From Bacillus sp. PK3_68 (GTDB taxonomy: Bacteria > Bacillota > Bacilli > Bacillales > Domibacillaceae): a stretch of DNA of 64,000 nucleotides. Shown here piece by piece: positions 1 through 64,000 of the stretch. A program made the position numbers and the translations under genes. Within the stretch, counting starts at the first letter, position 1. Each line of letters starts with the position of its first letter. The notes beneath the pieces are model-generated. The model saw only the letters and a list, made by a program, of their open reading frames with translations, ran no database searches and was not told the origin of the DNA. The stretch is from NCBI RefSeq assembly GCF_003600835.1, contig NZ_NQYC01000001.1, forward strand, positions 3,324,001 through 3,388,000. The letters run 5' to 3'.

Positions 1-153
1 GAAAATTTCTTGGGTTAGATCTTCGGCAACCGTTTTATTTCTTACGTAGGAATAGACAAGCACCAAAATGTCTTGTCCATACGTGGTCATCACCTGATGA
101 AAGAGTGAATCATAATCATCGGCTTGAAGTGCTTCAACAAATATTTCTTCCAC
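1..153 (-). CDS. ECF-type RNA polymerase sigma factor (N-terminal part only)
   Basis: The first 51 codons of a gene that runs off the left edge. The translation starts with a GTG (VEEIFVEAL) and then shows a sigma-70 region 2 pattern: an 'LVYSYVRNKTVAEDL' stretch followed by TQEIF, the usual core-polymerase-binding helix of small sigma factors. A GGAGG lies nine bases before the GTG; an ATG five bases further upstream is in another frame. Sigma factors of this type direct polymerase to a small regulon and are often paired with an anti-sigma gene, which would lie outside the window. The subfamily cannot be decided from this fragment. Confidence 0.75.
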   Translation of the reverse strand, partial: MEEIFVEALQADDYDSLFHQVMTTYGQDILVLVYSYVRNKTVAEDLTQEIF

Positions 154-345
154 CTCATTTCCCCTCCTAATTATTAGACGAAGCAAAAACACAAAAGGGT
201 TCGGTTAAAAAGAAAAAAGCAGTGTAACAAAAACATTCCATCTTCTATGCGTTAGTTTCTTTGTTAATTATGTTTAAAAAATAAATAATTGGATACAATA
301 AGTACGTAAGATTGATTGTTATTTACATGCTAGGAGGCAACAAAA

Positions 346-546
346 ATGGAACACGGAAAAGTAAAATGGTTTAACAGTGAAAAAGGCTTCGGATTTATTG
401 AAAGAGAAGACGGAGAAGATGTATTCGTTCATTTCTCGGCTATTCAAACTGAGGGATACAAAACTTTAGATGAAGGCCAGGAAGTAACATTTGACGTAGA
501 GGAAGGCCAACGCGGCCTGCAAGCGGCAAATGTAACGCCGGTATAA
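346..546 (+). CDS. cspD: Cold-shock protein, CspA/CspD family
   Basis: A 66-residue single cold-shock domain, full length for the family. It carries both nucleic-acid-binding motifs: RNP1 (KGFGFI, residues 14-19) and RNP2 (VFVHF, residues 26-30), after the GKVKWFN opening typical of Bacillus Csp proteins. Such proteins bind single-stranded RNA and DNA in the cytoplasm and act as RNA chaperones during cold shock or growth transitions. The start is fixed by an AGGAGG eight bases upstream. It is followed directly by a strong terminator, so it is a single-gene transcript. Family assignment is secure; which Bacillus paralogue it matches (cspB, C or D) is a guess from overall resemblance. Confidence 0.9.
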
Positions 547-558
547 TTCACTGCATAC

Positions 559-592
559 AAAAACAGACTCATGTACATGAGCCTGTTTTTTA
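559..592 (+). terminator. Rho-independent terminator of the cold-shock gene
   Basis: A stem of AAAACAG and CTCATG pairing with CATGAG and CTGTTTT, ending in a T-run, begins 13 bases after the csp stop codon. It may also serve the convergent rsbR paralogue. Confidence 0.85.
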
Positions 593-597
593 TTTTG

Positions 598-1440
598 TCA
601 GCTTTCAATTCTGCGAAAACCTAGGTTTTTTAATGCTTCCTGAAGGTTCACACAAGGATTTAGTTCGTTAAAATTAATACCGAGATTGACAATTGTTTGG
701 GCGATCTCTGGACGAATGCCTGTTAAAGTGGCCTTGACTCCTGTTAAATGCAAAGCTCTGATAACTTGGAATAGCTGATCAGCAACCATTGTGTCAATAA
801 TGGGAACGCCTGAGACATCAATAATCATGTGAGATAAGTTCATGCGCGCTCCTTCTTCCAGAGCAACTTCCATTACTAATTTAGCCCGATGTGTATCAAT
901 GGCTCCCACTAGTGGAATGGCTGCAATTCCTTCTGCAACTGGGACGACGGGAACGGACAATTCTTCGAGTGCTGTATAGGCCATTTTCATAAGTTTATTG
1001 CTATGAGCTTCATATACTTCACCAATTATTTTGCAGATCTGATCAAGTAAAGGATCAATCATTTTTGAAACATCGAGCATGGTAATGGCGGCAAACTTTC
1101 TTTGCTCCAGCTCTTCTGTGAACACATCCCAAATAACTGTACGGTAAGTAGCTATCTCTCTCAGAATATTACTTAGGGAGATATTATATTGAATAGCAAT
1201 TTCCGCTGTTTTTCTTCCCAATTTTTCCACTTCTTTAGAAACAAGGTCTCCCTCTTCATATAGAGCTCTTCCAAAACACACGATTAATTTTGATCTATGC
1301 TTTCTGCGCTCAGCGAGGGAAGCGGTATTTTTTATTTCAGCTTTGTTATTTTCTTTATTGATAGCTCCTTCTATTCTTTGAGCTAAAGTCAGGTGGTTGT
1401 CTACAATTTTCGTCCCTATGTAAAGTAGCTCATCCTTCAT
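598..1440 (-). CDS. RsbR-type stressosome protein with C-terminal STAS domain
   Basis: A 280-residue protein with a variable, mostly helical N-terminal half (the non-haem globin-like sensor position in RsbR proteins) and a C-terminal STAS domain from about residue 165. The STAS domain contains DVSGVPIIDT and GIRPEIAQT. By alignment with RsbRA, Ser210 and Thr249 sit where RsbT phosphorylates (Thr171 and Thr205 there); Ser replaces Thr at the first site. RsbR paralogues build the stressosome with RsbS and RsbT and control sigma-B. No rsbS, rsbT or rsbU is adjacent, so this resembles the orphan paralogues (RsbRB-RD type). The input signal is unknown. Several sigma-B promoter matches elsewhere in the window make this role plausible. 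Confidence 0.85.
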   Translation of the reverse strand: MKDELLYIGTKIVDNHLTLAQRIEGAINKENNKAEIKNTASLAERRKHRSKLIVCFGRALYEEGDLVSKEVEKLGRKTAEIAIQYNISLSNILREIATYRTVIWDVFTEELEQRKFAAITMLDVSKMIDPLLDQICKIIGEVYEAHSNKLMKMAYTALEELSVPVVPVAEGIAAIPLVGAIDTHRAKLVMEVALEEGARMNLSHMIIDVSGVPIIDTMVADQLFQVIRALHLTGVKATLTGIRPEIAQTIVNLGINFNELNPCVNLQEALKNLGFRRIES

Positions 1441-1589
1441 ATACGATACCTGCCCTTATAATAGTCTTTATCTTATTATAGTCCATTTTTAGCAAACAAA
1501 CAGAAATACTTCAATTTTAAAAGAAATAGTTTAAGATAGGAGGTAAGTAGCTTTACATACAAAAGAAAATAACAGAGGGGGAGGGGCAG

Positions 1590-1778
1590 ATGGTTATATT
1601 ATTCGTATTTGTTGTACTCTTGCTGGTTGCAGGCGCATATGGAACTGTTTTTGTTAGCACAAAAGGAGACAAAGAATATAGAAAAGCAACGAAAGGGAAT
1701 ATTGCTCGTTTATCTTGGATCTACGTGGTGGTAATAACACTTTCCCTGGCAGCAGTAGGTATCTACATCACTCTTTAG
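1590..1778 (+). CDS. Small two-helix membrane protein, function unknown
   Basis: A 62-residue protein with a hydrophobic N-terminal segment (residues 2-23), a short charged loop (KGDKEYRKATKGN), and a second hydrophobic segment (residues 42-61). This predicts a hairpin membrane protein with a basic cytoplasmic or external loop. A strong GGGGAGGGG lies before the ATG. It stands alone, 90 bases before a quinone oxidoreductase gene on the same strand, and could be cotranscribed with it. I do not recognise the family beyond small membrane proteins common in Bacillaceae. Confidence 0.6.
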   Translation: MVILFVFVVLLLVAGAYGTVFVSTKGDKEYRKATKGNIARLSWIYVVVITLSLAAVGIYITL

Positions 1779-1870
1779 AAGGGATAGCAAGGAAAATAAT
1801 CAAGAGGGATCAGTTTCATACTAAAATAGCAAAAGAGCTTTATTTTATTAATGAATATGGAGGGATGAGA

Positions 1871-2863
1871 GTGAAGGCAGTTGTTCATGCAGAGGTGCCG
1901 GGGATTGCAGGAGTTACATACAGGGACATGGAAGAGGATCAGCCAAAGGCCGGGGAAGTCAAAATTAGGTTAAAAACAGCAGGGTTGAATCATCGGGATT
2001 TATTTGTTCTCACCCGTCACAAGCCGTCAGATCCTCCTCTGATTGTTGGTTCAGACGGAGCTGGAGTAGTAGAAAAGGTTGGAGAGGGAGTAACGGGAAT
2101 ACAAGTCGGAGATGAAGTAATTGTTAATCCGGGGCTTGGCTGGCGAAAGAACAGTGAGGCGCCTCCAGCCGGGTTTGAAATTATTGGCTTGCCTGATCAT
2201 GGCACATTTGCGGAGAAAATAGTCATCCCTGCTGAAAATGCAGTACCTAAGCCAGAATATTTGTCGTGGGAAGAAGCGGGTGTTTTGTCATTAGCTGCCC
2301 TTACTGCTTATCGTGTGCTGTTTACTAGAGGAAAGGTTACGCCTGGAATGAAAGTATTAATACCAGGAATCGGAAGCGGAGTGGCTACCTTTCTCCTTCA
2401 GTTTGCCAAAGCCGCAGGCGCCGTTGTCTATGTCACCTCTCGTTCGAGGGAGAAAGCAGCAAAGGCACTGGAGATGGGGGCAGATAAAGCGATCGACAGC
2501 AATGAGGATTGGCAGCAAGCGCTCGGTGATGAAAAAATGGACCTCGTGATCGAATGTGTCGGGGCAGCTACGTTTAATAAGTCGCTCGAACAATTACGGC
2601 CGGGTGGAACAATCGTTACATTCGGTGCTTCAGCAGGAGATGAAGTAAACATCAACTTGCGCACTTTCTTTTATGGGCAGTTCAACCTGCTTGGTTCAAC
2701 CATGGGGAGTGCTGAAGAATTTAGTGAGATGCTGAAGTTTATTGAGTCTTACAAGATAAAGCCGGTTGTCGATACTGTGTATCCGCTCAGTAAATTTAAG
2801 CAGGCTTTTAAAAGGATGGAAGAAGCTGAACAGCTAGGGAAAATCGGTTTTTCTATTCACTGA
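1871..2863 (+). CDS. Zinc-type alcohol dehydrogenase-like / quinone oxidoreductase (YogA-like)
   Basis: A medium-chain dehydrogenase of 330 residues: an N-terminal GroES-like domain with GLNHRDLFV and GSDGAGVVEKVG, then a Rossmann domain with the NADP-binding IPGIGSGVATFLLQFAKAAGA stretch. The structural-zinc cysteine cluster of true alcohol dehydrogenases is absent, which fits the quinone oxidoreductase branch such as B. subtilis YogA. The open frame extends back to 1715, but GGAGGG at 1859-1864 sits six bases before the GTG at 1871 and directly abuts an ATG at 1865, so the GTG is the better start. The substrate is unknown. A strong terminator follows. Confidence 0.85.
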   Translation: MKAVVHAEVPGIAGVTYRDMEEDQPKAGEVKIRLKTAGLNHRDLFVLTRHKPSDPPLIVGSDGAGVVEKVGEGVTGIQVGDEVIVNPGLGWRKNSEAPPAGFEIIGLPDHGTFAEKIVIPAENAVPKPEYLSWEEAGVLSLAALTAYRVLFTRGKVTPGMKVLIPGIGSGVATFLLQFAKAAGAVVYVTSRSREKAAKALEMGADKAIDSNEDWQQALGDEKMDLVIECVGAATFNKSLEQLRPGGTIVTFGASAGDEVNINLRTFFYGQFNLLGSTMGSAEEFSEMLKFIESYKIKPVVDTVYPLSKFKQAFKRMEEAEQLGKIGFSIH

Positions 2864-2873
2864 TAATACACAT

Positions 2874-2920
2874 AAAAGCCCTCTAGTTTCTCTTGGAGCA
2901 GAAGAAACTAGAGGGCTTTT
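2874..2920. terminator. Bidirectional terminator between yogA-like and NAT genes
   Basis: Arms AAAAGCCCTCTAGTTTCT and AGAAACTAGAGGGCTTTT are a perfect inverted repeat. There are A's on the left and T's on the right, so it can end transcription from both convergent genes. Confidence 0.9.
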
Positions 2921-2939
2921 CTCGGTTAGAATGAAAAGG

Positions 2940-3734
2940 TTATTGCTCTTTGTACTTTTCTATCGCTGTCGCTAAAGCAGGAGAGCATGTATGACGCACG
3001 GTGTGAAGCAAGGATTGTATATCTTGAAAAGAGAAAGTTTCTTCACGGCCGTCCTTCCATTTTGTATGACGACGCTCTTCATTAATGGACTGGGTTCCAT
3101 CTGGCAAAGTACGGGCAATGAGCAGTCGTTTATTAAAGGGAGAATGTGGATGGGTGTGGATGGTCTGCTTCATGTCGGATAGCTTTTCCCATGGCACAAC
3201 TTCCCAGTCAAAGGCATAACAAACGAACCATTGTCCTTCATCATTGAGGCCTTCCATTGCGATCTCTCCTTTTTCTGTCTTGTGCGTGCGCAGCCTAAAC
3301 GTACCTGCAGGAGAGACAACTTCTTTACCGTCGAGTGGAAGAGGAGAAAGAGCAAGGCGGTTCCCAAATCCGCTGTCAGCTATATATCTTTCTCCTTCTA
3401 AATATAAGAGAACAAGGGCATGAGTGCGGTCAAGTGCCCAGTTATCATCATTATTTTTGATGGTAGCGGCTCCTAACTGTGCTTCAAAACCAAGCTCTTG
3501 CAAAAGAAGGAGTAAAAGCGGATTAATTTCATAGCAAAGCCCGCCGCGTTGTCCTCTAACCATCTTATTAGTTAAAAATTCCGCCGTAATATTCTCCTGA
3601 TCTCCAAGCAATGCATCGACATTTTCAAAAGGAAACCATTCAGCAAACTTTTGCAAAACAAATGATACTCGTTTTACGGGCGGCCAAGTTTCAGTATACC
3701 CAGATTCTTTCAGTTTTTTCACTAAATGATCCAT
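2940..3734 (-). CDS. nat: Arylamine N-acetyltransferase
   Basis: A 264-residue cytoplasmic enzyme that transfers acetyl from acetyl-CoA to arylamines, hydrazines or related amines. The Cys-His-Asp catalytic triad of the NAT family is visible: Cys67 in RGGLCYE, His105 in RTHALVL and Asp120 in IADSGFG. Length is normal for Bacillus NATs (about 250-280). It is transcribed alone towards the terminator shared with the upstream oxidoreductase. The physiological substrate is not known for most bacterial NATs; some are acyltransferases in secondary metabolism, but no such cluster is present here. Confidence 0.9.
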   Translation of the reverse strand: MDHLVKKLKESGYTETWPPVKRVSFVLQKFAEWFPFENVDALLGDQENITAEFLTNKMVRGQRGGLCYEINPLLLLLLQELGFEAQLGAATIKNNDDNWALDRTHALVLLYLEGERYIADSGFGNRLALSPLPLDGKEVVSPAGTFRLRTHKTEKGEIAMEGLNDEGQWFVCYAFDWEVVPWEKLSDMKQTIHTHPHSPFNKRLLIARTLPDGTQSINEERRHTKWKDGREETFSFQDIQSLLHTVRHTCSPALATAIEKYKEQ

Positions 3735-3978
3735 ATTTATCCCTCCTCATAAGGGCTTTCCTTATGTTGAAGTCAGTATATCAAGCCGAAATTACCAATA
3801 CAAGAAAAGAGGGCCTGTCCGTATTATTAACTAGACCGAATAGCACGATTCTTATAGTTAGAGAAGGTTTGCCTTGAAAAATATTGGCATATTTAGTTAT
3901 TCCTTCCCTATTTTTAATATTCTAACTATTGTAATCTACCTCTAGAGGTACAAATAAACTTGGCGGAGGGAAAGAATA

Positions 3979-5379
3979 ATGAAGAAACCGATAGTAAAAA
4001 TCGCGCTTGCGGCTTCACTAACTTTCAGTGCGTTCGGCACTCAGGCTGTATTGGCTAAGCCCACTAAGACAGAACAGTCCCAACCTTATAAAGTATTTGA
4101 TCATAAAATCATTCATAAAATTAATGCTGACAATATTTATAAAAATATCGATTATTTAGCGAAAGTGCCCCGTGTAGCCGGCACGAAGGAAGAGTACAAT
4201 GCTGTTCAATTCATTAAAAAACAATTTAAATCGTATGGATATGATGTGGAAATTCAACCATTTACTTTTATTGGTTACACATCGCCAAGCAGTTTAGAAT
4301 TGTCTGTAGAAGGCTTCACTGAAAAGTTAAATCCATCCGAATTTACATACACACCAAGCGGTGATGTGACAGGGGAAATAGTTCTTGCTGGATTAGGAAA
4401 GAAGGAAGAGCTTGCTGGGGTAGACTTAACGGGTAAAATTGCTCTGATTAAGCGTGGAGAGATTTCCTTCGGTGAAAAAGTATTAAATGCAGCTGCTGCC
4501 GGAGCTGCCGGAGTGATTATTTATAATAATGAAGAGGGAGCCTTAAACGGCACGCTTGGTGAAGTGAGCGATCATTATGTGCCGACTGTTGCCTTAACAA
4601 AGGCCGAGGGGGAGGCAGTAGCAGCTTACGTACAGAATAAGGCTGCCAGTGCTTCTTTAAAAGTCGAGGGAGCCGTCACTGAAGAGCGGCAGTCCCATAA
4701 TGTCATTGCGACAAAAAAGCCAACTAATAAAAAGAAGGCTAACAATGATGTAATCGTTGTCGGCGCTCATCATGATTCTGTGGAATTAGCTCCTGGAGCA
4801 AACGATGATGCGTCCGGAACAGCCACAACATTAGAGCTTGCCCGTGTATTAAAAAATTTGCCGACTGATACTGAAATCCGCTTCATTACATTTGGTGCAG
4901 AGGAACTCGGACTGATTGGTTCTCAATATTATGTGGACAACCTTCCTGAATCTGAATTAAATCGTATCATCGCTAATTTCAATCTCGATATGGTCGGAAG
5001 CAGGGATGCCGGTGATCTTGTGATGAATACAGTGGATGGAAAGCCGAATCTCGTAACAGAGCTGGCACAGGCATCGAGTAAACGGTTAAATGGTGTACCA
5101 ACTCCTTATGCCGAGGGAGGGCGCAGTGATCACGTTCCATTTGGCGAAGCAGGAATCCCAGCAGCGCTATTCATCCACGAGCCAGTTGAGCCATGGTATC
5201 ATACCCCAGAAGATACCATCGATAAAATCAGTAAGGAAAAGCTTCAGGATGTAGCAGAAATAGTTGGAACAGCTATATACGATAGAGCCCGATTTGATCA
5301 TATGGGACCTAAAGATAAAAAAGTAAAGGTGAAAAAGGAAAAGAACAAAGAACTGTATCATAATAAATCCATAAAATAA
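3979..5379 (+). CDS. ywaD: Secreted M28 zinc aminopeptidase with PA domain (YwaD-like)
   Basis: A 466-residue exported peptidase. Residues 1-26 form a signal peptide (basic start, hydrophobic core, cleavage after AVLA). A protease-associated (PA) domain lies around residues 120-220. An M28 metallopeptidase domain follows with two-zinc ligands in HHDSVELAPGANDDASG, in EELGLIGS and in the NLDMVG segment, plus a late His (IHEPVEPWYHTPED). Order and length match B. subtilis YwaD, which releases N-terminal amino acids from peptides outside the cell. The lysine-rich C-terminal tail could bind the wall. A GGCGGAGGG precedes the ATG. It is a monocistronic unit with a terminator after it. Confidence 0.9.
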   Translation: MKKPIVKIALAASLTFSAFGTQAVLAKPTKTEQSQPYKVFDHKIIHKINADNIYKNIDYLAKVPRVAGTKEEYNAVQFIKKQFKSYGYDVEIQPFTFIGYTSPSSLELSVEGFTEKLNPSEFTYTPSGDVTGEIVLAGLGKKEELAGVDLTGKIALIKRGEISFGEKVLNAAAAGAAGVIIYNNEEGALNGTLGEVSDHYVPTVALTKAEGEAVAAYVQNKAASASLKVEGAVTEERQSHNVIATKKPTNKKKANNDVIVVGAHHDSVELAPGANDDASGTATTLELARVLKNLPTDTEIRFITFGAEELGLIGSQYYVDNLPESELNRIIANFNLDMVGSRDAGDLVMNTVDGKPNLVTELAQASSKRLNGVPTPYAEGGRSDHVPFGEAGIPAALFIHEPVEPWYHTPEDTIDKISKEKLQDVAEIVGTAIYDRARFDHMGPKDKKVKVKKEKNKELYHNKSIK

Positions 5380-5406
5380 TCTTCAGGCTTGCTACTTTTA
5401 TTAAGT

Positions 5407-5444
5407 AAAGAACGATTTTCCTTCAAAGGGAAATCGTTCTTTTT
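5407..5444 (+). terminator. Terminator of the M28 aminopeptidase gene
   Basis: An AAGAACGATTT arm pairs with AAATCGTTCTT around a CCTTCAAAGG centre and is followed by TTTT. Confidence 0.85.
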
Positions 5445-5730
5445 ATTGTCCAGGCATATGAGAAGACAGAGGAAAGATTCAATGGGTGATTTTTTGTAGG
5501 CAGTCATGTGCTCAATTTTAGGAGCAAGCTTTTTATTTATAAAGGCGGGATTGACAGATGGCTGAGTTTTGATTGCCGGAGAGCCGATTTTATAGTGGGC
5601 TGCTCTGATTACCGGGCAGTGTGTAAACAGAAGATGAAGAATCCGCGGTAAGCAGACTAGCTTCACTGCGGATTTTTATATTGATAGGTAATTTTATTTA
5701 GCGTTTACATATTAGAGAATTCAAAATATA
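5445..5730. other. Intergenic stretch with a second terminator-like hairpin and no gene
   Basis: No convincing reading frame occurs here. At 5640-5677 a hairpin (AATCCGC arm with GCGGATT, containing a nested AAGC/GCTT stem) ends in TTTTT, reading as a plus-strand terminator. The preceding 190 bases hold no promoter I can support. It is either a second terminator for the aminopeptidase transcript or the end of a small unrecognised RNA. Confidence 0.5.
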
Positions 5731-5760
5731 TTGACATGTAATCGTTTTATTATTTATAAT
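5731..5760 (+). promoter_or_regulatory. Sigma-A promoter of the RocE-like permease
   Basis: TTGACA (5731-5736) and TATAAT (5755-5760) are both perfect consensus hexamers separated by 18 bases. They lie 150 bases upstream of the permease and immediately before the tandem palindromes at 5773-5809. Confidence 0.8.
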
Positions 5761-5772
5761 CTAACAAAGGAA

Positions 5773-5809
5773 TTTCCTTTAAACAGAAAACGATTCCGTT
5801 ATACGGAAA
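5773..5809. promoter_or_regulatory. Tandem 17-bp operator-like palindromes (probable IclR sites) at the permease promoter
   Basis: TTTCCTTTAAACAGAAA (5773-5789) and ATTCCGTTATACGGAAA (5793-5809) begin 20 bp apart, just downstream of the -10 box. The same pattern with the same spacing occurs at 8254-8290. The placement would block transcription, which fits repression by the IclR-family protein encoded between the two promoters; the protein-site assignment is inference. Confidence 0.65.
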
Positions 5810-5907
5810 AACAGGGGGGCCGGTTAAAAAAGTAGAATTTGCTAGTCAATAAGCAGCGCTGGCTTTTTGAAAAATTTTATACCTTGATAGATTAGGGGGT
5901 TCGGTTA

Positions 5908-7323
5908 ATGGAAGGGATGCAATCTCACGAACAATTAAACCGTTCTATGAAAAAACGTCATTTATTTATGCTTTCACTTGGAGGAGTTATTGGTACAGGT
6001 CTTTTCCTAAATGCTGGTTATACAATTAATCAGGCAGGGGCAGGAGGGGCCATGATAGGGTATTTAGTCGGTGGTGTCATCCTATACATGGTCATGGTCT
6101 GCTTAGGCGAACTTGCTGTTCATATGCCTGTTACGGGTTCATTCCAAAAATATGCCGCTAAGTATATTGGTCCTTCCGCTGGTTTTGCTCTTGGATGGAT
6201 GTACTTTGTAGGATCGGCGGCGACCGCCGGCGTAGAATTTACAGCAGCCGGAATTTTAATGAAACAATGGTTTCCACATGTTCCTGTTTGGATTTGGTGT
6301 GCTGTGTTTATCGTTCTATTGTTTACTTTGAATGCGCTCACAACAAAAGGATTTGCTGAGGCAGAATACTGGTTTGCTGGAATAAAAGTTGTCGCGGTTA
6401 TCGCCTTTATTCTTATTGGAATTGCCGGTATCTTTGGTTTTATTCCTTTGTCGGATCGTCCGGCTCCTTTCTTTAACAATCTCGCACCTTCCGGACTGTT
6501 TCCAGCTGGAATTGCCATTGTTTTTGTGACAATGATGAATGTCATTTTTTCTTACCAGGGCTCCGAATTAATTGGGATTGCTGCTGGGGAAAGTGAAGAG
6601 CCCGAAAAGAATATTCCGAGGGCTATACGCAATGTGCTTTTCAGAATTATTGTATTTTATATTGCTTCTATCATTATTCTGGCTGCTATATTTCCTTCTT
6701 CTGAACTAGGTTTGTTAGAGAGTCCATTTGTTACATTAATGAAGCTGGCGGGAGTTCCATATGCTGCTGGAATCATGAATTTCATTATCTTAACGGCTAT
6801 TCTGTCTGTTGGAAACTCATGTCTATATGCCTCTACTCGTTTATTATGGGCGATGGCCCATGATGGAATGGCGCCTAAGTTGTTTGGAAAGCTGTCCAAA
6901 AGAAAAGTTCCTTTAAATGCTCTTCTTTTTACAATCTCCTTCTCATTGTTATCTTTGCTGACGAGCTTTATTGCTGCTGACACTGTGTTCGTGCTGCTTA
7001 TGTCGATAGCGGGGATTTCTGTTACGATCTCATGGATGGGCATCGCTTTGTCACAATATATGTTCCGGAGAAGATTTATAAAAGCGGGAGGGAAGAAGGA
7101 AGAACTGAAATATAGAGTTCCTCTTTATCCGTTTGTTCCTTTGTTCTGTGTCACGTTCTGTTTCTCTATTCTTGTCTTCCTTGTCTTTGATCCGACTCAG
7201 CGAATCGGTGTATTGTACGGCACTGGCTTCTTAGTTGCTTGTGTACTATTTTATAAATTTAAATTGGCAAAAAAAGCAGGAGCCTCGGAAGATTTGGACG
7301 AAGATGACCAGGATATTGTCTAA
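5908..7323 (+). CDS. Amino acid permease, RocE/RocC-like (APC family)
   Basis: A 471-residue membrane transporter with about twelve hydrophobic segments and APC-superfamily signatures: the SLGGVIGTGLFL loop in helix 1, FSYQGSELIGIAAGESE in the middle, and FRRRFIKAGG late in the chain. It resembles the B. subtilis arginine/ornithine permeases RocE and RocC along its whole length. It probably imports arginine, ornithine, citrulline or a related cation for the enzymes encoded downstream. It has its own consensus promoter and tandem palindromes, and an AGGGGG ribosome-binding site. The exact substrate is unproven; methylated arginine or citrulline are alternatives suggested by the neighbours. Confidence 0.85.
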   Translation: MEGMQSHEQLNRSMKKRHLFMLSLGGVIGTGLFLNAGYTINQAGAGGAMIGYLVGGVILYMVMVCLGELAVHMPVTGSFQKYAAKYIGPSAGFALGWMYFVGSAATAGVEFTAAGILMKQWFPHVPVWIWCAVFIVLLFTLNALTTKGFAEAEYWFAGIKVVAVIAFILIGIAGIFGFIPLSDRPAPFFNNLAPSGLFPAGIAIVFVTMMNVIFSYQGSELIGIAAGESEEPEKNIPRAIRNVLFRIIVFYIASIIILAAIFPSSELGLLESPFVTLMKLAGVPYAAGIMNFIILTAILSVGNSCLYASTRLLWAMAHDGMAPKLFGKLSKRKVPLNALLFTISFSLLSLLTSFIAADTVFVLLMSIAGISVTISWMGIALSQYMFRRRFIKAGGKKEELKYRVPLYPFVPLFCVTFCFSILVFLVFDPTQRIGVLYGTGFLVACVLFYKFKLAKKAGASEDLDEDDQDIV

Positions 7324-7348
7324 CTATTTTAATGATTGATCAAATATA

Positions 7349-7401
7349 AAAAAGCAATGGATGTATATCGGTTTGAAAAGGCCGATTCATCCATTGCTTT
7401 T
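7349..7401. terminator. Bidirectional terminator between permease and iclR genes
   Basis: An AAAGCAATGGATG arm pairs with CATCCATTGCTTT, with an inner CGG/CCG pairing, between two convergent genes. T-rich sequence follows on both strands. Confidence 0.85.
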
Positions 7402-7406
7402 GATAA

Positions 7407-8147
7407 TTAAAGCCCGCTATATCCTAATTTAGCAGAAATACGTTTACCGGTTTCGATCACATTCTCAATTAGAAAGCCTAGTTTTTCATCTGTCAGGTTA
7501 AAGCTGACAAAACCAACACTCACTGCTCCGTGCACTTCTCCGAAATGGTTTAAGATCGGGGCAGCAACAGAGGATGTTCCCTCTGTTCTTTCGCTATGGC
7601 TAATGCCATAACCCTTCGTTTTTGTTTCTTTCAACAATTCCCAAAAAGCTGTTCTTTCTTGTTCTGGAAGAAGCGTATCTACAATTTTTTTTGCTTGTTT
7701 GTATGGCATGTAAGCAAGCATAACTTTATTAGCGGCTCCTATATTCATCGGGATTCGCAAGCCCAGCTGGTCAAACACACGGATCGTATTTTTTTCACTG
7801 TCGATCCGTTCGATGATTAGTGACTCTGTTCCTGCCGGCTGGCTAAGATAGACGCTTTCTTCTACATTTGTCATGAGCCTTTCTAATTCAGGTCTTATTT
7901 GGCTAATGTAATCCATTTTGTCATACATGCGCAGGCCGTATTCAAGCCAAATATTGCCTAAACCATATTGTTTAGATTGTTCATCTTGTTGAATTAAGCC
8001 GTGCTTAGCCATCGCTTTTAATAAGCGGTGCATGGAACTTACAGGAAGGTCACATTTTTGGGATAGTTCCGTAATAGATAGCCGGTTTTCTGATTCATCA
8101 GAAACTAGCACTTGAATAACATTCATCGCACGATCAATTGATTGCAT
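7407..8147 (-). CDS. IclR-family transcriptional regulator
   Basis: A 246-residue regulator with an N-terminal winged helix-turn-helix (LSITELSQKCDLPVSSMHRLLKAM, roughly residues 25-50) and a C-terminal IclR effector-binding domain. The domain ends with the GISHSERTEGTSSVAAPILNH and GAVSVGF stretches typical of the family. The frame extends to 8180, but AGGTGA seven bases before the ATG at 8147 supports the shorter form. It lies between the permease and the hydrolase genes and is divergent from the latter, so it is the obvious regulator of the block. The shared tandem palindromes in both promoters support this. The effector is probably an arginine-derived metabolite, by inference. Confidence 0.88.
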   Translation of the reverse strand: MQSIDRAMNVIQVLVSDESENRLSITELSQKCDLPVSSMHRLLKAMAKHGLIQQDEQSKQYGLGNIWLEYGLRMYDKMDYISQIRPELERLMTNVEESVYLSQPAGTESLIIERIDSEKNTIRVFDQLGLRIPMNIGAANKVMLAYMPYKQAKKIVDTLLPEQERTAFWELLKETKTKGYGISHSERTEGTSSVAAPILNHFGEVHGAVSVGFVSFNLTDEKLGFLIENVIETGKRISAKLGYSGL

Positions 8148-8214
8148 AAACGTATCACCTGTCTTTCGCCACAAAATCATAAAATGAAATTTTCTGAAAA
8201 AAATTAAAACATTA

Positions 8215-8244
8215 TTGACAGTATATCATATTAAATTTTATAAT
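8215..8244 (+). promoter_or_regulatory. Sigma-A promoter of the guanidino-hydrolase operon
   Basis: TTGACA (8215-8220) and TATAAT (8239-8244), both perfect, with an 18-base spacer, as in the permease promoter. It lies between the divergent iclR gene and the first hydrolase gene. Confidence 0.8.
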
Positions 8245-8253
8245 TTAAGAAAC

Positions 8254-8290
8254 TTTCCTAACAACGGAATTGATTTCCGTTCAACGGAAA
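8254..8290. promoter_or_regulatory. Tandem 17-bp operator-like palindromes at the hydrolase operon promoter
   Basis: TTTCCTAACAACGGAAT (8254-8270) and TTTCCGTTCAACGGAAA (8274-8290) start 20 bp apart directly after the -10 box. They match the permease promoter pair in sequence and spacing. They lie between iclR and the hydrolase, so IclR could bind here to repress the operon. Confidence 0.65.
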
Positions 8291-8306
8291 AATAAGGAGG
8301 GAGAAA

Positions 8307-9179
8307 ATGACATATTGCTCGTCTATGTATAAACCATTAGAACGTGTAATTGTAAAACACCCTAATGATGCTTTTATTAGCCAGGATCAAATAAACAATG
8401 AATGGCAAAAGTTCAACTATGTAGAAGCACCAGATTTTAATGAAGCTCTAAATGAGTATGCAGACTTCATTTCCATACTGGAAAAACATGTTCCCCAGAT
8501 TGATTATTTACCGACATCCTCAAAAGTTGGAATGGACTCTTTGTATGCGCATGATCCTGTGAAGTTTACAAGCAAAGGAGCCATTATCTTAAAATCTGGA
8601 AAGGCATTAAGGCAGCCTGAGGCGGGTGTATATAAAGAATTTCTTAAAGAAAAGAACATCCCGGTTATCGGTGAATTAACCGGCAATGCTGTAGCAGATG
8701 GCGGTGACATTGTCTGGCTTGATGACCGGACACTCGCTGTCGGACGTGGTTATCGTACGAACGATGAAGCCATCCGGCAATTAAAAGAAATGACAGCCGA
8801 CCTTGTAGATGAATTTATCATTGTTCAGCTTCCCCACGATCAGGGAGAGGCAGAATGTCTTCACCTTATGTCTTTCATCAGCATGGTAGATCGCGATTTA
8901 GCGGTTGTGCATTCCCGGCTAATGCCAGTTTTTTTCAGGCAGCTTCTGATCGAGCGCGGTATTCAGCTAATTGAAGTGCCAAATGATGAATATATGAACT
9001 TAGGATGCAATGTGCTTGCACTAGCTCCGAGAGTATGTGTGATTGCTGCTGGAAACGATTGCACCAAACAGCAGCTGCTTGATGCAGGGGCTACGGTATA
9101 TGAATACAAAGGAAATGAAATCAGCTATAAAGGCACTGGCGGGCCAACTTGCTTAACTTGTCCAGTTGTTCGTAATTAA
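8307..9179 (+). CDS. Amidinotransferase/arginine deiminase-superfamily hydrolase (guanidino-modifying)
   Basis: A 290-residue member of the guanidino-group modifying superfamily, which forms a thiouronium intermediate on an active-site cysteine. Visible active-site elements are AHDP (Asp83), DGGDIVW (131-137), ECLHLMSF (His186) and GGPTCLTCP near the end (probable nucleophile Cys282). It is shorter than classical arginine deiminase and longer than dimethylargininase. The fold and chemistry are clear; the substrate (arginine, methylarginine, agmatine or another guanidino compound) is not. First gene of an operon that continues with dimethylargininase and a RocB-like peptidase. GGAGGGAG precedes the ATG. 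Confidence 0.8.
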   Translation: MTYCSSMYKPLERVIVKHPNDAFISQDQINNEWQKFNYVEAPDFNEALNEYADFISILEKHVPQIDYLPTSSKVGMDSLYAHDPVKFTSKGAIILKSGKALRQPEAGVYKEFLKEKNIPVIGELTGNAVADGGDIVWLDDRTLAVGRGYRTNDEAIRQLKEMTADLVDEFIIVQLPHDQGEAECLHLMSFISMVDRDLAVVHSRLMPVFFRQLLIERGIQLIEVPNDEYMNLGCNVLALAPRVCVIAAGNDCTKQQLLDAGATVYEYKGNEISYKGTGGPTCLTCPVVRN

Positions 9180-9246
9180 TAAAGGCTCTTTTTAAAAGAG
9201 TATTGTTTGTTAATAAGTTTTGAGAAAGTAAACCGCTAATAAAGAA

Positions 9247-9375
9247 GTTGATTGGAACGGAGGGAGCGAGACTCCAGGAGGAATAGCGAGACAAATGAGA
9301 CGCCACAGGCGCACAGCGCCGAGGAGGCTCACCGTCCGCCCTGCTCCAACGGATCAGTCTGGAGCAGAAATCAAC
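9247..9375. repeat. GC-rich intergenic repeat of the Bacillaceae type
   Basis: A 129-bp element bounded by GTTGATT and AATCAAC, with internal GGAGCGAGACTCC and GCGCACAGCGCCGAGGAGGCT stretches. It is much more GC-rich than its surroundings. It resembles the short dispersed intergenic repeats I know from many Bacillaceae genomes, which start near a TTGATT and end in GGAGC...AAATCAA. No second copy is present in this window, so the repeat status rests on family resemblance. It separates two genes of an apparent operon. Confidence 0.6.
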
Positions 9376-9447
9376 CATTCTTTTTTATGAACTGACAACA
9401 TAGTTTACGAAAATAGCCTTAATAAAAAATCATTGGAGGAATCACTT

Positions 9448-10209
9448 ATGTTTAAAAATGTCATCGTAAAAACACCAGGAAAAAGCTATGTAAATGGATT
9501 AACAACATCTGACCTAGGAAAGCCAGATTATGATAAATTACTTGAGCAGCATGCTGCTTATGTAGAAGCTTTGAAAAAGTGCGGCGTGGCCGTTACACAC
9601 TTGCCAGCAAGTGAAGAGTTTCCAGATTCCACTTTCGTTGAAGATACGGCTGTCTTGACTCCGGAATTTGCTGTTATTTCAAATCCGGGAGCTGATTCAA
9701 GAAACGGAGAAATTAAAGAAATGGAGCCGGTTTTAAAAGGATTCTACGACAAGCTTCACTATATTAAAGCTCCAGGGACATTAGATGGAGGAGATGTTCT
9801 TCAAGTGGAAGATCATTTCTACGTTGGTATTTCTGAACGTACAAATGAAGAGGGAGCTCGTCAATTTAAAGAAATCATGGAATCGGAAGGCTATAAAGCA
9901 ACGATTGTTCCATTGGAGAAGTTCTTTCATCTAAAAACAGGGATTGCTTATCTTGGCAATAACTTGATCGTAGCTGCTGGTGAATTTATCGGCCATCCAG
10001 ACTTTGCCCAATACGACCAGCTTACTGTTTCAGCTGAAGACGAATATTCAGCGAACTGCATCCTTGTAAATGACTATGTCATCATTCCAAAGGGATACGA
10101 AGAGACAAAACGCAAAATGAACGAAGCGGGATACAAAACAATCGAATTAGAAATGTCAGAATTCCAAAAGCAAGATGGCGGGTTAAGCTGCTTATCCTTG
10201 CGCTTCTAA
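9448..10209 (+). CDS. ddaH: Dimethylargininase (NG,NG-dimethylarginine dimethylaminohydrolase)
   Basis: A 253-residue enzyme expected to hydrolyse NG-methylated arginines to citrulline plus methylamine or dimethylamine. Length and active-site layout match bacterial DDAH: FVEDTAV (63-69), DGGD (113-116), His161 in FFHLKTG and the nucleophile Cys248 in GGLSCLS near the C-terminus. The GGAGG eight bases before the ATG at 9448 fixes the start; an upstream TTG is not needed. It follows a related hydrolase after the GC-rich repeat and precedes a RocB-like peptidase. Citrulline or arginine hydrolysis cannot be excluded, but DDAH is the best match. Confidence 0.82.
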   Translation: MFKNVIVKTPGKSYVNGLTTSDLGKPDYDKLLEQHAAYVEALKKCGVAVTHLPASEEFPDSTFVEDTAVLTPEFAVISNPGADSRNGEIKEMEPVLKGFYDKLHYIKAPGTLDGGDVLQVEDHFYVGISERTNEEGARQFKEIMESEGYKATIVPLEKFFHLKTGIAYLGNNLIVAAGEFIGHPDFAQYDQLTVSAEDEYSANCILVNDYVIIPKGYEETKRKMNEAGYKTIELEMSEFQKQDGGLSCLSLRF

Positions 10210-10225
10210 AGATTACAACAATACT

Positions 10226-10256
10226 TCCATCAGCAGGGCTAGTCTCTGCTGATGGA
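10226..10256 (+). promoter_or_regulatory. Intercistronic stem-loop between ddaH and rocB-like genes
   Basis: TCCATCAGCAG pairs perfectly with CTGCTGATGGA. It is followed by A's and not T's, so it does not look like a terminator on this strand and more likely affects mRNA stability or processing. Confidence 0.5.
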
Positions 10257-10281
10257 AAAACAAACGGGAAAGGTGATTTCA

Positions 10282-11901
10282 ATGAGCCAATTATTATGGG
10301 GAACTCCTGAAACTCTTCGGGCGCTGTTATGTGAGCTTGTCAGCTGGGATAGCCGCACCTTCACAGATGGGGAACGAAAATTTGCTTATAATGTTCGAGA
10401 AAAATTAAGCGAGCTTGACTACTTTAAAAAGCATCCAGACTATTTATCCCTTCACCCAGCCGATCTTGGCCGACATTTCGTTACGGCATTTTATAGACAT
10501 CCTGAAGCAAAGGATACAGTTGTGTTAATTAGTCATTTTGACACAGTCCAGACAGAAGAGTATGGCGATCTTGAACCTCTTGCTTTTAGACCGGAAGAAC
10601 TGACGAAAGAATTGCTTAATCGAAAAAGTAATCTGCCAGAAGGGGCGCGCATTGATCTTGAGTCAGGAAAGTACCTATTCGGACGCGGAACAATGGATAT
10701 GAAAATGGGGCTCGCCCTTCATATGGCTCTAATCGAAAAAGCAAGCATTGAACAGTGGCCGATTAACCTAGTGCTCTTAACGGTTCCTGATGAGGAAGTA
10801 AATTCCTCGGGTATGAGAGCAGCGGTCACAGAGCTCGTAAATATGCGCGATAAGTACGGCATTTCTTATAAGCTATTTTTAAATAGTGAACCGTCTTTCT
10901 CACAAAAACCAGGTGATGAGAAACATTATGTTTATTCCGGAACACTAGGGAAAATTATGCCGGCCGCTCTTTTTTACGGGAAAGAGACTCATGTCGGGGA
11001 ACCGTTAAAAGGAATGACAGCAAACTATATCGCTTCTTTCCTTACACAGATGATGGAATGGAATCCTATTTTTCATGAAAGTGACCTTGGTGAAAATACT
11101 CCTTTACCAGTCTCCCTTCAACAAAAAGATTTGAAAACACAATACTCAACACAGACACCTTATCGTGCGGCTGCTCTTTATAATGTCTTTTTAATGAAAA
11201 GAACGGCTTCCGAGATTATGGATCTATTTGAAGAAGTGGCACAAAAGGCAGCAAAAAAGTGCAATGAGGCTTACAAAGTGCTTTGTCAGAGTGAACAAAT
11301 TGATGGAGTTGGCGAAGTTCGAGTATTGCGCTATGAAAAGCTGCTTGCTTATGCCGCAGAAAAGCTGGGCAGCGAGCTTGTTAAGAAAATAAAAGATGAA
11401 GTTCAAGAAAACACCGAATGGGATGAACGGGAAAAATCACTGCGAATCGCTGATAAACTGCTAATCCAGTGTCAGGAGCTTGCACCAGCGATTGTTTTGT
11501 TGTTTGCCCCTCCATATTACCCGGCTGTTAATACGTCTGGTGACCCACTTGTTATAGAATCTGTTCAGCTAGTAAAGAAAGTGGCGAGCAATTTTGGTGT
11601 AGACGTGGAGCAGATTCATTATTTTAATGGGCTTTGTGATCTAAGTTATGTCCACTATCATGATGAAGCCAATGGATGGGAGGCTTTTGAACGCAATACA
11701 CCCGTTTGGGGAGATATTTACACGATTCCTTTTGCTGATATGCTTCAGCTTCAAGCACCTGTGCTCAATGTAGGACCGTTCGGCAAAGATGCCCATCAGC
11801 TTACTGAGCGCCTTCATATCGACAGTGCATTCGTTCATACTCCGGCCATGCTTGATCATTTAATAAAGAGTATGGTAAAAAAAACAGTTGAGATGCGATA
11901 G
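10282..11901 (+). CDS. rocB: M20-family peptidase, RocB-like (arginine utilisation)
   Basis: A 539-residue member of the M20 metallopeptidase family resembling B. subtilis RocB, which lies in an arginine-degradation operon but has no firmly defined reaction. Zinc-ligand motifs are SHFDTV, GRGTMDMKMG and PDEEVNS. The long C-terminal region (LLFAPPYYPAV, FFN-like GLCDLSYV, GPFGKDAHQLTE) is typical of RocB rather than of short M20 enzymes. The frame opens at 10252, but GGAAAGGTGAT six bases before the ATG at 10282 favours that start. Position after two guanidino hydrolases suggests action on an arginine-derived amide or peptide. Identity as a RocB relative is firm; function is inference. Confidence 0.82.
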   Translation: MSQLLWGTPETLRALLCELVSWDSRTFTDGERKFAYNVREKLSELDYFKKHPDYLSLHPADLGRHFVTAFYRHPEAKDTVVLISHFDTVQTEEYGDLEPLAFRPEELTKELLNRKSNLPEGARIDLESGKYLFGRGTMDMKMGLALHMALIEKASIEQWPINLVLLTVPDEEVNSSGMRAAVTELVNMRDKYGISYKLFLNSEPSFSQKPGDEKHYVYSGTLGKIMPAALFYGKETHVGEPLKGMTANYIASFLTQMMEWNPIFHESDLGENTPLPVSLQQKDLKTQYSTQTPYRAAALYNVFLMKRTASEIMDLFEEVAQKAAKKCNEAYKVLCQSEQIDGVGEVRVLRYEKLLAYAAEKLGSELVKKIKDEVQENTEWDEREKSLRIADKLLIQCQELAPAIVLLFAPPYYPAVNTSGDPLVIESVQLVKKVASNFGVDVEQIHYFNGLCDLSYVHYHDEANGWEAFERNTPVWGDIYTIPFADMLQLQAPVLNVGPFGKDAHQLTERLHIDSAFVHTPAMLDHLIKSMVKKTVEMR

Positions 11902-12011
11902 GATGGACCTATCGCATTTACCCAATTGGCAGCAAAGCACAGTAGCATGATAGATAAATAGCTGAAGTTAATTTTCATCGCTTGACGATAAAATATAACC
12001 GGGGGTCTAAT

Positions 12012-13466
12012 ATGAATAATCTGACTAAACAGAATATTTCTTCCGAGCCGCTTAATCAGCCCACAAATTCTACTACCCAATTAAATGAGTTGCCGGAAAA
12101 GGGAATTAATCCTTTTGTTCTAATGTTTGTAGTAATTGCGATAGTAACGGCTTTAACCTACATTTTACCTGCGGGTCAATATGCAAGGATTGAAAAAGAA
12201 GGCCGAAGTGTAGTCGATCCTAGTTCTTTTCAGTTTGTTGATTCCACACCAGTAGGGTTATTGGAAATGTTTAGCAGTGTTCATGCGGGGATGATTGAAG
12301 GCGCTTCCATTATATTGTTTGTTTTTTTATTTGGTGGGGCCCTTGGCATCATGCAGGCCACTGGGGCAATTGATTCGTTTATCAAATTTGTAGCTGTCCG
12401 ATTCGGATCAAAAGAGAAATTACTTATTCCGCTGATGGTATTAGTCTTCGCCTCGCTAGGGACGCTCATTGGCTCAGCTGAGGATGCGCTAGTGTATATT
12501 GCCATTGTAGTTCCCATGACAGTTGCCTTGGGATTCGATGCACTTACCGGTTTTGCCATTGTCATGCTGGGAACGTTAGCAACCGGGTTTATTTCCGGTT
12601 TAACGAATCCATTTAATGTCGGGGTTGCCCAGAGCATCGCCGAATTGCCGATGTATTCTGGAATGGGCTTGCGGATCGCCATTCTTGCTGCTTTTTATGT
12701 TCTGACAGTCGTGTATATTTATCGTCATGCGATGAAAGTAAAAAGAAATCCGGAGCTTGGTGAGTACGGAAAGTTCAGTCGAGAGGAACAGACACAGCTT
12801 GACAAGAGCTTTAAAATGGGCAAAAGACACTTCTTTGCTCTAATGGTTCTGCTTTTAAACTTTATATTCTTAGTTTACGGAGTGATTAAACTAGGGTGGT
12901 ATATTAGTGAAATTGGCGGCTTGTTTTTATTAAGTGCCATCATTATGGGTTTTATCGGAGGATTATCTCCGTCTAGGATGGCTAACGGTTTTATTTCTGG
13001 AGCGAGCGATATGGTTTCTGGAGCATTGATTATCGGTATCGCGCAAACCATTCTCGTTATTATTACCAATGGGGGCTTGTTGGATACCATCCTATACTAC
13101 GCTGCAGGTTTGGTAGAGCATCTTCCGCCGGCGATTAATGCTGTTGGGATGTTTATCGTACAAATGTTTCTCAACTTTATTGTCCCATCCGGAAGCGGAC
13201 AAGCTGCTCTTACGATGCCAATTATGGCACCGCTTGCAGACTTGATGGGTGTGACAAGACAAACGGCTGTATTAGCCTTCCAGCTTGGAGATGGAATATC
13301 CAACATGATTTTCCCGACTTCTGGTTTGCTATTGGCGGGATTAGCTGTAGCGGGCATATCATTTACGAAATGGGTGAAATGGGTTCTTCCCTATCTAGCC
13401 ATTCAAGTTGTGATAGCTGTGATTTTCTTAGTGATTGCTCAAGTGATTCATTATGGCCCATTTTAA
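12012..13466 (+). CDS. YfcC/DcuC-family membrane carrier, likely for basic amino acids
   Basis: A 484-residue integral membrane protein. A soluble N-terminus of about 30 residues is followed by some twelve hydrophobic segments, with the family's ALTYILPAGQY, IGSAEDALVYIAIVVPM and NFIVPSGSGQAALTMPIMAPL stretches. Members include C4-dicarboxylate carriers and streptococcal ArcD-type arginine/ornithine exchangers. Given its place between a RocB-like and an M20D enzyme, an arginine/ornithine or citrulline exchange role is plausible but unproven. The ATG at 12012 follows GGGGG by eight bases; the in-frame TTG at 11982 lacks one. Confidence 0.8.
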   Translation: MNNLTKQNISSEPLNQPTNSTTQLNELPEKGINPFVLMFVVIAIVTALTYILPAGQYARIEKEGRSVVDPSSFQFVDSTPVGLLEMFSSVHAGMIEGASIILFVFLFGGALGIMQATGAIDSFIKFVAVRFGSKEKLLIPLMVLVFASLGTLIGSAEDALVYIAIVVPMTVALGFDALTGFAIVMLGTLATGFISGLTNPFNVGVAQSIAELPMYSGMGLRIAILAAFYVLTVVYIYRHAMKVKRNPELGEYGKFSREEQTQLDKSFKMGKRHFFALMVLLLNFIFLVYGVIKLGWYISEIGGLFLLSAIIMGFIGGLSPSRMANGFISGASDMVSGALIIGIAQTILVIITNGGLLDTILYYAAGLVEHLPPAINAVGMFIVQMFLNFIVPSGSGQAALTMPIMAPLADLMGVTRQTAVLAFQLGDGISNMIFPTSGLLLAGLAVAGISFTKWVKWVLPYLAIQVVIAVIFLVIAQVIHYGPF

Positions 13467-13520
13467 CGACGACGCAGAGAAGCGATCATGCAACATTAAA
13501 AAATAAGGGAGGTCTTTAGA

Positions 13521-14699
13521 ATGAAGGCAGTATTGGAGACAGTAGAGAAAGAGGTCATTTCATGGAGACGGCATTTTCATGAAAATCCGGAACTCTCTTA
13601 CCAGGAGCATAATACCTCTGAATACATCTATAATTTATTGAAAACATTTCCAAACCTTGAAGTGACAAGGCCAACGAAAACGAGTGTGCTGGCTGTTCTA
13701 AAAGGGTCAAAGCAATCAGAAGGAAAAGAGCATACGATTGCTTTTCGAGCGGACATTGACGCGCTTCCCATTCAAGAAGAAGCAGATGTGGAATTTAAAT
13801 CAAAAAATCCCGGTGTGATGCATGCATGCGGTCATGATGCGCATGCAGCGATGCTATTAGGTGCGGCAAGAGTGCTTTCTGAGAAAAAAGCAGAGGTTGC
13901 TGGAGAAATTAAATTTATTTTTCAGCATGCGGAAGAGGTCCTGCCGGGAGGAGCTCAGGAATTAGTTAAGCAAGGGGTAATGAAAGGGGTAGATTATGCT
14001 TTTGCTCTTCATGTTAGCCCTTATGAGCGGACAGGAACTATTTGCATTCGGGAAGGTGTATTCTGTGCAGCGGCTGATGACTTTGAAATCAAAATTACGG
14101 GGCGAGGGGGCCATGCATCTACTCCTGAATTAACGATTGATCCTTTGATTATCGGTGCGGAAATTACGACCAATATTCAGCAGATTGTTTCCAGAAAAAT
14201 TTCGGCCCTTAGAGCCCCGGTTGTTTCAGTTACTACCTTCCATGCCGGAGGCGCACTTAACGTTATTCCAGAATATGCGGAGCTCGGTGGAACAATCCGT
14301 TCTTTGGATCCTGATAGCCGAGTGAAAGCGAGGGAGCATCTTGAGAAAATTGTCAAAGGCATTACAGAGGCACACGGAGCAACCTATGAAATAAACTGGT
14401 ATTTAGGCTATCCAGCTGTCGTCAATAAAAAAGAGGCGGTTGATGTTTCGAGAGCCGTTGTAGAAGAGATTCGCGGAAAGGAAAACGCAATTAATGTCGA
14501 GGAGCCGATGTTCGGAACAGAAGACTTCTCTGCTTACTCTGAAGCTGTTCCTGCATCTATGCAATTTATCGGGGTGCATAGCGAAGAGTTAGGAGAAGCT
14601 TATCCTTTGCATCATCCTCAATTTAAAATTGACGAAAATGCTCTAAAATACGGAGTAGAATATTTCGTTGGCATTGCAGAAAAATTGTGCGGTCAATAA
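13521..14699 (+). CDS. M20D amidohydrolase (N-acyl-L-amino acid / hippurate hydrolase type)
   Basis: A 392-residue metal-dependent amidohydrolase that cleaves N-acyl amino acids or related amides. Metal-binding motifs are HACGHDAHAAMLLGAA (around residue 103) and FQHAEEVLPGGA, with the family's dimerisation domain GRGGHASTPELTIDP and a late EEPMFGTEDFSAY segment. Length is standard. It is the last gene of the block and ends in a strong terminator. Possible substrates include N-acetyl-ornithine, N-acetyl-citrulline or N-acyl-arginine; none can be chosen from sequence. Confidence 0.87.
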   Translation: MKAVLETVEKEVISWRRHFHENPELSYQEHNTSEYIYNLLKTFPNLEVTRPTKTSVLAVLKGSKQSEGKEHTIAFRADIDALPIQEEADVEFKSKNPGVMHACGHDAHAAMLLGAARVLSEKKAEVAGEIKFIFQHAEEVLPGGAQELVKQGVMKGVDYAFALHVSPYERTGTICIREGVFCAAADDFEIKITGRGGHASTPELTIDPLIIGAEITTNIQQIVSRKISALRAPVVSVTTFHAGGALNVIPEYAELGGTIRSLDPDSRVKAREHLEKIVKGITEAHGATYEINWYLGYPAVVNKKEAVDVSRAVVEEIRGKENAINVEEPMFGTEDFSAYSEAVPASMQFIGVHSEELGEAYPLHHPQFKIDENALKYGVEYFVGIAEKLCGQ

Positions 14700-14704
14700 A
14701 ATAA

Positions 14705-14750
14705 AAAAGAAGGAGCGAGACTCAAATATTCTTTGAGTCTTGCTTCTTTT
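14705..14750 (+). terminator. Terminator closing the arginine-derivative block
   Basis: An AGAAGGAGCGAGACTCAAA arm pairs with TTTGAGTCTTGCTTCT, followed by TTT. It lies between convergent genes and can act on both. Confidence 0.85.
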
Positions 14751-14766
14751 CTGTAAAAACTATAGT

Positions 14767-15963
14767 TTATTTCAATACAGCTGCATTGCGACCGGCAGTT
14801 TTTTGTTTCCTTTGCCATGCTATGGAGACAAGCATCGTCAAAGCAAGGATAATGAGCCCTAGCAGAAATGGATAGTATATATGCACATCATACAGAAGAC
14901 CGGCGAGTGTCGGACCAAGCACATTGCCGATACTCATATAAGCATTATTCATCCCCATCGCAAAGCCCTGTTCATTGCCTGCCAGCTTAGATATAAGCGT
15001 ATTTAGCACCGGGCGTAAAATGGATGAAGCGAGAAAAATCATAAGCGTAACAATAAAAAATAAGGAATAGCTTGAAGCAAAAAAAGACGAGAGGAACCCG
15101 ATTGTTGTAACAGCTAGGAACATATTCAATATAGCTCCTTCACCGTACCGGTGTACGATGCGGTCCACGATAAATAACTGAACAATTACACTGACGATAC
15201 CTGTTGCCGTTACCATGACGGCGATCTCCTGGGGAGTGGCACCGAATTTATTATCAACGAAAAGTCCGATAACAGATTCATAAGCCATTAATCCAAAGCT
15301 CATAACAAGTGTAATAATAAGTGGAATAAAATAAGGCTTTCGAACAGATTGAGCGAGCTTCTTTACCATTCGCTCATCATCTACTCCAGATGAGAAGCCG
15401 ACTTCTTCCTTGCTTTCTTTTAACCAAATAGCGGAGAAAGCCACAGCGGCCACACCGATAATAGCCGAAACGAGCAACGGCATTTTGAGGCCAAAATCAG
15501 CAAGGAATCCTCCTACACCAGGGCCGACAACGATACCGAGAGACATGGCAGCAGAAATCAGACTATTTCCTTTAGCGCGTTGTTCCATTGTGGTAATATC
15601 GGCCACATAGGCAAAGATAGCCGGGATTAATAAAGCTGCTCCAATCCCGCCAATAACGCGTGAAAGATATAAAATGCTGATCGTATCGGAAAAATAAAAT
15701 ACAAACATAGAGAGAGCCAGTCCGCTAAGCCCTGCAATAATCATAATACGCCGGCCGTATTGATCGGCCCATTTTCCAGCGATAGGGGACATGATCAACT
15801 GAGCACCGGCAAAAATAGCAATAATTAAGCCGGCCGCTGTTCCGCCTTGGCCAATCGACAGCAGATAAGCAGGTAGAATAGGGATGATAATGCCAAAACT
15901 GCCGATAGCTATAAACATATTAATCATCAAAATAATCATTTTTTTGCGCTGTTCAGGTAACAA
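14767..15963 (-). CDS. MFS drug-efflux transporter, Bmr/Blt/NorA-like
   Basis: A 398-residue, 12-helix major facilitator of the DHA1 drug:proton antiporter group. It has the GKWADQYGRRIMI motif between helices 2 and 3, the helix-4 arginine segment SRVIGGIGAA and the helix-5 antiporter motif GIVVGPGVGGFLAD. KLAGNEQGFAMGMNNAYMSIGNV matches Bacillus Bmr and Blt closely. It is expected to expel cationic drugs or dyes. A TTG start at 15963 is used, with AAGGTG just upstream. No MerR-type regulator (as with bmrR or bltR) is adjacent. Confidence 0.85.
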   Translation of the reverse strand: MLPEQRKKMIILMINMFIAIGSFGIIIPILPAYLLSIGQGGTAAGLIIAIFAGAQLIMSPIAGKWADQYGRRIMIIAGLSGLALSMFVFYFSDTISILYLSRVIGGIGAALLIPAIFAYVADITTMEQRAKGNSLISAAMSLGIVVGPGVGGFLADFGLKMPLLVSAIIGVAAVAFSAIWLKESKEEVGFSSGVDDERMVKKLAQSVRKPYFIPLIITLVMSFGLMAYESVIGLFVDNKFGATPQEIAVMVTATGIVSVIVQLFIVDRIVHRYGEGAILNMFLAVTTIGFLSSFFASSYSLFFIVTLMIFLASSILRPVLNTLISKLAGNEQGFAMGMNNAYMSIGNVLGPTLAGLLYDVHIYYPFLLGLIILALTMLVSIAWQRKQKTAGRNAAVLK

Positions 15964-16237
15964 AAGAACACCTTCTTTCCGTATACATTTTCTTCAGAAA
16001 ATGCTAAATATTTAATATAGCGAGAGATGGGGAAGTTGTCAATTGAATAGTTGCTATTTAGGCAGATTATTTATTAGTAGGGAGAAAGGAGGCAGTTAGT
16101 CTATAGTCGAAAATAATAGAGATAGATAAAAATGGAGATTGATCTCTCGACATAGTGCTGGTTGCAGTCTGTGAGTCACAATTACTGTAAACATTTTTTA
16201 GATAGACGGGCTTACATAATGAAGGGGGGAAATTATT

Positions 16238-17128
16238 TTGCTAAAAGTGAATGTACAACATATTGATGCATTTAGTTCGATTCCCGGAAAGGGGAACCCG
16301 GCTGGTGTAGTATTAAATGGTGATGACTATACTGAAAAGCAGATGTTAGCTATCGCAGCAGCCGTAGGATTTAACGAAACCGCTTTTGTCGTTTCTTCAA
16401 AAATAGCTGATTTCCGTATCCGTTATTTTACACCTGGACATGAAGTGAATTTATGCGGCCATGCAACGATGGGAACGGTTTATGCTTTAAGAATGAACGG
16501 TTTGCTAAAACAATCATCTATTACAATTGAGACGAATGCAGGTGTACTGCCCATATATATTCATGAAGAACACGATCAATTACTGATGACTATGCAGCAG
16601 GCAAAACCTCAATTTCAGCCATTTAAGGGATTGAGATCGGACTTAGCAGCATCCATCGGATTAAGGGAAGAGGACTTACATCCAACCTACCCAATTGTTT
16701 ATGGCAGTACAGGGATTTGGACGTTGATTATTCCGGTTAAGGAGTTATCAAGCTTCAATAAAATGAATCCTCTGACAGAAAGCTTTCCAGATATTTTAAA
16801 GGAAAGGCCAAAAGCATCTTTACATCCTATCTGTTTCCAAGTGCGCGATCATGACAGCGATATGCATGCTCGCCACTTTTCATCCCCTTATTCGGGTACA
16901 GTAGAAGACGCCATTACAGGTACCGCTTCAGGTGTGATGGGAGCGTATTATAAAACTTTTATAAAGAAAGACACTGTGTTGCCAACGACGCTTATTGTGG
17001 AACAAGGGCATGAAATCGATAAGGAAGGACGAGTGTACGTACATATAAAAGGAGAGCAGGATCAACTAGACCTTTCTATTTCAGGGACGGCTGCTTATGT
17101 TAAAAATATTGAAATTGAAATCGAATAA
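16238..17128 (+). CDS. PhzF-family isomerase/epimerase
   Basis: A 296-residue protein of the PhzF/diaminopimelate-epimerase-like fold. The NPAGVVL opening and catalytic-glutamate motif GFNETAFVV (Glu47), plus FRIRYFTPGHEVNLCGHATMG, are diagnostic. The C-terminal half repeats the fold and includes DAITGTASGVMGAYY. True PhzF acts in phenazine synthesis, but no phenazine genes are present; most Bacillus homologues (YddE-like) have no known substrate. The start is a TTG at 16238 preceded by AAGGGGGGA. It is a single gene between divergent and convergent neighbours. Confidence 0.85.
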   Translation: MLKVNVQHIDAFSSIPGKGNPAGVVLNGDDYTEKQMLAIAAAVGFNETAFVVSSKIADFRIRYFTPGHEVNLCGHATMGTVYALRMNGLLKQSSITIETNAGVLPIYIHEEHDQLLMTMQQAKPQFQPFKGLRSDLAASIGLREEDLHPTYPIVYGSTGIWTLIIPVKELSSFNKMNPLTESFPDILKERPKASLHPICFQVRDHDSDMHARHFSSPYSGTVEDAITGTASGVMGAYYKTFIKKDTVLPTTLIVEQGHEIDKEGRVYVHIKGEQDQLDLSISGTAAYVKNIEIEIE

Positions 17129-17212
17129 GTGAGCATACACAGCGGCTGAATGTTCGACCATTGATTTGGTTGGCCTCTATACAATTCGGAGAGGATAAAC
17201 AAAAGAGAAATA

Positions 17213-17239
17213 TAGCCTCCTGCACAGGGCAGGAGGCTA
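17213..17239 (-). terminator. Terminator downstream of the 114-residue hypothetical gene
   Basis: TAGCCTCCTGC pairs perfectly with GCAGGAGGCTA around five bases and is followed on the minus strand by a T-rich stretch. Confidence 0.7.
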
Positions 17240-17242
17240 CGT

Positions 17243-17587
17243 TTAAGCATGGAAACCGATAAGGGTAGCTTTTTTGTCGAGACCGACAGTATCTTTGTTT
17301 GGAAAAGTAATGACGGAACTAATGTATTCCCATCTAATAAAAAGATGAACAGAGCACGTTTCTTCCTTCTGGTGCTCAGAGGGGATTTCGTCTCCTGATT
17401 CGTTCATCACTTCTGTTCTCTTGTGGCAAGGATTCTCCACCCAGATGCCCATGCTTTCTGTGTGCATTAACTTTACCATATACCACTGGTCAGGATGATA
17501 AATGCCGGTAATGGACCCGACAAGCTCTTCGGGAAAGTTGCGAAGCCTGATTTGGATTTTCTGATTGACAAAATTATCTAGATACAT
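17243..17587 (-). CDS. Hypothetical protein, 114 residues
   Basis: No domain recognised. The protein starts MYLDNFVNQKIQIRLRNFPE, is rich in aromatic and charged residues, and has no signal peptide or membrane segment. A strong AAAGGAGTGAT lies before the ATG and a terminator follows, both supporting a real gene. The central HTESMGIWVENPCHKR segment resembles nothing I can name. The N-terminal half has the alternating pattern of a small beta-barrel (Lsm/SH3-like), but that is only an impression. Confidence 0.6.
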   Translation of the reverse strand: MYLDNFVNQKIQIRLRNFPEELVGSITGIYHPDQWYMVKLMHTESMGIWVENPCHKRTEVMNESGDEIPSEHQKEETCSVHLFIRWEYISSVITFPNKDTVGLDKKATLIGFHA

Positions 17588-17654
17588 ACAATCACTCCTT
17601 TAAATGAATCGGCTCTTATTTCTAGTTCCCTCGTATTCAATAAATAAAACAGAA

Positions 17655-17683
17655 AAAAGCTGCCGGATAGAACGGCAGCTTTT
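17655..17683 (-). terminator. Terminator of the SPFH operon
   Basis: AAAAGCTGCCG and CGGCAGCTTTT arms lie just past the SPFH stop codon, with T's after the stem on the minus strand. Confidence 0.85.
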
Positions 17684-17686
17684 AAG

Positions 17687-18532
17687 TCATTGACTTGACT
17701 GGGAAGGGGCATCGTCAATCGGAATTTCAATTAGCTGATTGGAGCCAGTAGCTCTTGGCATTTTTCCATCCCATTTTTCAATCCATTTATTCTGGATCAC
17801 TTCTTTAGAAATAGACTTCTTAATAATTTCGTTATATTTGGCAATCCCTTCAGCTTCGATTTTTTTCTTCTCAGCCTCTGCTTGAGCAATTTTTAATTCT
17901 ATTTGCTTTCTCTCAAGCTCCTGGGCAGCTTCTACACGCTTGTCGATGGCAGCCTGAGTAGATTTATCGGGTTTTGGCACGCCAAGTGTCAGGTTATCAA
18001 CGGTAAAGCCTAACCGGCCGACATCGTCAGCAAATAGATCTTGAACCTTTGAAGCGGCTTCGGAGGATTTTTCTCCATATGTATCAATAACGGAGTATTT
18101 AGCAACAGCTTTACGGCCAGCCGCCCACAGGCGTGTGCGCAGGTAGGACTCTTCAATTTGCTCTACTTCCACCGGACCAAACTTGTTAAAGACAGCTACT
18201 ACTTTATCAGGCTGGATACTGTAGTTGTAGGCAAAGTCGACAGTCACGCTTTTCCCATCAGACGTAGCAACTTGAATATCTTTATAATTAACAGTTTGCA
18301 TTCTAACCGGATATTTTGTCACTTTGTCAAATAAGCCGACAAGATGCCAACCTTGGCCAAGCGTTTCATCTTGAACACCGCCATTTGGGCTATACACAAC
18401 GCCGACGTACCCATTTGGTATTTTTTCAATAAATAATGACAATAAAGCAATCCCGACTACTAAGACAACAGCAACAATAGATCCTCCCAAAATTTTACGG
18501 TTATTTTTTTTCTTTTTTGTTTGTTGTTCCAT
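17687..18532 (-). CDS. SPFH/prohibitin-family membrane protein
   Basis: A 281-residue protein with a lysine-rich N-terminus, one transmembrane helix (about residues 14-34), and an SPFH/band-7 domain from about residue 40 (IPNGYVGVVYSPNGGV...GQGWHLVGLFDKV). A charged coiled coil follows (RVEAAQELERKQIELKIAQAEAEKKKIEAEG), then a short C-terminal tail. Such proteins oligomerise at the membrane and scaffold other proteins. The ATG at 18532 lies six bases after GGGGGAGG; the ATG at 18538 abuts it. The gene overlaps the end of a small membrane-protein gene by 32 bases, so the two are probably cotranscribed and may interact. Confidence 0.85.
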   Translation of the reverse strand: MEQQTKKKKNNRKILGGSIVAVVLVVGIALLSLFIEKIPNGYVGVVYSPNGGVQDETLGQGWHLVGLFDKVTKYPVRMQTVNYKDIQVATSDGKSVTVDFAYNYSIQPDKVVAVFNKFGPVEVEQIEESYLRTRLWAAGRKAVAKYSVIDTYGEKSSEAASKVQDLFADDVGRLGFTVDNLTLGVPKPDKSTQAAIDKRVEAAQELERKQIELKIAQAEAEKKKIEAEGIAKYNEIIKKSISKEVIQNKWIEKWDGKMPRATGSNQLIEIPIDDAPSQSSQ

Positions 18533-18665
18533 TTTCATCCTCCCCCAATTTTTCTTTTAGTCGATGAGCAGTGTCTCCAACCTTTTTAAACGAAGGAGAA
18601 AGCATTAACCAAATGCCAAAGCAAATAATAAGTATAATGATGACTGAACCTATAACTACTTTCAT
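18501..18665 (-). CDS. Small single-helix membrane protein overlapping the SPFH gene
   Basis: A 54-residue frame read from the minus strand: MKVVIGSVIIILIICFGIW opens a single membrane helix, followed by a hydrophilic tail (SPSFKKVGDTAHRLKEKLGE...KKEKK). GAGGGG precedes the ATG. The last codons overlap the start of the SPFH gene in another frame, a typical translational-coupling arrangement. I do not recognise the family. The SPFH start lies inside it, so loss of this frame would also affect translation of the larger gene. Confidence 0.6.
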   Translation of the reverse strand: MKVVIGSVIIILIICFGIWLMLSPSFKKVGDTAHRLKEKLGEDENGTTNKKEKK

Positions 18666-18696
18666 TCTATCGCCCCTCTTCTATTCTGACATTGAT

Positions 18697-18710
18697 TGAC
18701 AAATTTGTCA
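18697..18710. promoter_or_regulatory. 14-bp perfect palindrome upstream of the SPFH operon
   Basis: TGACAAATTTGTCA is a perfect palindrome 32 bases before the start of the small membrane-protein gene. It could be an operator. No binding protein is suggested by the context. Confidence 0.35.
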
Positions 18711-18800
18711 CCCGAAGCAGTTATATTAAAAGAATTCAGTCTATATATACCTATGTAGCCATTCACTTAATTAATCTTTTTTTATGAAGAAAAGGGAAAT

Positions 18801-18827
18801 ACCGGACTGCCTTATTAGCGGTCCGGT
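18801..18827 (-). terminator. Possible terminator overlapping the end of putR
   Basis: ACCGGAC and GTCCGGT arms flank the putR stop codon region. The T-run after the stem on the minus strand is weak. Confidence 0.4.
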
Positions 18828-20059
18828 GCTTGTTTTTTTCGCTTCATGAGCTGCAAGTCGATAAATAGCTGAGCGTTCATGTTAAAGTCATTAAAATCTA
18901 TAGTGGTTAAATCAGCAATTTGCTTAAGCCGATACTTTAGTGTGTTGGTATGAATAAAAAGTTGTTCAGCAGCAGGTTTGATTCGACAATGATTCAACAA
19001 ATAAGCTTCCAACGTTTCAAGTAAGTTTGACTGGCTTTCTTGGTCTTTCCTTTCTAGCTTTAGTAAGTCTTCATTCACATAGTCTGTCTCACTGTTAAAG
19101 CGAGCAATCGCTTCGAGATAGAGGAATACACCCATCTTTTTATAATGGAATGCCGGAAGGGAAGAGGTGCCAAGAAATTCAGCTGTATGAATTACCCGAA
19201 GTGCTTCCAGATAGCTTTGACGCAAATCAACAATGGAAGTGTACTCACTGCCAATCCCTACGTATACAGTTTGCGGCTTATATTGACTCAAAATGGTGTT
19301 TGTTAACTGGTCTGCGCTTTCAGTTAAACTACTTGAAGCAGGGGAATTGCTGCCGATTATAACAATAATCTTCAGTTCATCGGTGAATAAGTGGGCAGGA
19401 CGGTTTAGCGCATTGACGAACAGCCGGATGGTTTCTGTAAGTTCTTCAAATATATCTTCATCAATTTGGGCAACCATGAAGACAGTCACGAGAAAGGAAG
19501 TGGGCAATACGACGTTGACGTTGGCTGCTTCCCATTTGATCTGGTTCTCCGTTCGATAAGTCTCATCGATAATTTTTTTATAAAATTGATTTTTCTTTTC
19601 GTCTTTCCTTGCTTTTACTTGATTTTCTTTATAAAGAAGCCTTCCTACGTGGACCGATACCTTCTGTAAAAAATCCATTTGAGTATCCGTCAACGGAGGA
19701 GTTGTTTCTTGGACCCAAATATAACCAAAGATTTGTTCCTTATATTTTGCACTCACGACCACACGGGGATTTAATCCAATATCTTTAATGGGCGGAACGT
19801 GGAAAGGGCCGGGAATCGTCTTTAATTGTTCAACCACGCCTTCTTCCATGAACTTTTCCAATATTGGAATGGGCCAGCGTTTCGTGAAAATCGTTTGCTG
19901 ATTTGCCTCGTCAAACTGTTCAATATAGTAAGAACTGTAGGCCAGCAATGAAAATTGATCATTTTCTACAACGACAGGCTTTTTTAAATACGTACTGACC
20001 ATTTCAGTAATATCATTTATATTTGTCAATGCAAGAACCTTTTCCAGTGGCTGGCTCAT
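18815..20059 (-). CDS. putR: PucR-type proline-responsive activator (PutR-like)
   Basis: A 414-residue regulator of the PucR/CdaR group: an N-terminal sensory region (residues 1-150), a middle GGDEF-like region, and a C-terminal helix-turn-helix (LLNHCRIKPAAEQLFIHTNTLKYRLKQIADLT, residues 355-390). In B. subtilis the relative PutR responds to proline and activates putBCP. Its location next to putP, putC and putB on the same strand strongly suggests the same role here. GGAGGAGGAG precedes the ATG. It follows the put operon's terminator, so it is transcribed separately. A perfect inverted repeat at 24561-24630 is a candidate target. Confidence 0.82.
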   Translation of the reverse strand: MSQPLEKVLALTNINDITEMVSTYLKKPVVVENDQFSLLAYSSYYIEQFDEANQQTIFTKRWPIPILEKFMEEGVVEQLKTIPGPFHVPPIKDIGLNPRVVVSAKYKEQIFGYIWVQETTPPLTDTQMDFLQKVSVHVGRLLYKENQVKARKDEKKNQFYKKIIDETYRTENQIKWEAANVNVVLPTSFLVTVFMVAQIDEDIFEELTETIRLFVNALNRPAHLFTDELKIIVIIGSNSPASSSLTESADQLTNTILSQYKPQTVYVGIGSEYTSIVDLRQSYLEALRVIHTAEFLGTSSLPAFHYKKMGVFLYLEAIARFNSETDYVNEDLLKLERKDQESQSNLLETLEAYLLNHCRIKPAAEQLFIHTNTLKYRLKQIADLTTIDFNDFNMNAQLFIDLQLMKRKKQAPDR

Positions 20060-20142
20060 TCAGCTCCTCCTCCATAATCATATGTTTATCCATTTAATCA
20101 TACTGATAAAGAAGGGGAATGTATAGTGTAGAACAGCAAAAA

Positions 20143-20174
20143 GAACCAGATGAAAGGTCATTTTCATCTGGTTC
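20143..20174 (-). terminator. Terminator of the putB-putC-putP operon
   Basis: GAACCAGATGAAA and TTTCATCTGGTTC arms with a six-base loop and a T-run on the minus strand, 48 bases past the putP stop. Confidence 0.88.
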
Positions 20175-20222
20175 CTTAGTAACTTCTCCTGCTTTAGAAA
20201 GGAGGGCGATCAACCAAGCAGA

Positions 20223-21704
20223 TCAACGTTCTTTTTGAAGAAGCTCAACAGTTTCTGAGAATTCTCTGTCAATCTCTTCATTTGGCTTATATGTTGCAAG
20301 ACTTACTAAGTAAGTAACAATCCAACAGATGATGAAGCCAGGGACAATCTCGTAAAGTGTGTCTGTCAATGCATCGACATTTCCCCAAATAATAACGGTG
20401 ATCGCACCAGTAATCATTCCCCAAAGAGCTCCTTTAGCAGTGATTTTCCGCCAGTAGAGGGAGAGTAAGATAATTGGACCGAATGAAGCGCCGAATCCAG
20501 CCCAAGCAAACGAAACAATTTTTAAAACAGTATCACTGTTTGGCCAAGAAAGAATCATGGCGATAACAGATACGACGAGAACTGCCATTCTTCCATAAAA
20601 TACATATTGTTTATCTGGAGCATCCGTTTTAATAACAGCTTTGTACAAGTCTTCAATCAGTGCAGATGACGTAACAATCAGCTGGGAAGAAATTGTACTC
20701 ATAACAGCTGCAAGGACGGCCGCAAGCATAATACCCGCAATAAACGGATGGAAGATAATCTGTCCGAGGGCAATAAACACAGTTTCTGCATCAGCGAGTG
20801 TAGCGCCATTTTGATGATAGTAGGCAATGCCGACAAGGGCTGTTGCCACCGCTCCAAAGAGACTGAGGAACATCCAGCCAATTCCGATACGGCGTGCGCC
20901 TTTCACTTCTTTAACTGAGCTGATTGCCATAAAACGCACAATGATATGTGGTTGGCCGAAGTAGCCAAGTCCCCATGCAACCGCCGATAAAACTCCAAGG
21001 AACGAAGCGCCAGAAAAGAAACTCAATAAATTTGGATCTACTTCTCGAATGCTTGTCGCTGTTTCTGAGAAACCGCCTGTAAGAAATAACCCAAATATCG
21101 GTACAAGTATCAGCGAGAGAAACATAATAAGTCCTTGAACAACATCCGTATAACTAACCGCTAAAAACCCGCCAAATAAAGTATAAAAAATAACAACCGC
21201 CGATACGATTAAAAGACCGACGTGATAGTCAAGTCCGAAGGAGCTGAGGAAAAACTTTCCACCCGCTACCATTCCTGAAGAGACATAGAAAGTAAAGAAA
21301 ATTAGAATAACGATACCTGAAACAATACGTAAAAGACGAGATTTATCTTTCAAACGATTTTCCAGATAACTTGGAATCGTAATGGAATCGCCTGATACTT
21401 GTGTATAGACACGAAGACGAGGGGCAACGAGTACATAGTTTAAATAAGCGCCAAGCGTTAGTCCGACGGCAATCCACGTCTCCACAAGACCGTTCAAAAA
21501 GATAGCACCTGGTAGCCCCATGAGCAACCAGCCTGACATATCTGCAGCCCCGGCGCTTAAAGCTGTGACTGCCGGTCCAAGTGAGCGGCCACCAAGCATG
21601 TAATCAGTCAAGTTGGATGTGCGTTTAAATGCATACCAACCGATGAAAACCATTGCAGCCATATAAATAATAATTGCAATTAATTGATACATTTCATTGG
21701 ACAT
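20223..21704 (-). CDS. putP: Sodium/proline symporter
   Basis: A 493-residue sodium:solute symporter (SSS family) that imports proline with sodium. The family signatures are visible: SAGAADMSGWLLMGLPGAIFLNG near helix 2, the GGFLAVSYTDVVQG sodium-site helix, and GLGYFGQPHIIVRFMAISSVKEV. About 13 membrane segments are expected, with a normal C-terminus. AAAAGGAG precedes the ATG. It is the third gene of the put operon after putB and putC, separated from putC by a GC-rich inverted repeat. Confidence 0.93.
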   Translation of the reverse strand: MSNEMYQLIAIIIYMAAMVFIGWYAFKRTSNLTDYMLGGRSLGPAVTALSAGAADMSGWLLMGLPGAIFLNGLVETWIAVGLTLGAYLNYVLVAPRLRVYTQVSGDSITIPSYLENRLKDKSRLLRIVSGIVILIFFTFYVSSGMVAGGKFFLSSFGLDYHVGLLIVSAVVIFYTLFGGFLAVSYTDVVQGLIMFLSLILVPIFGLFLTGGFSETATSIREVDPNLLSFFSGASFLGVLSAVAWGLGYFGQPHIIVRFMAISSVKEVKGARRIGIGWMFLSLFGAVATALVGIAYYHQNGATLADAETVFIALGQIIFHPFIAGIMLAAVLAAVMSTISSQLIVTSSALIEDLYKAVIKTDAPDKQYVFYGRMAVLVVSVIAMILSWPNSDTVLKIVSFAWAGFGASFGPIILLSLYWRKITAKGALWGMITGAITVIIWGNVDALTDTLYEIVPGFIICWIVTYLVSLATYKPNEEIDREFSETVELLQKER

Positions 21705-21775
21705 CGTAAAACTCCTTTTAACCTTGTTTTCATAGCATTGATTATAAATTGCCTAATAAAACATTGAGTGTAGGG

Positions 21776-21848
21776 GGCTGTCCCGCAAGCAGAATCCGGC
21801 GTCTCCTCCGCCAAAGGGGAGAGAAGATCCTGATCTGGCGAGGCAGCC
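21776..21848. repeat. GC-rich imperfect inverted repeat between putC and putP
   Basis: GGCTGTCCCGC at one end and GCGAGGCAGCC at the other pair with one mismatch and one wobble, around inner TCTCC/GGAGA pairings. The 73-base element is more GC-rich than the flanking genes. It could be a small dispersed repeat or an mRNA-stability hairpin; no T-run follows on the minus strand. Confidence 0.45.
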
Positions 21849-21872
21849 TCCCTTTAATTGTGATCTGTTTTA

Positions 21873-23417
21873 CTAAAACATTTCAGATGTTGTTTTTGCT
21901 TGCATATGAAGCTGTAAGTAATCCGGACCGCCAGCTTTGGAATCCGTACCGGACATGTTAAAGCCGCCAAATGGCTGGTATCCAACAATCGCCCCTGTAC
22001 AGCCGCGGTTGAAGTATAAGTTTCCAACGTGGAAGTCTTCACGGGCTTTTTCCATGTTCATGCGGTTAGTGGTAATAACAGCTCCTGTTAAGCCATACTC
22101 TGTGTTGTTTGCAATTTCGATGGCATGATCAAAGTCTTTCGCTTTGGCAAACGCAACAACCGGGCCAAAGATCTCTTCTTGCATAAGGCGAGCTTCTGGA
22201 TCAACATCTGCTACAATGGTTGGTTGAACGAAATAGCCAGTTTCACTGTCGCCTGTTCCACCCGCTACGATACGTCCTTCTTCCTTACCAATTTCAACAT
22301 AGCTCATGATTTTGTCAAACGATGCCTGGTCAATAACTGGTCCCATATAATGGCTGTTATCAACAGGGTTGCCCACCGAAATTTCTTTCGTTAACTCAAT
22401 TGCACGGCTTAATACTTGGTCGTACACATCTTCTACGATTACTGCACGGGAACAGGCAGAACATTTTTGTCCGGAAAAGCCAAACGCTGATTTAACGATG
22501 GATTGAGCAGCAAGCTCAAGGTTTGCTTCTTTGTCCACAACGATAGTGTCTTTTCCGCCCATTTCTGAAATGACGCGTTTCAGCCAAAGTTGGCCGTCAT
22601 TTAATTTAGAGGCACGTTCGAAAATACGAAGGCCTACATCACGTGAACCAGTGAAGGAGATAAAGCGTGTTTTCGGATGATCCACAAGATAGTCCCCCAC
22701 TTCTGCACCGCTTCCTGGCACAAAGTTAAGGACGCCTGCTGGAAGGCCTGCTTCTTCAAGAACCTCCACGAACTTCGCTGCTACAATTGGTGTAGCTGAA
22801 GCTGGTTTCAATAAAACCGTGTTTCCGCTTACAAGAGCAGCGACAGTTGTACCTGCCATAATGGCAAAGGCGAAGTTCCATGGAGAAATAACGATGCCTA
22901 CGCCTAATGGAATGTAGCCATAGCGATTATCTTCTCCTGGCCGGCTTTCCACTGGCATGCCGTCTTTAATTCTTAGCATTTGGCGGCCGTAATATTCCAT
23001 AAAATCGATGCCTTCTGCTGTATCAGCATCAGCTTCATTCCAAGGCTTTCCGGCTTCTTTTACAAGAAGGGCAGAGAATTCATGCTTGCGGCGACGAACA
23101 ATCGCAGCGGCTTTGAACAAGATATCTGCGCGAATTTCCGGCTTGACTTTTTTCCAGGATTCAAACGCTTTCACAGCAGCTTTCATTGCTTGCTCAGCAT
23201 GTTCGCGGCTTGCTTTGGAGACACGTCCGATGACTTCTTTTTTATCGGCAGGGTTGTAGGAAACGATTTTATCTTCTGTAGTGATTTTTTCACCGCCAAT
23301 AACAAGCGGGTAATCTTGTCCGAGATATCCTTCTACAAATTGGAGTGCTTCTTCAAACGCTTTCTTGTTTTCTGGTTTTGAAAAGTCAGTAAATGGTTCA
23401 TGCTTGTATGGAATCAT
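21873..23417 (-). CDS. putC: L-glutamate gamma-semialdehyde (P5C) dehydrogenase
   Basis: A 514-residue aldehyde dehydrogenase that oxidises glutamate semialdehyde to glutamate with NAD, the second step of proline catabolism. Active-site features are the nucleophile cysteine in [15 protein letters not shown], the glutamate in VISEMGGKD, and the nucleotide-binding FTGSRDVG. Length and the N-terminus ([12 protein letters not shown]) match PutC/RocA of Bacillus. It lies between putB and putP. Because arginine degradation converges on the same semialdehyde, this enzyme may also serve the arginine-derivative block. Confidence 0.93.
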
Positions 23418-23471
23418 ATCTGCCTATTCTCCTCACATCATTTAGTAATAAGCGCTTGCTTTTATATGGTA

Positions 23472-23523
23472 AATCGTTAAGCGTCATTTCATCCTATACA
23501 GTTAAAATGGACGCTTAACGATT
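23472..23523 (-). promoter_or_regulatory. Intercistronic stem-loop between putB and putC
   Basis: AATCGTTAAGCGTC and GACGCTTAACGATT form a perfect 14-bp stem around 24 bases. There is no T-run, so it is more likely a stabiliser or processing site setting relative putB/putC levels. Confidence 0.5.
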
Positions 23524-23545
23524 ACATATTAGATGATCACTGCAA

Positions 23546-24520
23546 TTATTTCTTTTTGGAGATTCTTCCTAACAAAAATGCTCCAGCCGCGAGGCCAATC
23601 ATGGTGTTCGTTTTTTTCGTAAATACTTGTTTAGCAACAAGATTTAAGTTTTGCGGTCTTTCTGCAAGACGGCGCATAAAGTATCCATACCAGTCTTTTC
23701 CAAAAGGCACGTAAGTAGTGAAATTGTATCCTTCTTTTGCTAATTGAAGCTGCATGTCTTTTCTGAATCCGTATAGCATTTGGAATTCAAATTTAGAATT
23801 AGGAATGTTGTTTGCCTTAACAAATTTCTTTACATGATCGATGATATGGTGGTCATGTGTAGCGATAGATGTAAATTTCCCATTTAGCAAATGCCATTCG
23901 ATCAACTTGATAAAGTTTGTATCAATGTCTTTCTTATCCTGATAGGCATATTCCTCAGGCTCTTTATAAGCACCTTTTACGATGCGCAGACGATAATCTT
24001 TATATTTCTTAATATCTTCCTCCGCACGATAGAAGTAAGCTTGGATAACTGTGCCTACGTTGTTGTAGTTCTTTGACAACTCATCGAGAAGATCAAAAGA
24101 AGGCTGTAAATGAGAATAATCTTCCATATCAATGTTGATGAACATATCATACTTGTTTGCTCTGCTTACGATCTCTCTCAAGTTTTCCAAACAGAAGTTA
24201 TAATCAATGTCCAATCCGAGTTGAGTTGGTTTTAGAGAGATATGAGCATCTGCATTATTTTCATGAATAGCTTCAATTACCTCGAGAATTTGTTCTTTTG
24301 CTTCTGTTGCTTCTTCTCTCTTATAGACGAATTCCCCTAAATTGTCGACAGTACAAGAAATTCCTTGAGCATTTAATTCCTTAATGCTTCTGATTGTTTC
24401 CTCGATGTTCGTTCCAGCTACAACGCTTTGCGCACCAAGTTTCAGGCCGTATTTCTTTGCTGCACTGTTAAGGAATTGGTTTTGGGACAAGCCTATAAAA
24501 AGATCTTTTAACATAGACAT
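23546..24520 (-). CDS. putB: Proline dehydrogenase
   Basis: A 324-residue FAD enzyme of the monofunctional PutB/PRODH type that oxidises proline to pyrroline-5-carboxylate. The TIM-barrel signatures include NIDMEDYSHLQPSFDLLDEL, YRLRIVKGAYKEPEEYAY, ATHDHHIIDH and EFQMLYGFRKDMQLQLAKEGYNFTTYVPFG, the last carrying the substrate-binding YMRRLAERPQN end. First gene of the put operon. AAAGGAG lies seven bases before the ATG. Its leader holds the candidate regulatory inverted repeats described separately. Confidence 0.93.
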   Translation of the reverse strand: MSMLKDLFIGLSQNQFLNSAAKKYGLKLGAQSVVAGTNIEETIRSIKELNAQGISCTVDNLGEFVYKREEATEAKEQILEVIEAIHENNADAHISLKPTQLGLDIDYNFCLENLREIVSRANKYDMFINIDMEDYSHLQPSFDLLDELSKNYNNVGTVIQAYFYRAEEDIKKYKDYRLRIVKGAYKEPEEYAYQDKKDIDTNFIKLIEWHLLNGKFTSIATHDHHIIDHVKKFVKANNIPNSKFEFQMLYGFRKDMQLQLAKEGYNFTTYVPFGKDWYGYFMRRLAERPQNLNLVAKQVFTKKTNTMIGLAAGAFLLGRISKKK

Positions 24521-24560
24521 AGCTATACTCCTTTGTTTTTATTTATATTCGCATTATCCG

Positions 24561-24630
24561 CGATTTCTTTTAAGTTATTCATCTTTAACGAGTGTTTTAC
24601 ACTTTACCGATATAAAAATAAAAGAAATCG
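24561..24630. promoter_or_regulatory. Putative PutR control region: perfect inverted repeats upstream of putB
   Basis: CGATTTCTTTTA (24561-24572) and TAAAAGAAATCG (24619-24630) are perfect inverted repeats separated by 46 bases. Between them AGTGTTTTACACT (24591-24603) is a second, compact palindrome. All lie 40-110 bases upstream of putB. PucR-family activators bind inverted repeats, so PutR is the likely ligand; this is inference. Confidence 0.5.
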
Positions 24631-24685
24631 TGTAATCGCTTTCGGTGTTTCTGGCACCTTGTGGATAGCTTAATTTCTTCTTAAT

Positions 24686-24712
24686 TTTACAGTTTTGTGA
24701 CAGATGTCGACA
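24686..24712 (+). promoter_or_regulatory. Candidate PhoP box upstream of phoX
   Basis: TTTACA (24686), GTGACA (24697) and TCGACA (24707) are direct repeats with ACA cores at 11- and 10-base spacing. This approximates the TT(A/T/C)ACA repeats bound by PhoP in Bacillus. The downstream genes are phosphate-related, which supports the reading. Confidence 0.45.
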
Positions 24713-24898
24713 ATGTTTGCGAAATACAATAATCCATTCTCTCTTTTGTCGGTAAGTGACAAAAAGGAGGATGGGAGGCCAATAATTTTTACAATTATTT
24801 ACTCAAGTATAACAAAGAGGAAAAATAAGCTTAACAATTCTTCCTTATCATGAGGGGTGGGCAAAGGTTCTAGATAAAAATGAAGAGGTGACGCAACA

Positions 24899-26545
24899 AT
24901 GGGGGAAGAATTAAACCGTAGAAAGTTTTTGACGTATGTAGGAACAGGAGTTACGGCTTTAACAGTGGCTTCAGCAGGGCTTGGAGCTTTTACGCCAAAA
25001 GTAGTGGAAGCACAAGGAGCAAAAGCCGCTTCCCATTTATTCGGCAGAAATAAAAAAGTATCAGGAGTCAATTTTAGACCAATCAAACCTACAGACAAAG
25101 ATGCTCTCGTTCTGCCGCGCGGATTTAAATATGATGTAGTAGCTGCTTACGGAGATGTCATTAATGAAAAAGGGGAAACCTTTGGCTACAACAATGACTT
25201 TACAATGTTCTTTCCAATTAAGGGATCGAATGAGCGAGGGTTACTGTGGGTAAATCATGAATACACAAGTGATCTATGGGTAACGGGCCCGCAGAATAAG
25301 GATGGAAAATACACAAAAGCCCAAATAGAAAAAATGTTGTATAACCAGGGCGGATCCATTATTGAAGTATATAAAGAAGACGGAACGTGGAAGATGGACA
25401 CGACTTCACAGTTTGCCCGACGCATTACAGGATTGACACCATTTAGGCTGACCGGACCGGCAAAAGGCTCCAAAGCAGTAGGAGGCACGGATGTTGTACA
25501 AGGAACATTTGCTAACTGTTCAGGCGGCAAGACACTTTGGAATACAGTTTTATCAGCTGAGGAAAATTATGAATCTACCTCAAGCGCAGCTTCATTGAAT
25601 GAAACACATTATGGCTGGATCGTTGAAGTGGATCCATTTAATCCAGGATTTTCTCCACGGAAGCATACAGCACTCGGCCGCTTCCATCATGAAAACGCGG
25701 CAATGGGGCTGACAAATGACGGGCGTGTGGCGGTTTATATGGGAGACGACAAAACGGATGCATGCGTCTATAAATTTATTAGCAAAAATAAATACATAAA
25801 ATCACGAAAGCAAGCTAATTCCGATTTGCTTGAAGAAGGAACTCTCTATGCAGCAAGCTTATCGAAGGGCGAATGGATTGCTCTAACTATTGAAGCTGTC
25901 CGTAAAAAAGCAGCGGGCAATCAAGAACTGCTCAACAAGTTTCAAACGCAGGCAGATGTGCTCGTTCATGCACATGAAGCGGCTATTTTGCTCGGGGCTA
26001 CTCCGACAGACCGCCCGGAAGATGTAGAGATCAGCCCATTTGATAAATCCGTTTTTATCGCTCACACAAACAATTCGAAGCATGGAAATATCCATGGACA
26101 TATCACGCGCTTTTTAGAAGAGAATGACGATTTAGGATCGTTAACATTTGATTTTGAAATCTTTGCTTGCGGCGGTCGCCAAAGTGGGTTCAGCGCTCCG
26201 GACAATTTAACATTTGATAGTGACGGGAACTTATGGACAGTGACCGATATTTCTTCTAGTTCGGTTAATAAAGGAGTGTTTTCTTCTTTCAAAAACAATG
26301 GGGTATTTGTCATTCCAACAACAGGAAAAAACGAGGGGGAAGCTTTCCAGTTCGCTTCCGCTCCAGTGGAAGCAGAGCTGACAGGCCCTTGTTTTACAGA
26401 TGATGAAACAACATTGTTCCTGGCCGTGCAACATCCGGGAGAGGAAACAACAAACATTCACAAGCCGACAAGCATGTGGCCGCATCGAAAAGGTGATAAT
26501 CAGCCGCGCCCTGCTGTCGTTGCCATCACAGGATTTCAATACTAG
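24899..26545 (+). CDS. phoX: PhoX-family alkaline phosphatase, Tat-exported
   Basis: A 548-residue protein of the PhoX/DUF839 family of calcium- and iron-dependent phosphatases. The N-terminus has a twin-arginine signal (NRRKFLT at residues 6-12, then a hydrophobic stretch ending near VVEA), so it is exported folded by the Tat system. Family motifs include [42 protein letters not shown] and [20 protein letters not shown]. The next genes encode TatA and TatC. In B. subtilis the same slot is held by phoD with tatAd-tatCd. Likely function is release of phosphate from organic esters under phosphate starvation. Confidence 0.92.
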
Positions 26546-26556
26546 GAGGCTATTTT

Positions 26557-26751
26557 ATGTTGCAAAATATAGGAGTGCCGGGATTAATTCTCATTCTTGT
26601 TATCGCGTTAATTATTTTTGGACCCTCCAAGCTACCGGAGATCGGACGGGCTTTTGGCACTACATTAAAGGAATTTAAAAAGTCTACCCGAGACCTCGTA
26701 GCTGATGAGCAGGAAGAAGCGGACAAAAAAGAAAAGAAAAATTTGGTTTAA
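26557..26751 (+). CDS. tatA: Sec-independent translocase component TatA
   Basis: A 64-residue TatA/E protein: a short N-terminal membrane helix (residues 6-21), the [14 protein letters not shown] hinge and amphipathic helix, and a charged C-terminal tail ([12 protein letters not shown]). It starts 12 bases after phoX, preceded by AGGAGG, so the two are cotranscribed. In Bacillus minimal Tat systems a TatA-TatC pair suffices, and this pair is expected to export PhoX. Confidence 0.95.
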
Positions 26752-26767
26752 TTCATTGAATAAACAG

Positions 26768-26817
26768 AAAAGCTGTCTTCAAGAGGATCATTTGGGAGCC
26801 TTTTGAAACAGCTTTTT
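26768..26817 (+). terminator. Terminator-like hairpin between tatA and tatC
   Basis: AAAAGCTGT..TTCAAGAGG pairs with CCTTTTGAA.CAGCTTTTT and ends in five T's. It lies inside the phoX-tatA-tatC set, so tatC is probably made by read-through at a lower level. Confidence 0.7.
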
Positions 26818-26844
26818 CATTATGGATCAGGAGGAAGAGAGACG

Positions 26845-27588
26845 ATGCAAGATCTTGACATGAAGGCAGTGGAACACCTTGAAGAATTAAGAAAAAGGAT
26901 TATTATCACTCTAGCTGTTTTTCTCTTGTTTTTAGCTGGATCATTTATGTTTGTTCAAGATATCTATCATTATTTAGTAAAAGACTTGCCGTTTAAGTTG
27001 GCTTTGCTTGGCCCGGGAGACATTATTGTTGTCTATTTGATGATTGCCGCTGTAGTGGCAGGAGCGGCGACTATTCCTGTAGCCGCTCATCAGTTATGGC
27101 TTTTCATTAAGCCCGCTTTAACACAATCAGAAAGAAAGGTTGCACTTGCTTACATTCCAGCGCTGTTTCTGCTGTTTTTAGCAGGTCTGTCATTCGGTTA
27201 CTTTGTGCTGTTTCCAATTATCTTATCCTTCCTTATGTCGCTGTCGGGAGAAATGTTTCAGACCTTTTTCACGACCGAGAAGTATTTTAAGTTTTTGCTG
27301 CATATGACCCTTCCATTTGGTATATTGTTTGAAATGCCGGTCGTTATGATGTTTTTAACGAGTTTAGGGTTAATTAATCCGTATAAGCTTCGCGCTTTCA
27401 GGAAATACTCTTATTTTTTACTGATTGTTGTATCGGTATTTGTGACTCCTCCTGATTTTATATCGGATATTTTAGTTATTATACCGCTCATTTTGCTTTA
27501 TGAAGTGAGTGTCAGCCTTGCCAAGGTAGTGTATAAGAGAAAAGCAGCAAAACAGGCAGAAGAAGCCGAGCTGAAAGCACTCAGTTAA
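26845..27588 (+). CDS. tatC: Sec-independent translocase component TatC
   Basis: A 247-residue, six-helix TatC that recognises twin-arginine signal peptides. The N-terminal HLEELRKRI motif with its key glutamate, the FIKPALTQSERK loop and the FGILFEMPVVM helix are all conserved. The frame opens at 26803, but GGAGGA nine bases before the ATG at 26845 and the usual TatC N-terminus support the shorter form. Last gene of the phoX set. Confidence 0.93.
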   Translation: MQDLDMKAVEHLEELRKRIIITLAVFLLFLAGSFMFVQDIYHYLVKDLPFKLALLGPGDIIVVYLMIAAVVAGAATIPVAAHQLWLFIKPALTQSERKVALAYIPALFLLFLAGLSFGYFVLFPIILSFLMSLSGEMFQTFFTTEKYFKFLLHMTLPFGILFEMPVVMMFLTSLGLINPYKLRAFRKYSYFLLIVVSVFVTPPDFISDILVIIPLILLYEVSVSLAKVVYKRKAAKQAEEAELKALS

Positions 27589-27673
27589 TAGACAATAAGA
27601 ACGTATATAATAATGAACGAAAGGGAATAGGAAAAGAAGCAATCAAAATCCATGGGGAAAAAGAGGCGGATAA

Positions 27674-28561
27674 ATGAAACTTGGATATGCGTGCATTAAC
27701 ACCGTTCTGCCTTCAAAATTCAAAACATGCCGGCTAAAGACAGTAGAGATAGAAGGCATGAAAAAAGTGAAGGCGCTCACGATTCATAATTTGTCGGAAG
27801 TACTCAATGTATTGCATTGGAACATTGAAAACGGCATTTTCTTTTTTCGGTTGAGCAGTGAACTCATTCCTTTTGCAAGCCATCCGATTGTCACGTGGGA
27901 GTGGGAAAAAGACGAGGATGTTATGGCTCTAACGAATGAAATAAAAAAGCTAAGAGAGCAGTATGATTTAAGACTTTCAATGCATCCTGGACAATATACG
28001 GTTTTAAATTCCCCTAAAGAGCAGGTGGTCGTTCATTCTATTTCCGAATTGGTGTACCATCAGAAAGTACTTGATTTAATCGACGGGGAAGACATGATTC
28101 TCCATGCAGGCGGGGCTTATGGAGATAAAGCGAAGGCAAAAGTGAGATTTGCAAAAAACTATGCCCAACTCCCTGAAGAAATAAAAGCAGTTTTGCGAAT
28201 TGAGAATGATGATAAGACATATACGGCAATGGATGTCCTTGAGCTGCATGAACGAACAGGAGCACCAGTTTGTTTTGACATCCATCATCATCGCTGCAAT
28301 CATGAAGAAGAAGCAGATACGGAAGCTATTTTAACGAGGGTATTCCAATCGTGGCCTGCTGGCAAAATACCTAAAATGCATATTAGCTCCGGGAGAAACA
28401 CTGCTGTCGATCAAGCACACCATGATTATATTCTTAAAGAAGATTTTGAAGACTTCTTGCAGAAGCTCTGCGGAAGAGATGTCGATATTATGTGTGAAGC
28501 GAAAATGAAGGAACAGGCAGTGCTGCGGTTGCAACAGCTATATCCAGAGATGGGCCTGTAA
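27674..28561 (+). CDS. uvsE: UV damage endonuclease
   Basis: A 295-residue UvsE/UVDE enzyme, which nicks DNA 5' to UV photoproducts and starts an excision-repair route independent of UvrABC. The TIM-barrel metal ligands are visible in SMHPGQYTVLNS, ILHAGGAYGDK, RIENDDKTYT, VCFDIHHHRCNHEEE, MHISSG and MCEAKMKE. The N-terminal LGYACINTVLP is the family hallmark. GAGG lies before the ATG. It is a single gene ending in a bidirectional terminator. Confidence 0.93.
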   Translation: MKLGYACINTVLPSKFKTCRLKTVEIEGMKKVKALTIHNLSEVLNVLHWNIENGIFFFRLSSELIPFASHPIVTWEWEKDEDVMALTNEIKKLREQYDLRLSMHPGQYTVLNSPKEQVVVHSISELVYHQKVLDLIDGEDMILHAGGAYGDKAKAKVRFAKNYAQLPEEIKAVLRIENDDKTYTAMDVLELHERTGAPVCFDIHHHRCNHEEEADTEAILTRVFQSWPAGKIPKMHISSGRNTAVDQAHHDYILKEDFEDFLQKLCGRDVDIMCEAKMKEQAVLRLQQLYPEMGL

Positions 28562-28566
28562 GTAGA

Positions 28567-28613
28567 AAAAAACGACCCGGCAGTCCTTGAATGGACTGCC
28601 GGGTTGTTTTTTT
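28567..28613. terminator. Bidirectional terminator between uvsE and glnS
   Basis: AACGACCCGGCAGTCC and GGACTGCCGGGTTGTT arms with A's before and T's after, between convergent genes. Confidence 0.9.
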
Positions 28614-28619
28614 AGTTTA

Positions 28620-30281
28620 TTACTTTAGTTTGAACGAGCTTTTTAAAGAAACGATCCGGTTGAATACGATTTTTTCTTTTGTTGTATGTTTTGGATCGAC
28701 ATTGAAATAACCATGCCGGAAGAACTGGAATTTATCATGCGGTTTTACATCTTCCATATTTGGCTCGATAAAACCTTGCACAACTTCTAAGGAGTTTTTG
28801 TTCACATAATCAAGGAATGTCTTTTCCTCTGCTTCATCCGCTTCTTCCTCCGCGTCGGAAATGAGCGGTTCATACAGCCTGAACTCCGCCGGCAAAGCGT
28901 GCTTGGCATCAACCCAGTGAATCGTTCCTTTTACTTTGCGGCCTGTAAAGCCGGAGCCGCTTTTGGTTTCGGGATCGTACGTGCAGCGAAGCTCAATTAC
29001 TTCTCCATTCTCATCCTTAATGACCTCTTCACATTTAATGAAATAGGCATGTTTCAGACGAACTTCATTGCCCGGGAACAAGCGGAAGTATTTCTTCGGA
29101 GGATTCTCCATAAAGTCTTCCTGTTCAACATATATCTCTCTAGAAAATGGAATTTTCCGCACGCCCATCTCCGGATTTTCTGGATTAATTTCAGCATCCA
29201 GCCACTCAACTTGATCTTCCGGATAGTTGGTGATGACTACTTTCAGCGGCTTTAATATCCCCATCGTACGCGGCACCGTCAACTTTAAGTCTTCTCTGAC
29301 AAAATGTTCAAGCATCGCCTCATCCACCACGCCAGAACCTTTGGATACGCCGGTTTCTTTGACGAATTCGCGAATGGCTGTCGGAGTGTACCCTTTTCGA
29401 CGCAAGCCTGAAATAGTCGGAAGGCGAGGGTCGTCCCAACCGTCGACAATTCCTTCATCAACAAGCTGTTTTAATTTCCGTTTACTCATAACAGTGTTGG
29501 AAAGATTTAAACGACCGAATTCAATTTGCTGTGGTTGGTGCGACATTTCGCATTCTTCCACAACCCAGTTGTAGAGCGGGCGCTGGTCCTCAAATTCTGA
29601 TGTGCAAAGAGAGTGAGTGACCCCTTCAATGGCATCTTCAAGCGGATGAGCAAAGGCATACATTGGATAGATGCACCATTTGTCACCCGTATTATGATGG
29701 GACGCGTGAGATACACGGTATAAGACGGGATCACGCAAGTTAATGTTTGGTGAAGACATATCAATTTTCGCGCGTAGCACTTTTTCTCCGTTGCCGAATT
29801 CTCCCTTGCGCATGCGTTCGAATAAATCTAAATTTTCTTCAATGGTGCGGTTGCGATACGGGCTCTCTTTTCCCGGTTCAGTAAGGGTGCCACGGTATTC
29901 ACGGATTTGATCAGCTGTTAAATCATCTACGTACGCTTTGCCTTTTTTAATCAGCAGGATAGCCCGATCATACATTTCTTCAAAATAGTCGGAGGCGAAG
30001 CGAAGTTCTTCCCATTCATATCCGAGCCACTTAACATCCTCTTTGATGGCATCTACATATTCCTGATCTTCTTTCAAGGGATTTGTATCATCAAAGCGCA
30101 AGTTTGTTTTTCCGTTAAAATCATCTGCGAGTCCAAAGTTAATAACGATGGATTTGGCATGACCGATATGAAGGTAACCATTTGGCTCAGGTGGAAAACG
30201 GGTAACGACGTGGTCACGTTTTCCTGATTCCAAGTCTTCTTTTATAATCGTTTTGATAAAGTTTGATGAATTGTGTTCCAA
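28620..30281 (-). CDS. glnS: Glutaminyl-tRNA synthetase
   Basis: A 553-residue class I aminoacyl-tRNA synthetase that charges tRNA-Gln with glutamine. The HIGH motif ([14 protein letters not shown]), the MSK signature ([12 protein letters not shown]) and the GlnRS-specific beta-barrel end ([16 protein letters not shown]) are clear and set it apart from GluRS. An ATG at 30323 has no ribosome-binding site and overlaps a TATAAT; the TTG at 30281, after AAAGG, gives the N-terminus expected from E. coli GlnRS. Many Bacillus species lack this enzyme and use GatCAB amidation of Glu-tRNA-Gln, so its presence points to horizontal acquisition or lineage-specific retention. Confidence 0.92.
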
Positions 30282-30418
30282 ATTGCTACCAGCCTTTCTG
30301 TTTTTCCTATAGTTATTTCTCATTATAGTGAAATCAACCGCATAAATCCATAATGAAAAGCGGAGGGAGACCCAGATAACATGTTATAATTGGGAAAAAG
30401 AACGAAGGAAGTGTAAGG

Positions 30419-32562
30419 ATGCTCCAACAAGCGCGGCAATTATTACAATCATATTTTGGCTACTCGGCTTTTCGCAGCGGACAGGAGCAGGCAATTAGCC
30501 AGGTGCTTGAGGGAAAGAATACAATCTGTGTCATGCCGACCGGCGGCGGAAAATCAATTTGCTATCAAATTCCGGCTCTTGTTCTTCCGGGAATGACCGT
30601 TGTTGTTTCGCCATTGATTTCTTTAATGAAAGACCAGGTAGATACATTGCTTGAAGCAGGAGTTTCTGCTGCCTATATTAACAGCTCACTTAGTGCAGCT
30701 GAAGTGCGGGATACAATGGCAGCAGCAAGACAGGGAGAGTACAAGCTTCTTTACATTGCGCCTGAACGGCTGGAGTCTTACTCATTTATAGAAGATTTAA
30801 AAGAGATCCCTATCCCGCTTGTAGCGGTGGATGAGGCTCACTGTATCTCGCAGTGGGGACATGACTTCCGGCCAAGCTACCGGCAGATTCAGCGCCTTGC
30901 AGAAATGCTTCCGCAACATCCAGTCGTGCTGGCATTAACAGCTACAGCTACCCCGAGAGTGCGGGAAGATATTTGCCGGCTCTTGAATATTGATGAGACT
31001 CATACTGTAATTACAGGGTTCGAAAGAGAGAATTTATCCTTTTCTGTTATTCAGGGGCAGGATCGATTTGCCTTTATAAAAGATTATCTTACGAAAAATG
31101 AAAAAGAATCTGGGATTATTTATGCAGCTACGAGAAAAGCGGTTGATCAGCTTTACGAGAAACTCAGCAAAAGCAGCATTTCAGTAGCCCGCTATCATGC
31201 GGGAATGAGCGACGAGGAAAGAATAAGCGAGCAAGATCGGTTTTTAACCGATCAAGCGGCAGTGATGATAGCAACCAACGCTTTTGGGATGGGGATTGAT
31301 AAATCCAACATTCGCTATGTCATCCATTATCAGCTTCCAAAGAACATGGAAAGCTATTATCAGGAAGCAGGGCGTGCTGGGAGGGACGGCCTTGATAGTG
31401 AATGCTTTCTCCTATATTCACCGCAAGATGTGCAAACACAGCGCTTTTTAATTGACCAGTCTCTTGAAAGAGAACGCATTCCCAGGGAGCTGGAAAAACT
31501 GCAGCTAATGATTGATTACTGTCACACAGAGAGCTGCTTGCAGAGTTATATTGTTAAATACTTTGGCGATGAGGCGTCAGAGCCATGCGGCCGCTGCGGC
31601 AACTGTACCGATTCACGCGTGGCAGTTGATGTAACGAAGGAAGTACAAATGGTGCTTTCATGCGTGATTCGGATGGGCCAGCGTTACGGCAAATCCATTA
31701 CTGCCCAAGTCTTGACAGGATCTAAAAATAAAAGATTATGGAGTTCGGCTTTCATACTCTCTCAACATATGGAATTATGAAAGATAAAAGTGCCAAAGAT
31801 GTTACCAATTTTATTGAGTTCTTGATTTCACAAGAGCTGCTCGGTGTAGAACATGGCACATACCCCACCATTTTTGTTACGGAAAAAGGCAAAGAAGTCC
31901 TGCTAGGCGATCGCCAAGTTGAAAGGAAGGAAGCCGTGCAAACAAAGCAAATTGCCGCAGATGATCCGCTGTTTGAAGAGCTGCGCAGCTTAAGAAAAAG
32001 TCTTGCCGATGAAGCCGGCGTCCCACCGTTTGTTATTTTTTCAGACCGGTCGCTCAAGGACATGTGTCTAAAGCTGCCGCAGACGGAGGAGGAATTCCTC
32101 ACGGTCAGCGGTGTAGGGGGCAATAAGCTTGAGAAATACGGCCAGTTGTTCTTAGTGGCTATCTCCGACTTTTGTGAGAAACATCCCGAACGGAAAAAAG
32201 ATAGTGCGTCCGAATTAGCCCCGGCATCTCCAAAGAAAAAAGTAACCGGCCAATCTCATCTGGATACGTATGAATGGCATCGTCAGCAACTAACCGTTGA
32301 GGAGATTGCCGAGAAGAGACAGCTCGCTATCAGCACAATCGAAAATCATTTACTACAGTGTGCGGAGGAAGGAATGAAAGTCGAGCTATCGCTGATCGTG
32401 CCTGAAGAACACTGGCCGCTTTTGCAAAAAGCTGTACAGGAGGCGGGGCGAGAGCGCTTAAAACCAATTAAGGAACTTGTACCGGAAAAGATAACATACG
32501 GTATGATTAAAGCATTTTTAACTGTTGGAATGCCGGAAAAGACAGGAGCAACGGAAGAATAA
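30419..32562 (+). pseudogene. recQ: ATP-dependent DNA helicase RecQ, split by one-base frameshift
   Basis: Two frames together give a complete RecQ of about 710 residues. The first part (30419 to about 31735) has the Walker A GGGKS, DEAHCISQWGHDFR, TATA motif, AFGMGIDK, QEAGRAGRDG and the zinc site CGRCGNC. The second part (31738-32562) has the winged-helix end, the HRDC domain (LRSLRKSLADEAGVPPFVIFSD) and a C-terminal HTH_40 segment. B. subtilis RecQ reads GSKNKK then xxxFGF; inserting one A in the AAAA run at 31730-31733 restores GSKNKKIMEFGFHTLSTYG. This is either a sequencing undercall or a real mutation. RecQ acts in recombinational repair at stalled forks. Confidence 0.85.
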
Positions 32563-32759
32563 ATAAAGGAAATGAAACTGATATGGACGGGTAGTGTATA
32601 TACTTGTTCCTATCGGTTTTTTTGTTTATGCGAAGACATCCATTATGCTAGAAAAGTAAGATTAATTTTACAAAAAAATATAGGAACAGGAATAATTATG
32701 ATCAATCGGGGAAATGTGTAATTGTAACCGGTAATCCAACCGAGAAAGGAGGCGGGAAA

Positions 32760-33134
32760 ATGACTAAGCATTTAACTGCGCTGCTTATGAAGTTTGTTGC
32801 TTTAACAGCTATCCTATACATTGCTCTGGGAGTTATCATGGATACTCCGATAACAGATATACTTATTATGGGATTAGTATTAACGGTCGTCTCGTATATC
32901 CTTGGGGATCTAATGATCTTACCGGCGGCGGGAAACTCAATAGCTGTTTTTAGCGATATTGTCCTTGCCGCTGTACTTTTATGGATAATGGGCAATGCAA
33001 TGGATAACAGTGCTGGTGCATTTGTGAATGCTCTTGCCGTTGCATTCTTTTTAGGAATCGGTGAGTGGTTCTTCCATAATTACATGCAGGAGAAAGTATT
33101 AGAAACGCGACTGAAAGATCCGGAGCATACGTGA
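32760..33134 (+). CDS. yndM: YndM-like DUF2512 membrane protein
   Basis: A 124-residue integral membrane protein with four hydrophobic segments (about residues 8-27, 30-50, 60-78 and 86-104). The C-terminus is polar (FFHNYMQEKVLETRLKDPEHT). The pattern and the TDILIMGLVLTVVSYILGDLMILP core match the Bacillus YndM family, of unknown function. AAAGGAGG lies before the ATG. A terminator follows. Confidence 0.8.
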   Translation: MTKHLTALLMKFVALTAILYIALGVIMDTPITDILIMGLVLTVVSYILGDLMILPAAGNSIAVFSDIVLAAVLLWIMGNAMDNSAGAFVNALAVAFFLGIGEWFFHNYMQEKVLETRLKDPEHT

Positions 33135-33141
33135 GAAGTGG

Positions 33142-33177
33142 GGCAGTCTGTCTAGATTCTAAGCAGGCTGCCTTTTT
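33142..33177 (+). terminator. Terminator of the yndM-like gene
   Basis: GGCAG and CAG/CTG arms around TAGATTCTA, closing with CTGCC and TTTTT. Confidence 0.8.
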
Positions 33178-33190
33178 ATTGATAAAGCAG

Positions 33191-33219
33191 TTGACATAAG
33201 TTGAAAAAGATGTTATCAT
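33191..33219 (+). promoter_or_regulatory. Strong sigma-A promoter with no gene after it
   Basis: TTGACA (33191-33196), 17 bases, then TATCAT (33214-33219), a near-consensus promoter. The next plus-strand gene is almost 1 kb away, beyond a terminator, so the transcript is expected to be a short RNA. Confidence 0.75.
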
Positions 33220-33224
33220 TTGTG

Positions 33225-33490
33225 ATTCAGTGATAAAGTAACTTATGACGTTTTATATAAATAATATTGGCGTTCTGCTATGTTTTAGAAGTAACACTTA
33301 TTCAAACTGGCGCGGCCTCGGAGCCGCAAGGACTTAAGAGAAGGCAGGGCTTAGGTCGTTTAGGTTTACCATAGACGACGATGTAGAATATAACCGCGGC
33401 GGTTCATCTCATGAAAAAGCTTTTTCAGTCGAAGCGTTGTGAGTTACGAATAAATAAAAACCAATCTGACTCTAGTCAGATTGGTTTTTT
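33225..33490 (+). ncRNA. Candidate structured non-coding RNA, about 265 nt
   Basis: Bounded by the promoter at 33191-33219 and a strong terminator at 33456-33490. The ends can form a 13-bp closing stem: GTAACTTATGACG (33238-33250) pairs at every position (with G-U wobbles) with CGTTGTGAGTTAC (33435-33447). Inside are the hairpins GCGGC/GCCGC (33312-33327) and GACTTAAG/CTTAGGTC (33331-33357). The only frame of note, MTFYINNIGV..., is 30 codons with no ribosome-binding site. I see none of the hallmarks of SRP RNA, tmRNA, RNase P or a T-box. A 6S-like RNA is one possibility; the family is unassigned. Confidence 0.55.
33456..33490. terminator. Strong terminator closing the candidate RNA; also serves the minus-strand gene
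   Basis: AAAAACCAATCTGAC and GTCAGATTGGTTTTT form a perfect 15-bp stem with a TCTA loop and extra T's. Confidence 0.92.
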
Positions 33491-33500
33491 TATATGGTCA

Positions 33501-33863
33501 TTAAATAGTTTCTGCCTGTTTTTTTCGCTTAGGAACCGGCAGCTTCAACTTTACGTTTTCGTTCATAATATTTAACGCTGTTCCAAGTTGCTTAAGGGAT
33601 TCCGGTGTTTTTTTTGCTTCATCTACTGTGAATAATACCGCTTCCTTTTTTTCTTCGATATCTTGTTTGATATGTTCTTGTGTGGCTTTCAGCTTTTCTG
33701 TTTCTGACTGAATGGTCTCTTGTTTTACTTTTAGCCGCTCCGATACCGCCTCCAAATGATCGATCTTCGGTTTCATTGATTTATAAGTGCTGAATCCGGA
33801 AATACCTAGGTAAATCAATGCTCCGATAACGATAGCCAGGCTAATCCACCCGATAATCGCCAT
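33501..33863 (-). CDS. DUF948-like membrane-anchored coiled-coil protein
   Basis: A 120-residue protein with an N-terminal membrane helix (GWISLAIVIGALIYLGISGF) and a long charged coiled coil (residues 30-85), ending in a basic tail (PVPKRKKQAE). This layout matches the DUF948 family (B. subtilis YtxG and YoxC), some members of which belong to the general stress response. AAGGAGGG precedes the ATG. A weak sigma-B-like pair (GTTAGA, 14 bases, GGGTAG) lies upstream but is too poor to rely on. Confidence 0.6.
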   Translation of the reverse strand: MAIIGWISLAIVIGALIYLGISGFSTYKSMKPKIDHLEAVSERLKVKQETIQSETEKLKATQEHIKQDIEEKKEAVLFTVDEAKKTPESLKQLGTALNIMNENVKLKLPVPKRKKQAETI

Positions 33864-34149
33864 ATATGTCCCTCCTTATGAACTCATTATGTATTATAGA
33901 CTCTACCCTTTATTGTAAACGATCTAACGAAAAAATATCGGGAAAACGTTTGAATTATTTATTTTATGGCCGTGTTCGTTTATTTTTAAATAAAAAGCAG
34001 AACCTATTTAAAAGAGAAAACAAGAAAGAACGGAGGAAAGGTTAGGTTTAATATGCTCGGAGTATTTATAGGCGACAGTCTAAAGAGTTGTTTTTTTGCT
34101 ATAAAGTGAGGGAAAAGCTGAATAAATAAACAGAAAAGGGAGAGTTAGC

Positions 34150-34746
34150 ATGGAGCAAAGAGCAGAGTTTACGCCGTTCGATAAATCGTTCTTTCAGCAG
34201 CCGACATTGCAACTAGCCAAGGCGCTTTTGGGCTGTTTGTTAGTAAAAGAGACGCAGGAAGGAACAGCAGCTGGGTTCATTGTAGAAACAGAGGCCTATA
34301 AAGGACCGATGGACCGGGCGGCACACAGCTTCAATAACCGGCGGACGAAACGAACAGAAATTATGTTTCATGAGGCTGGACATGTCTATACGTACGTAAT
34401 GCACACTCATTGTCTTGTGAATGTTGTATCTGCAGAAAAAGACATACCAGAAGCGGTACTAATCCGAGCAGTGGAACCTTACGAGGGGATTGATTTAATG
34501 ATCGAGAGAAGGGGAGGAACCTCTCTGAAAAACCTGACAAGCGGGCCGGGAAAATTAACCAAAGCATTAAACATTACAATGGAAGATTACGGCCGCCGTT
34601 TTGACGAACCACCTCTCTACATTGGAAAAGGGTTTACACCTAAAGAAATTTCAACGGGACCGCGCATTGGTATTGATAATTCGGGAGAGGCGAAAGAATA
34701 CCCGTGGCGATTCTGGGTGACAGGCAATGCATTTGTATCAAGGTAG
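34150..34746 (+). CDS. mpg: 3-methyladenine (methylpurine) DNA glycosylase, AAG/MPG family
   Basis: A 198-residue base-excision repair glycosylase that removes alkylated purines and hypoxanthine. Family motifs are LLVKETQEGTAAGFIVETEAYKG, AGHVYTYVMHTHCLVNVV and LTSGPGKLTKAL, followed by GPRIGIDNSGEAKEYPWRFW near the C-terminus. The catalytic glutamate is in VETEAY. Size is right for Bacillus (YxlJ type). AAAGGGAGAG precedes the ATG. Single gene. Confidence 0.92.
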   Translation: MEQRAEFTPFDKSFFQQPTLQLAKALLGCLLVKETQEGTAAGFIVETEAYKGPMDRAAHSFNNRRTKRTEIMFHEAGHVYTYVMHTHCLVNVVSAEKDIPEAVLIRAVEPYEGIDLMIERRGGTSLKNLTSGPGKLTKALNITMEDYGRRFDEPPLYIGKGFTPKEISTGPRIGIDNSGEAKEYPWRFWVTGNAFVSR

Positions 34747-35081
34747 AAGGCAGAGTCCTTCTATCTTAATACGCCTGCGAAAATAGATTCTCTGACTGGA
34801 CAAAAGTCTAAAAGCACGCTGGTAAAAGGTCTTCATCATTTCAGAATTAAGCCTCCGTTTGCCGCTGTTAATCTTGCGGTATAGAGTCATTCATTGCCGT
34901 GCAGGAAAAAGTATTCAACGCATATTTTAATAACCGACCCATTGATTCTCGAAATGAGCATAATTGCTGTTAAAGTAAGCAGAGCGCTTGAGCTGCTCAT
35001 AGGAGGGAGTTCTTTTTCTTGCCCGTATTTTAGTAGCTCTTCCCCTAAGAAAAAGGAAAATCCGCCGGAAAGCCGGCGGAT
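34747..35081. other. Intergenic stretch of 335 bases with no gene
   Basis: No supported frame. Just after mpg, AGGTAGAAGG and CCTTCTATCTT form a hairpin spanning the stop codon, with no T-run. The right end carries the terminator at 35058-35083. Nothing else is recognised. Confidence 0.5.
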
Positions 35082-35083
35082 TT
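35058..35083. terminator. Terminator of the 70-residue stress gene
   Basis: AAATCCGCCGG and CCGGCGGATTT arms with an AAAG loop, right at the end of the minus-strand gene. Confidence 0.88.
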
Positions 35084-35294
35084 ATCCAGGGAATTTTTCT
35101 TCGCTTGATGAATTATCTTTTGTATCGTGTTTATTCTTTTCTTCTTCTTGTTCCATTCTTAAATCTTCTAAAGGAATAGAATCTACAGTTTGTTCATTTT
35201 TAAATTTATCATATATGCTTTCCTTGTCGGTTTTCATTTGATCGGGATTATCCATCTTGCTTTTGCTAAATTCTTTTTTGTTTTTTTCAGCCAT
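35082..35294 (-). CDS. Small hydrophilic protein, probable sigma-B stress protein
   Basis: A 70-residue, highly charged protein (MAEKNKKEFSKSKMDNPDQ... ending NSSSEEKFPG), with no hydrophobic segment and low-complexity Lys/Glu/Asp content, likely disordered. The frame extends to 35354, but GGAGGT six bases before the ATG at 35294 fixes the start. A sigma-B promoter match (GTTTAA, 15 bases, GGGTAA) lies directly upstream, and the divergent gene has its own. Function unknown; small disordered proteins of this kind often protect against desiccation or salt. Confidence 0.6.
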   Translation of the reverse strand: MAEKNKKEFSKSKMDNPDQMKTDKESIYDKFKNEQTVDSIPLEDLRMEQEEEKNKHDTKDNSSSEEKFPG

Positions 35295-35325
35295 CAGGCC
35301 ACCTCCAGTGTAATTTAATACATTA

Positions 35326-35352
35326 TTACCCGTTGTTAAAGAGGGATTAAAC
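35326..35352 (-). promoter_or_regulatory. Sigma-B promoter of the 70-residue gene
   Basis: On the minus strand, GTTTAA (35352-35347), a 15-base spacer, then GGGTAA (35331-35326) fits the sigma-B consensus GTTTAA-N12/15-GGGTAT. Confidence 0.65.
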
Positions 35353-35365
35353 ATTTAAATAATTT

Positions 35366-35390
35366 GTTTAGGTTTTAGTGAACGGGGAAA
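35366..35390 (+). promoter_or_regulatory. Sigma-B promoter of the YflT-type gene
   Basis: GTTTAG (35366-35371), a 13-base spacer, then GGGAAA (35385-35390) matches the sigma-B consensus. It is divergent from the promoter at 35326-35352. Confidence 0.65.
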
Positions 35391-35432
35391 ACAGGAGGTG
35401 AACAAGGAAAAAAACAAAGGAGTGAATGTTAT

Positions 35433-35999
35433 ATGTTAAACCATAATAATGAAAAGCGAATTGTTGGTGTTTATGATGATCACACTGAAGCTATTGAAGC
35501 TATTGAAGATTTGAAACGCCAAGGCTATAATTCAGAAGAAATTTCCGTCATCAGTAAAGAGCGCGATGATGTCGAATATGTGGAAGAAACCACGGATACG
35601 AAAGCAGAAGAGGGAGCAGCTACAGGAGCAGCTACAGGAGGCATTCTTGGTGGATTGGCCGGCGTAGCAGCCGGAGCTGGAGCGCTGGCTATACCTGGTA
35701 TTGGTCCAATCGTGGCAGCTGGTCCGATTGTAGCTGGTTTGACTGGTGCAGCGGCCGGAGCCGGAGCTGGCGGTTTAACGGGCGCATTGATCGGCCTCGG
35801 CATTCCTGAAGAGGATGCCGATCGCTACAATGAATATGTCAAACAAGGAAAAATGCTCGTACTGGTAGATCGTGATGCTGGCATAGCTAACACAGGCACC
35901 CATGATCTTGGAACAGCCACAGACAGAACGGTTATCAGAGGAGATCATGATCTTCACGACATGAATTCAGATAGTCGTTTGGATAACAGAGGGCTATAA
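35433..35999 (+). CDS. General stress protein with YflT domain and glycine-rich hydrophobic centre
   Basis: A 188-residue protein. The N-terminal YflT/GSP17M domain (KRIVGVYDDHTEAIEAIEDLKRQGYNSEEISVISKE) precedes a long Gly/Ala-rich segment (residues 65-120: GAATGGILGGLAGVAAGAGALAIPG and so on). A second part follows (GIPEEDADRYNEYVKQGKMLVLVD), then a hydrophilic tail. The hydrophobic middle could be membrane-inserted or a glycine-zipper. YflT-domain proteins are part of the sigma-B general stress regulon in Bacillus; function is not known. Sigma-B promoter and AAAGGAG are in place. Confidence 0.8.
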   Translation: MLNHNNEKRIVGVYDDHTEAIEAIEDLKRQGYNSEEISVISKERDDVEYVEETTDTKAEEGAATGAATGGILGGLAGVAAGAGALAIPGIGPIVAAGPIVAGLTGAAAGAGAGGLTGALIGLGIPEEDADRYNEYVKQGKMLVLVDRDAGIANTGTHDLGTATDRTVIRGDHDLHDMNSDSRLDNRGL

Positions 36000-36001
36000 T
36001 T

Positions 36002-36049
36002 AATTAACAAAAGGACAGGCCGATTAATCGGCCTGTCCTTTTGTTAATT
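36002..36049. terminator. 48-bp perfect palindrome acting as a bidirectional terminator
   Basis: The two 24-base halves, starting AATTAACAAAAGGACAGG, are exact reverse complements without a spacer. It lies between convergent genes and includes the stop codon of the minus-strand one. Confidence 0.85.
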
Positions 36050-38014
36050 GTTTGATTGGTTTGCCATCTACAAAAGAAGGGATTGGAAGCCCCATTAGTT
36101 GATAAACCGTGGGAGCAATATCAATGGTAGATATGTGCTTTTTTATTTTGTCATGAGAGATGTCCTTGCCATAGGCATAGAAGACAGGGGCAAGCTCTGG
36201 TCTTTTTGGATCTCCCCCGTGGCTGCCAAGTTCCTCAGTCGGCTCCATGGCTTTTTTAGCGTCTTTGCCCATCAAATAACCTGAAGCAGCGGTTAACATC
36301 ACATCTCCGGCATTTGGATGATCAGAGCTATCCCCTCTTTTCGATCTAATTTATCGATTTTTTCATAGGGATTTTCTTTTTTATCCCGCAGAATGTCAAA
36401 GAAGCTAACAGCCGTATCCTTTGTTTCTGCCCACTCATGATCACTGTCACGCCACTCTTTAAAATGAAGCTTGAGTAATTCTTTTCGTGAGGCGAGTTTC
36501 CTTTTGTCCTTAATGGTTTTAAAGGCTTGAACAATTTCATCCTGAACTTGTTTATATTCGCTTGGATCGACAATTCCGCCTTTTTCTCTTCCCTTTAAAT
36601 TAATATACACATGAGCGATCGTTCCGCTGGCGACAGCGTAGGCTTTTGATCTCGTAAGATCGATTCTTCCTTTTTCATCAAATTGTAAAAGCCCGGCTTG
36701 TTTCAACTCATAATTAGGTGATAACCGTGAATGGATAGGCTCCATCCCGTGATCCGAGACGATAAATAAACGATCCTGATTCGTCATGGAATCCATCGTT
36801 TTTCCAATAACCCGGTCTGCCTGTTTATATGTTCGCTGTATATAAGATTCGTATTTCTTTACTCTTCTTTTGTTATAGCCAGGCTGCTGGGGGTCAGTTA
36901 ATAAGAATGCATGTTCTTCCAAGTCGATATGAGGTTCGTAAAACATTAATAAATCAGGCTTGTATTCTTTTTTGATAAATAAAGAGGTTTCCAGCATCCA
37001 ATTCGAAAAGTTTTCATTGATTTCTTCATATTCATTTCGAGAAATCCATCCTTTTTTATAGGAAGGGAGGTCGTCTTGATCAGGGAAGAAACCGAATCGC
37101 TTTATAATTTCCTCTTTAAATCCGTCAGGCCCTTTAATTAACCCGGTAGTCACTGCTGTCCGATAAAGCTTGACGGAGTCCAATGTGGTTCCGCTGTTTT
37201 TTATCTTGAATAAGAAGCCAGCTGTATCTGTCTCTTTAATTTGCAGAGGCATCCGTCCCCATTTATTCGGAGCAGCAGAAATAGCATTTCTATCAAAAGA
37301 AAGACTGTCAGATAAATAGAAGCGATCGTAATCTTTTTTGTTATTATCTGAAGAATCGATGGCTAAAATATGTAAAAGGACGTCTTTCTTCCCCTTTAAC
37401 TTAATATTGATGCGCGCTTCTTGAGGAGCGGAGAAGCTTTTAGGCCTATTTTTTGAATGTTTCCAGGGGTTAAAGTGAAGAGTAACATAATCACTTTCAG
37501 CAAGCACATTGCCGTAATAGATAGAATAGTCGGCTTCATTTTTTTGTGCTGGATTAGAACCAGGAAAACCGACAGCCGCGGTAACTTTTCCGTGCTTTCT
37601 TGCTTCTTCCCATAGAGGAGGTACCTTAATGGTGGCGCTGAAAGCGTCCTGTTCATTAGTCAGCTTATGGCCGGGATAATGAAATGAATTGCTGACGAAG
37701 CCTGTTTTTTCTGGCTTGGCACCGGTAGCAATAGAGGCATGGGAAGCAGCTGTCAAAGACGGAAAAATAGTTGTAACGTCCTCAGCGTAGGAGCCTTCTT
37801 TTCTAAGTTTTTTTAAATGAGGCATGCTGCCGTCTTCTATATATTTCTCTGCAAAATCTTGTCGCATCCCATCAAAGGAGACAATCATCATCGTTCCTTT
37901 TTCAGCGGCTGCGACAGTCAAAGGAGAGAGAATAGAAGCAAGAAGGAGGGAGGCTGCAGTCATTTTTCTAAGAAAGCGGCCGTAGTTGATTGTAAATATT
38001 CGTTTGTTATTCAT
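36024..38014 (-). pseudogene. Alkaline-phosphatase-superfamily type I phosphodiesterase/nucleotide pyrophosphatase, frameshifted
   Basis: An exported protein of about 660 residues with a signal peptide ending near VAAAEKG. Metal ligands of the superfamily are SFDGMRQD, the nucleophile Thr in TTIFPSLTAASHASIATG, HIDLEEHAF and SDHGMEP. The first frame stops at 36299. The second (36024-36302) continues with LTAASGYLMGKD, a SHGG motif and FYAYGKD. One extra G in the GGGG run (36332-36335, minus strand) would join them as RKEGDSSDHPNAGDVMLTAA, matching the family's PNAGDV segment. It likely hydrolyses phosphodiester or pyrophosphate bonds of an external nucleotide or phospholipid; the substrate is unknown. 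Confidence 0.8.
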
Positions 38015-38176
38015 TGGTTCTCTCCTTTAGCTGATAATCTAAAAAAACTGCCTAAACATTCATTCCACTTTTTTTTAGGTTTAAAACATTTTGAACGGGG
38101 ATTGCACAAACGAGAAAAGTTTTTCATAATGAAAGAACAATAACACCGGCAGGACGGTAAAGAAGAGGGAGTTTAT

Positions 38177-39346
38177 ATGACAACAACATTTTCTGTTTTA
38201 AATACAATGAAGCCATTTTTACAAGAAGCTTGGGAGAAAGCGGGTTTTCAGTCGCCCACGCCAATTCAAGAAAAAGCAGTGCCTGCCCTTCTTGAAGGAC
38301 GAGATCTAATCGCTGAATCGCCGACAGGAACAGGAAAGACGTTAGCTTACTTGCTGCCCTTACTTGAACAAGTAGACCCCGGTAAAAAAGCTGTACAAGC
38401 TGTTGTTCTTGCTTCCTCTAGAGAGCTTGTTATGCAAATTTCTGATGAAATCCGCCAGTGGGGAGGAGGCATAACAAGCGCTGCTTTTATTGGAGGAGCG
38501 AACATAAAACGCCAGCTAGAAAAACTAAAAAAACAGCCGCAAGTTGTTGCCGGCACGCCGGGGCGGATTCATGAGCTGATCCAAATGAAAAAATTAAAAA
38601 TGCATGAAGTGAGGCTGCTCGTTCTTGATGAAGGGGATCAGTTGCTTGTCCCAGAACATATGAAAGGTTTGGAAGCGATTATTAAGTCAACAATGAAGGA
38701 ACGGCAGCTTGCTTTGTTTTCAGCTACTATGCCCGAAAAAACAGCTGCAATTGCAAGAGGATGGATGAAAGAACCACTCATGTTAACAGTTGGAAAGGAA
38801 GAGTTGCCGGAATCTCAGGTAGACCATTTTTATTTTGTGTGCGATCGGCGGGAGAAGAATGTGATGGTCGAGCGGATTATTCGCGGTTTTGAGCCGGAAC
38901 GGGTGCTTGCTTTTATAAAGGATATCGGTGAGGTGAATGTGTTTTCGGAAAAGCTAGCTTATAAAGGGTTCGCTAATGGCATTCTTCATAGCGAATTAGG
39001 CAAGCAAGAACGAGCTAGCGCGCTAAAAAGATTTCGCGAAGGAAAACTGACTCTGCTGTTTGCAACGGATGTAGCCGCTCGGGGCTTAGATATTAAAGGA
39101 TTAAGCCACGTATTGCAATTTGATTTGCCAAAGGACACTATTCAATACACACATAGAGCGGGTCGCACTGGACGTTCAGGACAAGCGGGTACCGTTATCA
39201 CGCTTGTGACTGAAAGGGAAGAGCGCGACTTGAAAAGGATGGCTAAAGCATTAGGCATTCGGCTTGTGAAGAAAGAGTTTTTTAAAGGGAAGCCTGTTGA
39301 TGCGGAAGAAAAGCAGGTGAATAAAAGCAGAAGGGATGGCAGATAG
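38177..39346 (+). CDS. yfmL: DEAD-box-type ATP-dependent RNA helicase (YfmL-like)
   Basis: A 389-residue RNA helicase with two RecA-like domains and no long C-terminal extension, like Bacillus YfmL. Motifs: PTPIQEKAVP (Q motif), SPTGTGKT (Walker A), AGTPGR, LVLDEGDQLL (motif II, DEGD instead of DEAD), SAT, DVAARGLDI and HRAGRTGRSG. YfmL acts in ribosome assembly and cold growth in B. subtilis. A GAGGGAG precedes the ATG. Single gene, with a hairpin terminator downstream. Confidence 0.9.
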   Translation: MTTTFSVLNTMKPFLQEAWEKAGFQSPTPIQEKAVPALLEGRDLIAESPTGTGKTLAYLLPLLEQVDPGKKAVQAVVLASSRELVMQISDEIRQWGGGITSAAFIGGANIKRQLEKLKKQPQVVAGTPGRIHELIQMKKLKMHEVRLLVLDEGDQLLVPEHMKGLEAIIKSTMKERQLALFSATMPEKTAAIARGWMKEPLMLTVGKEELPESQVDHFYFVCDRREKNVMVERIIRGFEPERVLAFIKDIGEVNVFSEKLAYKGFANGILHSELGKQERASALKRFREGKLTLLFATDVAARGLDIKGLSHVLQFDLPKDTIQYTHRAGRTGRSGQAGTVITLVTEREERDLKRMAKALGIRLVKKEFFKGKPVDAEEKQVNKSRRDGR

Positions 39347-39385
39347 AAGCCAGCTCTAAGCTGTTATCCAACGCTCGCTTTCATT

Positions 39386-39412
39386 GCTGTCCATTTGGTG
39401 GACAGCTTTCTG
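39386..39412 (+). terminator. Terminator of the yfmL-like gene
   Basis: GCTGTCCA and TGGACAGC arms with a five-base loop, followed by TTTCTGTT. Confidence 0.75.
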
Positions 39413-39485
39413 TTAAGATTTACACATTGAAAGACAAGCGTTTTCAATCAGCTTGAGGTTTAGGTTAACTAGTTTTTGTTGGCCT

Positions 39486-41422
39486 TTAGAGCTTTTTAAA
39501 TATTAATAACGTCTGATCGTCGGTGATAGGACGCTCTCCTTTGTTTAACGCTTGGAAGAGCTTTAGCGAAAGCTCTTGCGCTGGAAGGGAACGATCCATA
39601 TGCAACAACAGTCGCTGCAATTCGTTGCTATCATCGGGAGAAGTGGAAGAACGATTCTCCGTTAAACCGTCTGTATAAAGGAGAAGGAGATCCCCTGACT
39701 TCATCTGAATGTGTTTCGTTTCATAAGGAGCATTTTCCATTACACCGAGAATCGGGTTATTAGTCGTCAATTCGAGAAATTCTTTCGTATCTTCTCTGAA
39801 TAATAGGGCAGGTTCATGCCCGGCATTGCTATATGAAAGAATAGATGTACAAATATCGTAATTACCAAAAAACATGGTGACAAATGAAGAATCACTCATG
39901 TATTTAACGGCAAAACGGTTTAAGCTCTTCATCACATGATGTGGTTCTTCTCTTAGATGGTTAAACTGTTCCATGGAATAAGTCATCATTGCCATTTCAA
40001 TAGCGGCAGGCACGCCTTTTCCACATATGTCTGCTACTCCGAATACAAGGTGACTTTCCTGAAATACCGCTTTATAGAAATCCCCGCTTAATTTCCGGTA
40101 AGGAACACTGATCCCGCCAAGATCTACTCCGGCAGGAATGTGATTGAATTTTGGCAGGAGGGACTGCTGCACTGCGGCAGCCAATTCCAGTTCAACATCC
40201 ACAGCCTGCTTTTCCAATTCCAGCTTTTGAAGCTTTCGGGCTTCAGTTAAGTCTGTAAATGTAGTAACAGTCCCGATAATTTCATCCTCATCAAGCAGGG
40301 CACGGGTGTCTAAATAAACTGGAAAACCGGTTCCGTCCTTGCGCCAAAAAAAAGATTCCTGTCTGCGACTTTGGCCATCTAAACGGGTCTGCCGTATAGG
40401 ACATTCTCTCGGGGAGTAAGGAAATCCGTTTTCTTTTTATAATGAATGAGATAATGAAGCTTTCTGCCCATCACTTCTTGCTCCGTATATTTAAGCATGT
40501 GAAGGGCAGATTTGTTAATGAAAATGGTTTGCCCTTCGCTATCAAGTCCGTAGATTCCCTCCCCCACACTATCGAGTAGAAGTTGGTTTCTCTTGCTGAA
40601 TTCTTCCACCTGCCTAAATGGGTGCTCAATGTTAATTTTAAAGATAATATTAACGAGAAAAAGATACCCTAACACTTTGAATAGATGTCCAACAAAGCTA
40701 AGGTAGTCACCCGGAGAGTGATAGAACGTCATTAGCCACGAAGAAAAAATAAGGGAGTAAGAAGAAAGAATAATTAGCAGGACTTCGATCTTTCTTTCCT
40801 TCTTATAAGTGGTGATGGACTTCATTAGAATCAACAAGTGAATGATGATAAACAAATATTCTGTTGCCTTTTTAAACAATGTCGGCCGGCTGTATTGCAA
40901 AAGGTCTGGCCAGCTATCGGAATATAAGGTAACAATGATAGAAGTCAATATCGCTAGCAGAAGAGAACAGCTATAAGTTAACCAGCGCATGGAGCGCGAT
41001 GCGGTTCCTTTGCTAGAAGAGAATGTAATAAAGGTAAGGGCGGCCGACTCAACAAGCCGGCCCATTGCCCAAAACCATAGCGTCAAAGAGACGGAATGGT
41101 CTTTTATAAAAGAGGCTGTCCCGTCAAATGTTAAGATGTGCATCAAGTCAAAGAAAGCAACAGTCACAAAGGCACTCGAAAATAGCAGGCGGTTCATTGA
41201 TAAAGTATGAGTGAATGCTACCCATCCATTGCTTACGATGATGGCTGAGACAGAAATGCTCATAAACTCCAATACTAAATGAATCAATTTAAAATTACTT
41301 CTTAAGGGTTCGTACATGGAAGAAAAGAAGCTAGCAAAACTAATCAATGAAAGGAATACAGCAAAGGAAAACACGATATAAAGAAACGCTTTCTTTTCTG
41401 TCTGCTGCATACGTTTGGGCAT
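39486..41422 (-). pseudogene. Membrane-bound PAS-PP2C (SpoIIE/RsbU-type) phosphatase with MASE3 sensor, frameshifted
   Basis: Three modules in one gene of about 645 residues: an N-terminal MASE3-type membrane sensor with seven or more helices (containing FDLMHILTFDGTASF), a PAS domain (LLLDSVGEGIYGLDSEGQTIFIN), and a SpoIIE-type PP2C phosphatase (VQQSLLPKF...GGISVPYRKLSGDFY...FGVADICGKGVPAA...LLLYTDGLTE). The first frame stops at 40379. One missing C in the CCCC run (GGGG on the plus strand, 40411-40414) restores PPRECPIRQTRLDG and reading through to the end. PAS-PP2C proteins such as RsbP dephosphorylate anti-anti-sigma factors, so a role upstream of sigma-B is likely. Confidence 0.8.
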
Positions 41423-41450
41423 GAACGAACCCCCTTTGTCTATTGATTCA

Positions 41451-42116
41451 TCAAACGAGCGGATGGATGTCTAAACGCTTGCTCCCATCCTGTGAAAAGA
41501 CTTGTCCGTGAGTGAACAGAACAGGATGTTGAAAGAGGGGGCCGTCACCAACAAATGTATGGTACTCTCCATTTTCGCCAAGTGGGCAAACGGCCTGCCT
41601 TTGAATTTCTTCTAAAAAGGTATGATCGAGTTTTTTACCCAGCCAAGATTCATCAAGGGCATCCTCACGTATGCGGATGACCGTTGCCTTGTAACCTGAT
41701 TGAACAAAGGAGGCTAGAAGGTTGAGGCTGTCTTGCGGGCGACACCAAAGAGGAAAGAGCGCTTCTAATCCGGCCGCTGCAGCGACATTCTCTCCCCATT
41801 CCCGGTGCCCATCTAAATAAATATCTCCAAATGCTACGCTATCCAGCTTATAACGATCTTTCAACTTGATCAGATCTTCAATAAAAGTTTCTGTATAATC
41901 ATTGAATGAACAACGAACGAAATGCACAGGAATAGATAAAGAATGACTTTGCCTTTCGATCATTTCTATTTTTTCCCCGTGGGCAAATGTTCGTTCTAAT
42001 TCTTCAGGAACTGTTGTGAGCAGAGAGAAGACTTCATGTCCGCCAGTCACTAATTTTTCCAAGGACATGCAGCTATCTTTGCCTCCACTCCATGATAAAG
42101 CTATTCGTTTCGCCAT
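41451..42116 (-). CDS. Dph6-related PP-loop ATPase (ATP pyrophosphatase family)
   Basis: A 221-residue protein with the SWSGGKDSCMSLEKL PP-loop at the N-terminus and the GDIYLDGHREWGENV and HTFVGDGPLF segments characteristic of the Dph6/MJ0570 family. Eukaryotic and archaeal members amidate diphthine on elongation factor 2. Bacteria have no diphthamide, so this copy must use another substrate, which is unknown. AGGAG precedes the ATG. It lies 28 bases upstream of the PAS-PP2C gene on the same strand, so the two may be cotranscribed. Confidence 0.78.
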   Translation of the reverse strand: MAKRIALSWSGGKDSCMSLEKLVTGGHEVFSLLTTVPEELERTFAHGEKIEMIERQSHSLSIPVHFVRCSFNDYTETFIEDLIKLKDRYKLDSVAFGDIYLDGHREWGENVAAAAGLEALFPLWCRPQDSLNLLASFVQSGYKATVIRIREDALDESWLGKKLDHTFLEEIQRQAVCPLGENGEYHTFVGDGPLFQHPVLFTHGQVFSQDGSKRLDIHPLV

Positions 42117-42270
42117 CTTGGCACGCTCCTATATTACATGGTTTAATCATTCTCTTTTATGGTTTAACCATCCCTATTTTATCGAAAGCTCGTAGCAAAT
42201 ACTGTCGATTTTTGTTGTATTAGCTAAAATGAGTGTTTAGACATGCATATTTTTGTATAAATAATTGTCC

Positions 42271-43827
42271 TTAAAAAACTTTTGTTGTCCACGTTTCGCA
42301 GTTCCATACTTCTGTCGCCACTTGCTGATAAAATTCAGGTTCATGTGAGATAAGCAGGATACTGCCTTTGTATGCTTGCAGAGCCCTCAACAGTTCAGCT
42401 TTAGCGTCTACATCAAGATGGTTGGTCGGCTCATCGAGTACGAGCAGATTTGTTTCTTTGTTGACCAATTTACATAACCGCACTTTTGCTTTCTCTCCAC
42501 CGCTCAAGACACTCACTTTGCTTTCAATGTGCTTGGTTGTAAGGCCGCATTTGGCTAAGGAAGCACGAACCTCATATTGGGTTAAAGACGGAAACTCACT
42601 CCATATCTCTTCAATACACGTGCGGTTATTGTCCGATTTAATCTCCTGTTCAAAATAGCCAATTTGCAGGGATTCACCTCGTTCGACTTTTCCTGACAAT
42701 GGTTGTATTTCACCGAGTATACTGCGGAGCAGAGTTGTTTTTCCAATGCCATTTGCACCAGTTAGGGCAATTTTTTGTCCTCGTTCCATGCGTAAATTTA
42801 ATGGTTTGGACAACGGTTCGTTATAGCCAATGACCAAGCTATCTGTTTCAAAGATCATTTTCCCGGATGTTCGGCCTTCTTTAAAATGAAACTCGGGTTT
42901 GGGGCGCTCTTGAGCAAGTTCAATGACGTCCATTTTATCGAGCTTTTTTTGCCTGGACATCGCCATGTTCCTTGTGGACACCCTTGCTTTATTACGGGCA
43001 ACAAAGTCTTTAAGGTCAGCAATTTCTTGCTGTTGCTTTTTGTAAGCAGCTTCTAATTGCTGTTTTTTCATTTCATATACCTTTATGAAATCGTCATAAG
43101 AGCCAGCATAGCGATTTAACTCCTGATTTTCCATATGATAGATCAGATTAATGACACTATTTAAAAAAGGAATGTCATGGGAGATAAGAATGAATGCATT
43201 TTCATATTCTTGTAAATAGCGCTTCAGCCATTCAATATGCTGTTCGTCTAAATAGTTTGTCGGCTCATCGAGAAGAAGAATATCCGGTTTTTCAAGAAGC
43301 AATTTAGCAAGCAATATCTTCGTCCGCTGTCCGCCACTTAAGTCATGGACATCACGATCGAGCCCGATTTCATCGAGCCCGAGTCCGCGGGCAATTTCTT
43401 CAACTTTAGCATCGATCACGTAAAAGTCATTGTTCGTTAACAAATCCTGGATGGTGCCTGTTTCCTCCAGGAGTTTCTCTAACTCTTCAGGGGAGACTTC
43501 TCCCATCTTGGCGAATAAGTCATTCATCTCTGTTTCTAAGTCGAATAAATATTGAAAGGCGGTTTTTAAGACATCACGAATCGTCATTCCCTGTTTTAGC
43601 ACAGCATGCTGATCCAAATAACCAACCCGAACATTTTTAGCCCAGGATATTTTGCCTTCGTCCGGCTGGAGCTGACCGGTGATAATATTCATGAATGTCG
43701 ATTTTCCTTCTCCGTTTGCACCGATGAGTCCAATATGCTCGCCTTTAAGAAGACGAAAGGATACATTATCAAAAATAGCCCGGTCTCCAAAGCCGTGGCT
43801 TAAGTGTTCAACTGTCAAAATACTCAT
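42271..43827 (-). CDS. yfmM: ABC-F family ATPase, YfmM-like
   Basis: A 518-residue soluble protein with two ATP-binding cassettes: Walker A GANGEGKS and GANGIGKT, signatures LSGGQRTK and LSGGEKAK, and an intervening charged linker (MKKQQLEAAYKKQQQEI...). It has no membrane domain. The match to B. subtilis YfmM runs end to end. ABC-F proteins bind the ribosomal E site and rescue stalled or antibiotic-bound ribosomes. The leader contains a perfect hairpin just upstream of the GAGAGGG ribosome-binding site. Confidence 0.92.
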   Translation of the reverse strand: MSILTVEHLSHGFGDRAIFDNVSFRLLKGEHIGLIGANGEGKSTFMNIITGQLQPDEGKISWAKNVRVGYLDQHAVLKQGMTIRDVLKTAFQYLFDLETEMNDLFAKMGEVSPEELEKLLEETGTIQDLLTNNDFYVIDAKVEEIARGLGLDEIGLDRDVHDLSGGQRTKILLAKLLLEKPDILLLDEPTNYLDEQHIEWLKRYLQEYENAFILISHDIPFLNSVINLIYHMENQELNRYAGSYDDFIKVYEMKKQQLEAAYKKQQQEIADLKDFVARNKARVSTRNMAMSRQKKLDKMDVIELAQERPKPEFHFKEGRTSGKMIFETDSLVIGYNEPLSKPLNLRMERGQKIALTGANGIGKTTLLRSILGEIQPLSGKVERGESLQIGYFEQEIKSDNNRTCIEEIWSEFPSLTQYEVRASLAKCGLTTKHIESKVSVLSGGEKAKVRLCKLVNKETNLLVLDEPTNHLDVDAKAELLRALQAYKGSILLISHEPEFYQQVATEVWNCETWTTKVF

Positions 43828-43840
43828 GTTAAAACCCTCT

Positions 43841-43877
43841 CATAGTAAAATAAATTGCTTACATTTATTTTACTATG
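43841..43877. promoter_or_regulatory. 15-bp perfect inverted repeat in the yfmM leader
   Basis: CATAGTAAAATAAAT and ATTTATTTTACTATG are exact inverted repeats with a seven-base loop, ending 13 bases before the yfmM start. This may be an RNA hairpin or an operator. The rest of the 302-base gap up to 44129 holds no gene or promoter I can support. Confidence 0.55.
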
Positions 43878-44129
43878 GGGGCTTTAAAATGGAAACTGCC
43901 CCTTGCTTTTATTACAATGAGTAAAGGAACTTTGTTTCTTACGCATAGGTTAGTGGAAATAGTAAAAGAATAAAGAAAATGGAAAAAGCTAATCCTCTGC
44001 AAACTTTCATCTTTTTGTTATGGATGATTTTTAATTGGGTAAAGGTAGTTATAAACTTGTACGGGAGGTGACAGAGGAAAGTAAAGAAGGGAATGAGACC
44101 TGCCCGCTGCCTGTCATTCTTCACTTTCC

Positions 44130-45455
44130 TTGCCGTCTTTGATTATTGTGAATTTCTTGCTTATTGCAGTACTAATTGGATTTTCCGGTTTTTTCGTGTC
44201 TTCTGAATTTGCTATTGTGAAGGTCAGAATGTCCCGAATCAATCAGCTGATTGCTGAAGGAAATAAAAAGGCAGCTGTTGCTAAAAAGGTTGTTACGAAC
44301 ATGGATGAATACTTATCAGCTTGTCAGCTTGGTATCACAATCACTTCACTTGGATTAGGGTGGCTTGGTGAGCCGACTGTCGAACGTCTGCTGCATCCGC
44401 TGTTTGAAAAAATTGACTTAGCTCCATCTGTAGCCGGAGTGCTATCGTTTGTTATTGCGTTTGCTTTTATTACTTTCCTCCATGTTGTTATAGGGGAATT
44501 AGCGCCAAAGACTTTAGCCATTCAAAAAGCAGAGTGGTTAACTTTAGCTTTTTCACCTGCACTCGTATTGTTTTATCGAGTAATGTATCCATTTATTTGG
44601 ATATTGAACACTTCCGCTCGCTCTTTCACCGGCCTGTTTGGCTTGGAGCCAGCGTCTGAACATGAAGTGGCCCATTCAGAGGAAGAGCTGCGCATTATTT
44701 TGTCGGAAAGCTATAAGAGTGGTGAAATTAATCAATCCGAATATAAATACGTCGATAATATTTTCGAATTTGATGAAAGAATCGCTAAAGAGATCATGGT
44801 GCCGCGCACGGAAATGGTAACATTAAATAAAGATTCAACGTGGGCTGAAATTACAGCCATATTAAAAAGTGAAAAATATACCCGCTATCCAGTAGATGAT
44901 GGGGATAAAGACAACATTATTGGCATGGTGAATATTAAAGAGATTTTTTCTTATTTCTTAAACAAAGATAATTACGATGAACAGCCACTGGAGTGGTTTG
45001 TCAAGCCAGTCATTAGCGTAATTGAAACTATACCTATTCATGATTTATTGCTAAAGATGCAAAAAGAGAGGATCCATATGGCTGTTTTATTGGACGAGTA
45101 TGGCGGTACGTCAGGCCTTGTAACAGTAGAAGATATTTTAGAAGAGATCGTTGGTGAAATTCGTGATGAGTTTGATTCCGACGAAAAACCAGAAATACAG
45201 AAGATTGCAAATGGCCAATTTATGTTAAGTGCGAGGGTGTTGATCACAGAAGTGAACGACCTTTTAGGCATTCATTTGTCAGAAGATGATGTCGATACCT
45301 TGGGCGGCTGGTTTTTGACACAGAAAATTGATGTAGCTCTTGGAGATACATTAGAGCAGGAAGGATATCAGTTTATTATCCGTGATGTGGACGGTCATCA
45401 TATTCATATGATTGAAGCCAGAAAAGTAAAGAAAGAAAAACAAACGCAGCCATAA
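44130..45455 (+). CDS. CNNM/CorC-HlyC family membrane protein (CBS-domain transporter)
   Basis: A 441-residue protein with four hydrophobic segments forming a DUF21/CNNM membrane domain (residues 1-190), a CBS pair (roughly 205-330, including VPRTEMV and [25 protein letters not shown]) and a C-terminal CorC/HlyC domain ([17 protein letters not shown]). Relatives (YrkA, YhdP, YugS) are linked to magnesium or divalent-cation handling. The start is uncertain: the only in-frame starts are TTG at 44130 without a Shine-Dalgarno, or CTG at 44100 eight bases after GAAGGG. A terminator follows. Confidence 0.85.
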
Positions 45456-45456
45456 A

Positions 45457-45490
45457 AAACCGGCCTCCTTTTGTTAAGGGGGCCGGTTTT
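45457..45490. terminator. Terminator between corC-like and NlpC/P60 genes
   Basis: AAAACCGGCC and GGCCGGTTTT arms, with inner CTT/AAG pairing around TTGT, between convergent genes. Confidence 0.88.
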
Positions 45491-45498
45491 ACAGTTGT

Positions 45499-45948
45499 TT
45501 AGTTAGCAATCCGTTTTGAACCTAAGTATCTTTTTTGATAATAGGAATTGCTTACTTTATCAATTCGCACGCCTTTGGAAGCAGAGTGGATAAATTCATT
45601 ATTTCCCAAATAAATCCCAACGTGGGAAGCGCCTTTACTATATGTACTAAAGAAGATTAAATCACCAGGTTTCATTTCACTCTTCTTAACAGCTGTCCCT
45701 TTTTGGTACATTTGTGCAGCTGTTCTTGGTAATGAAACACCGACTTTTTTATGTGTATATTGAATAAATCCTGAGCAATCGAAGCCTTTTGGAGTAGTGC
45801 CGCCCCATTTATATGGCGTGCCAATATATCTTTTTGCTTCCGCAATGACAGAGTCTGCAGAATAAGCTGCGTCTGCTGAATGTACAGGCATTAACAAACT
45901 AACACTTAAAATCAATGAACTTACTATTGCAGTTAACCATTTTTTCAT
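45499..45948 (-). CDS. Secreted NlpC/P60 (C40) endopeptidase
   Basis: A 149-residue exported cell-wall hydrolase: a signal peptide (MKKWLTAIVSSLILSVSLLM, cleaved near ADAA) and then a single NlpC/P60 domain. Catalytic residues are the cysteine in FDCSGFIQYT, the histidine in SHVGIYLG and a third polar site in FIHSASKGV. There is no LysM or SH3 binding module. It probably cleaves gamma-D-Glu-diamino acid bonds of peptidoglycan. The ATG at 45948 follows AGGGTGA; a GTG at 45957 is an alternative. Confidence 0.88.
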   Translation of the reverse strand: MKKWLTAIVSSLILSVSLLMPVHSADAAYSADSVIAEAKRYIGTPYKWGGTTPKGFDCSGFIQYTHKKVGVSLPRTAAQMYQKGTAVKKSEMKPGDLIFFSTYSKGASHVGIYLGNNEFIHSASKGVRIDKVSNSYYQKRYLGSKRIAN

Positions 45949-46080
45949 CTGATTCACCCTGTTACCCTTCCGCTTCTAAAATTAGATTTTTTGTTAGATT
46001 ATGTTTATCTGAGGCTAATATATCAGAAAATTGTTATAAGTGCTGTTACATTTTATCGTATAATATTACAAATACATTAC

Positions 46081-46108
46081 AAAAGACCGAGTGGTTACTC
46101 GGTCTTTT
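46081..46108. terminator. Terminator downstream of the large membrane protein gene
   Basis: AAAAGACCGAGT and ACTCGGTCTTTT perfect arms with a GGTT loop. It is the only terminator-like element past the end of the minus-strand gene at 46244. Confidence 0.75.
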
Positions 46109-46243
46109 GGCTTTTTATGCGGTTTTCTACCTTCCTCAGCAATCATCTGTGTAGCTTGCTGTATCCTCCTGCTCCATCCTCTGATTTAACAGTGTAATAG
46201 AGGCAAAAGCAAACTTTTTTATTGCTGACAGTAGAGTGTGAGT

Positions 46244-48445
46244 CTATTTTTCATGCTTTACTAATGTTACTAAAAGGGCATCTCCATTTTTAGAAACGCG
46301 TACAAGTGCGATGTTTTTCTCTTCCCAGTCTCTTCCTGTATTTTCAGGAATAAAGAAATGCTCAATGCCGAGATTGAGGTTTCCATAATGGCTTTTCCCT
46401 TGAATCGTGACCATTTCCTCATTAACAATAACCGGCTGATCTGCTCGGGTAAAGCGAACGGGTTCATAGATAGCTACTTCTGTGCCATGATAAGAAATAT
46501 TTTTCGCTGTTTTTCTTAGTTCAGCATGTAGCTTGCCTTTAGTAAACTTTCCATCTTGTTGTTCTTCTTGATAGGCTCTATGAATAGCATAGTTAAGCTG
46601 AACGTAATCTCCTTGCAGTAAAGAGCGAGGGTCAAGTGGTTCCAGCTCGAGAGCAACGAGTTCTCCGTTTTGTAACAATTGCTCTTTTTGCCATGAAGTC
46701 AATCCAATGAAAAGTAGCTGCATGATTAAAATGACAATGATGGGCTTCCAGCTCCAGTTCTGAACATCTCTTGCTTTTTCTGTATGCCTTCTGCCCCACC
46801 AATGGAAGATAAGGAAGAATAGAGCGCTCACAATGAAAAAGGCAAGTGACTTATGCAGCAGCTTCCAAACGAGCTCATAATATTTCCAAATGAAAAAAGC
46901 GGCAACTGCTGCCCAGGTGGCCCACTGATAGAGCCTGGATGTGCTTTTTGGATAAACAAGGTGAAAGTAAAAGTATCCGGCAAATACGAGATGAAGAAAG
47001 ACCGATAAAATAACTGAATGGCCTTCAACTGCCGTCATTATAAAGAAATAAGAAAGAGATAACAGGTAAGCAAGCAGGCCGAGACGCCGAACGGGCTGTT
47101 TTAAAAATAAAAGAGCATTCAATAACCCCAATAAGAGAAAAGTTAGCTTTACTCCCTCTTCGGGAAGGTTAAAGCTGAAAAAGATAGCACTCATCAGAGC
47201 ACTATTTGCTGCGACATAATAGAGCAACGACTCACGCAATGAAAAAAATAAAACAGTCATCAAAGAGAAAAGGACAGCTAATAGCCAGAAAAACCATGCT
47301 TCTCCATGTGTGTACGAAAAGAAAAATAAAAAAGCAATGCCGGTCACTTGCAGGGTAAGACGAACGACCACCCATTCTTTTTTAGAGATGAAAAGGCTGA
47401 AAACAACAGCGATGACTCCGATAAAGAGAAAGCTGTATTTCAAACCTATTCCAAAGCCAAATAGTAAAACAACAAAGGAACTAATAGATGAGATCGCAAT
47501 GATAGTACCTAAAAAAGATAAAATACCGACAAAAAACTTGTAAGTGTAATAGCTCCATTTTTTCTCGGTCTCCTTAGCCATTTTTGAAAGCTTTTGTAGA
47601 ATATATATGCTAAATCCAAAAACAGCTATTAGCAAAAGGAAGCCCGTATAAAAAATTGTTTCGCCAAACACCATAATGTAAATAAGAAAAGCGTTATAAA
47701 TAATATAAAAGCCAAAAAAGAGCAGGTGAACAGCCATAATCACTGGGTGGCTTTTGCGCTCACTCATGAACTTGCGCCAAAACCATACCATAAGAACGAG
47801 ATACACTACATGAAAGCAAAGATAAATAAAAGAAAAAGAAGTGAAATTAGAAAAAATAGCATAGAGAGAATGCTTGATTAGTAAAAAAACAGCACAATAT
47901 TGCGCTCCTATTAAGGCGAGAAATCCAAGTTTTTCAAGCCGTGCTTTTTGCCATACATAAAACAGAACAAGGTGAAAGACCATCAACAGAAAATATAAGG
48001 CAGCCTCCTGCATATCTGAATAATCGATCCATAATCCGACAGGGTATATCTTTAGCCAAATTGTCAGCTCCAGCAGCAGGAAGGACAGCCAGAAAAAAGG
48101 CTGGTATTTTGTTGCAATAGCAAACAGGACGACAGGGATCAGCCAAATAAGAAACAACAAATAAGAATCTGCGTGGGAATTATACATCTGCCCGATGAGG
48201 GCTATGCTGGTACCAAATGCGATAGATGAGACCAATAGCCACCAATTGCTTAAATAAGCAAAAGTGGTGCTTTTTTTATAAATAAGTGAGGCCGCAAAAC
48301 TGGCAGCAATCATCAGCATGCTCAGTCCGATTTTTACAGGGCGGTCCAGCAGAGGCCAGTTTGAGGCAAAAAAGTAAATAACTCCAGCGATCAAAAAAAT
48401 TAGCCCAAGAATATAAGGGATGTCACCGCGCTTATGCAACAGCAT
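46244..48445 (-). CDS. Large membrane protein with DUF2157 and GDYXXLXY domains
   Basis: A 733-residue protein. The N-terminal DUF2157-type region and a long run of about 16-18 hydrophobic segments fill residues 1-590. The C-terminal 140 residues form a soluble GDYXXLXY domain with the name-giving LLQGDYVQLNYAIH. The function of this family is unknown; it resembles polytopic enzymes or transporters fused to an extracytoplasmic domain. A GTG lies three codons upstream, but AAAGGAG with eight-base spacing favours the ATG at 48445. Transcribed alone. Confidence 0.78.
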   Translation of the reverse strand: MLLHKRGDIPYILGLIFLIAGVIYFFASNWPLLDRPVKIGLSMLMIAASFAASLIYKKSTTFAYLSNWWLLVSSIAFGTSIALIGQMYNSHADSYLLFLIWLIPVVLFAIATKYQPFFWLSFLLLELTIWLKIYPVGLWIDYSDMQEAALYFLLMVFHLVLFYVWQKARLEKLGFLALIGAQYCAVFLLIKHSLYAIFSNFTSFSFIYLCFHVVYLVLMVWFWRKFMSERKSHPVIMAVHLLFFGFYIIYNAFLIYIMVFGETIFYTGFLLLIAVFGFSIYILQKLSKMAKETEKKWSYYTYKFFVGILSFLGTIIAISSISSFVVLLFGFGIGLKYSFLFIGVIAVVFSLFISKKEWVVVRLTLQVTGIAFLFFFSYTHGEAWFFWLLAVLFSLMTVLFFSLRESLLYYVAANSALMSAIFFSFNLPEEGVKLTFLLLGLLNALLFLKQPVRRLGLLAYLLSLSYFFIMTAVEGHSVILSVFLHLVFAGYFYFHLVYPKSTSRLYQWATWAAVAAFFIWKYYELVWKLLHKSLAFFIVSALFFLIFHWWGRRHTEKARDVQNWSWKPIIVILIMQLLFIGLTSWQKEQLLQNGELVALELEPLDPRSLLQGDYVQLNYAIHRAYQEEQQDGKFTKGKLHAELRKTAKNISYHGTEVAIYEPVRFTRADQPVIVNEEMVTIQGKSHYGNLNLGIEHFFIPENTGRDWEEKNIALVRVSKNGDALLVTLVKHEK

Positions 48446-48629
48446 AACGATCACTCCTTTCCAAGTAATAGATAAATATGCTGAAATGTAATATTTTTAC
48501 CAAATATAAAGGAAAAGGAGAAAGAAGTCACGCGTTTTTATCGTCAGTAAAGGCTTAAGGAGAGGAGCACCGCTATTTGCAGAAACAAATGGTATAATAA
48601 AAGCAGTGTGAAAATGAAAGGATGTTACT

Positions 48630-50792
48630 ATGAGCAAAACAGTCGTACTAGCTGAGAAGCCGTCTGTTGCCCGCGATATTGCCCGTGTCTTAAAGTGCGG
48701 AAAAAAAGGAAACGGCTTTTTGGAAGGAGATCAATACATCGTCACTTGGGCGCTTGGCCACCTGGTCACTCATGCGGACCCTGAGGCATACGGCGATCAA
48801 TACAAAACATGGAATCTGGCTGACCTGCCATTAATGCCGGATCATCTAAAAACGGTTGTTATTAAGAAGACCGGCAAGCAGTTCCAAGCGGTAAAAACAC
48901 AGTTGAACCGCAAGGATGTAAAAGGCATTGTGATCGCTACAGATGCAGGGCGAGAAGGGGAGCTTGTTGCTCGCTGGATTATTGATAAAGCCCATGTGAA
49001 AAAGCCGATTAAGCGTCTATGGATCTCTTCTGTAACGGATAAAGCAATCCGTGAAGGCTTTAAGAAATTAAAGGATGGCAAGGAGTATGAAAACTTGTAT
49101 CGGTCTGCTGTAGCACGAGCAGAAGCAGATTGGCTTGTCGGAATTAATGCTACACGGGCATTGACGACAAAGTTTAATGCACAGCTTTCATGCGGACGCG
49201 TACAAACACCAACGCTCGCCATGATTGCCAAAAGAGAGGAAGAGATTAAACAATTTAAGCCGAAAAGTTATTATGGAATCACGGCGATTGCTAGCGACAT
49301 AAAGCTAACATGGAAAGAAGCTAAGTCGAATGATACAAAGACTTTTTCCCAGGACAAGCGTGATGGAATTTTGAAAGCAATTCGTGGAGAAAAAGCGGTA
49401 ATTACAGACGTGAAAAAAGCAGCAAAAAAGTCTTATGCGCCGGAATTATATGATTTGACGGAGCTGCAGCGTGATGCCCACAAGATTTTTGGCTTTTCAG
49501 CAAAAGAAACGTTATCTATCATGCAGAAGCTATATGAGCAGCATAAACTCGTAACGTATCCGCGTACTGACTCTCGCTATTTGTCAAGCGATATGGCTGA
49601 TACGCTGAAAGAAAGAGTAGAAGCTGTGGAAATCAATCCTTATACAAAGTTTGCGGTCAAAGTAAAGAAATATGGAATTAAACCGAACAAGTCCTTTATT
49701 AATGATGCGAAGGTCAGTGATCACCACGCGATTGTTCCAACTGAGCAAACGGCAATTCTTGGTGATTTAAGCGATAAGGAACGGAAAGTTTATGATCTAA
49801 TTGTTAAACGTTTTTTAGCTGTTTTGCTGCCGCCATTTGAATACGAGCAGACTACAGTAGAAGCGAAAATTGGATCAGAAACGTTTACAGCTAAAGGAAA
49901 AGTGATTACTTCTCTTGGCTGGAAAGAGGTATATGGAAAAGAAGAGGATGATGAAGCTTCGCTTCCTTCTGTCAAAAATGGAGCAGAACTTGAGGTAGCA
50001 GCGTTAACTGCTACGCAAGGAGAAACGAATCCACCTGCTCGTTTTAATGAGGGTACACTTCTATCCGCAATGGAAAATCCGGCAAAATACATGGAAGAAG
50101 AGAGTAAACAGCTGAAACAAACACTCAGTCAAACCGGAGGACTTGGAACAGTAGCGACAAGAGCAGATATTATTGAAAAGCTCTTTAATACGTTTCTGAT
50201 CGAAAAGAAAGGTAAAGATATCTTTCTTACTTCTAAGGGCAAACAACTGTTGGAGCTCGTACCAAGCGAACTGCAGTCACCGGCTTTGACCGGCGAGTGG
50301 GAGCAAAAGCTCGAAGCCATTGCCAAGGGAAAGCTGAAGCCTCAAGTTTTTATGAAAGAAATTTGCCATTATACAAAGGCAGTAACCAATGAAATTAAAC
50401 ATAGCGACAAAAAGTTTAAGCATGACAATGTAACTGGCAGTCAGTGTCCGGATTGCGGCAAATTGTTGCTTGAAGTGAACGGAAAAAAAGGAAAAATGCT
50501 TGTCTGTCAGGATCGGGAATGCGGTTACCGTAAGAATGTGGCCAAATTAACGAATGCCCGCTGTCCGAACTGCCATAAAAAACTTGAGCTTCGCGGGGAA
50601 GGAAAAGGCCAAATTTTTGTCTGTAAATGCGGTTACAGAGAAAAACTGACGACTTTTCAGGAAAGACGGAAGAAGGAGTCAGGAAGCAAAGCAACGAAGC
50701 AAGATGTGAATAAATATTTGAAAAAGCAATCAAAGGATGAACCATTGAACACGGCTTTGGCTGATGCTTTAGCGAAGTTAAAGCTAAAATAA
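48630..50792 (+). CDS. topB: DNA topoisomerase III
   Basis: A 720-residue type IA topoisomerase that relaxes and decatenates DNA. It has the N-terminal TOPRIM domain (AEKPSVARDIARVL and TDAGREGEL), the active-site tyrosine in LVTYPRTDSRYLS, and a C-terminal pair of zinc-ribbon cysteine clusters (CPDCGKLLLEVNG...CQDRECGYR and CPNCHKK...CKCGYR). The length matches Bacillus TopB. GAAAGGATG precedes the start. A strong palindromic terminator follows. Confidence 0.95.
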   Translation: MSKTVVLAEKPSVARDIARVLKCGKKGNGFLEGDQYIVTWALGHLVTHADPEAYGDQYKTWNLADLPLMPDHLKTVVIKKTGKQFQAVKTQLNRKDVKGIVIATDAGREGELVARWIIDKAHVKKPIKRLWISSVTDKAIREGFKKLKDGKEYENLYRSAVARAEADWLVGINATRALTTKFNAQLSCGRVQTPTLAMIAKREEEIKQFKPKSYYGITAIASDIKLTWKEAKSNDTKTFSQDKRDGILKAIRGEKAVITDVKKAAKKSYAPELYDLTELQRDAHKIFGFSAKETLSIMQKLYEQHKLVTYPRTDSRYLSSDMADTLKERVEAVEINPYTKFAVKVKKYGIKPNKSFINDAKVSDHHAIVPTEQTAILGDLSDKERKVYDLIVKRFLAVLLPPFEYEQTTVEAKIGSETFTAKGKVITSLGWKEVYGKEEDDEASLPSVKNGAELEVAALTATQGETNPPARFNEGTLLSAMENPAKYMEEESKQLKQTLSQTGGLGTVATRADIIEKLFNTFLIEKKGKDIFLTSKGKQLLELVPSELQSPALTGEWEQKLEAIAKGKLKPQVFMKEICHYTKAVTNEIKHSDKKFKHDNVTGSQCPDCGKLLLEVNGKKGKMLVCQDRECGYRKNVAKLTNARCPNCHKKLELRGEGKGQIFVCKCGYREKLTTFQERRKKESGSKATKQDVNKYLKKQSKDEPLNTALADALAKLKLK

Positions 50793-50799
50793 ACAATCT

Positions 50800-50827
50800 G
50801 CCTGCAAAGAAGCGCTTCTTTGCAGGC
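50800..50827 (+). terminator. Terminator of topB (28-bp perfect palindrome)
   Basis: GCCTGCAAAGAAGC and GCTTCTTTGCAGGC are exact, adjacent arms, followed by eight T's. Confidence 0.92.
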
Positions 50828-50933
50828 TTTTTTTGTTTTCCTATAACCAAGCGAAAAAACAATCCTTGTGTTTTTTCAGCCAGGCTGTCTATAATAGTTT
50901 ATTGAAAATTCAAAACTAAGAGGGGGTAGAAGA

Positions 50934-51841
50934 ATGCCGATTAATATACCGCAGGAATTACCAGCACGGGAGGTTCTGGAGAAAGAGAATATTTTCGTGA
51001 TGGATGTTGACCGGGCCCGCAGCCAGGATATCCGTCCTTTAAATATTTTAATTCTAAATTTGATGCCGGAAAAAGAAAAGACAGAAGCACAGCTTCTGCG
51101 GCTGCTCGGTAATACACCACTTCAAGTGAATGTATCTTTTTTGCATACGGCTACATATGAATCAAAGAATGTTAGCAGGTCTCATTTAGAGCAATTTTAT
51201 ACGACATTCGAGGAAGTACAGGACAGACGCATCGACGGTATGATTATTACTGGCGCGCCCATTGAACTGATGGACTTTGAGGAAGTCAACTATTGGGAAG
51301 AGTTGAAAGAAATCATGGATTGGGCTAAAACAAATGTTACGTCCATGCTGCACATTTGCTGGGGGCCCAGGCTGCTCTTTATCATTATTTTGGCATCGGA
51401 AAGTTCGAATTACCTGAAAAGTGTTCTGGAGTTTTCAGCCATGTAGTGAATGAGCCGACTGTAAAATTAATGCGCGGCTTCGATGACATCTTTTATGCGC
51501 CGCATTCTCGTTATACAGACGTGGAAAAGGAGCAAATTGAGGCGCACGAGGATTTGCAGCTTTTGGCTTATTCTGAAGAAGCAGGAGCATTTATCATTAT
51601 GTCAAAAGATGAACGTCATGTCATGATTACAGGACATCTGGAATATGAGGCGAAAACCCTTGCTGAAGAATATGAGCGGGATTTAGCGAAGGGGCTCGAG
51701 ATTCACATGCCAAAAAATTATTTCCCGGACAATAATCCGACAAAAAAGCCTGTTAATAAATGGCGTTCACATGCTCACTTATTATTCTCCAACTGGCTAA
51801 ACTATTATGTATACCAAGAAACGCCGTATGAGTGGGATTGA
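50934..51841 (+). pseudogene. metA: Homoserine O-acyltransferase MetA, split by a one-base frameshift
   Basis: Together the two frames give a 302-residue MetA, which acylates homoserine to start methionine synthesis (acetyl- or succinyl-CoA not decided here). The first part ends in MLHICWG; the second resumes at [25 protein letters not shown], carrying on through [11 protein letters not shown] to the end. Adding one G to the GGGGG run at 51361-51365 restores HICWGAQAALY, the highly conserved catalytic-cysteine motif. The start ATG at 50934 follows GAGGGGG. MetA is usually the sole entry to methionine, so a true inactivation would be costly unless another pathway exists. Confidence 0.85.
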
Positions 51842-51891
51842 AAGCGAAAGGAGAAAGTAAAGACAAGTGATGGCAGCCCTTGGGCAATTAC

Positions 51892-51951
51892 TTATCGTTA
51901 ATGAAAAAGACACCCGGGAAATTTCCCGGGTGTCTTTTTCATTAACGATAA
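51892..51951. terminator. 60-bp perfect palindrome between metA and mtnU
   Basis: The 30-base half 51892-51921 (TTATCGTTAATGAAAAAGAC then ACCCGGGAAA) is the exact reverse complement of 51922-51951, without a spacer. It contains GACACCCGGG and CCCGGGTGTC arms followed by TTTTT on both sides. It covers the last three codons and the stop of mtnU. Confidence 0.9.
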
Positions 51952-52727
51952 AACTCTGGCCGACGATCTTCAAAAACAGGAATCCGTTTTCTTATTTCTG
52001 ACACTTTTGCAAGATCAATTTCTCCAATGAGCAGCTCTTCTCCCTCACCCGCTTCAGCAATAATCTCTCCCCATGGATCAATGATAAGGGAATGTCCGGC
52101 GAATTTGTTTTTAGGATCTTCACCGCTTCGGTTACAGCCAACAACATAGCTTTGGTTTTCAATTGCCCTGGCGATGAGCAATGTGCGCCAATGGTCTGTG
52201 CGGGCAAGAGGCCATTCTGCTGGGATAAACAACACATTTGCCCCTGCAAGTACGTGCTTTCTTAACCATTCTGGAAAGCGAATGTCGTAGCAAATGAATG
52301 CAGCCATTTTCTCATTTTCAAGTGTAAATAAGCCATCTTCTTTTCCTGCCTTCAAAAACTTTTCTTCTTCCATGAGACGGAATAAATGCAGCTTGCTATA
52401 TTGTTTTAATAATTCTCCTTGCTTGTTTATTACAAGCAACGTGTTTTCTACACCATCGTCTGTTTGGTTAGCTATCGAGCCGCCAATCAAGTGCATTTGA
52501 TGTTTCTTAGCTTGCTCCGATAAAAAAGCAATGGATTCTTGCGCCTGTCTATCTGCAATTTCGTCAAGCCGTGTTAAATCATAACCTGTTGTCCAGAGTT
52601 CAGGCAGCACTGCTAATTGACAGCCTTCATCGGCCGCTTTTTGCAGCCAATTTTCCACACGCCTGTAATTCTCTTGCGGGTTGCCAAAAGCAATATCCAT
52701 TTGGATGACAGCAGTTTTCAATATCAT
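51942..52727 (-). CDS. mtnU: Carbon-nitrogen hydrolase, MtnU-like
   Basis: A 261-residue nitrilase-superfamily amidase. The catalytic triad is visible: Glu in VLPELWTTG, Lys in YSKLHLF and Cys in AAFICYDIRFPEW. The long frame opens at 52892, but the family-typical start MILKTAVIQMD is at 52727 with GTGGAG before it. It matches Bacillus MtnU, proposed to hydrolyse alpha-keto-gamma-methylthiobutyramide to the keto acid in methionine salvage. It is divergent from mtnE, as in Bacillus. Confidence 0.87.
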   Translation of the reverse strand: MILKTAVIQMDIAFGNPQENYRRVENWLQKAADEGCQLAVLPELWTTGYDLTRLDEIADRQAQESIAFLSEQAKKHQMHLIGGSIANQTDDGVENTLLVINKQGELLKQYSKLHLFRLMEEEKFLKAGKEDGLFTLENEKMAAFICYDIRFPEWLRKHVLAGANVLFIPAEWPLARTDHWRTLLIARAIENQSYVVGCNRSGEDPKNKFAGHSLIIDPWGEIIAEAGEGEELLIGEIDLAKVSEIRKRIPVFEDRRPEFYR

Positions 52728-52823
52728 TTCAGCTCCACTTCCCTTTCCGAAAATTCTTACTTTACTTTCTCTCCCTTTCGTTATACCATTATTAACTATA
52801 ATTTGAAAGCGGGGGCTGCATAC

Positions 52824-54020
52824 ATGAAGACTTTTGAAACAGCTAATCGGCTTCAGGCTCTGCCGGAGCAATTCTTCGCTAAATTGGGCCAAAAGATCAA
52901 AGACGCCTCTACTGGCGGGCGTGAAATTATAAATTTAGCACAGGGAAGCCCAGATCAACCGGTGTTTAGCCATATAAAGACTGTGTTGAAAACAGCTGTG
53001 GACGATCCTGCCAACGATAAATATCCACCTTTTAAAGGGTTTGATCATGTAAAAGAGGCCTGTGCCGAGTTTTATCAGAAAGAGTATGGGGTAGAAATAG
53101 ACCCTGCCAGGGAAGTAGCCCTTATTATCGGCGGCAAGGCAGGGCTTGTTGAGCTTCCACAATGTTTGTTAAACCCAGGTGATGTAGCGCTTGTACCCGA
53201 TCCAGGCTACCCGGATTACTGGTCAGGCATTGCTCTTGCCGGCGCAGAAATGTATATGATGCCGCTAAGAGAAGAGAATGGTTTTCTTCCCCGGTATGAA
53301 GATGTTCCTGAAGAGATATTGAAAAAGACAAAGCTGCTGTTCATCAATTATCCCAATAATCCAACGGGGGCTATGGCGGACGCCGCTTTTTTTGAGGAGA
53401 CTATTCAGTTTGCTAATCAGCATGGGATTTGTATCGTTCATGATTTCGCTTATGGAGCGATCGGTTTTGATGGGAAAAGGCCGGTTAGCTACCTTGAAAT
53501 TGATGGGGCAAAAGAGATCGGCATCGAAATCTACACAATGTCAAAAACATACAATATGGCAGGCTGGAGAGTTGGGTTTGCTGTTGGCAACCCGAGCGTG
53601 ATCGCCGCTATAGATTTAATTCAAGATCATTTACACTGCAGTTTGTACGGCGGCATTCAGGAGGCTGCGGCCGCGGCTTTACTCGGGCCGCAAGATGAGG
53701 TGCATAAACAACAAGCCATGTATGAAAAGCGCCGCGACTTGCTCATTAATAGCTTGAATGAAATTGGTTGGGAAGTGACGGCACCGGAAGGGTCATTTTT
53801 TGCATGGTTAAAGGTGCCAGAAGGCTATACCTCTGAAGGATTCAGTGACCTTTTACTTGAAGAAGCAGGCGTCGCGTTTGCACCGGGAATTGGCTTCGGC
53901 GAACGCGGGGAAGGGTATGTCCGCGCTGGATTGGTAGCTTCAGAAGAAAAGATCAAAGAAGCCGTGCGTCGCATTTCGCAACTTTCTATTTTTAAAAATC
54001 AGGTTGACAATCGATTATAA
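52824..54020 (+). CDS. mtnE: Aminotransferase MtnE-like (methionine salvage)
   Basis: A 398-residue class I PLP aminotransferase. The PLP lysine is in YTMSKTYNMAGWRVGF; other family segments are NYPNNPTGA, HDFAYGAIGFDG and GYVRAGLV. It transaminates 2-keto-4-methylthiobutyrate to methionine in the salvage route, paired with the divergent mtnU. The frame opens at 52617, but the MKTFETANRLQALP start at 52824, with GGGGG upstream, fits the family. An S-box does not precede it here; one follows it instead. Confidence 0.87.
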   Translation: MKTFETANRLQALPEQFFAKLGQKIKDASTGGREIINLAQGSPDQPVFSHIKTVLKTAVDDPANDKYPPFKGFDHVKEACAEFYQKEYGVEIDPAREVALIIGGKAGLVELPQCLLNPGDVALVPDPGYPDYWSGIALAGAEMYMMPLREENGFLPRYEDVPEEILKKTKLLFINYPNNPTGAMADAAFFEETIQFANQHGICIVHDFAYGAIGFDGKRPVSYLEIDGAKEIGIEIYTMSKTYNMAGWRVGFAVGNPSVIAAIDLIQDHLHCSLYGGIQEAAAAALLGPQDEVHKQQAMYEKRRDLLINSLNEIGWEVTAPEGSFFAWLKVPEGYTSEGFSDLLLEEAGVAFAPGIGFGERGEGYVRAGLVASEEKIKEAVRRISQLSIFKNQVDNRL

Positions 54021-54032
54021 TCATGTAATAAT
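54004..54032 (+). promoter_or_regulatory. Promoter of the S-box transcript, inside the end of mtnE
   Basis: TTGACA (54004-54009), 17 bases, AATAAT (54027-54032). The -35 box lies in the last codons of mtnE. It would start a transcript about 85 bases before the SAM riboswitch. Confidence 0.55.
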
Positions 54033-54125
54033 TCGTATGAATTAATAAATTAATGCGTAAATTCAGAGTGTAAATAGAATTTTACTTCAGCCAGCTTAAG
54101 GCTGATGAATTGAATAGAAACGAAT

Positions 54126-54280
54126 ATCTTATCAAGAGCAGGTGGAGGGACAAGCCCGATGAAGCCCGGCAACCGACCCGTATGTATACATGCAGGCACG
54201 GTGCTAATTCTTGCAGCGCAAGCTGACAGATAAGAGAGTGGAATAGCTACCAAACCTCTTCTTATCTGAAGAGGTTTTTT
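54126..54280 (+). promoter_or_regulatory. S-box (SAM-I) riboswitch with terminator
   Basis: The aptamer starts CTTATCAAGAGCAGGTGGAGGGA and carries the conserved GATGAAGCCCGGCAACC core. It closes with GATAAGAGAG, whose GATAAG pairs with the opening CTTATC (P1). Downstream, AACCTCTTC and GAAGAGGTT with a T-run form the terminator (54253-54280). Its left arm can pair instead with the P1 3' strand as antiterminator. So high SAM should stop transcription before the next gene. Confidence 0.95.
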
Positions 54281-54316
54281 ATTTTGTTTTTATTGTTAAA
54301 AAGGGAGGAATGGAAA

Positions 54317-54859
54317 ATGACAGTGACAGACCAGAAAGGACTTGCAAAAGATCGCATTTTAGAATGGAGTATATCAGCAGAAAGTTTTTTAGAAACAGCT
54401 AGCGTTCAACAGAACGAAAGTATTTTATGGATAGGATCAGCTTCAACTCCTTCACTAACAAGATGGGTGAGTGAAAGAACTCAGATTACTGTAATTTCTC
54501 CTTCCCTTTTTACTTCTAAAAAAAGTCAATTCGATGTAGCAGCAGCTCAGCTTGGCATCCATTTTTTGGATGAGGGAGAAGAATGGCTGAGAAAAAGTTT
54601 TCATTTACTGAAGCCGGGAGGCCGTCTTATCATCGATTTAGCCGAAGCCATTACACTGGAGAACATAGAGGGAAAAAATTATATTAAAAGCCTCCCCGAT
54701 TATTGGGATCTTTTAAGAGAAATTGGATTTGAAGCAATATTTGTTCAACAGATAACAGTCCGTTCCCTTGCAGAAGCAATGGAACAGGGATGGATAGAGC
54801 TGACAGAAAGAGCGATGTTCCCGGCTGTTGTGAATCGCTTTATTGCTTTGAAAGGTTAG
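54317..54859 (+). CDS. Methyltransferase-like protein controlled by the S-box, function unknown
   Basis: A 180-residue protein shaped like a class I SAM methyltransferase: ILWIGSASTPSLTRWVSE at the motif I position, then SQFDVAAAQLGIHFLDEGEEWLRKSFHLLKPGGRLIIDLAEA, the usual post-motif strand. But motif I lacks the GxGxG glycines. It may bind SAM weakly, bind another ligand, or be a non-catalytic relative. A GGGAGG eight bases before the ATG fixes the start. It has its own promoter and SAM riboswitch, so it is expressed when SAM is low, which points to methionine or SAM supply. I cannot name the reaction. Confidence 0.75.
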   Translation: MTVTDQKGLAKDRILEWSISAESFLETASVQQNESILWIGSASTPSLTRWVSERTQITVISPSLFTSKKSQFDVAAAQLGIHFLDEGEEWLRKSFHLLKPGGRLIIDLAEAITLENIEGKNYIKSLPDYWDLLREIGFEAIFVQQITVRSLAEAMEQGWIELTERAMFPAVVNRFIALKG

Positions 54860-55652
54860 TAAGATAACGAGCCGTAAAGTCGATGAGTGGTCGGATTTCG
54901 ATAAGCTTGCAAGCGGCTTGAGCAACTGTGCCATTTGTCATTGTGTGTTCCTTCTCGAAGGCTCGGCCAATTTCATTAAATTGTTCAGAGTTTTCTTCAA
55001 GCTCCATATAAGTTTTCCAAATGCGCTCACCATTTTCTAGCATGGCTGAGCCTTGCTCAAAAGCTTTACGGCCGTCATCTGCCCGAAATTCACCAAGGTG
55101 CATAGCTGTACACGTGCTGTAATCCGTACCGATAAATAAAACGGATGCATCAAGATCATATAACCTTGCAAGCGGCGATTGCTCTCCAAATGCAAAGTCA
55201 ATCGAGTGGTTATCGATAATGAAGGAAGCATATTTTCCCCAGGCTGTAAATGAGCTGGAAGGATGGAGGCTCCGTTTTACACCGGGAAACGTACGGAATA
55301 ATTCCGCGATACGCCCCATACCAACAGTAGGAGTGATATCTGGTAAATAGGCAGGCATAAAATACCGGATACCTGGCCACCACTCTTCGGGTACAGGCGG
55401 ATTTTGCCAATATTTTGGATCGGTATTATGAGTAGTCTGCGAAGGCATAACAATTGTCCCGCTATTCGAAACAGCGGCCATTAATGCTTGAATGACGGTA
55501 ACTTCTCCGCCAGCTATCCACCCGAGTGAGCGCAGGGAAGAGTGTACCATAACAGTCGAACCAGGTTTTATTCCAAGAGAATGAAGGTCTTTTTGCAATG
55601 TCTCTGTAGTAATGAATGATTCTGTTTGTTGAACTAAATGATTACCTGTCAT
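54840..55652 (-). CDS. Aminoglycoside N(3)-acetyltransferase-family protein
   Basis: A 270-residue member of the AAC(3) antibiotic N-acetyltransferase family, with the N-terminal MVHSSLRSLGWIAGGEVTVIQAL and the HPSSSFTAWGKYA signature in the acetyl-CoA site. B. subtilis YokD and B. cereus relatives share the fold. Some of these acetylate aminoglycosides, others act on unrelated amines, so resistance should not be assumed. Its 3' end overlaps the S-box-controlled gene by 20 bases, tail to tail. Confidence 0.85.
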   Translation of the reverse strand: MTGNHLVQQTESFITTETLQKDLHSLGIKPGSTVMVHSSLRSLGWIAGGEVTVIQALMAAVSNSGTIVMPSQTTHNTDPKYWQNPPVPEEWWPGIRYFMPAYLPDITPTVGMGRIAELFRTFPGVKRSLHPSSSFTAWGKYASFIIDNHSIDFAFGEQSPLARLYDLDASVLFIGTDYSTCTAMHLGEFRADDGRKAFEQGSAMLENGERIWKTYMELEENSEQFNEIGRAFEKEHTMTNGTVAQAACKLIEIRPLIDFTARYLTNLSKQ

Positions 55653-55807
55653 CAGCTTCCTCCGCTATTTTCATCTATTTTCTTCTATTATAAAAGATAG
55701 AGATGACCATGCATAGGAGCTGCAACAAAAATACTATTTCCATGCTTTTTTCTTTCCGCTTTGTCTAGTATGATGAAAAAGACTAAGAAGGAAAAGGGTG
55801 AAAACCA

Positions 55808-57235
55808 GTGAATGAACGACGAGTGTTTTCTCGAACGATTCCCTATAATAGCGAACAGTTTTTTCATCAATATAAATGGCTAGCTGGGGTGGAATCCCAT
55901 CATGTTCTTCTCGAAAGCGGAAGGGGCGGGCGTTATAGCGTAGCCGGGCTGTCGCCGCTTGCGGTTGTTTTTTCAAACGAGGAGGGCATTGAAATTCAGA
56001 CTGCCGGTCAAACAGAAAAAAGAAAAGGAGTCCCGCTTCCAGAGCTTGAAAGTTGGTTAAAAACATATCAGCTGCCTAAGCAAGAAGGCCTGCCTGATTT
56101 CCAGGGTGGGGCAATCGGTTACATCAGTTATGATTATGTTCGTTATATTGAGAAATTACCGAATTGCGCTGAAGAAGATCTGGGATTGCCGCTTCTTTAT
56201 TTTCAGATCTTTGAGGAGTGGGCTATATTTGACCATCAGGCAAAAACACTCTGGTTGCTCGTTATAGATGAGGAGGCAGCAGAAGCAGAAAGGAAATTGA
56301 ATGAAGCAGAAAGAAAATGGACTGCTTCTTTTAATGAAGAAGAAAAACCTTTAGAAGTAGCCGTAGCCACGGGCGAATTGAAAGTCTCTTTTTCGGAGGA
56401 AGCTTTCCAGGCGGCAGTGGAAAAAACCAAACAATACATCGCTGCTGGAGATGTATTCCAAGTGAATTTATCTGTTCGACAGTCTAAACCTCTTTCCATC
56501 CCGGCCATGGCTGTGTATGAAGAGTTGAGGAAGTTGAATCCGTCTCCTTACATGGCATATATTCATACTCCTGATTTTCAAATTGTATCGGGCTCTCCAG
56601 AATTATTGATCAAAAAAGATGGAACAAATTTAAGCACGAGACCAATTGCCGGCACTCGTTCGCGAGGAAAAGATGAGGACGACGATTTGCGGCTTGCTTT
56701 GGAATTAATTGAGAATGAAAAAGAACGCGCCGAACACGTCATGCTCGTTGATTTAGAGCGAAATGATTTGGGCCGAGTGAGTGCGTACGGTTCGGTTGAA
56801 GTGGATGAATTCATGGTCATTGAGAAGTATTCGCATGTCCAGCATATTGTTTCTAATGTACGTGGAAGGCTTGCTGAGGGAAAAACAAATGCAGAGGTTG
56901 TTCATGCTGTTTTTCCGGGTGGAACCATTACCGGCGCCCCCAAAGTCAGAACGATGGAAATTATTGAGGAGCTAGAGCCAGTTAGGCGCGGCCTGTATAC
57001 AGGATCAATCGGATGGATTGGTTTTAATGAGGATATGGAATTAAACATCGTGATTCGAACAATGATCGTTCAAGGCCGGATGTGTCACATTCAGGCGGGT
57101 GCCGGGATTGTGATCGATTCTGACCCGAAAAGCGAGTATAAAGAATCCTTGAAAAAAGCCAAAGCCGTTTGGACTGCGAAAGAGATGGCTGAAAAGAGAG
57201 TGTCACCTGTTCAAGCAGGAGGAGAATGCAGATGA
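55808..57235 (+). CDS. pabB: Aminodeoxychorismate synthase component I
   Basis: A 475-residue chorismate-utilising enzyme that, with PabA, makes 4-amino-4-deoxychorismate for folate. Core motifs are [33 protein letters not shown] and [18 protein letters not shown], at the expected positions. The N-terminal [19 protein letters not shown] belongs to the anthranilate-synthase-I N domain. The GTG start at 55808 follows AAGGGTG by seven bases. It is the first gene of pabB-pabA-pabC; its stop codon overlaps the pabA start. Confidence 0.9.
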
Positions 57236-57819
57236 TTTTAATGATTGATAACTATGATTCTTTCACTTATAATCTCGTGCAATATTTAGGGGAGCTTGGT
57301 GAAGAATTAGTTGTAAAGAGAAACGACGAAATTACTATAGAAGAAATCGGAAAGTTGAATCCCGATTTTTTAATGATATCACCAGGTCCTTGTACACCAA
57401 ACGAAGCAGGAGTCAGCTTAGAAGCCATTCGTGCATTTGCCGGTAAAATCCCTATCTTTGGCGTGTGCTTGGGGCAACAGTCCATCGCCCAAGTATTTGG
57501 GGGAGAAGTGGTTCAGGCGGATCGGCTCATGCATGGGAAGACGTCGCCTATGGTCCACGACGGCCGCACGATTTTTGAAGGCTTGCCTAATCCCTTTCCA
57601 GCTACCCGTTATCATTCGTTAATTGTGCGTAGAGAGACATTGCCAAGTTGTTTTGAAGTTTCTGCCTGGACAGAAGAAGGAGAGATTATGGCTATCCGTC
57701 ATAGAGAGCTGCCCATCGAAGGGGTACAATTTCATCCGGAGTCCATTATGACTTATGGCGGGAAAGAAATGCTGCAGAGTTTCATTCGCTATTATCGAAA
57801 AGTAAGGATGAAGGTATAA
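57232..57819 (+). CDS. pabA: Aminodeoxychorismate/anthranilate synthase component II (glutamine amidotransferase)
   Basis: A 195-residue class I glutamine amidotransferase that supplies ammonia to PabB. The triad cysteine is in [12 protein letters not shown] and the His-Glu pair in VQFHPESI. In B. subtilis the same protein also serves tryptophan synthesis with TrpE, since trp genes there lack a trpG. Two ATGs occur; the one at 57232 lies nine bases after AGGAGG and overlaps the pabB stop (ATGA), so it is preferred over 57226. Confidence 0.92.
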
Positions 57820-57820
57820 G

Positions 57821-58678
57821 GTGTTTATTTATATCAATGGAGAAATTGTATCAAAGGAACAAGCTGCCATCTCACCTTTTGATCATGGTTTCTTATATGG
57901 GCTTGGTGTATTCGAAACCTTTCGAATATATAATGGTCATCCTTTTTTACTCGATGATCATCTGGAGCGTCTGAACCGCAGCTTGCACGCATTAATGATT
58001 GAGAAAGAATTTAACCGTACAGAAACGACAGAGCTTCTCCAGCAATTATCACAGGTGAATGGATGGAGACATTCTTATATTCGTTTTAATGTTTCAGCGG
58101 GGAACGGTGAAATCGGCTTGCAGACAGCCGCTTATGAAGCACCTAATGTAATTGTTTTTCAAAAACCGCTTCAACCGCCTGATGGGCTGCTTGAAAAGAA
58201 AGGCACATGGCTAGCGACAAGACGGAACTCACCTGAGCTGAATGAGCGGCTGAAATCTCATCACTATTTAAACAGTATTGCCGGCAAGAGAGAAGTAGGA
58301 GACGATCCATCTATAGAAGGGATTTTTCTTAATGAAACCGGAAATGTAGCTGAGGGAGTTGTTTCCAATATTTTTTGGGTAAAGGAGCGCACGCTTTATA
58401 CCCCAGCTGTTGCTGCAGGAATATTAAATGGAGTAACTCGACAGTATATTATGCACAGGGCAAGAGAAGCCGGAATGGAAGTAAAGGAAGGTTTGTTCCT
58501 TCCTATAGAAGTGAAAGAGGCGGATGAAGTGTTTTTTACGAACTCCATTCAAGAGATTACTGCAGTTAGTCAAATAGATGGGCAAAGGTTTCCCGGTAAG
58601 CATGGAGCATGGACAAATAAACTTTTCTCCTTCTATGCATCTGATCGTGAAATTTTGTGGAGCAGACAACAGAATTAA
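57821..58678 (+). CDS. pabC: Aminodeoxychorismate lyase
   Basis: A 285-residue class IV PLP enzyme that releases p-aminobenzoate and pyruvate from aminodeoxychorismate. The PLP lysine is in LKSHHYLNS; other family segments are DHGFLYGLGVFETFRIYNG and EGVVSNIFWV. GTG start, two bases after pabA, so coupled. The B. subtilis operon continues with folP, folB and folK; here a terminator follows immediately instead. Confidence 0.9.
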   Translation: MFIYINGEIVSKEQAAISPFDHGFLYGLGVFETFRIYNGHPFLLDDHLERLNRSLHALMIEKEFNRTETTELLQQLSQVNGWRHSYIRFNVSAGNGEIGLQTAAYEAPNVIVFQKPLQPPDGLLEKKGTWLATRRNSPELNERLKSHHYLNSIAGKREVGDDPSIEGIFLNETGNVAEGVVSNIFWVKERTLYTPAVAAGILNGVTRQYIMHRAREAGMEVKEGLFLPIEVKEADEVFFTNSIQEITAVSQIDGQRFPGKHGAWTNKLFSFYASDREILWSRQQN

Positions 58679-58711
58679 AAGAAAACGCTGCATTAAGCAG
58701 CGTTTTCTTTT
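58677..58711. terminator. Terminator closing the pab operon
   Basis: AAAAGAAAACGCTGC and GCAGCGTTTTCTTTT perfect arms with a five-base loop. It also serves the convergent stress gene. Confidence 0.92.
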
Positions 58712-58747
58712 AATTTATGCCCAAGACAGGCACTATTTGTTTTTTTA

Positions 58748-59725
58748 TTAATAACGATCGTGTTGATCTAAATGGTCCTTTGAATTGTCGTCATGGTATC
58801 TGTTGAGAAGGGGATCATCCATATCGCGGCCTTCTACCTCGATATCTCCTTCTTTAGCAATATGTGCTTCTTCGCGTTTAACAGTATCACTCACTGTTTC
58901 TGTGTCCTGCACTTTGCGTTTGCCGATAATTAATTCCTCAGAAACAACGGGTTTCTTAGTTACTTCCACACGTTCTTCAGTGATAGGAATGCGAATGGTG
59001 TCATCCTCACCAACAATAGGAGAAGAGTCTTGTGCGGAAACAGCATCATTCACTGGACGGCGCTCCACGTACACCTCATCGCGCTCTACATTAACGTTAA
59101 TTGTGCGTGGCTCTTCTACGACCTCTTTTTCCACGTAGACTTCGCCTTTTTGGATACGCTCTTTGTCTACTTCAAGGCGTTCCTCGCGAAGGCGAAGGCG
59201 TTGTTCATCGGTTAAGTCATCGTTCAAATCTGCACTTGCATGTAGGCTGTTTACATCAAGCTCCGGTGCTCTATCAGCGCGGACGCCTTCTACCTGGCCA
59301 TCTGCTGCCACATCATTCATACCGAGAGTATTAGCTCCAAGATTAGCATCTGCACTATCTGTTAAAGTATGATCACGATATAGTTGATCGTACTCTCTGT
59401 CTACGTAAAGAAGGATCTTTCCATTGTCAATGTCATTGTAATAACGATCGACTTCTGTATCCTCTAATCCCATGTTTCTTAATCCGCCTCTTACTTCATC
59501 CTCTCCGGATAGAAAAGCCATAAATTTATCCATCCATGAACCGCCTGTATTGGCTGATTCTACTTCTACTCCTGTACGTCCTCTTACCATAGAAATATTA
59601 TCCGCATTTTTAGCGACCGCATAAATGTCTGCTTCTGCGTATCCTTCTGCTTTTAGTTGATCAATTTTTGTAATAACTTCTGACTGGTTGTCAAAAACGC
59701 CGATAAATTTTTTATTGTTATTCAT
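58748..59725 (-). CDS. Stress protein with YflT domain and DUF2382 domain
   Basis: A 325-residue hydrophilic protein. An N-terminal YflT domain (KKFIGVFDNQSEVITKIDQLKAEGY...YAVAKNADN) is followed by an acidic linker and a C-terminal DUF2382 domain (RLREERLEVDKERIQKGEVYVEKEV...NVERDEVYVERRP...RIPITEERVEVTKKP). No signal peptide or membrane segment. A sigma-B promoter match (GTTTTA, 13 bases, GGGTAT) lies upstream. Members occur in stress-responsive Bacillus loci; molecular function is unknown. Confidence 0.82.
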   Translation of the reverse strand: MNNNKKFIGVFDNQSEVITKIDQLKAEGYAEADIYAVAKNADNISMVRGRTGVEVESANTGGSWMDKFMAFLSGEDEVRGGLRNMGLEDTEVDRYYNDIDNGKILLYVDREYDQLYRDHTLTDSADANLGANTLGMNDVAADGQVEGVRADRAPELDVNSLHASADLNDDLTDEQRLRLREERLEVDKERIQKGEVYVEKEVVEEPRTINVNVERDEVYVERRPVNDAVSAQDSSPIVGEDDTIRIPITEERVEVTKKPVVSEELIIGKRKVQDTETVSDTVKREEAHIAKEGDIEVEGRDMDDPLLNRYHDDNSKDHLDQHDRY

Positions 59726-59770
59726 AATATAGCCTCCTAATAAAAAGTTCTAATGACCCATGGTTTTTAC

Positions 59771-59795
59771 ATACCCTTTGTGATATAATTAAAAC
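59771..59795 (-). promoter_or_regulatory. Sigma-B promoter of the YflT-DUF2382 gene
   Basis: On the minus strand: GTTTTA (59795-59790), 13 bases, GGGTAT (59776-59771). The -10 is a perfect sigma-B match and the -35 differs at one base. Confidence 0.7.
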
Positions 59796-59801
59796 TTTTA
59801 T

Positions 59802-60326
59802 TTACTGGTAATTTCTGTAAAGTGATTGCTGGTCAGGCGGAAGAGGAGAGGTATCTACTACCGGGAATTCGTCTGTTTTATCCTCTGTCTTATGTCGCTC
59901 CTGAATAAACTGGCGTCTTTCCGCTTCTTCTTTGTCAGGAAGAGGTGCCTCATCTGATCCCGCAGCCGCTTCAGCAGCAGAATGGAGAGTTTCTTCAGCA
60001 CCTTCTTCATCAGTTACAAGTAAAATCAAATCATCTTCTACGTTTTTGTAATAGGTCTCCGCGTCTTTTTCAGATAAACCAAACTCAAGCAGGTACTCTT
60101 TTACAGGTTTTTCTTTTGAAAATATGGCTTTCACTTTCTCGGTGATCGATGGCCCGGCAGAAGTGACTGTCGCTCCTGATCGGTTTTGAAGCATTAAATG
60201 AAAGTCGGCATCTTTGGTGACAGCGTACAGCTGATCAGTCTCATATCCCTCTACTTTCAATTCTTCAATTCGGCGAATGGCATCAATTTCACTGCTGCAT
60301 AAACCAATGACTTTTTTGTTGGACAT
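59802..60326 (-). CDS. YflT-domain stress protein
   Basis: A 174-residue protein with the N-terminal YflT domain ([38 protein letters not shown]), the partner segment ([31 protein letters not shown]) and a disordered acidic C-terminus ([19 protein letters not shown]). AGGAGG lies seven bases before the ATG at 60326. A sigma-B promoter match precedes it. It shares its architecture with two other YflT proteins in the window and is probably a paralogue of the upstream part of the 325-residue one. Function unknown. Confidence 0.75.
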
Positions 60327-60368
60327 TTTCAATCCTCCTAGTGATCATGCGGGTCATCACTTTAATAA

Positions 60369-60393
60369 ATACCCGCTGCCTAGAGATAAAAAC
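60369..60393 (-). promoter_or_regulatory. Sigma-B promoter of the second YflT gene
   Basis: On the minus strand: GTTTTT (60393-60388), 13 bases, GGGTAT (60374-60369). It sits 43 bases before the start codon. Confidence 0.65.
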
Positions 60394-60478
60394 ATGTAAA
60401 AAAAAAGAGGGAAAACAGGAAAGAAGAGGATGTGCGTCGAAGGGAATACCTATCAAGACAAAGGAAGGGGAGAGAATG

Positions 60479-60973
60479 ATGGTTGAAACAGGTATAAAAA
60501 CAGCTGATTTATGTGATGACTTTGCTAAAGAGTTAAGTGTTTGCTACCTCGATTTGAAATCTTATGGAGGAAAAAAGCGTTTTTCTGGCCCTATTTCTAC
60601 TGTGAAGGTCTTTGAGGACAATGTGCTTGTGAAAAGAGCACTGCAAACTATTCCAGAGGGGCATGTTTTAGTAGTGGATGGGGGCGGTTCAAAAAGATGC
60701 GCGCTGCTCGGTGACCGTTTAGGGGAAATTGCCCAAGAGAGAAAGCTTGCTGGCGTCATTGTTAATGGTTGTGTGCGTGATACAGCTGAGCTGGAAAAAT
60801 TAACAATAGGCATATTAGCTTTGGGCAGCAACCCGTTGAAGAGTATAAAACGGGGAGAAGGAGAAGAGAATCTCATCGTAACGTTCGGCGAGATAAAATG
60901 GGTCCCTGGTCATTATGTGTATGCCGACGAAGATGGGGTGGTTGTTGCCGAAAAGCCTTTAAAAACCCAATGA
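60479..60973 (+). CDS. RraA-family protein
   Basis: A 164-residue protein of the RraA fold. [42 protein letters not shown] carries the G-x-x-D-R and NGxxRD signature of both the RNase E regulator RraA and 4-hydroxy-4-methyl-2-oxoglutarate/oxaloacetate aldolases. Bacilli lack RNase E, so an aldolase or other metal-dependent role is more likely. Two adjacent ATGs (60476, 60479) are possible; the second is eight bases from AAGGGG. A terminator follows. Confidence 0.85.
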
Positions 60974-60976
60974 TAA

Positions 60977-61012
60977 AAGAGAGCTGCCCTGGAAAAGATG
61001 TGGGCAGCTCTC
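60977..61012. terminator. Terminator between the RraA-like and MFS genes
   Basis: AGAGAGCTGCCC and GGGCAGCTCTCT perfect 12-bp arms with a 12-base loop, between convergent genes. Confidence 0.88.
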
Positions 61013-61018
61013 TTCTAT

Positions 61019-62293
61019 CTAGCGAGGGGCTGACTCTGCTTTTTGTTGACCGTAAAGGATAAACATATAATAGTAGAGAGCCGCGCTTGCTAAAGAAAGA
61101 AGGGCAATAATAGTGAATGTCCAAAAATAGCCGGCCCAAATCGTCAATGGGATCGCTGCAGGAGCGATCATTCGGCCGATTGTATAGCGCAGGCTAGCCG
61201 CTGCAAAATATTGTCCCCGCATATGTTCAGGGGCCAGGACTGAAATGAAACTTTGCTGAAGGCCAACGATTAAGAGCTCTCCAAGAGTAAATATCACCAT
61301 GGCTATAACCAATCCCCAAAACCAATCAGTTAATCCAAATACCCACATAGAAACCGCATATAGAATAGAAGAAACAGCAAATACATTTTTTGCATAAAAA
61401 CGGGACACCCATTTAGAAATGCCGACAGTGAAAAGAGCAACGAGCAGTCCATTTTCTGAGACAAGAACCCCAAACGCTCTTTCGCCGTTAATAGATAAAG
61501 TCCAATCGCCAAAAGAAAAGATCGTTTGGACATCGATCGTTTCTTTTGTATAGACAGGGATGAGCAGATCAAGCTGCATGAAGGTCTGTGCGCTTAAAAC
61601 CCCAGCAATAATAAACAGCATAAAAATTTTGTCTCTCACGATCACATGGTAATCTTTTACTTGATCAACAAGCACATCATACCACTTTCTATTTTCTGTC
61701 TCTATGGATTGTGAAGAGCGTGGATTTGTTTCATCTGTCCATTTAAACAGTACAAAAGCAAGCAGGAAACAAGTCAATGCCGCAAAGATCATCAATTCAA
61801 ATCTATAAGTGAAAAAGAAAATTCCGCCAAGAATTGGACCAATGACAACAGCGATATTAATAGAAGTGTAGAAAACAGCGAATACATCGCTTCGATCTTT
61901 TTCCTCCACCACATCGGCTACCATAGCCTGGCTTGCCGGCCAATAAAGAGAACCGAATATACTCGCAATCGAAAAAGCAAAAAAGCCAATAAATGCCGAG
62001 TCATACCATGGCGAATTGGCAAAAGCAAAAAGCAGAAAGGAAAGTCCTTGGCCAAAAGAAGATAATACCATCATTCGCTTTCTGCCGAACCGGTCTGCAC
62101 AATAGCCGCCAGTCAGATTAGCAATCACAGAAAATAATTGCGAAAGGATCAGGAGGAGCCCAGCTTTCCCTTTTCCAAACTCATCCGCAAAGTAAATAGC
62201 GAGGAAAGGGAAAAACATCCAAAAGGTAATATTCATGATGCTTTCCCCGATCAAACGAACTTTTAAGCTATGATCCCATTCCCTTATCTTCAT
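61019..62293 (-). CDS. MFS transporter
   Basis: A 424-residue major facilitator with 12 predicted helices. The loop 2-3 motif GGYCADRFGRKRMM and the VIGPILGGIFF antiporter-like motif are present, and a large central loop with a TNPRSSQS segment splits the two halves. It resembles Bacillus drug-efflux or uncharacterised MFS proteins; the substrate is unknown. The frame opens at 62323, but AGGAGAGA precedes the ATG at 62293. Transcribed alone. Confidence 0.8.
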   Translation of the reverse strand: MKIREWDHSLKVRLIGESIMNITFWMFFPFLAIYFADEFGKGKAGLLLILSQLFSVIANLTGGYCADRFGRKRMMVLSSFGQGLSFLLFAFANSPWYDSAFIGFFAFSIASIFGSLYWPASQAMVADVVEEKDRSDVFAVFYTSINIAVVIGPILGGIFFFTYRFELMIFAALTCFLLAFVLFKWTDETNPRSSQSIETENRKWYDVLVDQVKDYHVIVRDKIFMLFIIAGVLSAQTFMQLDLLIPVYTKETIDVQTIFSFGDWTLSINGERAFGVLVSENGLLVALFTVGISKWVSRFYAKNVFAVSSILYAVSMWVFGLTDWFWGLVIAMVIFTLGELLIVGLQQSFISVLAPEHMRGQYFAAASLRYTIGRMIAPAAIPLTIWAGYFWTFTIIALLSLASAALYYYMFILYGQQKAESAPR

Positions 62294-62376
62294 TATTCTC
62301 TCTCCTAAATTGTGACAATACATAAACTATACACAAAAAAAGAAACTTTATGAATAATAACGAGGGAAAATGCACT

Positions 62377-62943
62377 TTATTCCTTTACGACCGGAGCGCT
62401 TTGATGGCCTAATGCTGAACGGATTTTAGGAAGGACAGAAAGAGAGAGAATCGTCACCCCGATGTCCAATGGAAGATAGACAGCCATCCATGACCAGGCC
62501 ATTGAATAGCTGAAGCCTTCTGGAGCTTCGGCCCACCACCTGAACGCAGCGTACATATAGTTGGTGCCAATTAAGTAATTGAAAAGAATAGAAGCTACAC
62601 CGGCATACAGGTAACTTGTTTTTTTATGTGGGTCTATGAGCAGCTTTCCAGCGATGTAAGCTACTACAATAAAAGAGAGAATAAATCCGAACGTCGGGCT
62701 GAAAATGCTTGCAGGACCTCCTTTAAACTGAGCGAATACCGGTGCACCCGCAAGCCCGATAAACAGATAGACGGCCATCGATAAAGAGCCAAGTCGGCTG
62801 CCGAGCAATCCTCCGGCTATAATGGCAAACATTAATTGCAGGGTAACAGGTACGCCACCAATTATTAAAAAAGATGAGGCGTTCGCACCGATGGCCATAA
62901 GCGCCGCAAAAAGAGCACAAATTACAACCTCGTAGGCCTTCAT
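62377..62943 (-). CDS. bioY: Biotin transporter substrate-binding component BioY
   Basis: A 188-residue, six-helix S component of a group II ECF vitamin transporter. It shows the BioY signatures GGVPVTLQLMFAIIAGGLLGSRLG, YLFIGLAGAPVF and FGFILSFIVVAYIAGKL. It binds biotin and works with shared ECF energising proteins encoded elsewhere. AAAGGAGG precedes the ATG. It is divergent from bioD across 100 bases. Confidence 0.95.
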   Translation of the reverse strand: MKAYEVVICALFAALMAIGANASSFLIIGGVPVTLQLMFAIIAGGLLGSRLGSLSMAVYLFIGLAGAPVFAQFKGGPASIFSPTFGFILSFIVVAYIAGKLLIDPHKKTSYLYAGVASILFNYLIGTNYMYAAFRWWAEAPEGFSYSMAWSWMAVYLPLDIGVTILSLSVLPKIRSALGHQSAPVVKE

Positions 62944-63043
62944 TAATTTTTCCTCCTTTAAAAATATAATTGTTTATCATTTTTTCATATGTTAACATTT
63001 TTGAAAATAAGGTTTACTTAAATCAAAGGGAGGAGTACATGCT

Positions 63044-63775
63044 ATGCCCGGAATCTTTATTGCAGGAACGGATACAGATGCAGGCAAGACCATTGCGACA
63101 TTATTACTTGCTCATGGATTAATCGAAAGGAAAGTGACAGCCAGGCCATATAAGCCGATACAGAGTGGAGCTGAGTGGAAAGATGGTGAGTGGAAGGCAC
63201 CAGATACTGAAATGTATCATCTGCTTCCAGAAACGAGAGGAGAAAGATTATATACATATTTATTCAAAAAAGCAAGCTCCCCTCATTTGGCAGCTGAGGA
63301 AGAAGCAGCAATTATTGATGAACAAGTAATTATAGAGGAAATTAGAAGACGTGCGTCCAAATCGACACTTTTGCTTGTTGAAGGGGCAGGCGGATTATAC
63401 GTGCCACTGAATAGGAAAGGCAGGTGTATGGTTGATGTGATGGAGGAAACGGGATTACCGGTAGTGATTGCCGCCAGGGCAGGACTTGGAACGATTAATC
63501 ATACGATACTGACGATAGAAGCTATCCAAAAGAGAGGGTTGCCGATAACTGGAGTCGTATTTTCGAGTACAGTGCCCGGAGAGAAAAGCATAGAGCGGGA
63601 TAACTTCCGGGTCATTCATGAACTGTCGGGACTGCCTATCATTGGACATATTCCATTTATAAAAGATATTGATCATTCTCTTAGGGAGAGCCGTTATCGT
63701 TCTGAAATTGTGAGGGATTGGAAGTTTGATAGACTGATGGAGGGGATTAATAGTGAATACAAAACGTTTATATGA
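63044..63775 (+). CDS. bioD: Dethiobiotin synthetase
   Basis: A 243-residue ATP-dependent carboxylase that closes the ureido ring of biotin from diaminopelargonate. P-loop [12 protein letters not shown] at the N-terminus, lysine in RPYKPIQSG, and the [12 protein letters not shown] motif are all conserved. GGGAGGAG precedes the ATG. Its end overlaps the start of bioA by 23 bases, indicating a coupled operon. Confidence 0.93.
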
Positions 63776-64000
63776 AATTAGTCAAAAGCATATGTGGCTT
63801 CCTTTTACACAAATGAAGGATTACGAAGAAGCTCCCCTTATTATAGAGAGCGGCGAAGGCATCCGGCTAAGAGACATCCACGGCAATGAATATTTCGATG
63901 GCTATTCTTCCTTATGGCTAAATGTACACGGTCACCGACGTCCAGAAATTGATGAGGCGGTGAAAGAGCAGCTTGGACGAATTGCCCATTCAACCTTACT
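63753..64000 (+). CDS. bioA: Adenosylmethionine-8-amino-7-oxononanoate aminotransferase (start only)
   Basis: The first 82 codons of a class III aminotransferase running off the right edge. The GTG start at 63753 follows GGAGGGG by seven bases. [16 protein letters not shown] and the [22 protein letters not shown] segment are typical of BioA (and of the BioK variant that uses lysine). It converts 7-keto-8-aminopelargonate to diaminopelargonate. Whether SAM or lysine is the amino donor cannot be told from this part. Confidence 0.88.

Follow-up and report, generated by a model that had tools for sequence, protein, structure and literature searches.

A conserved S-box riboswitch precedes a degenerate methyltransferase-fold protein in Bacillus sp. 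PK3_68 and its family

Genes behind S-box (SAM-I) riboswitches serve mostly for making, importing or recycling methionine and SAM, and at low SAM the antiterminator of such a leader forms and the gene is read. In Bacillales various SAM-riboswitch genes have only putative functions, as stated in the part of PMC3766115 available to us; that part does not name the gene described here, which we call X, and the accessible parts of PMC6302742 and PMC2211319 hold nothing on an X-like gene. In the literature, covered thinly for subscription journals, we found no degenerate methyltransferase under an S-box. The N-terminal domain of anamorsin/Dre2 (4m7r, 2yui) resembles X in being a degenerate methyltransferase fold of similar size; SAM binding to Dre2 was not detected, with the data not shown there (PMC3440578, in the available excerpt), and a literature passage states the same for Ciapin1. 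The prozyme of AdoMet decarboxylase in trypanosomes is a dead paralogue that activates the enzyme (PMC5201418, in the available excerpt).

X (54317..54859, + strand, ATG at 54317 and stop at 54859) lies in a stretch of 64,000 nucleotides of Bacillus sp. PK3_68, the whole of which was analysed and is called the window, and encodes a 180-aa protein with a methyltransferase fold and no recognisable SAM-binding motifs. It is preceded by a full-length SAM-I aptamer, RF00162 (54126..54236, +; 72.3 bits against a gathering threshold of 44.4, E 5.7e-15, model positions 1-108). Upstream of this, a promoter-like site TTGACA-17-AATAAT with a TG before the second hexamer (54004..54032, +) matches at 11 of 12 positions, in a region where 5 such sites were found and 2.1 expected. 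Downstream, the terminator finder places an intrinsic terminator hairpin at 54252..54277 (+), followed by the T-run TTTATTTT. The predicted antiterminator (54227..54268, +; -15.0 kcal/mol for the window leader with the terminator 3' arm omitted) combines the 3' strand of P1 with the 5' arm and loop of the terminator and is an alternative to P1, in which 54127-54133 pair with 54229-54235. A ribosome-binding site, AAGGGAGG, was read from the sequence at 54301..54308 (+), with GGGAGG 8 nt before the ATG.

Comparison of the leaders of X in related genomes supports these assignments. The motif TTGACA-17-[AC]ATAAT stands 31-93 nt 5' of the aptamer in 21 of the 22 leaders scanned, a count made without a shuffle control; no promoter-like site was found in the remaining one (L030). 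Our own terminator finder detects a terminator in all 22 leaders, two of which (L032 and L033) are identical, and the real score was matched by 0 of 1100 shuffles, while the antiterminator folds in 22/22 at -7.7 to -15.0 kcal/mol, again with the terminator 3' arm omitted. Over the 21 distinct leaders 94.2% of the P1 and P3 cells are paired (P1 99.3%, P3 87.5%), compared with 39.9-48.3% when the helices are slid, and the aptamer core columns are mostly invariant. Changes on both sides of P1 or P3 pairs occupy 24 cells against 9.1 in shuffles (0 of 500 shuffles); two coarser covariation measures do not rise above shuffles (5 changed pairs against 4.4, 14 pair types against 12.5). The sequence-only reading had placed an S-box with switching helices and a terminator upstream of the gene, and both the aptamer score and the recurrence of terminator and antiterminator in every leader bear this out. 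By its predicted folds, the leader is built like a transcription switch that SAM turns off. Its aptamer, P1 switch, antiterminator and terminator are as in the S-box class at large; the difference lies in the gene controlled, which matches no methionine, SAM or salvage enzyme.

Searches of Pfam and NCBIfam with the window protein gave no family above cut-off, in keeping with the earlier claim that X falls outside the usual S-box genes. No close solved relative was found by sequence, the best matches (E 1.1e-06) being methyltransferases other than S-box enzymes. Two confident AlphaFold models of X display a minimal, Rossmann-like class I methyltransferase fold that lacks strand β3, and thereby confirm the class I layout proposed earlier for the 180-residue protein; the stretch LKPGGRLIIDL corresponds to the β5 region. 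Motif I, the glycine loop GxGxG, occurs in 0 of 22 homologues, under a strict pattern that matches 9 of the 15 other methyltransferases in the comparison alignment. At the end of β2, where by eye those 15 have an Asp, none of the four aligned X rows has Asp or Glu; in the same four rows the β3 segment is gapped, and no acid was seen at the motif I position of X when the alignments were read by eye. The loss of the SAM-holding loop, already suspected from the window, thus extends to all homologues compared and is accompanied by the loss of β3. A characterised S-box enzyme among the matches or a SAM loop in the homologues would have contradicted the sequence-only reading; both were looked for and neither was found. 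Because glycine loop, post-β2 acid and β3 are absent, ordinary SAM binding and methyl transfer by X appear unlikely from alignments and models, and for the same reason a role as SAM sensor is less likely. Conservation is distributed unevenly: the N-terminal half is variable and the C-terminal part is the best conserved region. Invariant polar and aromatic residues are E34, D107, E110, Y122, Y129, W130, Q145, W159, N173 and R174. The window protein contains no cysteine.

Among intact enzymes, the 3ccf-type class I SAM-dependent methyltransferases resemble X most clearly. In profile comparison they match X with E 1.1e-16 over 144 columns, and 3ccf_A stands at the top of the structure matches listed for the second X model, tied with others. 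These methyltransferases (L074, L075, L077-L080, L083-L085) and X share the positions Y..S...Y...GF and W, whereas X lacks the glycine loop, the β2 acid, β3 and two further segments, and is shorter (170-183 residues against 240-269). The methyltransferase-like domain of anamorsin has the highest target-normalised TM score among the structures listed, a measure that favours small targets; by E-value it ranks only 34th and 29th for the two models, and in the other structure listings it is not among the 50 matches given. Dre2 lacks strand 1 and helices Z and A (PMC3440578, in the part available), whereas X lacks β3; anamorsin/Dre2 carries an Fe-S domain, and X ends after the fold with no cysteine-rich Fe-S C-terminal domain. 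Homology to anamorsin was considered and set aside as a likeness of fold only (Pfam Anamorsin_N 11.8 bits, cut-off 27.1).

Of the family's 24 genomes 23 have X, each with a match free of stops; only in G023 did the family search fail to find it. An S-box lies directly 5' of X in 22 of 23 loci, and the other locus (L022) is cut off by a contig end no more than 60 bases from the start of X. The genome comparison thus indicates that X and the S-box are kept together through the family. Relatives named by the genome contig scan include Bacillus wudalianchiensis (68% identity) and Bacillus badius (62%), followed at 48-49% by Bacillus sp. REN10, Bacillaceae bacterium SAS-127 and Bacillus sp. FJAT-42315, and the proteins diverge down to 32%; the relatives in set A2 were picked by the X profile and are hence a biased choice. 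Over the whole gene dN/dS is 0.03-0.19 in 13 pairs, and X is, judged by its codons, under purifying selection; residues 30-63 evolve faster in genus g1 (0.39-0.73, four pairs). For L025 and L028 longer frames were used in the homologue alignment and for dN/dS. Outside the family a 22-protein profile found no orthologue in the samples of 299 order and 398 class genomes. In the order sample 23 of 299 pass 1e-6, 11 of them within the family and the other 12 with generic methyltransferases scoring 30-36 bits, and in the class sample 4 of 398 pass 1e-8, all of them family members. G023 stands beside g1 in the TopB tree (support 0.904, paralogues included) and beside g2 in the MtnU tree (0.352), positions that make loss of X in G023 more likely than a late gain.

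The explanation that we favour, at a probability of about one half, takes X for a pseudo-methyltransferase that the cell makes when SAM is in short supply and whose function is to bind a partner or ligand. With little SAM present, the antiterminator would form and allow X to be made. The C-terminal part of methyltransferases serves the substrate (PMC3440578, in the available excerpt). As this part is the most conserved in X while the SAM half is degenerate, X would act by binding through its C-terminal half, with D107, E110, Y129, W130, Q145, W159, N173 and R174. The bound target may be a protein or a small ligand of sulphur or one-carbon metabolism, and binding would raise SAM supply or spare SAM use in the manner of the prozyme. 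The likeness proposed here is that of a dead relative regulating SAM metabolism; the prozyme belongs to another enzyme family and another organism, and its partner is known. An intact 3ccf-like methyltransferase was considered as obligate partner and is not supported: at E up to 1e-40 it turns up in just 12 of the 24 genomes, and the window's own genome lacks it. The absence of X from G023 and the faster change of residues 30-63 in g1 also weigh against the preferred reading.

X could instead be an enzyme that uses the methyltransferase fold for new chemistry, with a metabolite of the sulphur or one-carbon pathways as substrate and without SAM as methyl donor. We regard this as unlikely, although it is the best of the alternatives: the polar and aromatic residues that are invariant might form the lining of a pocket, purifying selection is compatible with catalysis, and the Foldseek matches of X include SpnF (4pne), a cyclase on the same fold. 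Enzymes of the SpnF type retain the SAM site, which counts against this reading, as does the occurrence of X, which does not follow that of MtnW and MtnK. These are found in 19 and 20 of 24 genomes, respectively (E up to 1e-30). Four genomes (G001, G006, G014 and G020) keep X with both undetected at this threshold, and G023 has both and lacks X. X therefore appears independent of full methionine salvage, and dependence on it, rejected by co-occurrence, is unlikely from genome content; mtnE and mtnU still lie beside X in three of the four genomes, so single salvage genes remain.

The genome carries nine S-boxes, eight besides the X leader. Behind the others lie mtnX and mtnW, mtnB, a metI-like gene, a metY-like gene and metK; reading alone adds mtnD, metH/yitJ-like genes, a methionine-type ABC transporter and an NhaC-like transporter. 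Among these S-box genes X stands apart. The salvage genes lie about 75 kb away in rearranged order (L053:5865-15917), with S-boxes before mtnX and before mtnB and, by reading, transporter-like genes between mtnB and mtnK-mtnA. The metI-like gene behind its S-box (L054:4382-5245) has 287 codons and covers 1-282 of the 369 positions of the model; being short, it may be a second methionine gene of this genome that is broken or misassembled.

A slightly less probable alternative is that the function of X is unrelated to SAM and that the S-box was merely inherited with an mtnW leader, so that SAM control carries little weight. The position of the locus and the clade of its leader do indicate an inherited switch. 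The usual gene order is metA, mtnU (reverse), mtnE, S-box, X, an acetyltransferase gene (reverse), pabB, pabA and pabC. In the window, a carbon-nitrogen hydrolase that we take to be MtnU (51942..52892, -, longest ORF; PF00795, 3.8e-55) is followed by an aminotransferase, presumably MtnE from PRK08068 (619.7 bits, cut-off 494) and synteny, directly upstream of X (52617..54020, +, longest ORF, the true start probably lying further in). In four outgroup loci mtnE is followed by an S-box with mtnW. A tree of 71 aptamers, rooted at its midpoint, leaves out this genome's metK leader and includes leaders found by pattern, some of them before unnamed genes. Its smallest clade to hold all 22 X leaders (support 0.525) also takes in eight more, namely those of mtnX and mtnB in the window genome, four from the outgroup with mtnW confirmed behind them and a further two before mtnW-size ORFs; L144 and L151, also before mtnW-size ORFs, fall outside. 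The X leader thus groups weakly with mtnW-type leaders. Likely the salvage operon moved away and left its switch, under which X came: on the preferred reading too, the switch would go back to the mtnW operon of salvage genes found behind mtnE in relatives, and mtnW's place would have been taken by a descendant of a 3ccf-like methyltransferase gene. That G023 does without X also fits an unrelated function. Against it, the largely invariant aptamer core and the terminator and antiterminator of every leader have been retained although protein identity falls to 32%.

The surroundings of X vary. An aminoglycoside 3-N-acetyltransferase family gene (54840..55652, -; below the NCBIfam AAC(3) cut-offs) is convergent with X, the two 3' ends sharing 20 bases. 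The g1 to g3 loci examined carry it, L040 with only a piece of 92 codons; in L038 three genes separate pabB from pabA. Among the g4 loci examined, 11 of 11 have no mtnE and 10 of 10 no acetyltransferase at the locus (L050 ends after X), and the S-box and X remain. There pabB starts 63-73 nt past the end of X and on its strand in 10/10 loci (L041-L049 and L051; 13 g4 genomes), with no terminator between them by our finder in any of the ten. With pabB this close and no terminator between, transcription from the S-box may continue into the p-aminobenzoate (folate-precursor) genes in g4 and bring them under SAM control; a conserved CCGTATTATGAT, noted by eye, suggests that pabB has its own promoter. 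In the window metA is split over two overlapping frames (50934-51446 and 51356-51841, +), mostly a single frame of 302-334 codons in relatives, by either an assembly error or a real pseudogene. Elsewhere in the window a BsrC small RNA match was found (33282-33368, -; 60.6 bits, E 4.4e-08).

It is improbable that X is still an active methyltransferase, one whose SAM site has diverged and may involve a partner protein. The fold and the β4/β5 region are methyltransferase-like, and Methyltransf_11 is matched by 16 of 22 members at E up to 0.1 (best 2e-07), but the missing glycine loop, acids and β3 speak against it, and a SAM-spending enzyme would be odd under a switch that opens at low SAM. The variable N-terminal half and the split metA nearby might point to a gene in decay, or to a false ORF, next to a riboswitch left behind; the open frames and the low dN/dS largely refute this, and two confident models speak against it.

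Beyond the binding pseudo-methyltransferase that we prefer, we put forward only tentatively that X founds a family of riboswitch-controlled pseudoenzymes, in which a dead methyltransferase, made at low SAM, would reprogram SAM-making or SAM-using enzymes by binding, with its switch inherited from mtnW and its fold from a methyltransferase. The switch is known, as is the fold, here in degenerate form; the gene X is new and has no name in Pfam or NCBIfam. If the preferred reading is true, a conserved S-box gene whose product seems unable to use SAM would add a further layer of control over SAM use, with a regulatory logic readable from the RNA itself. The conserved pair of S-box and X points to an unexplored response to SAM shortage in this family.
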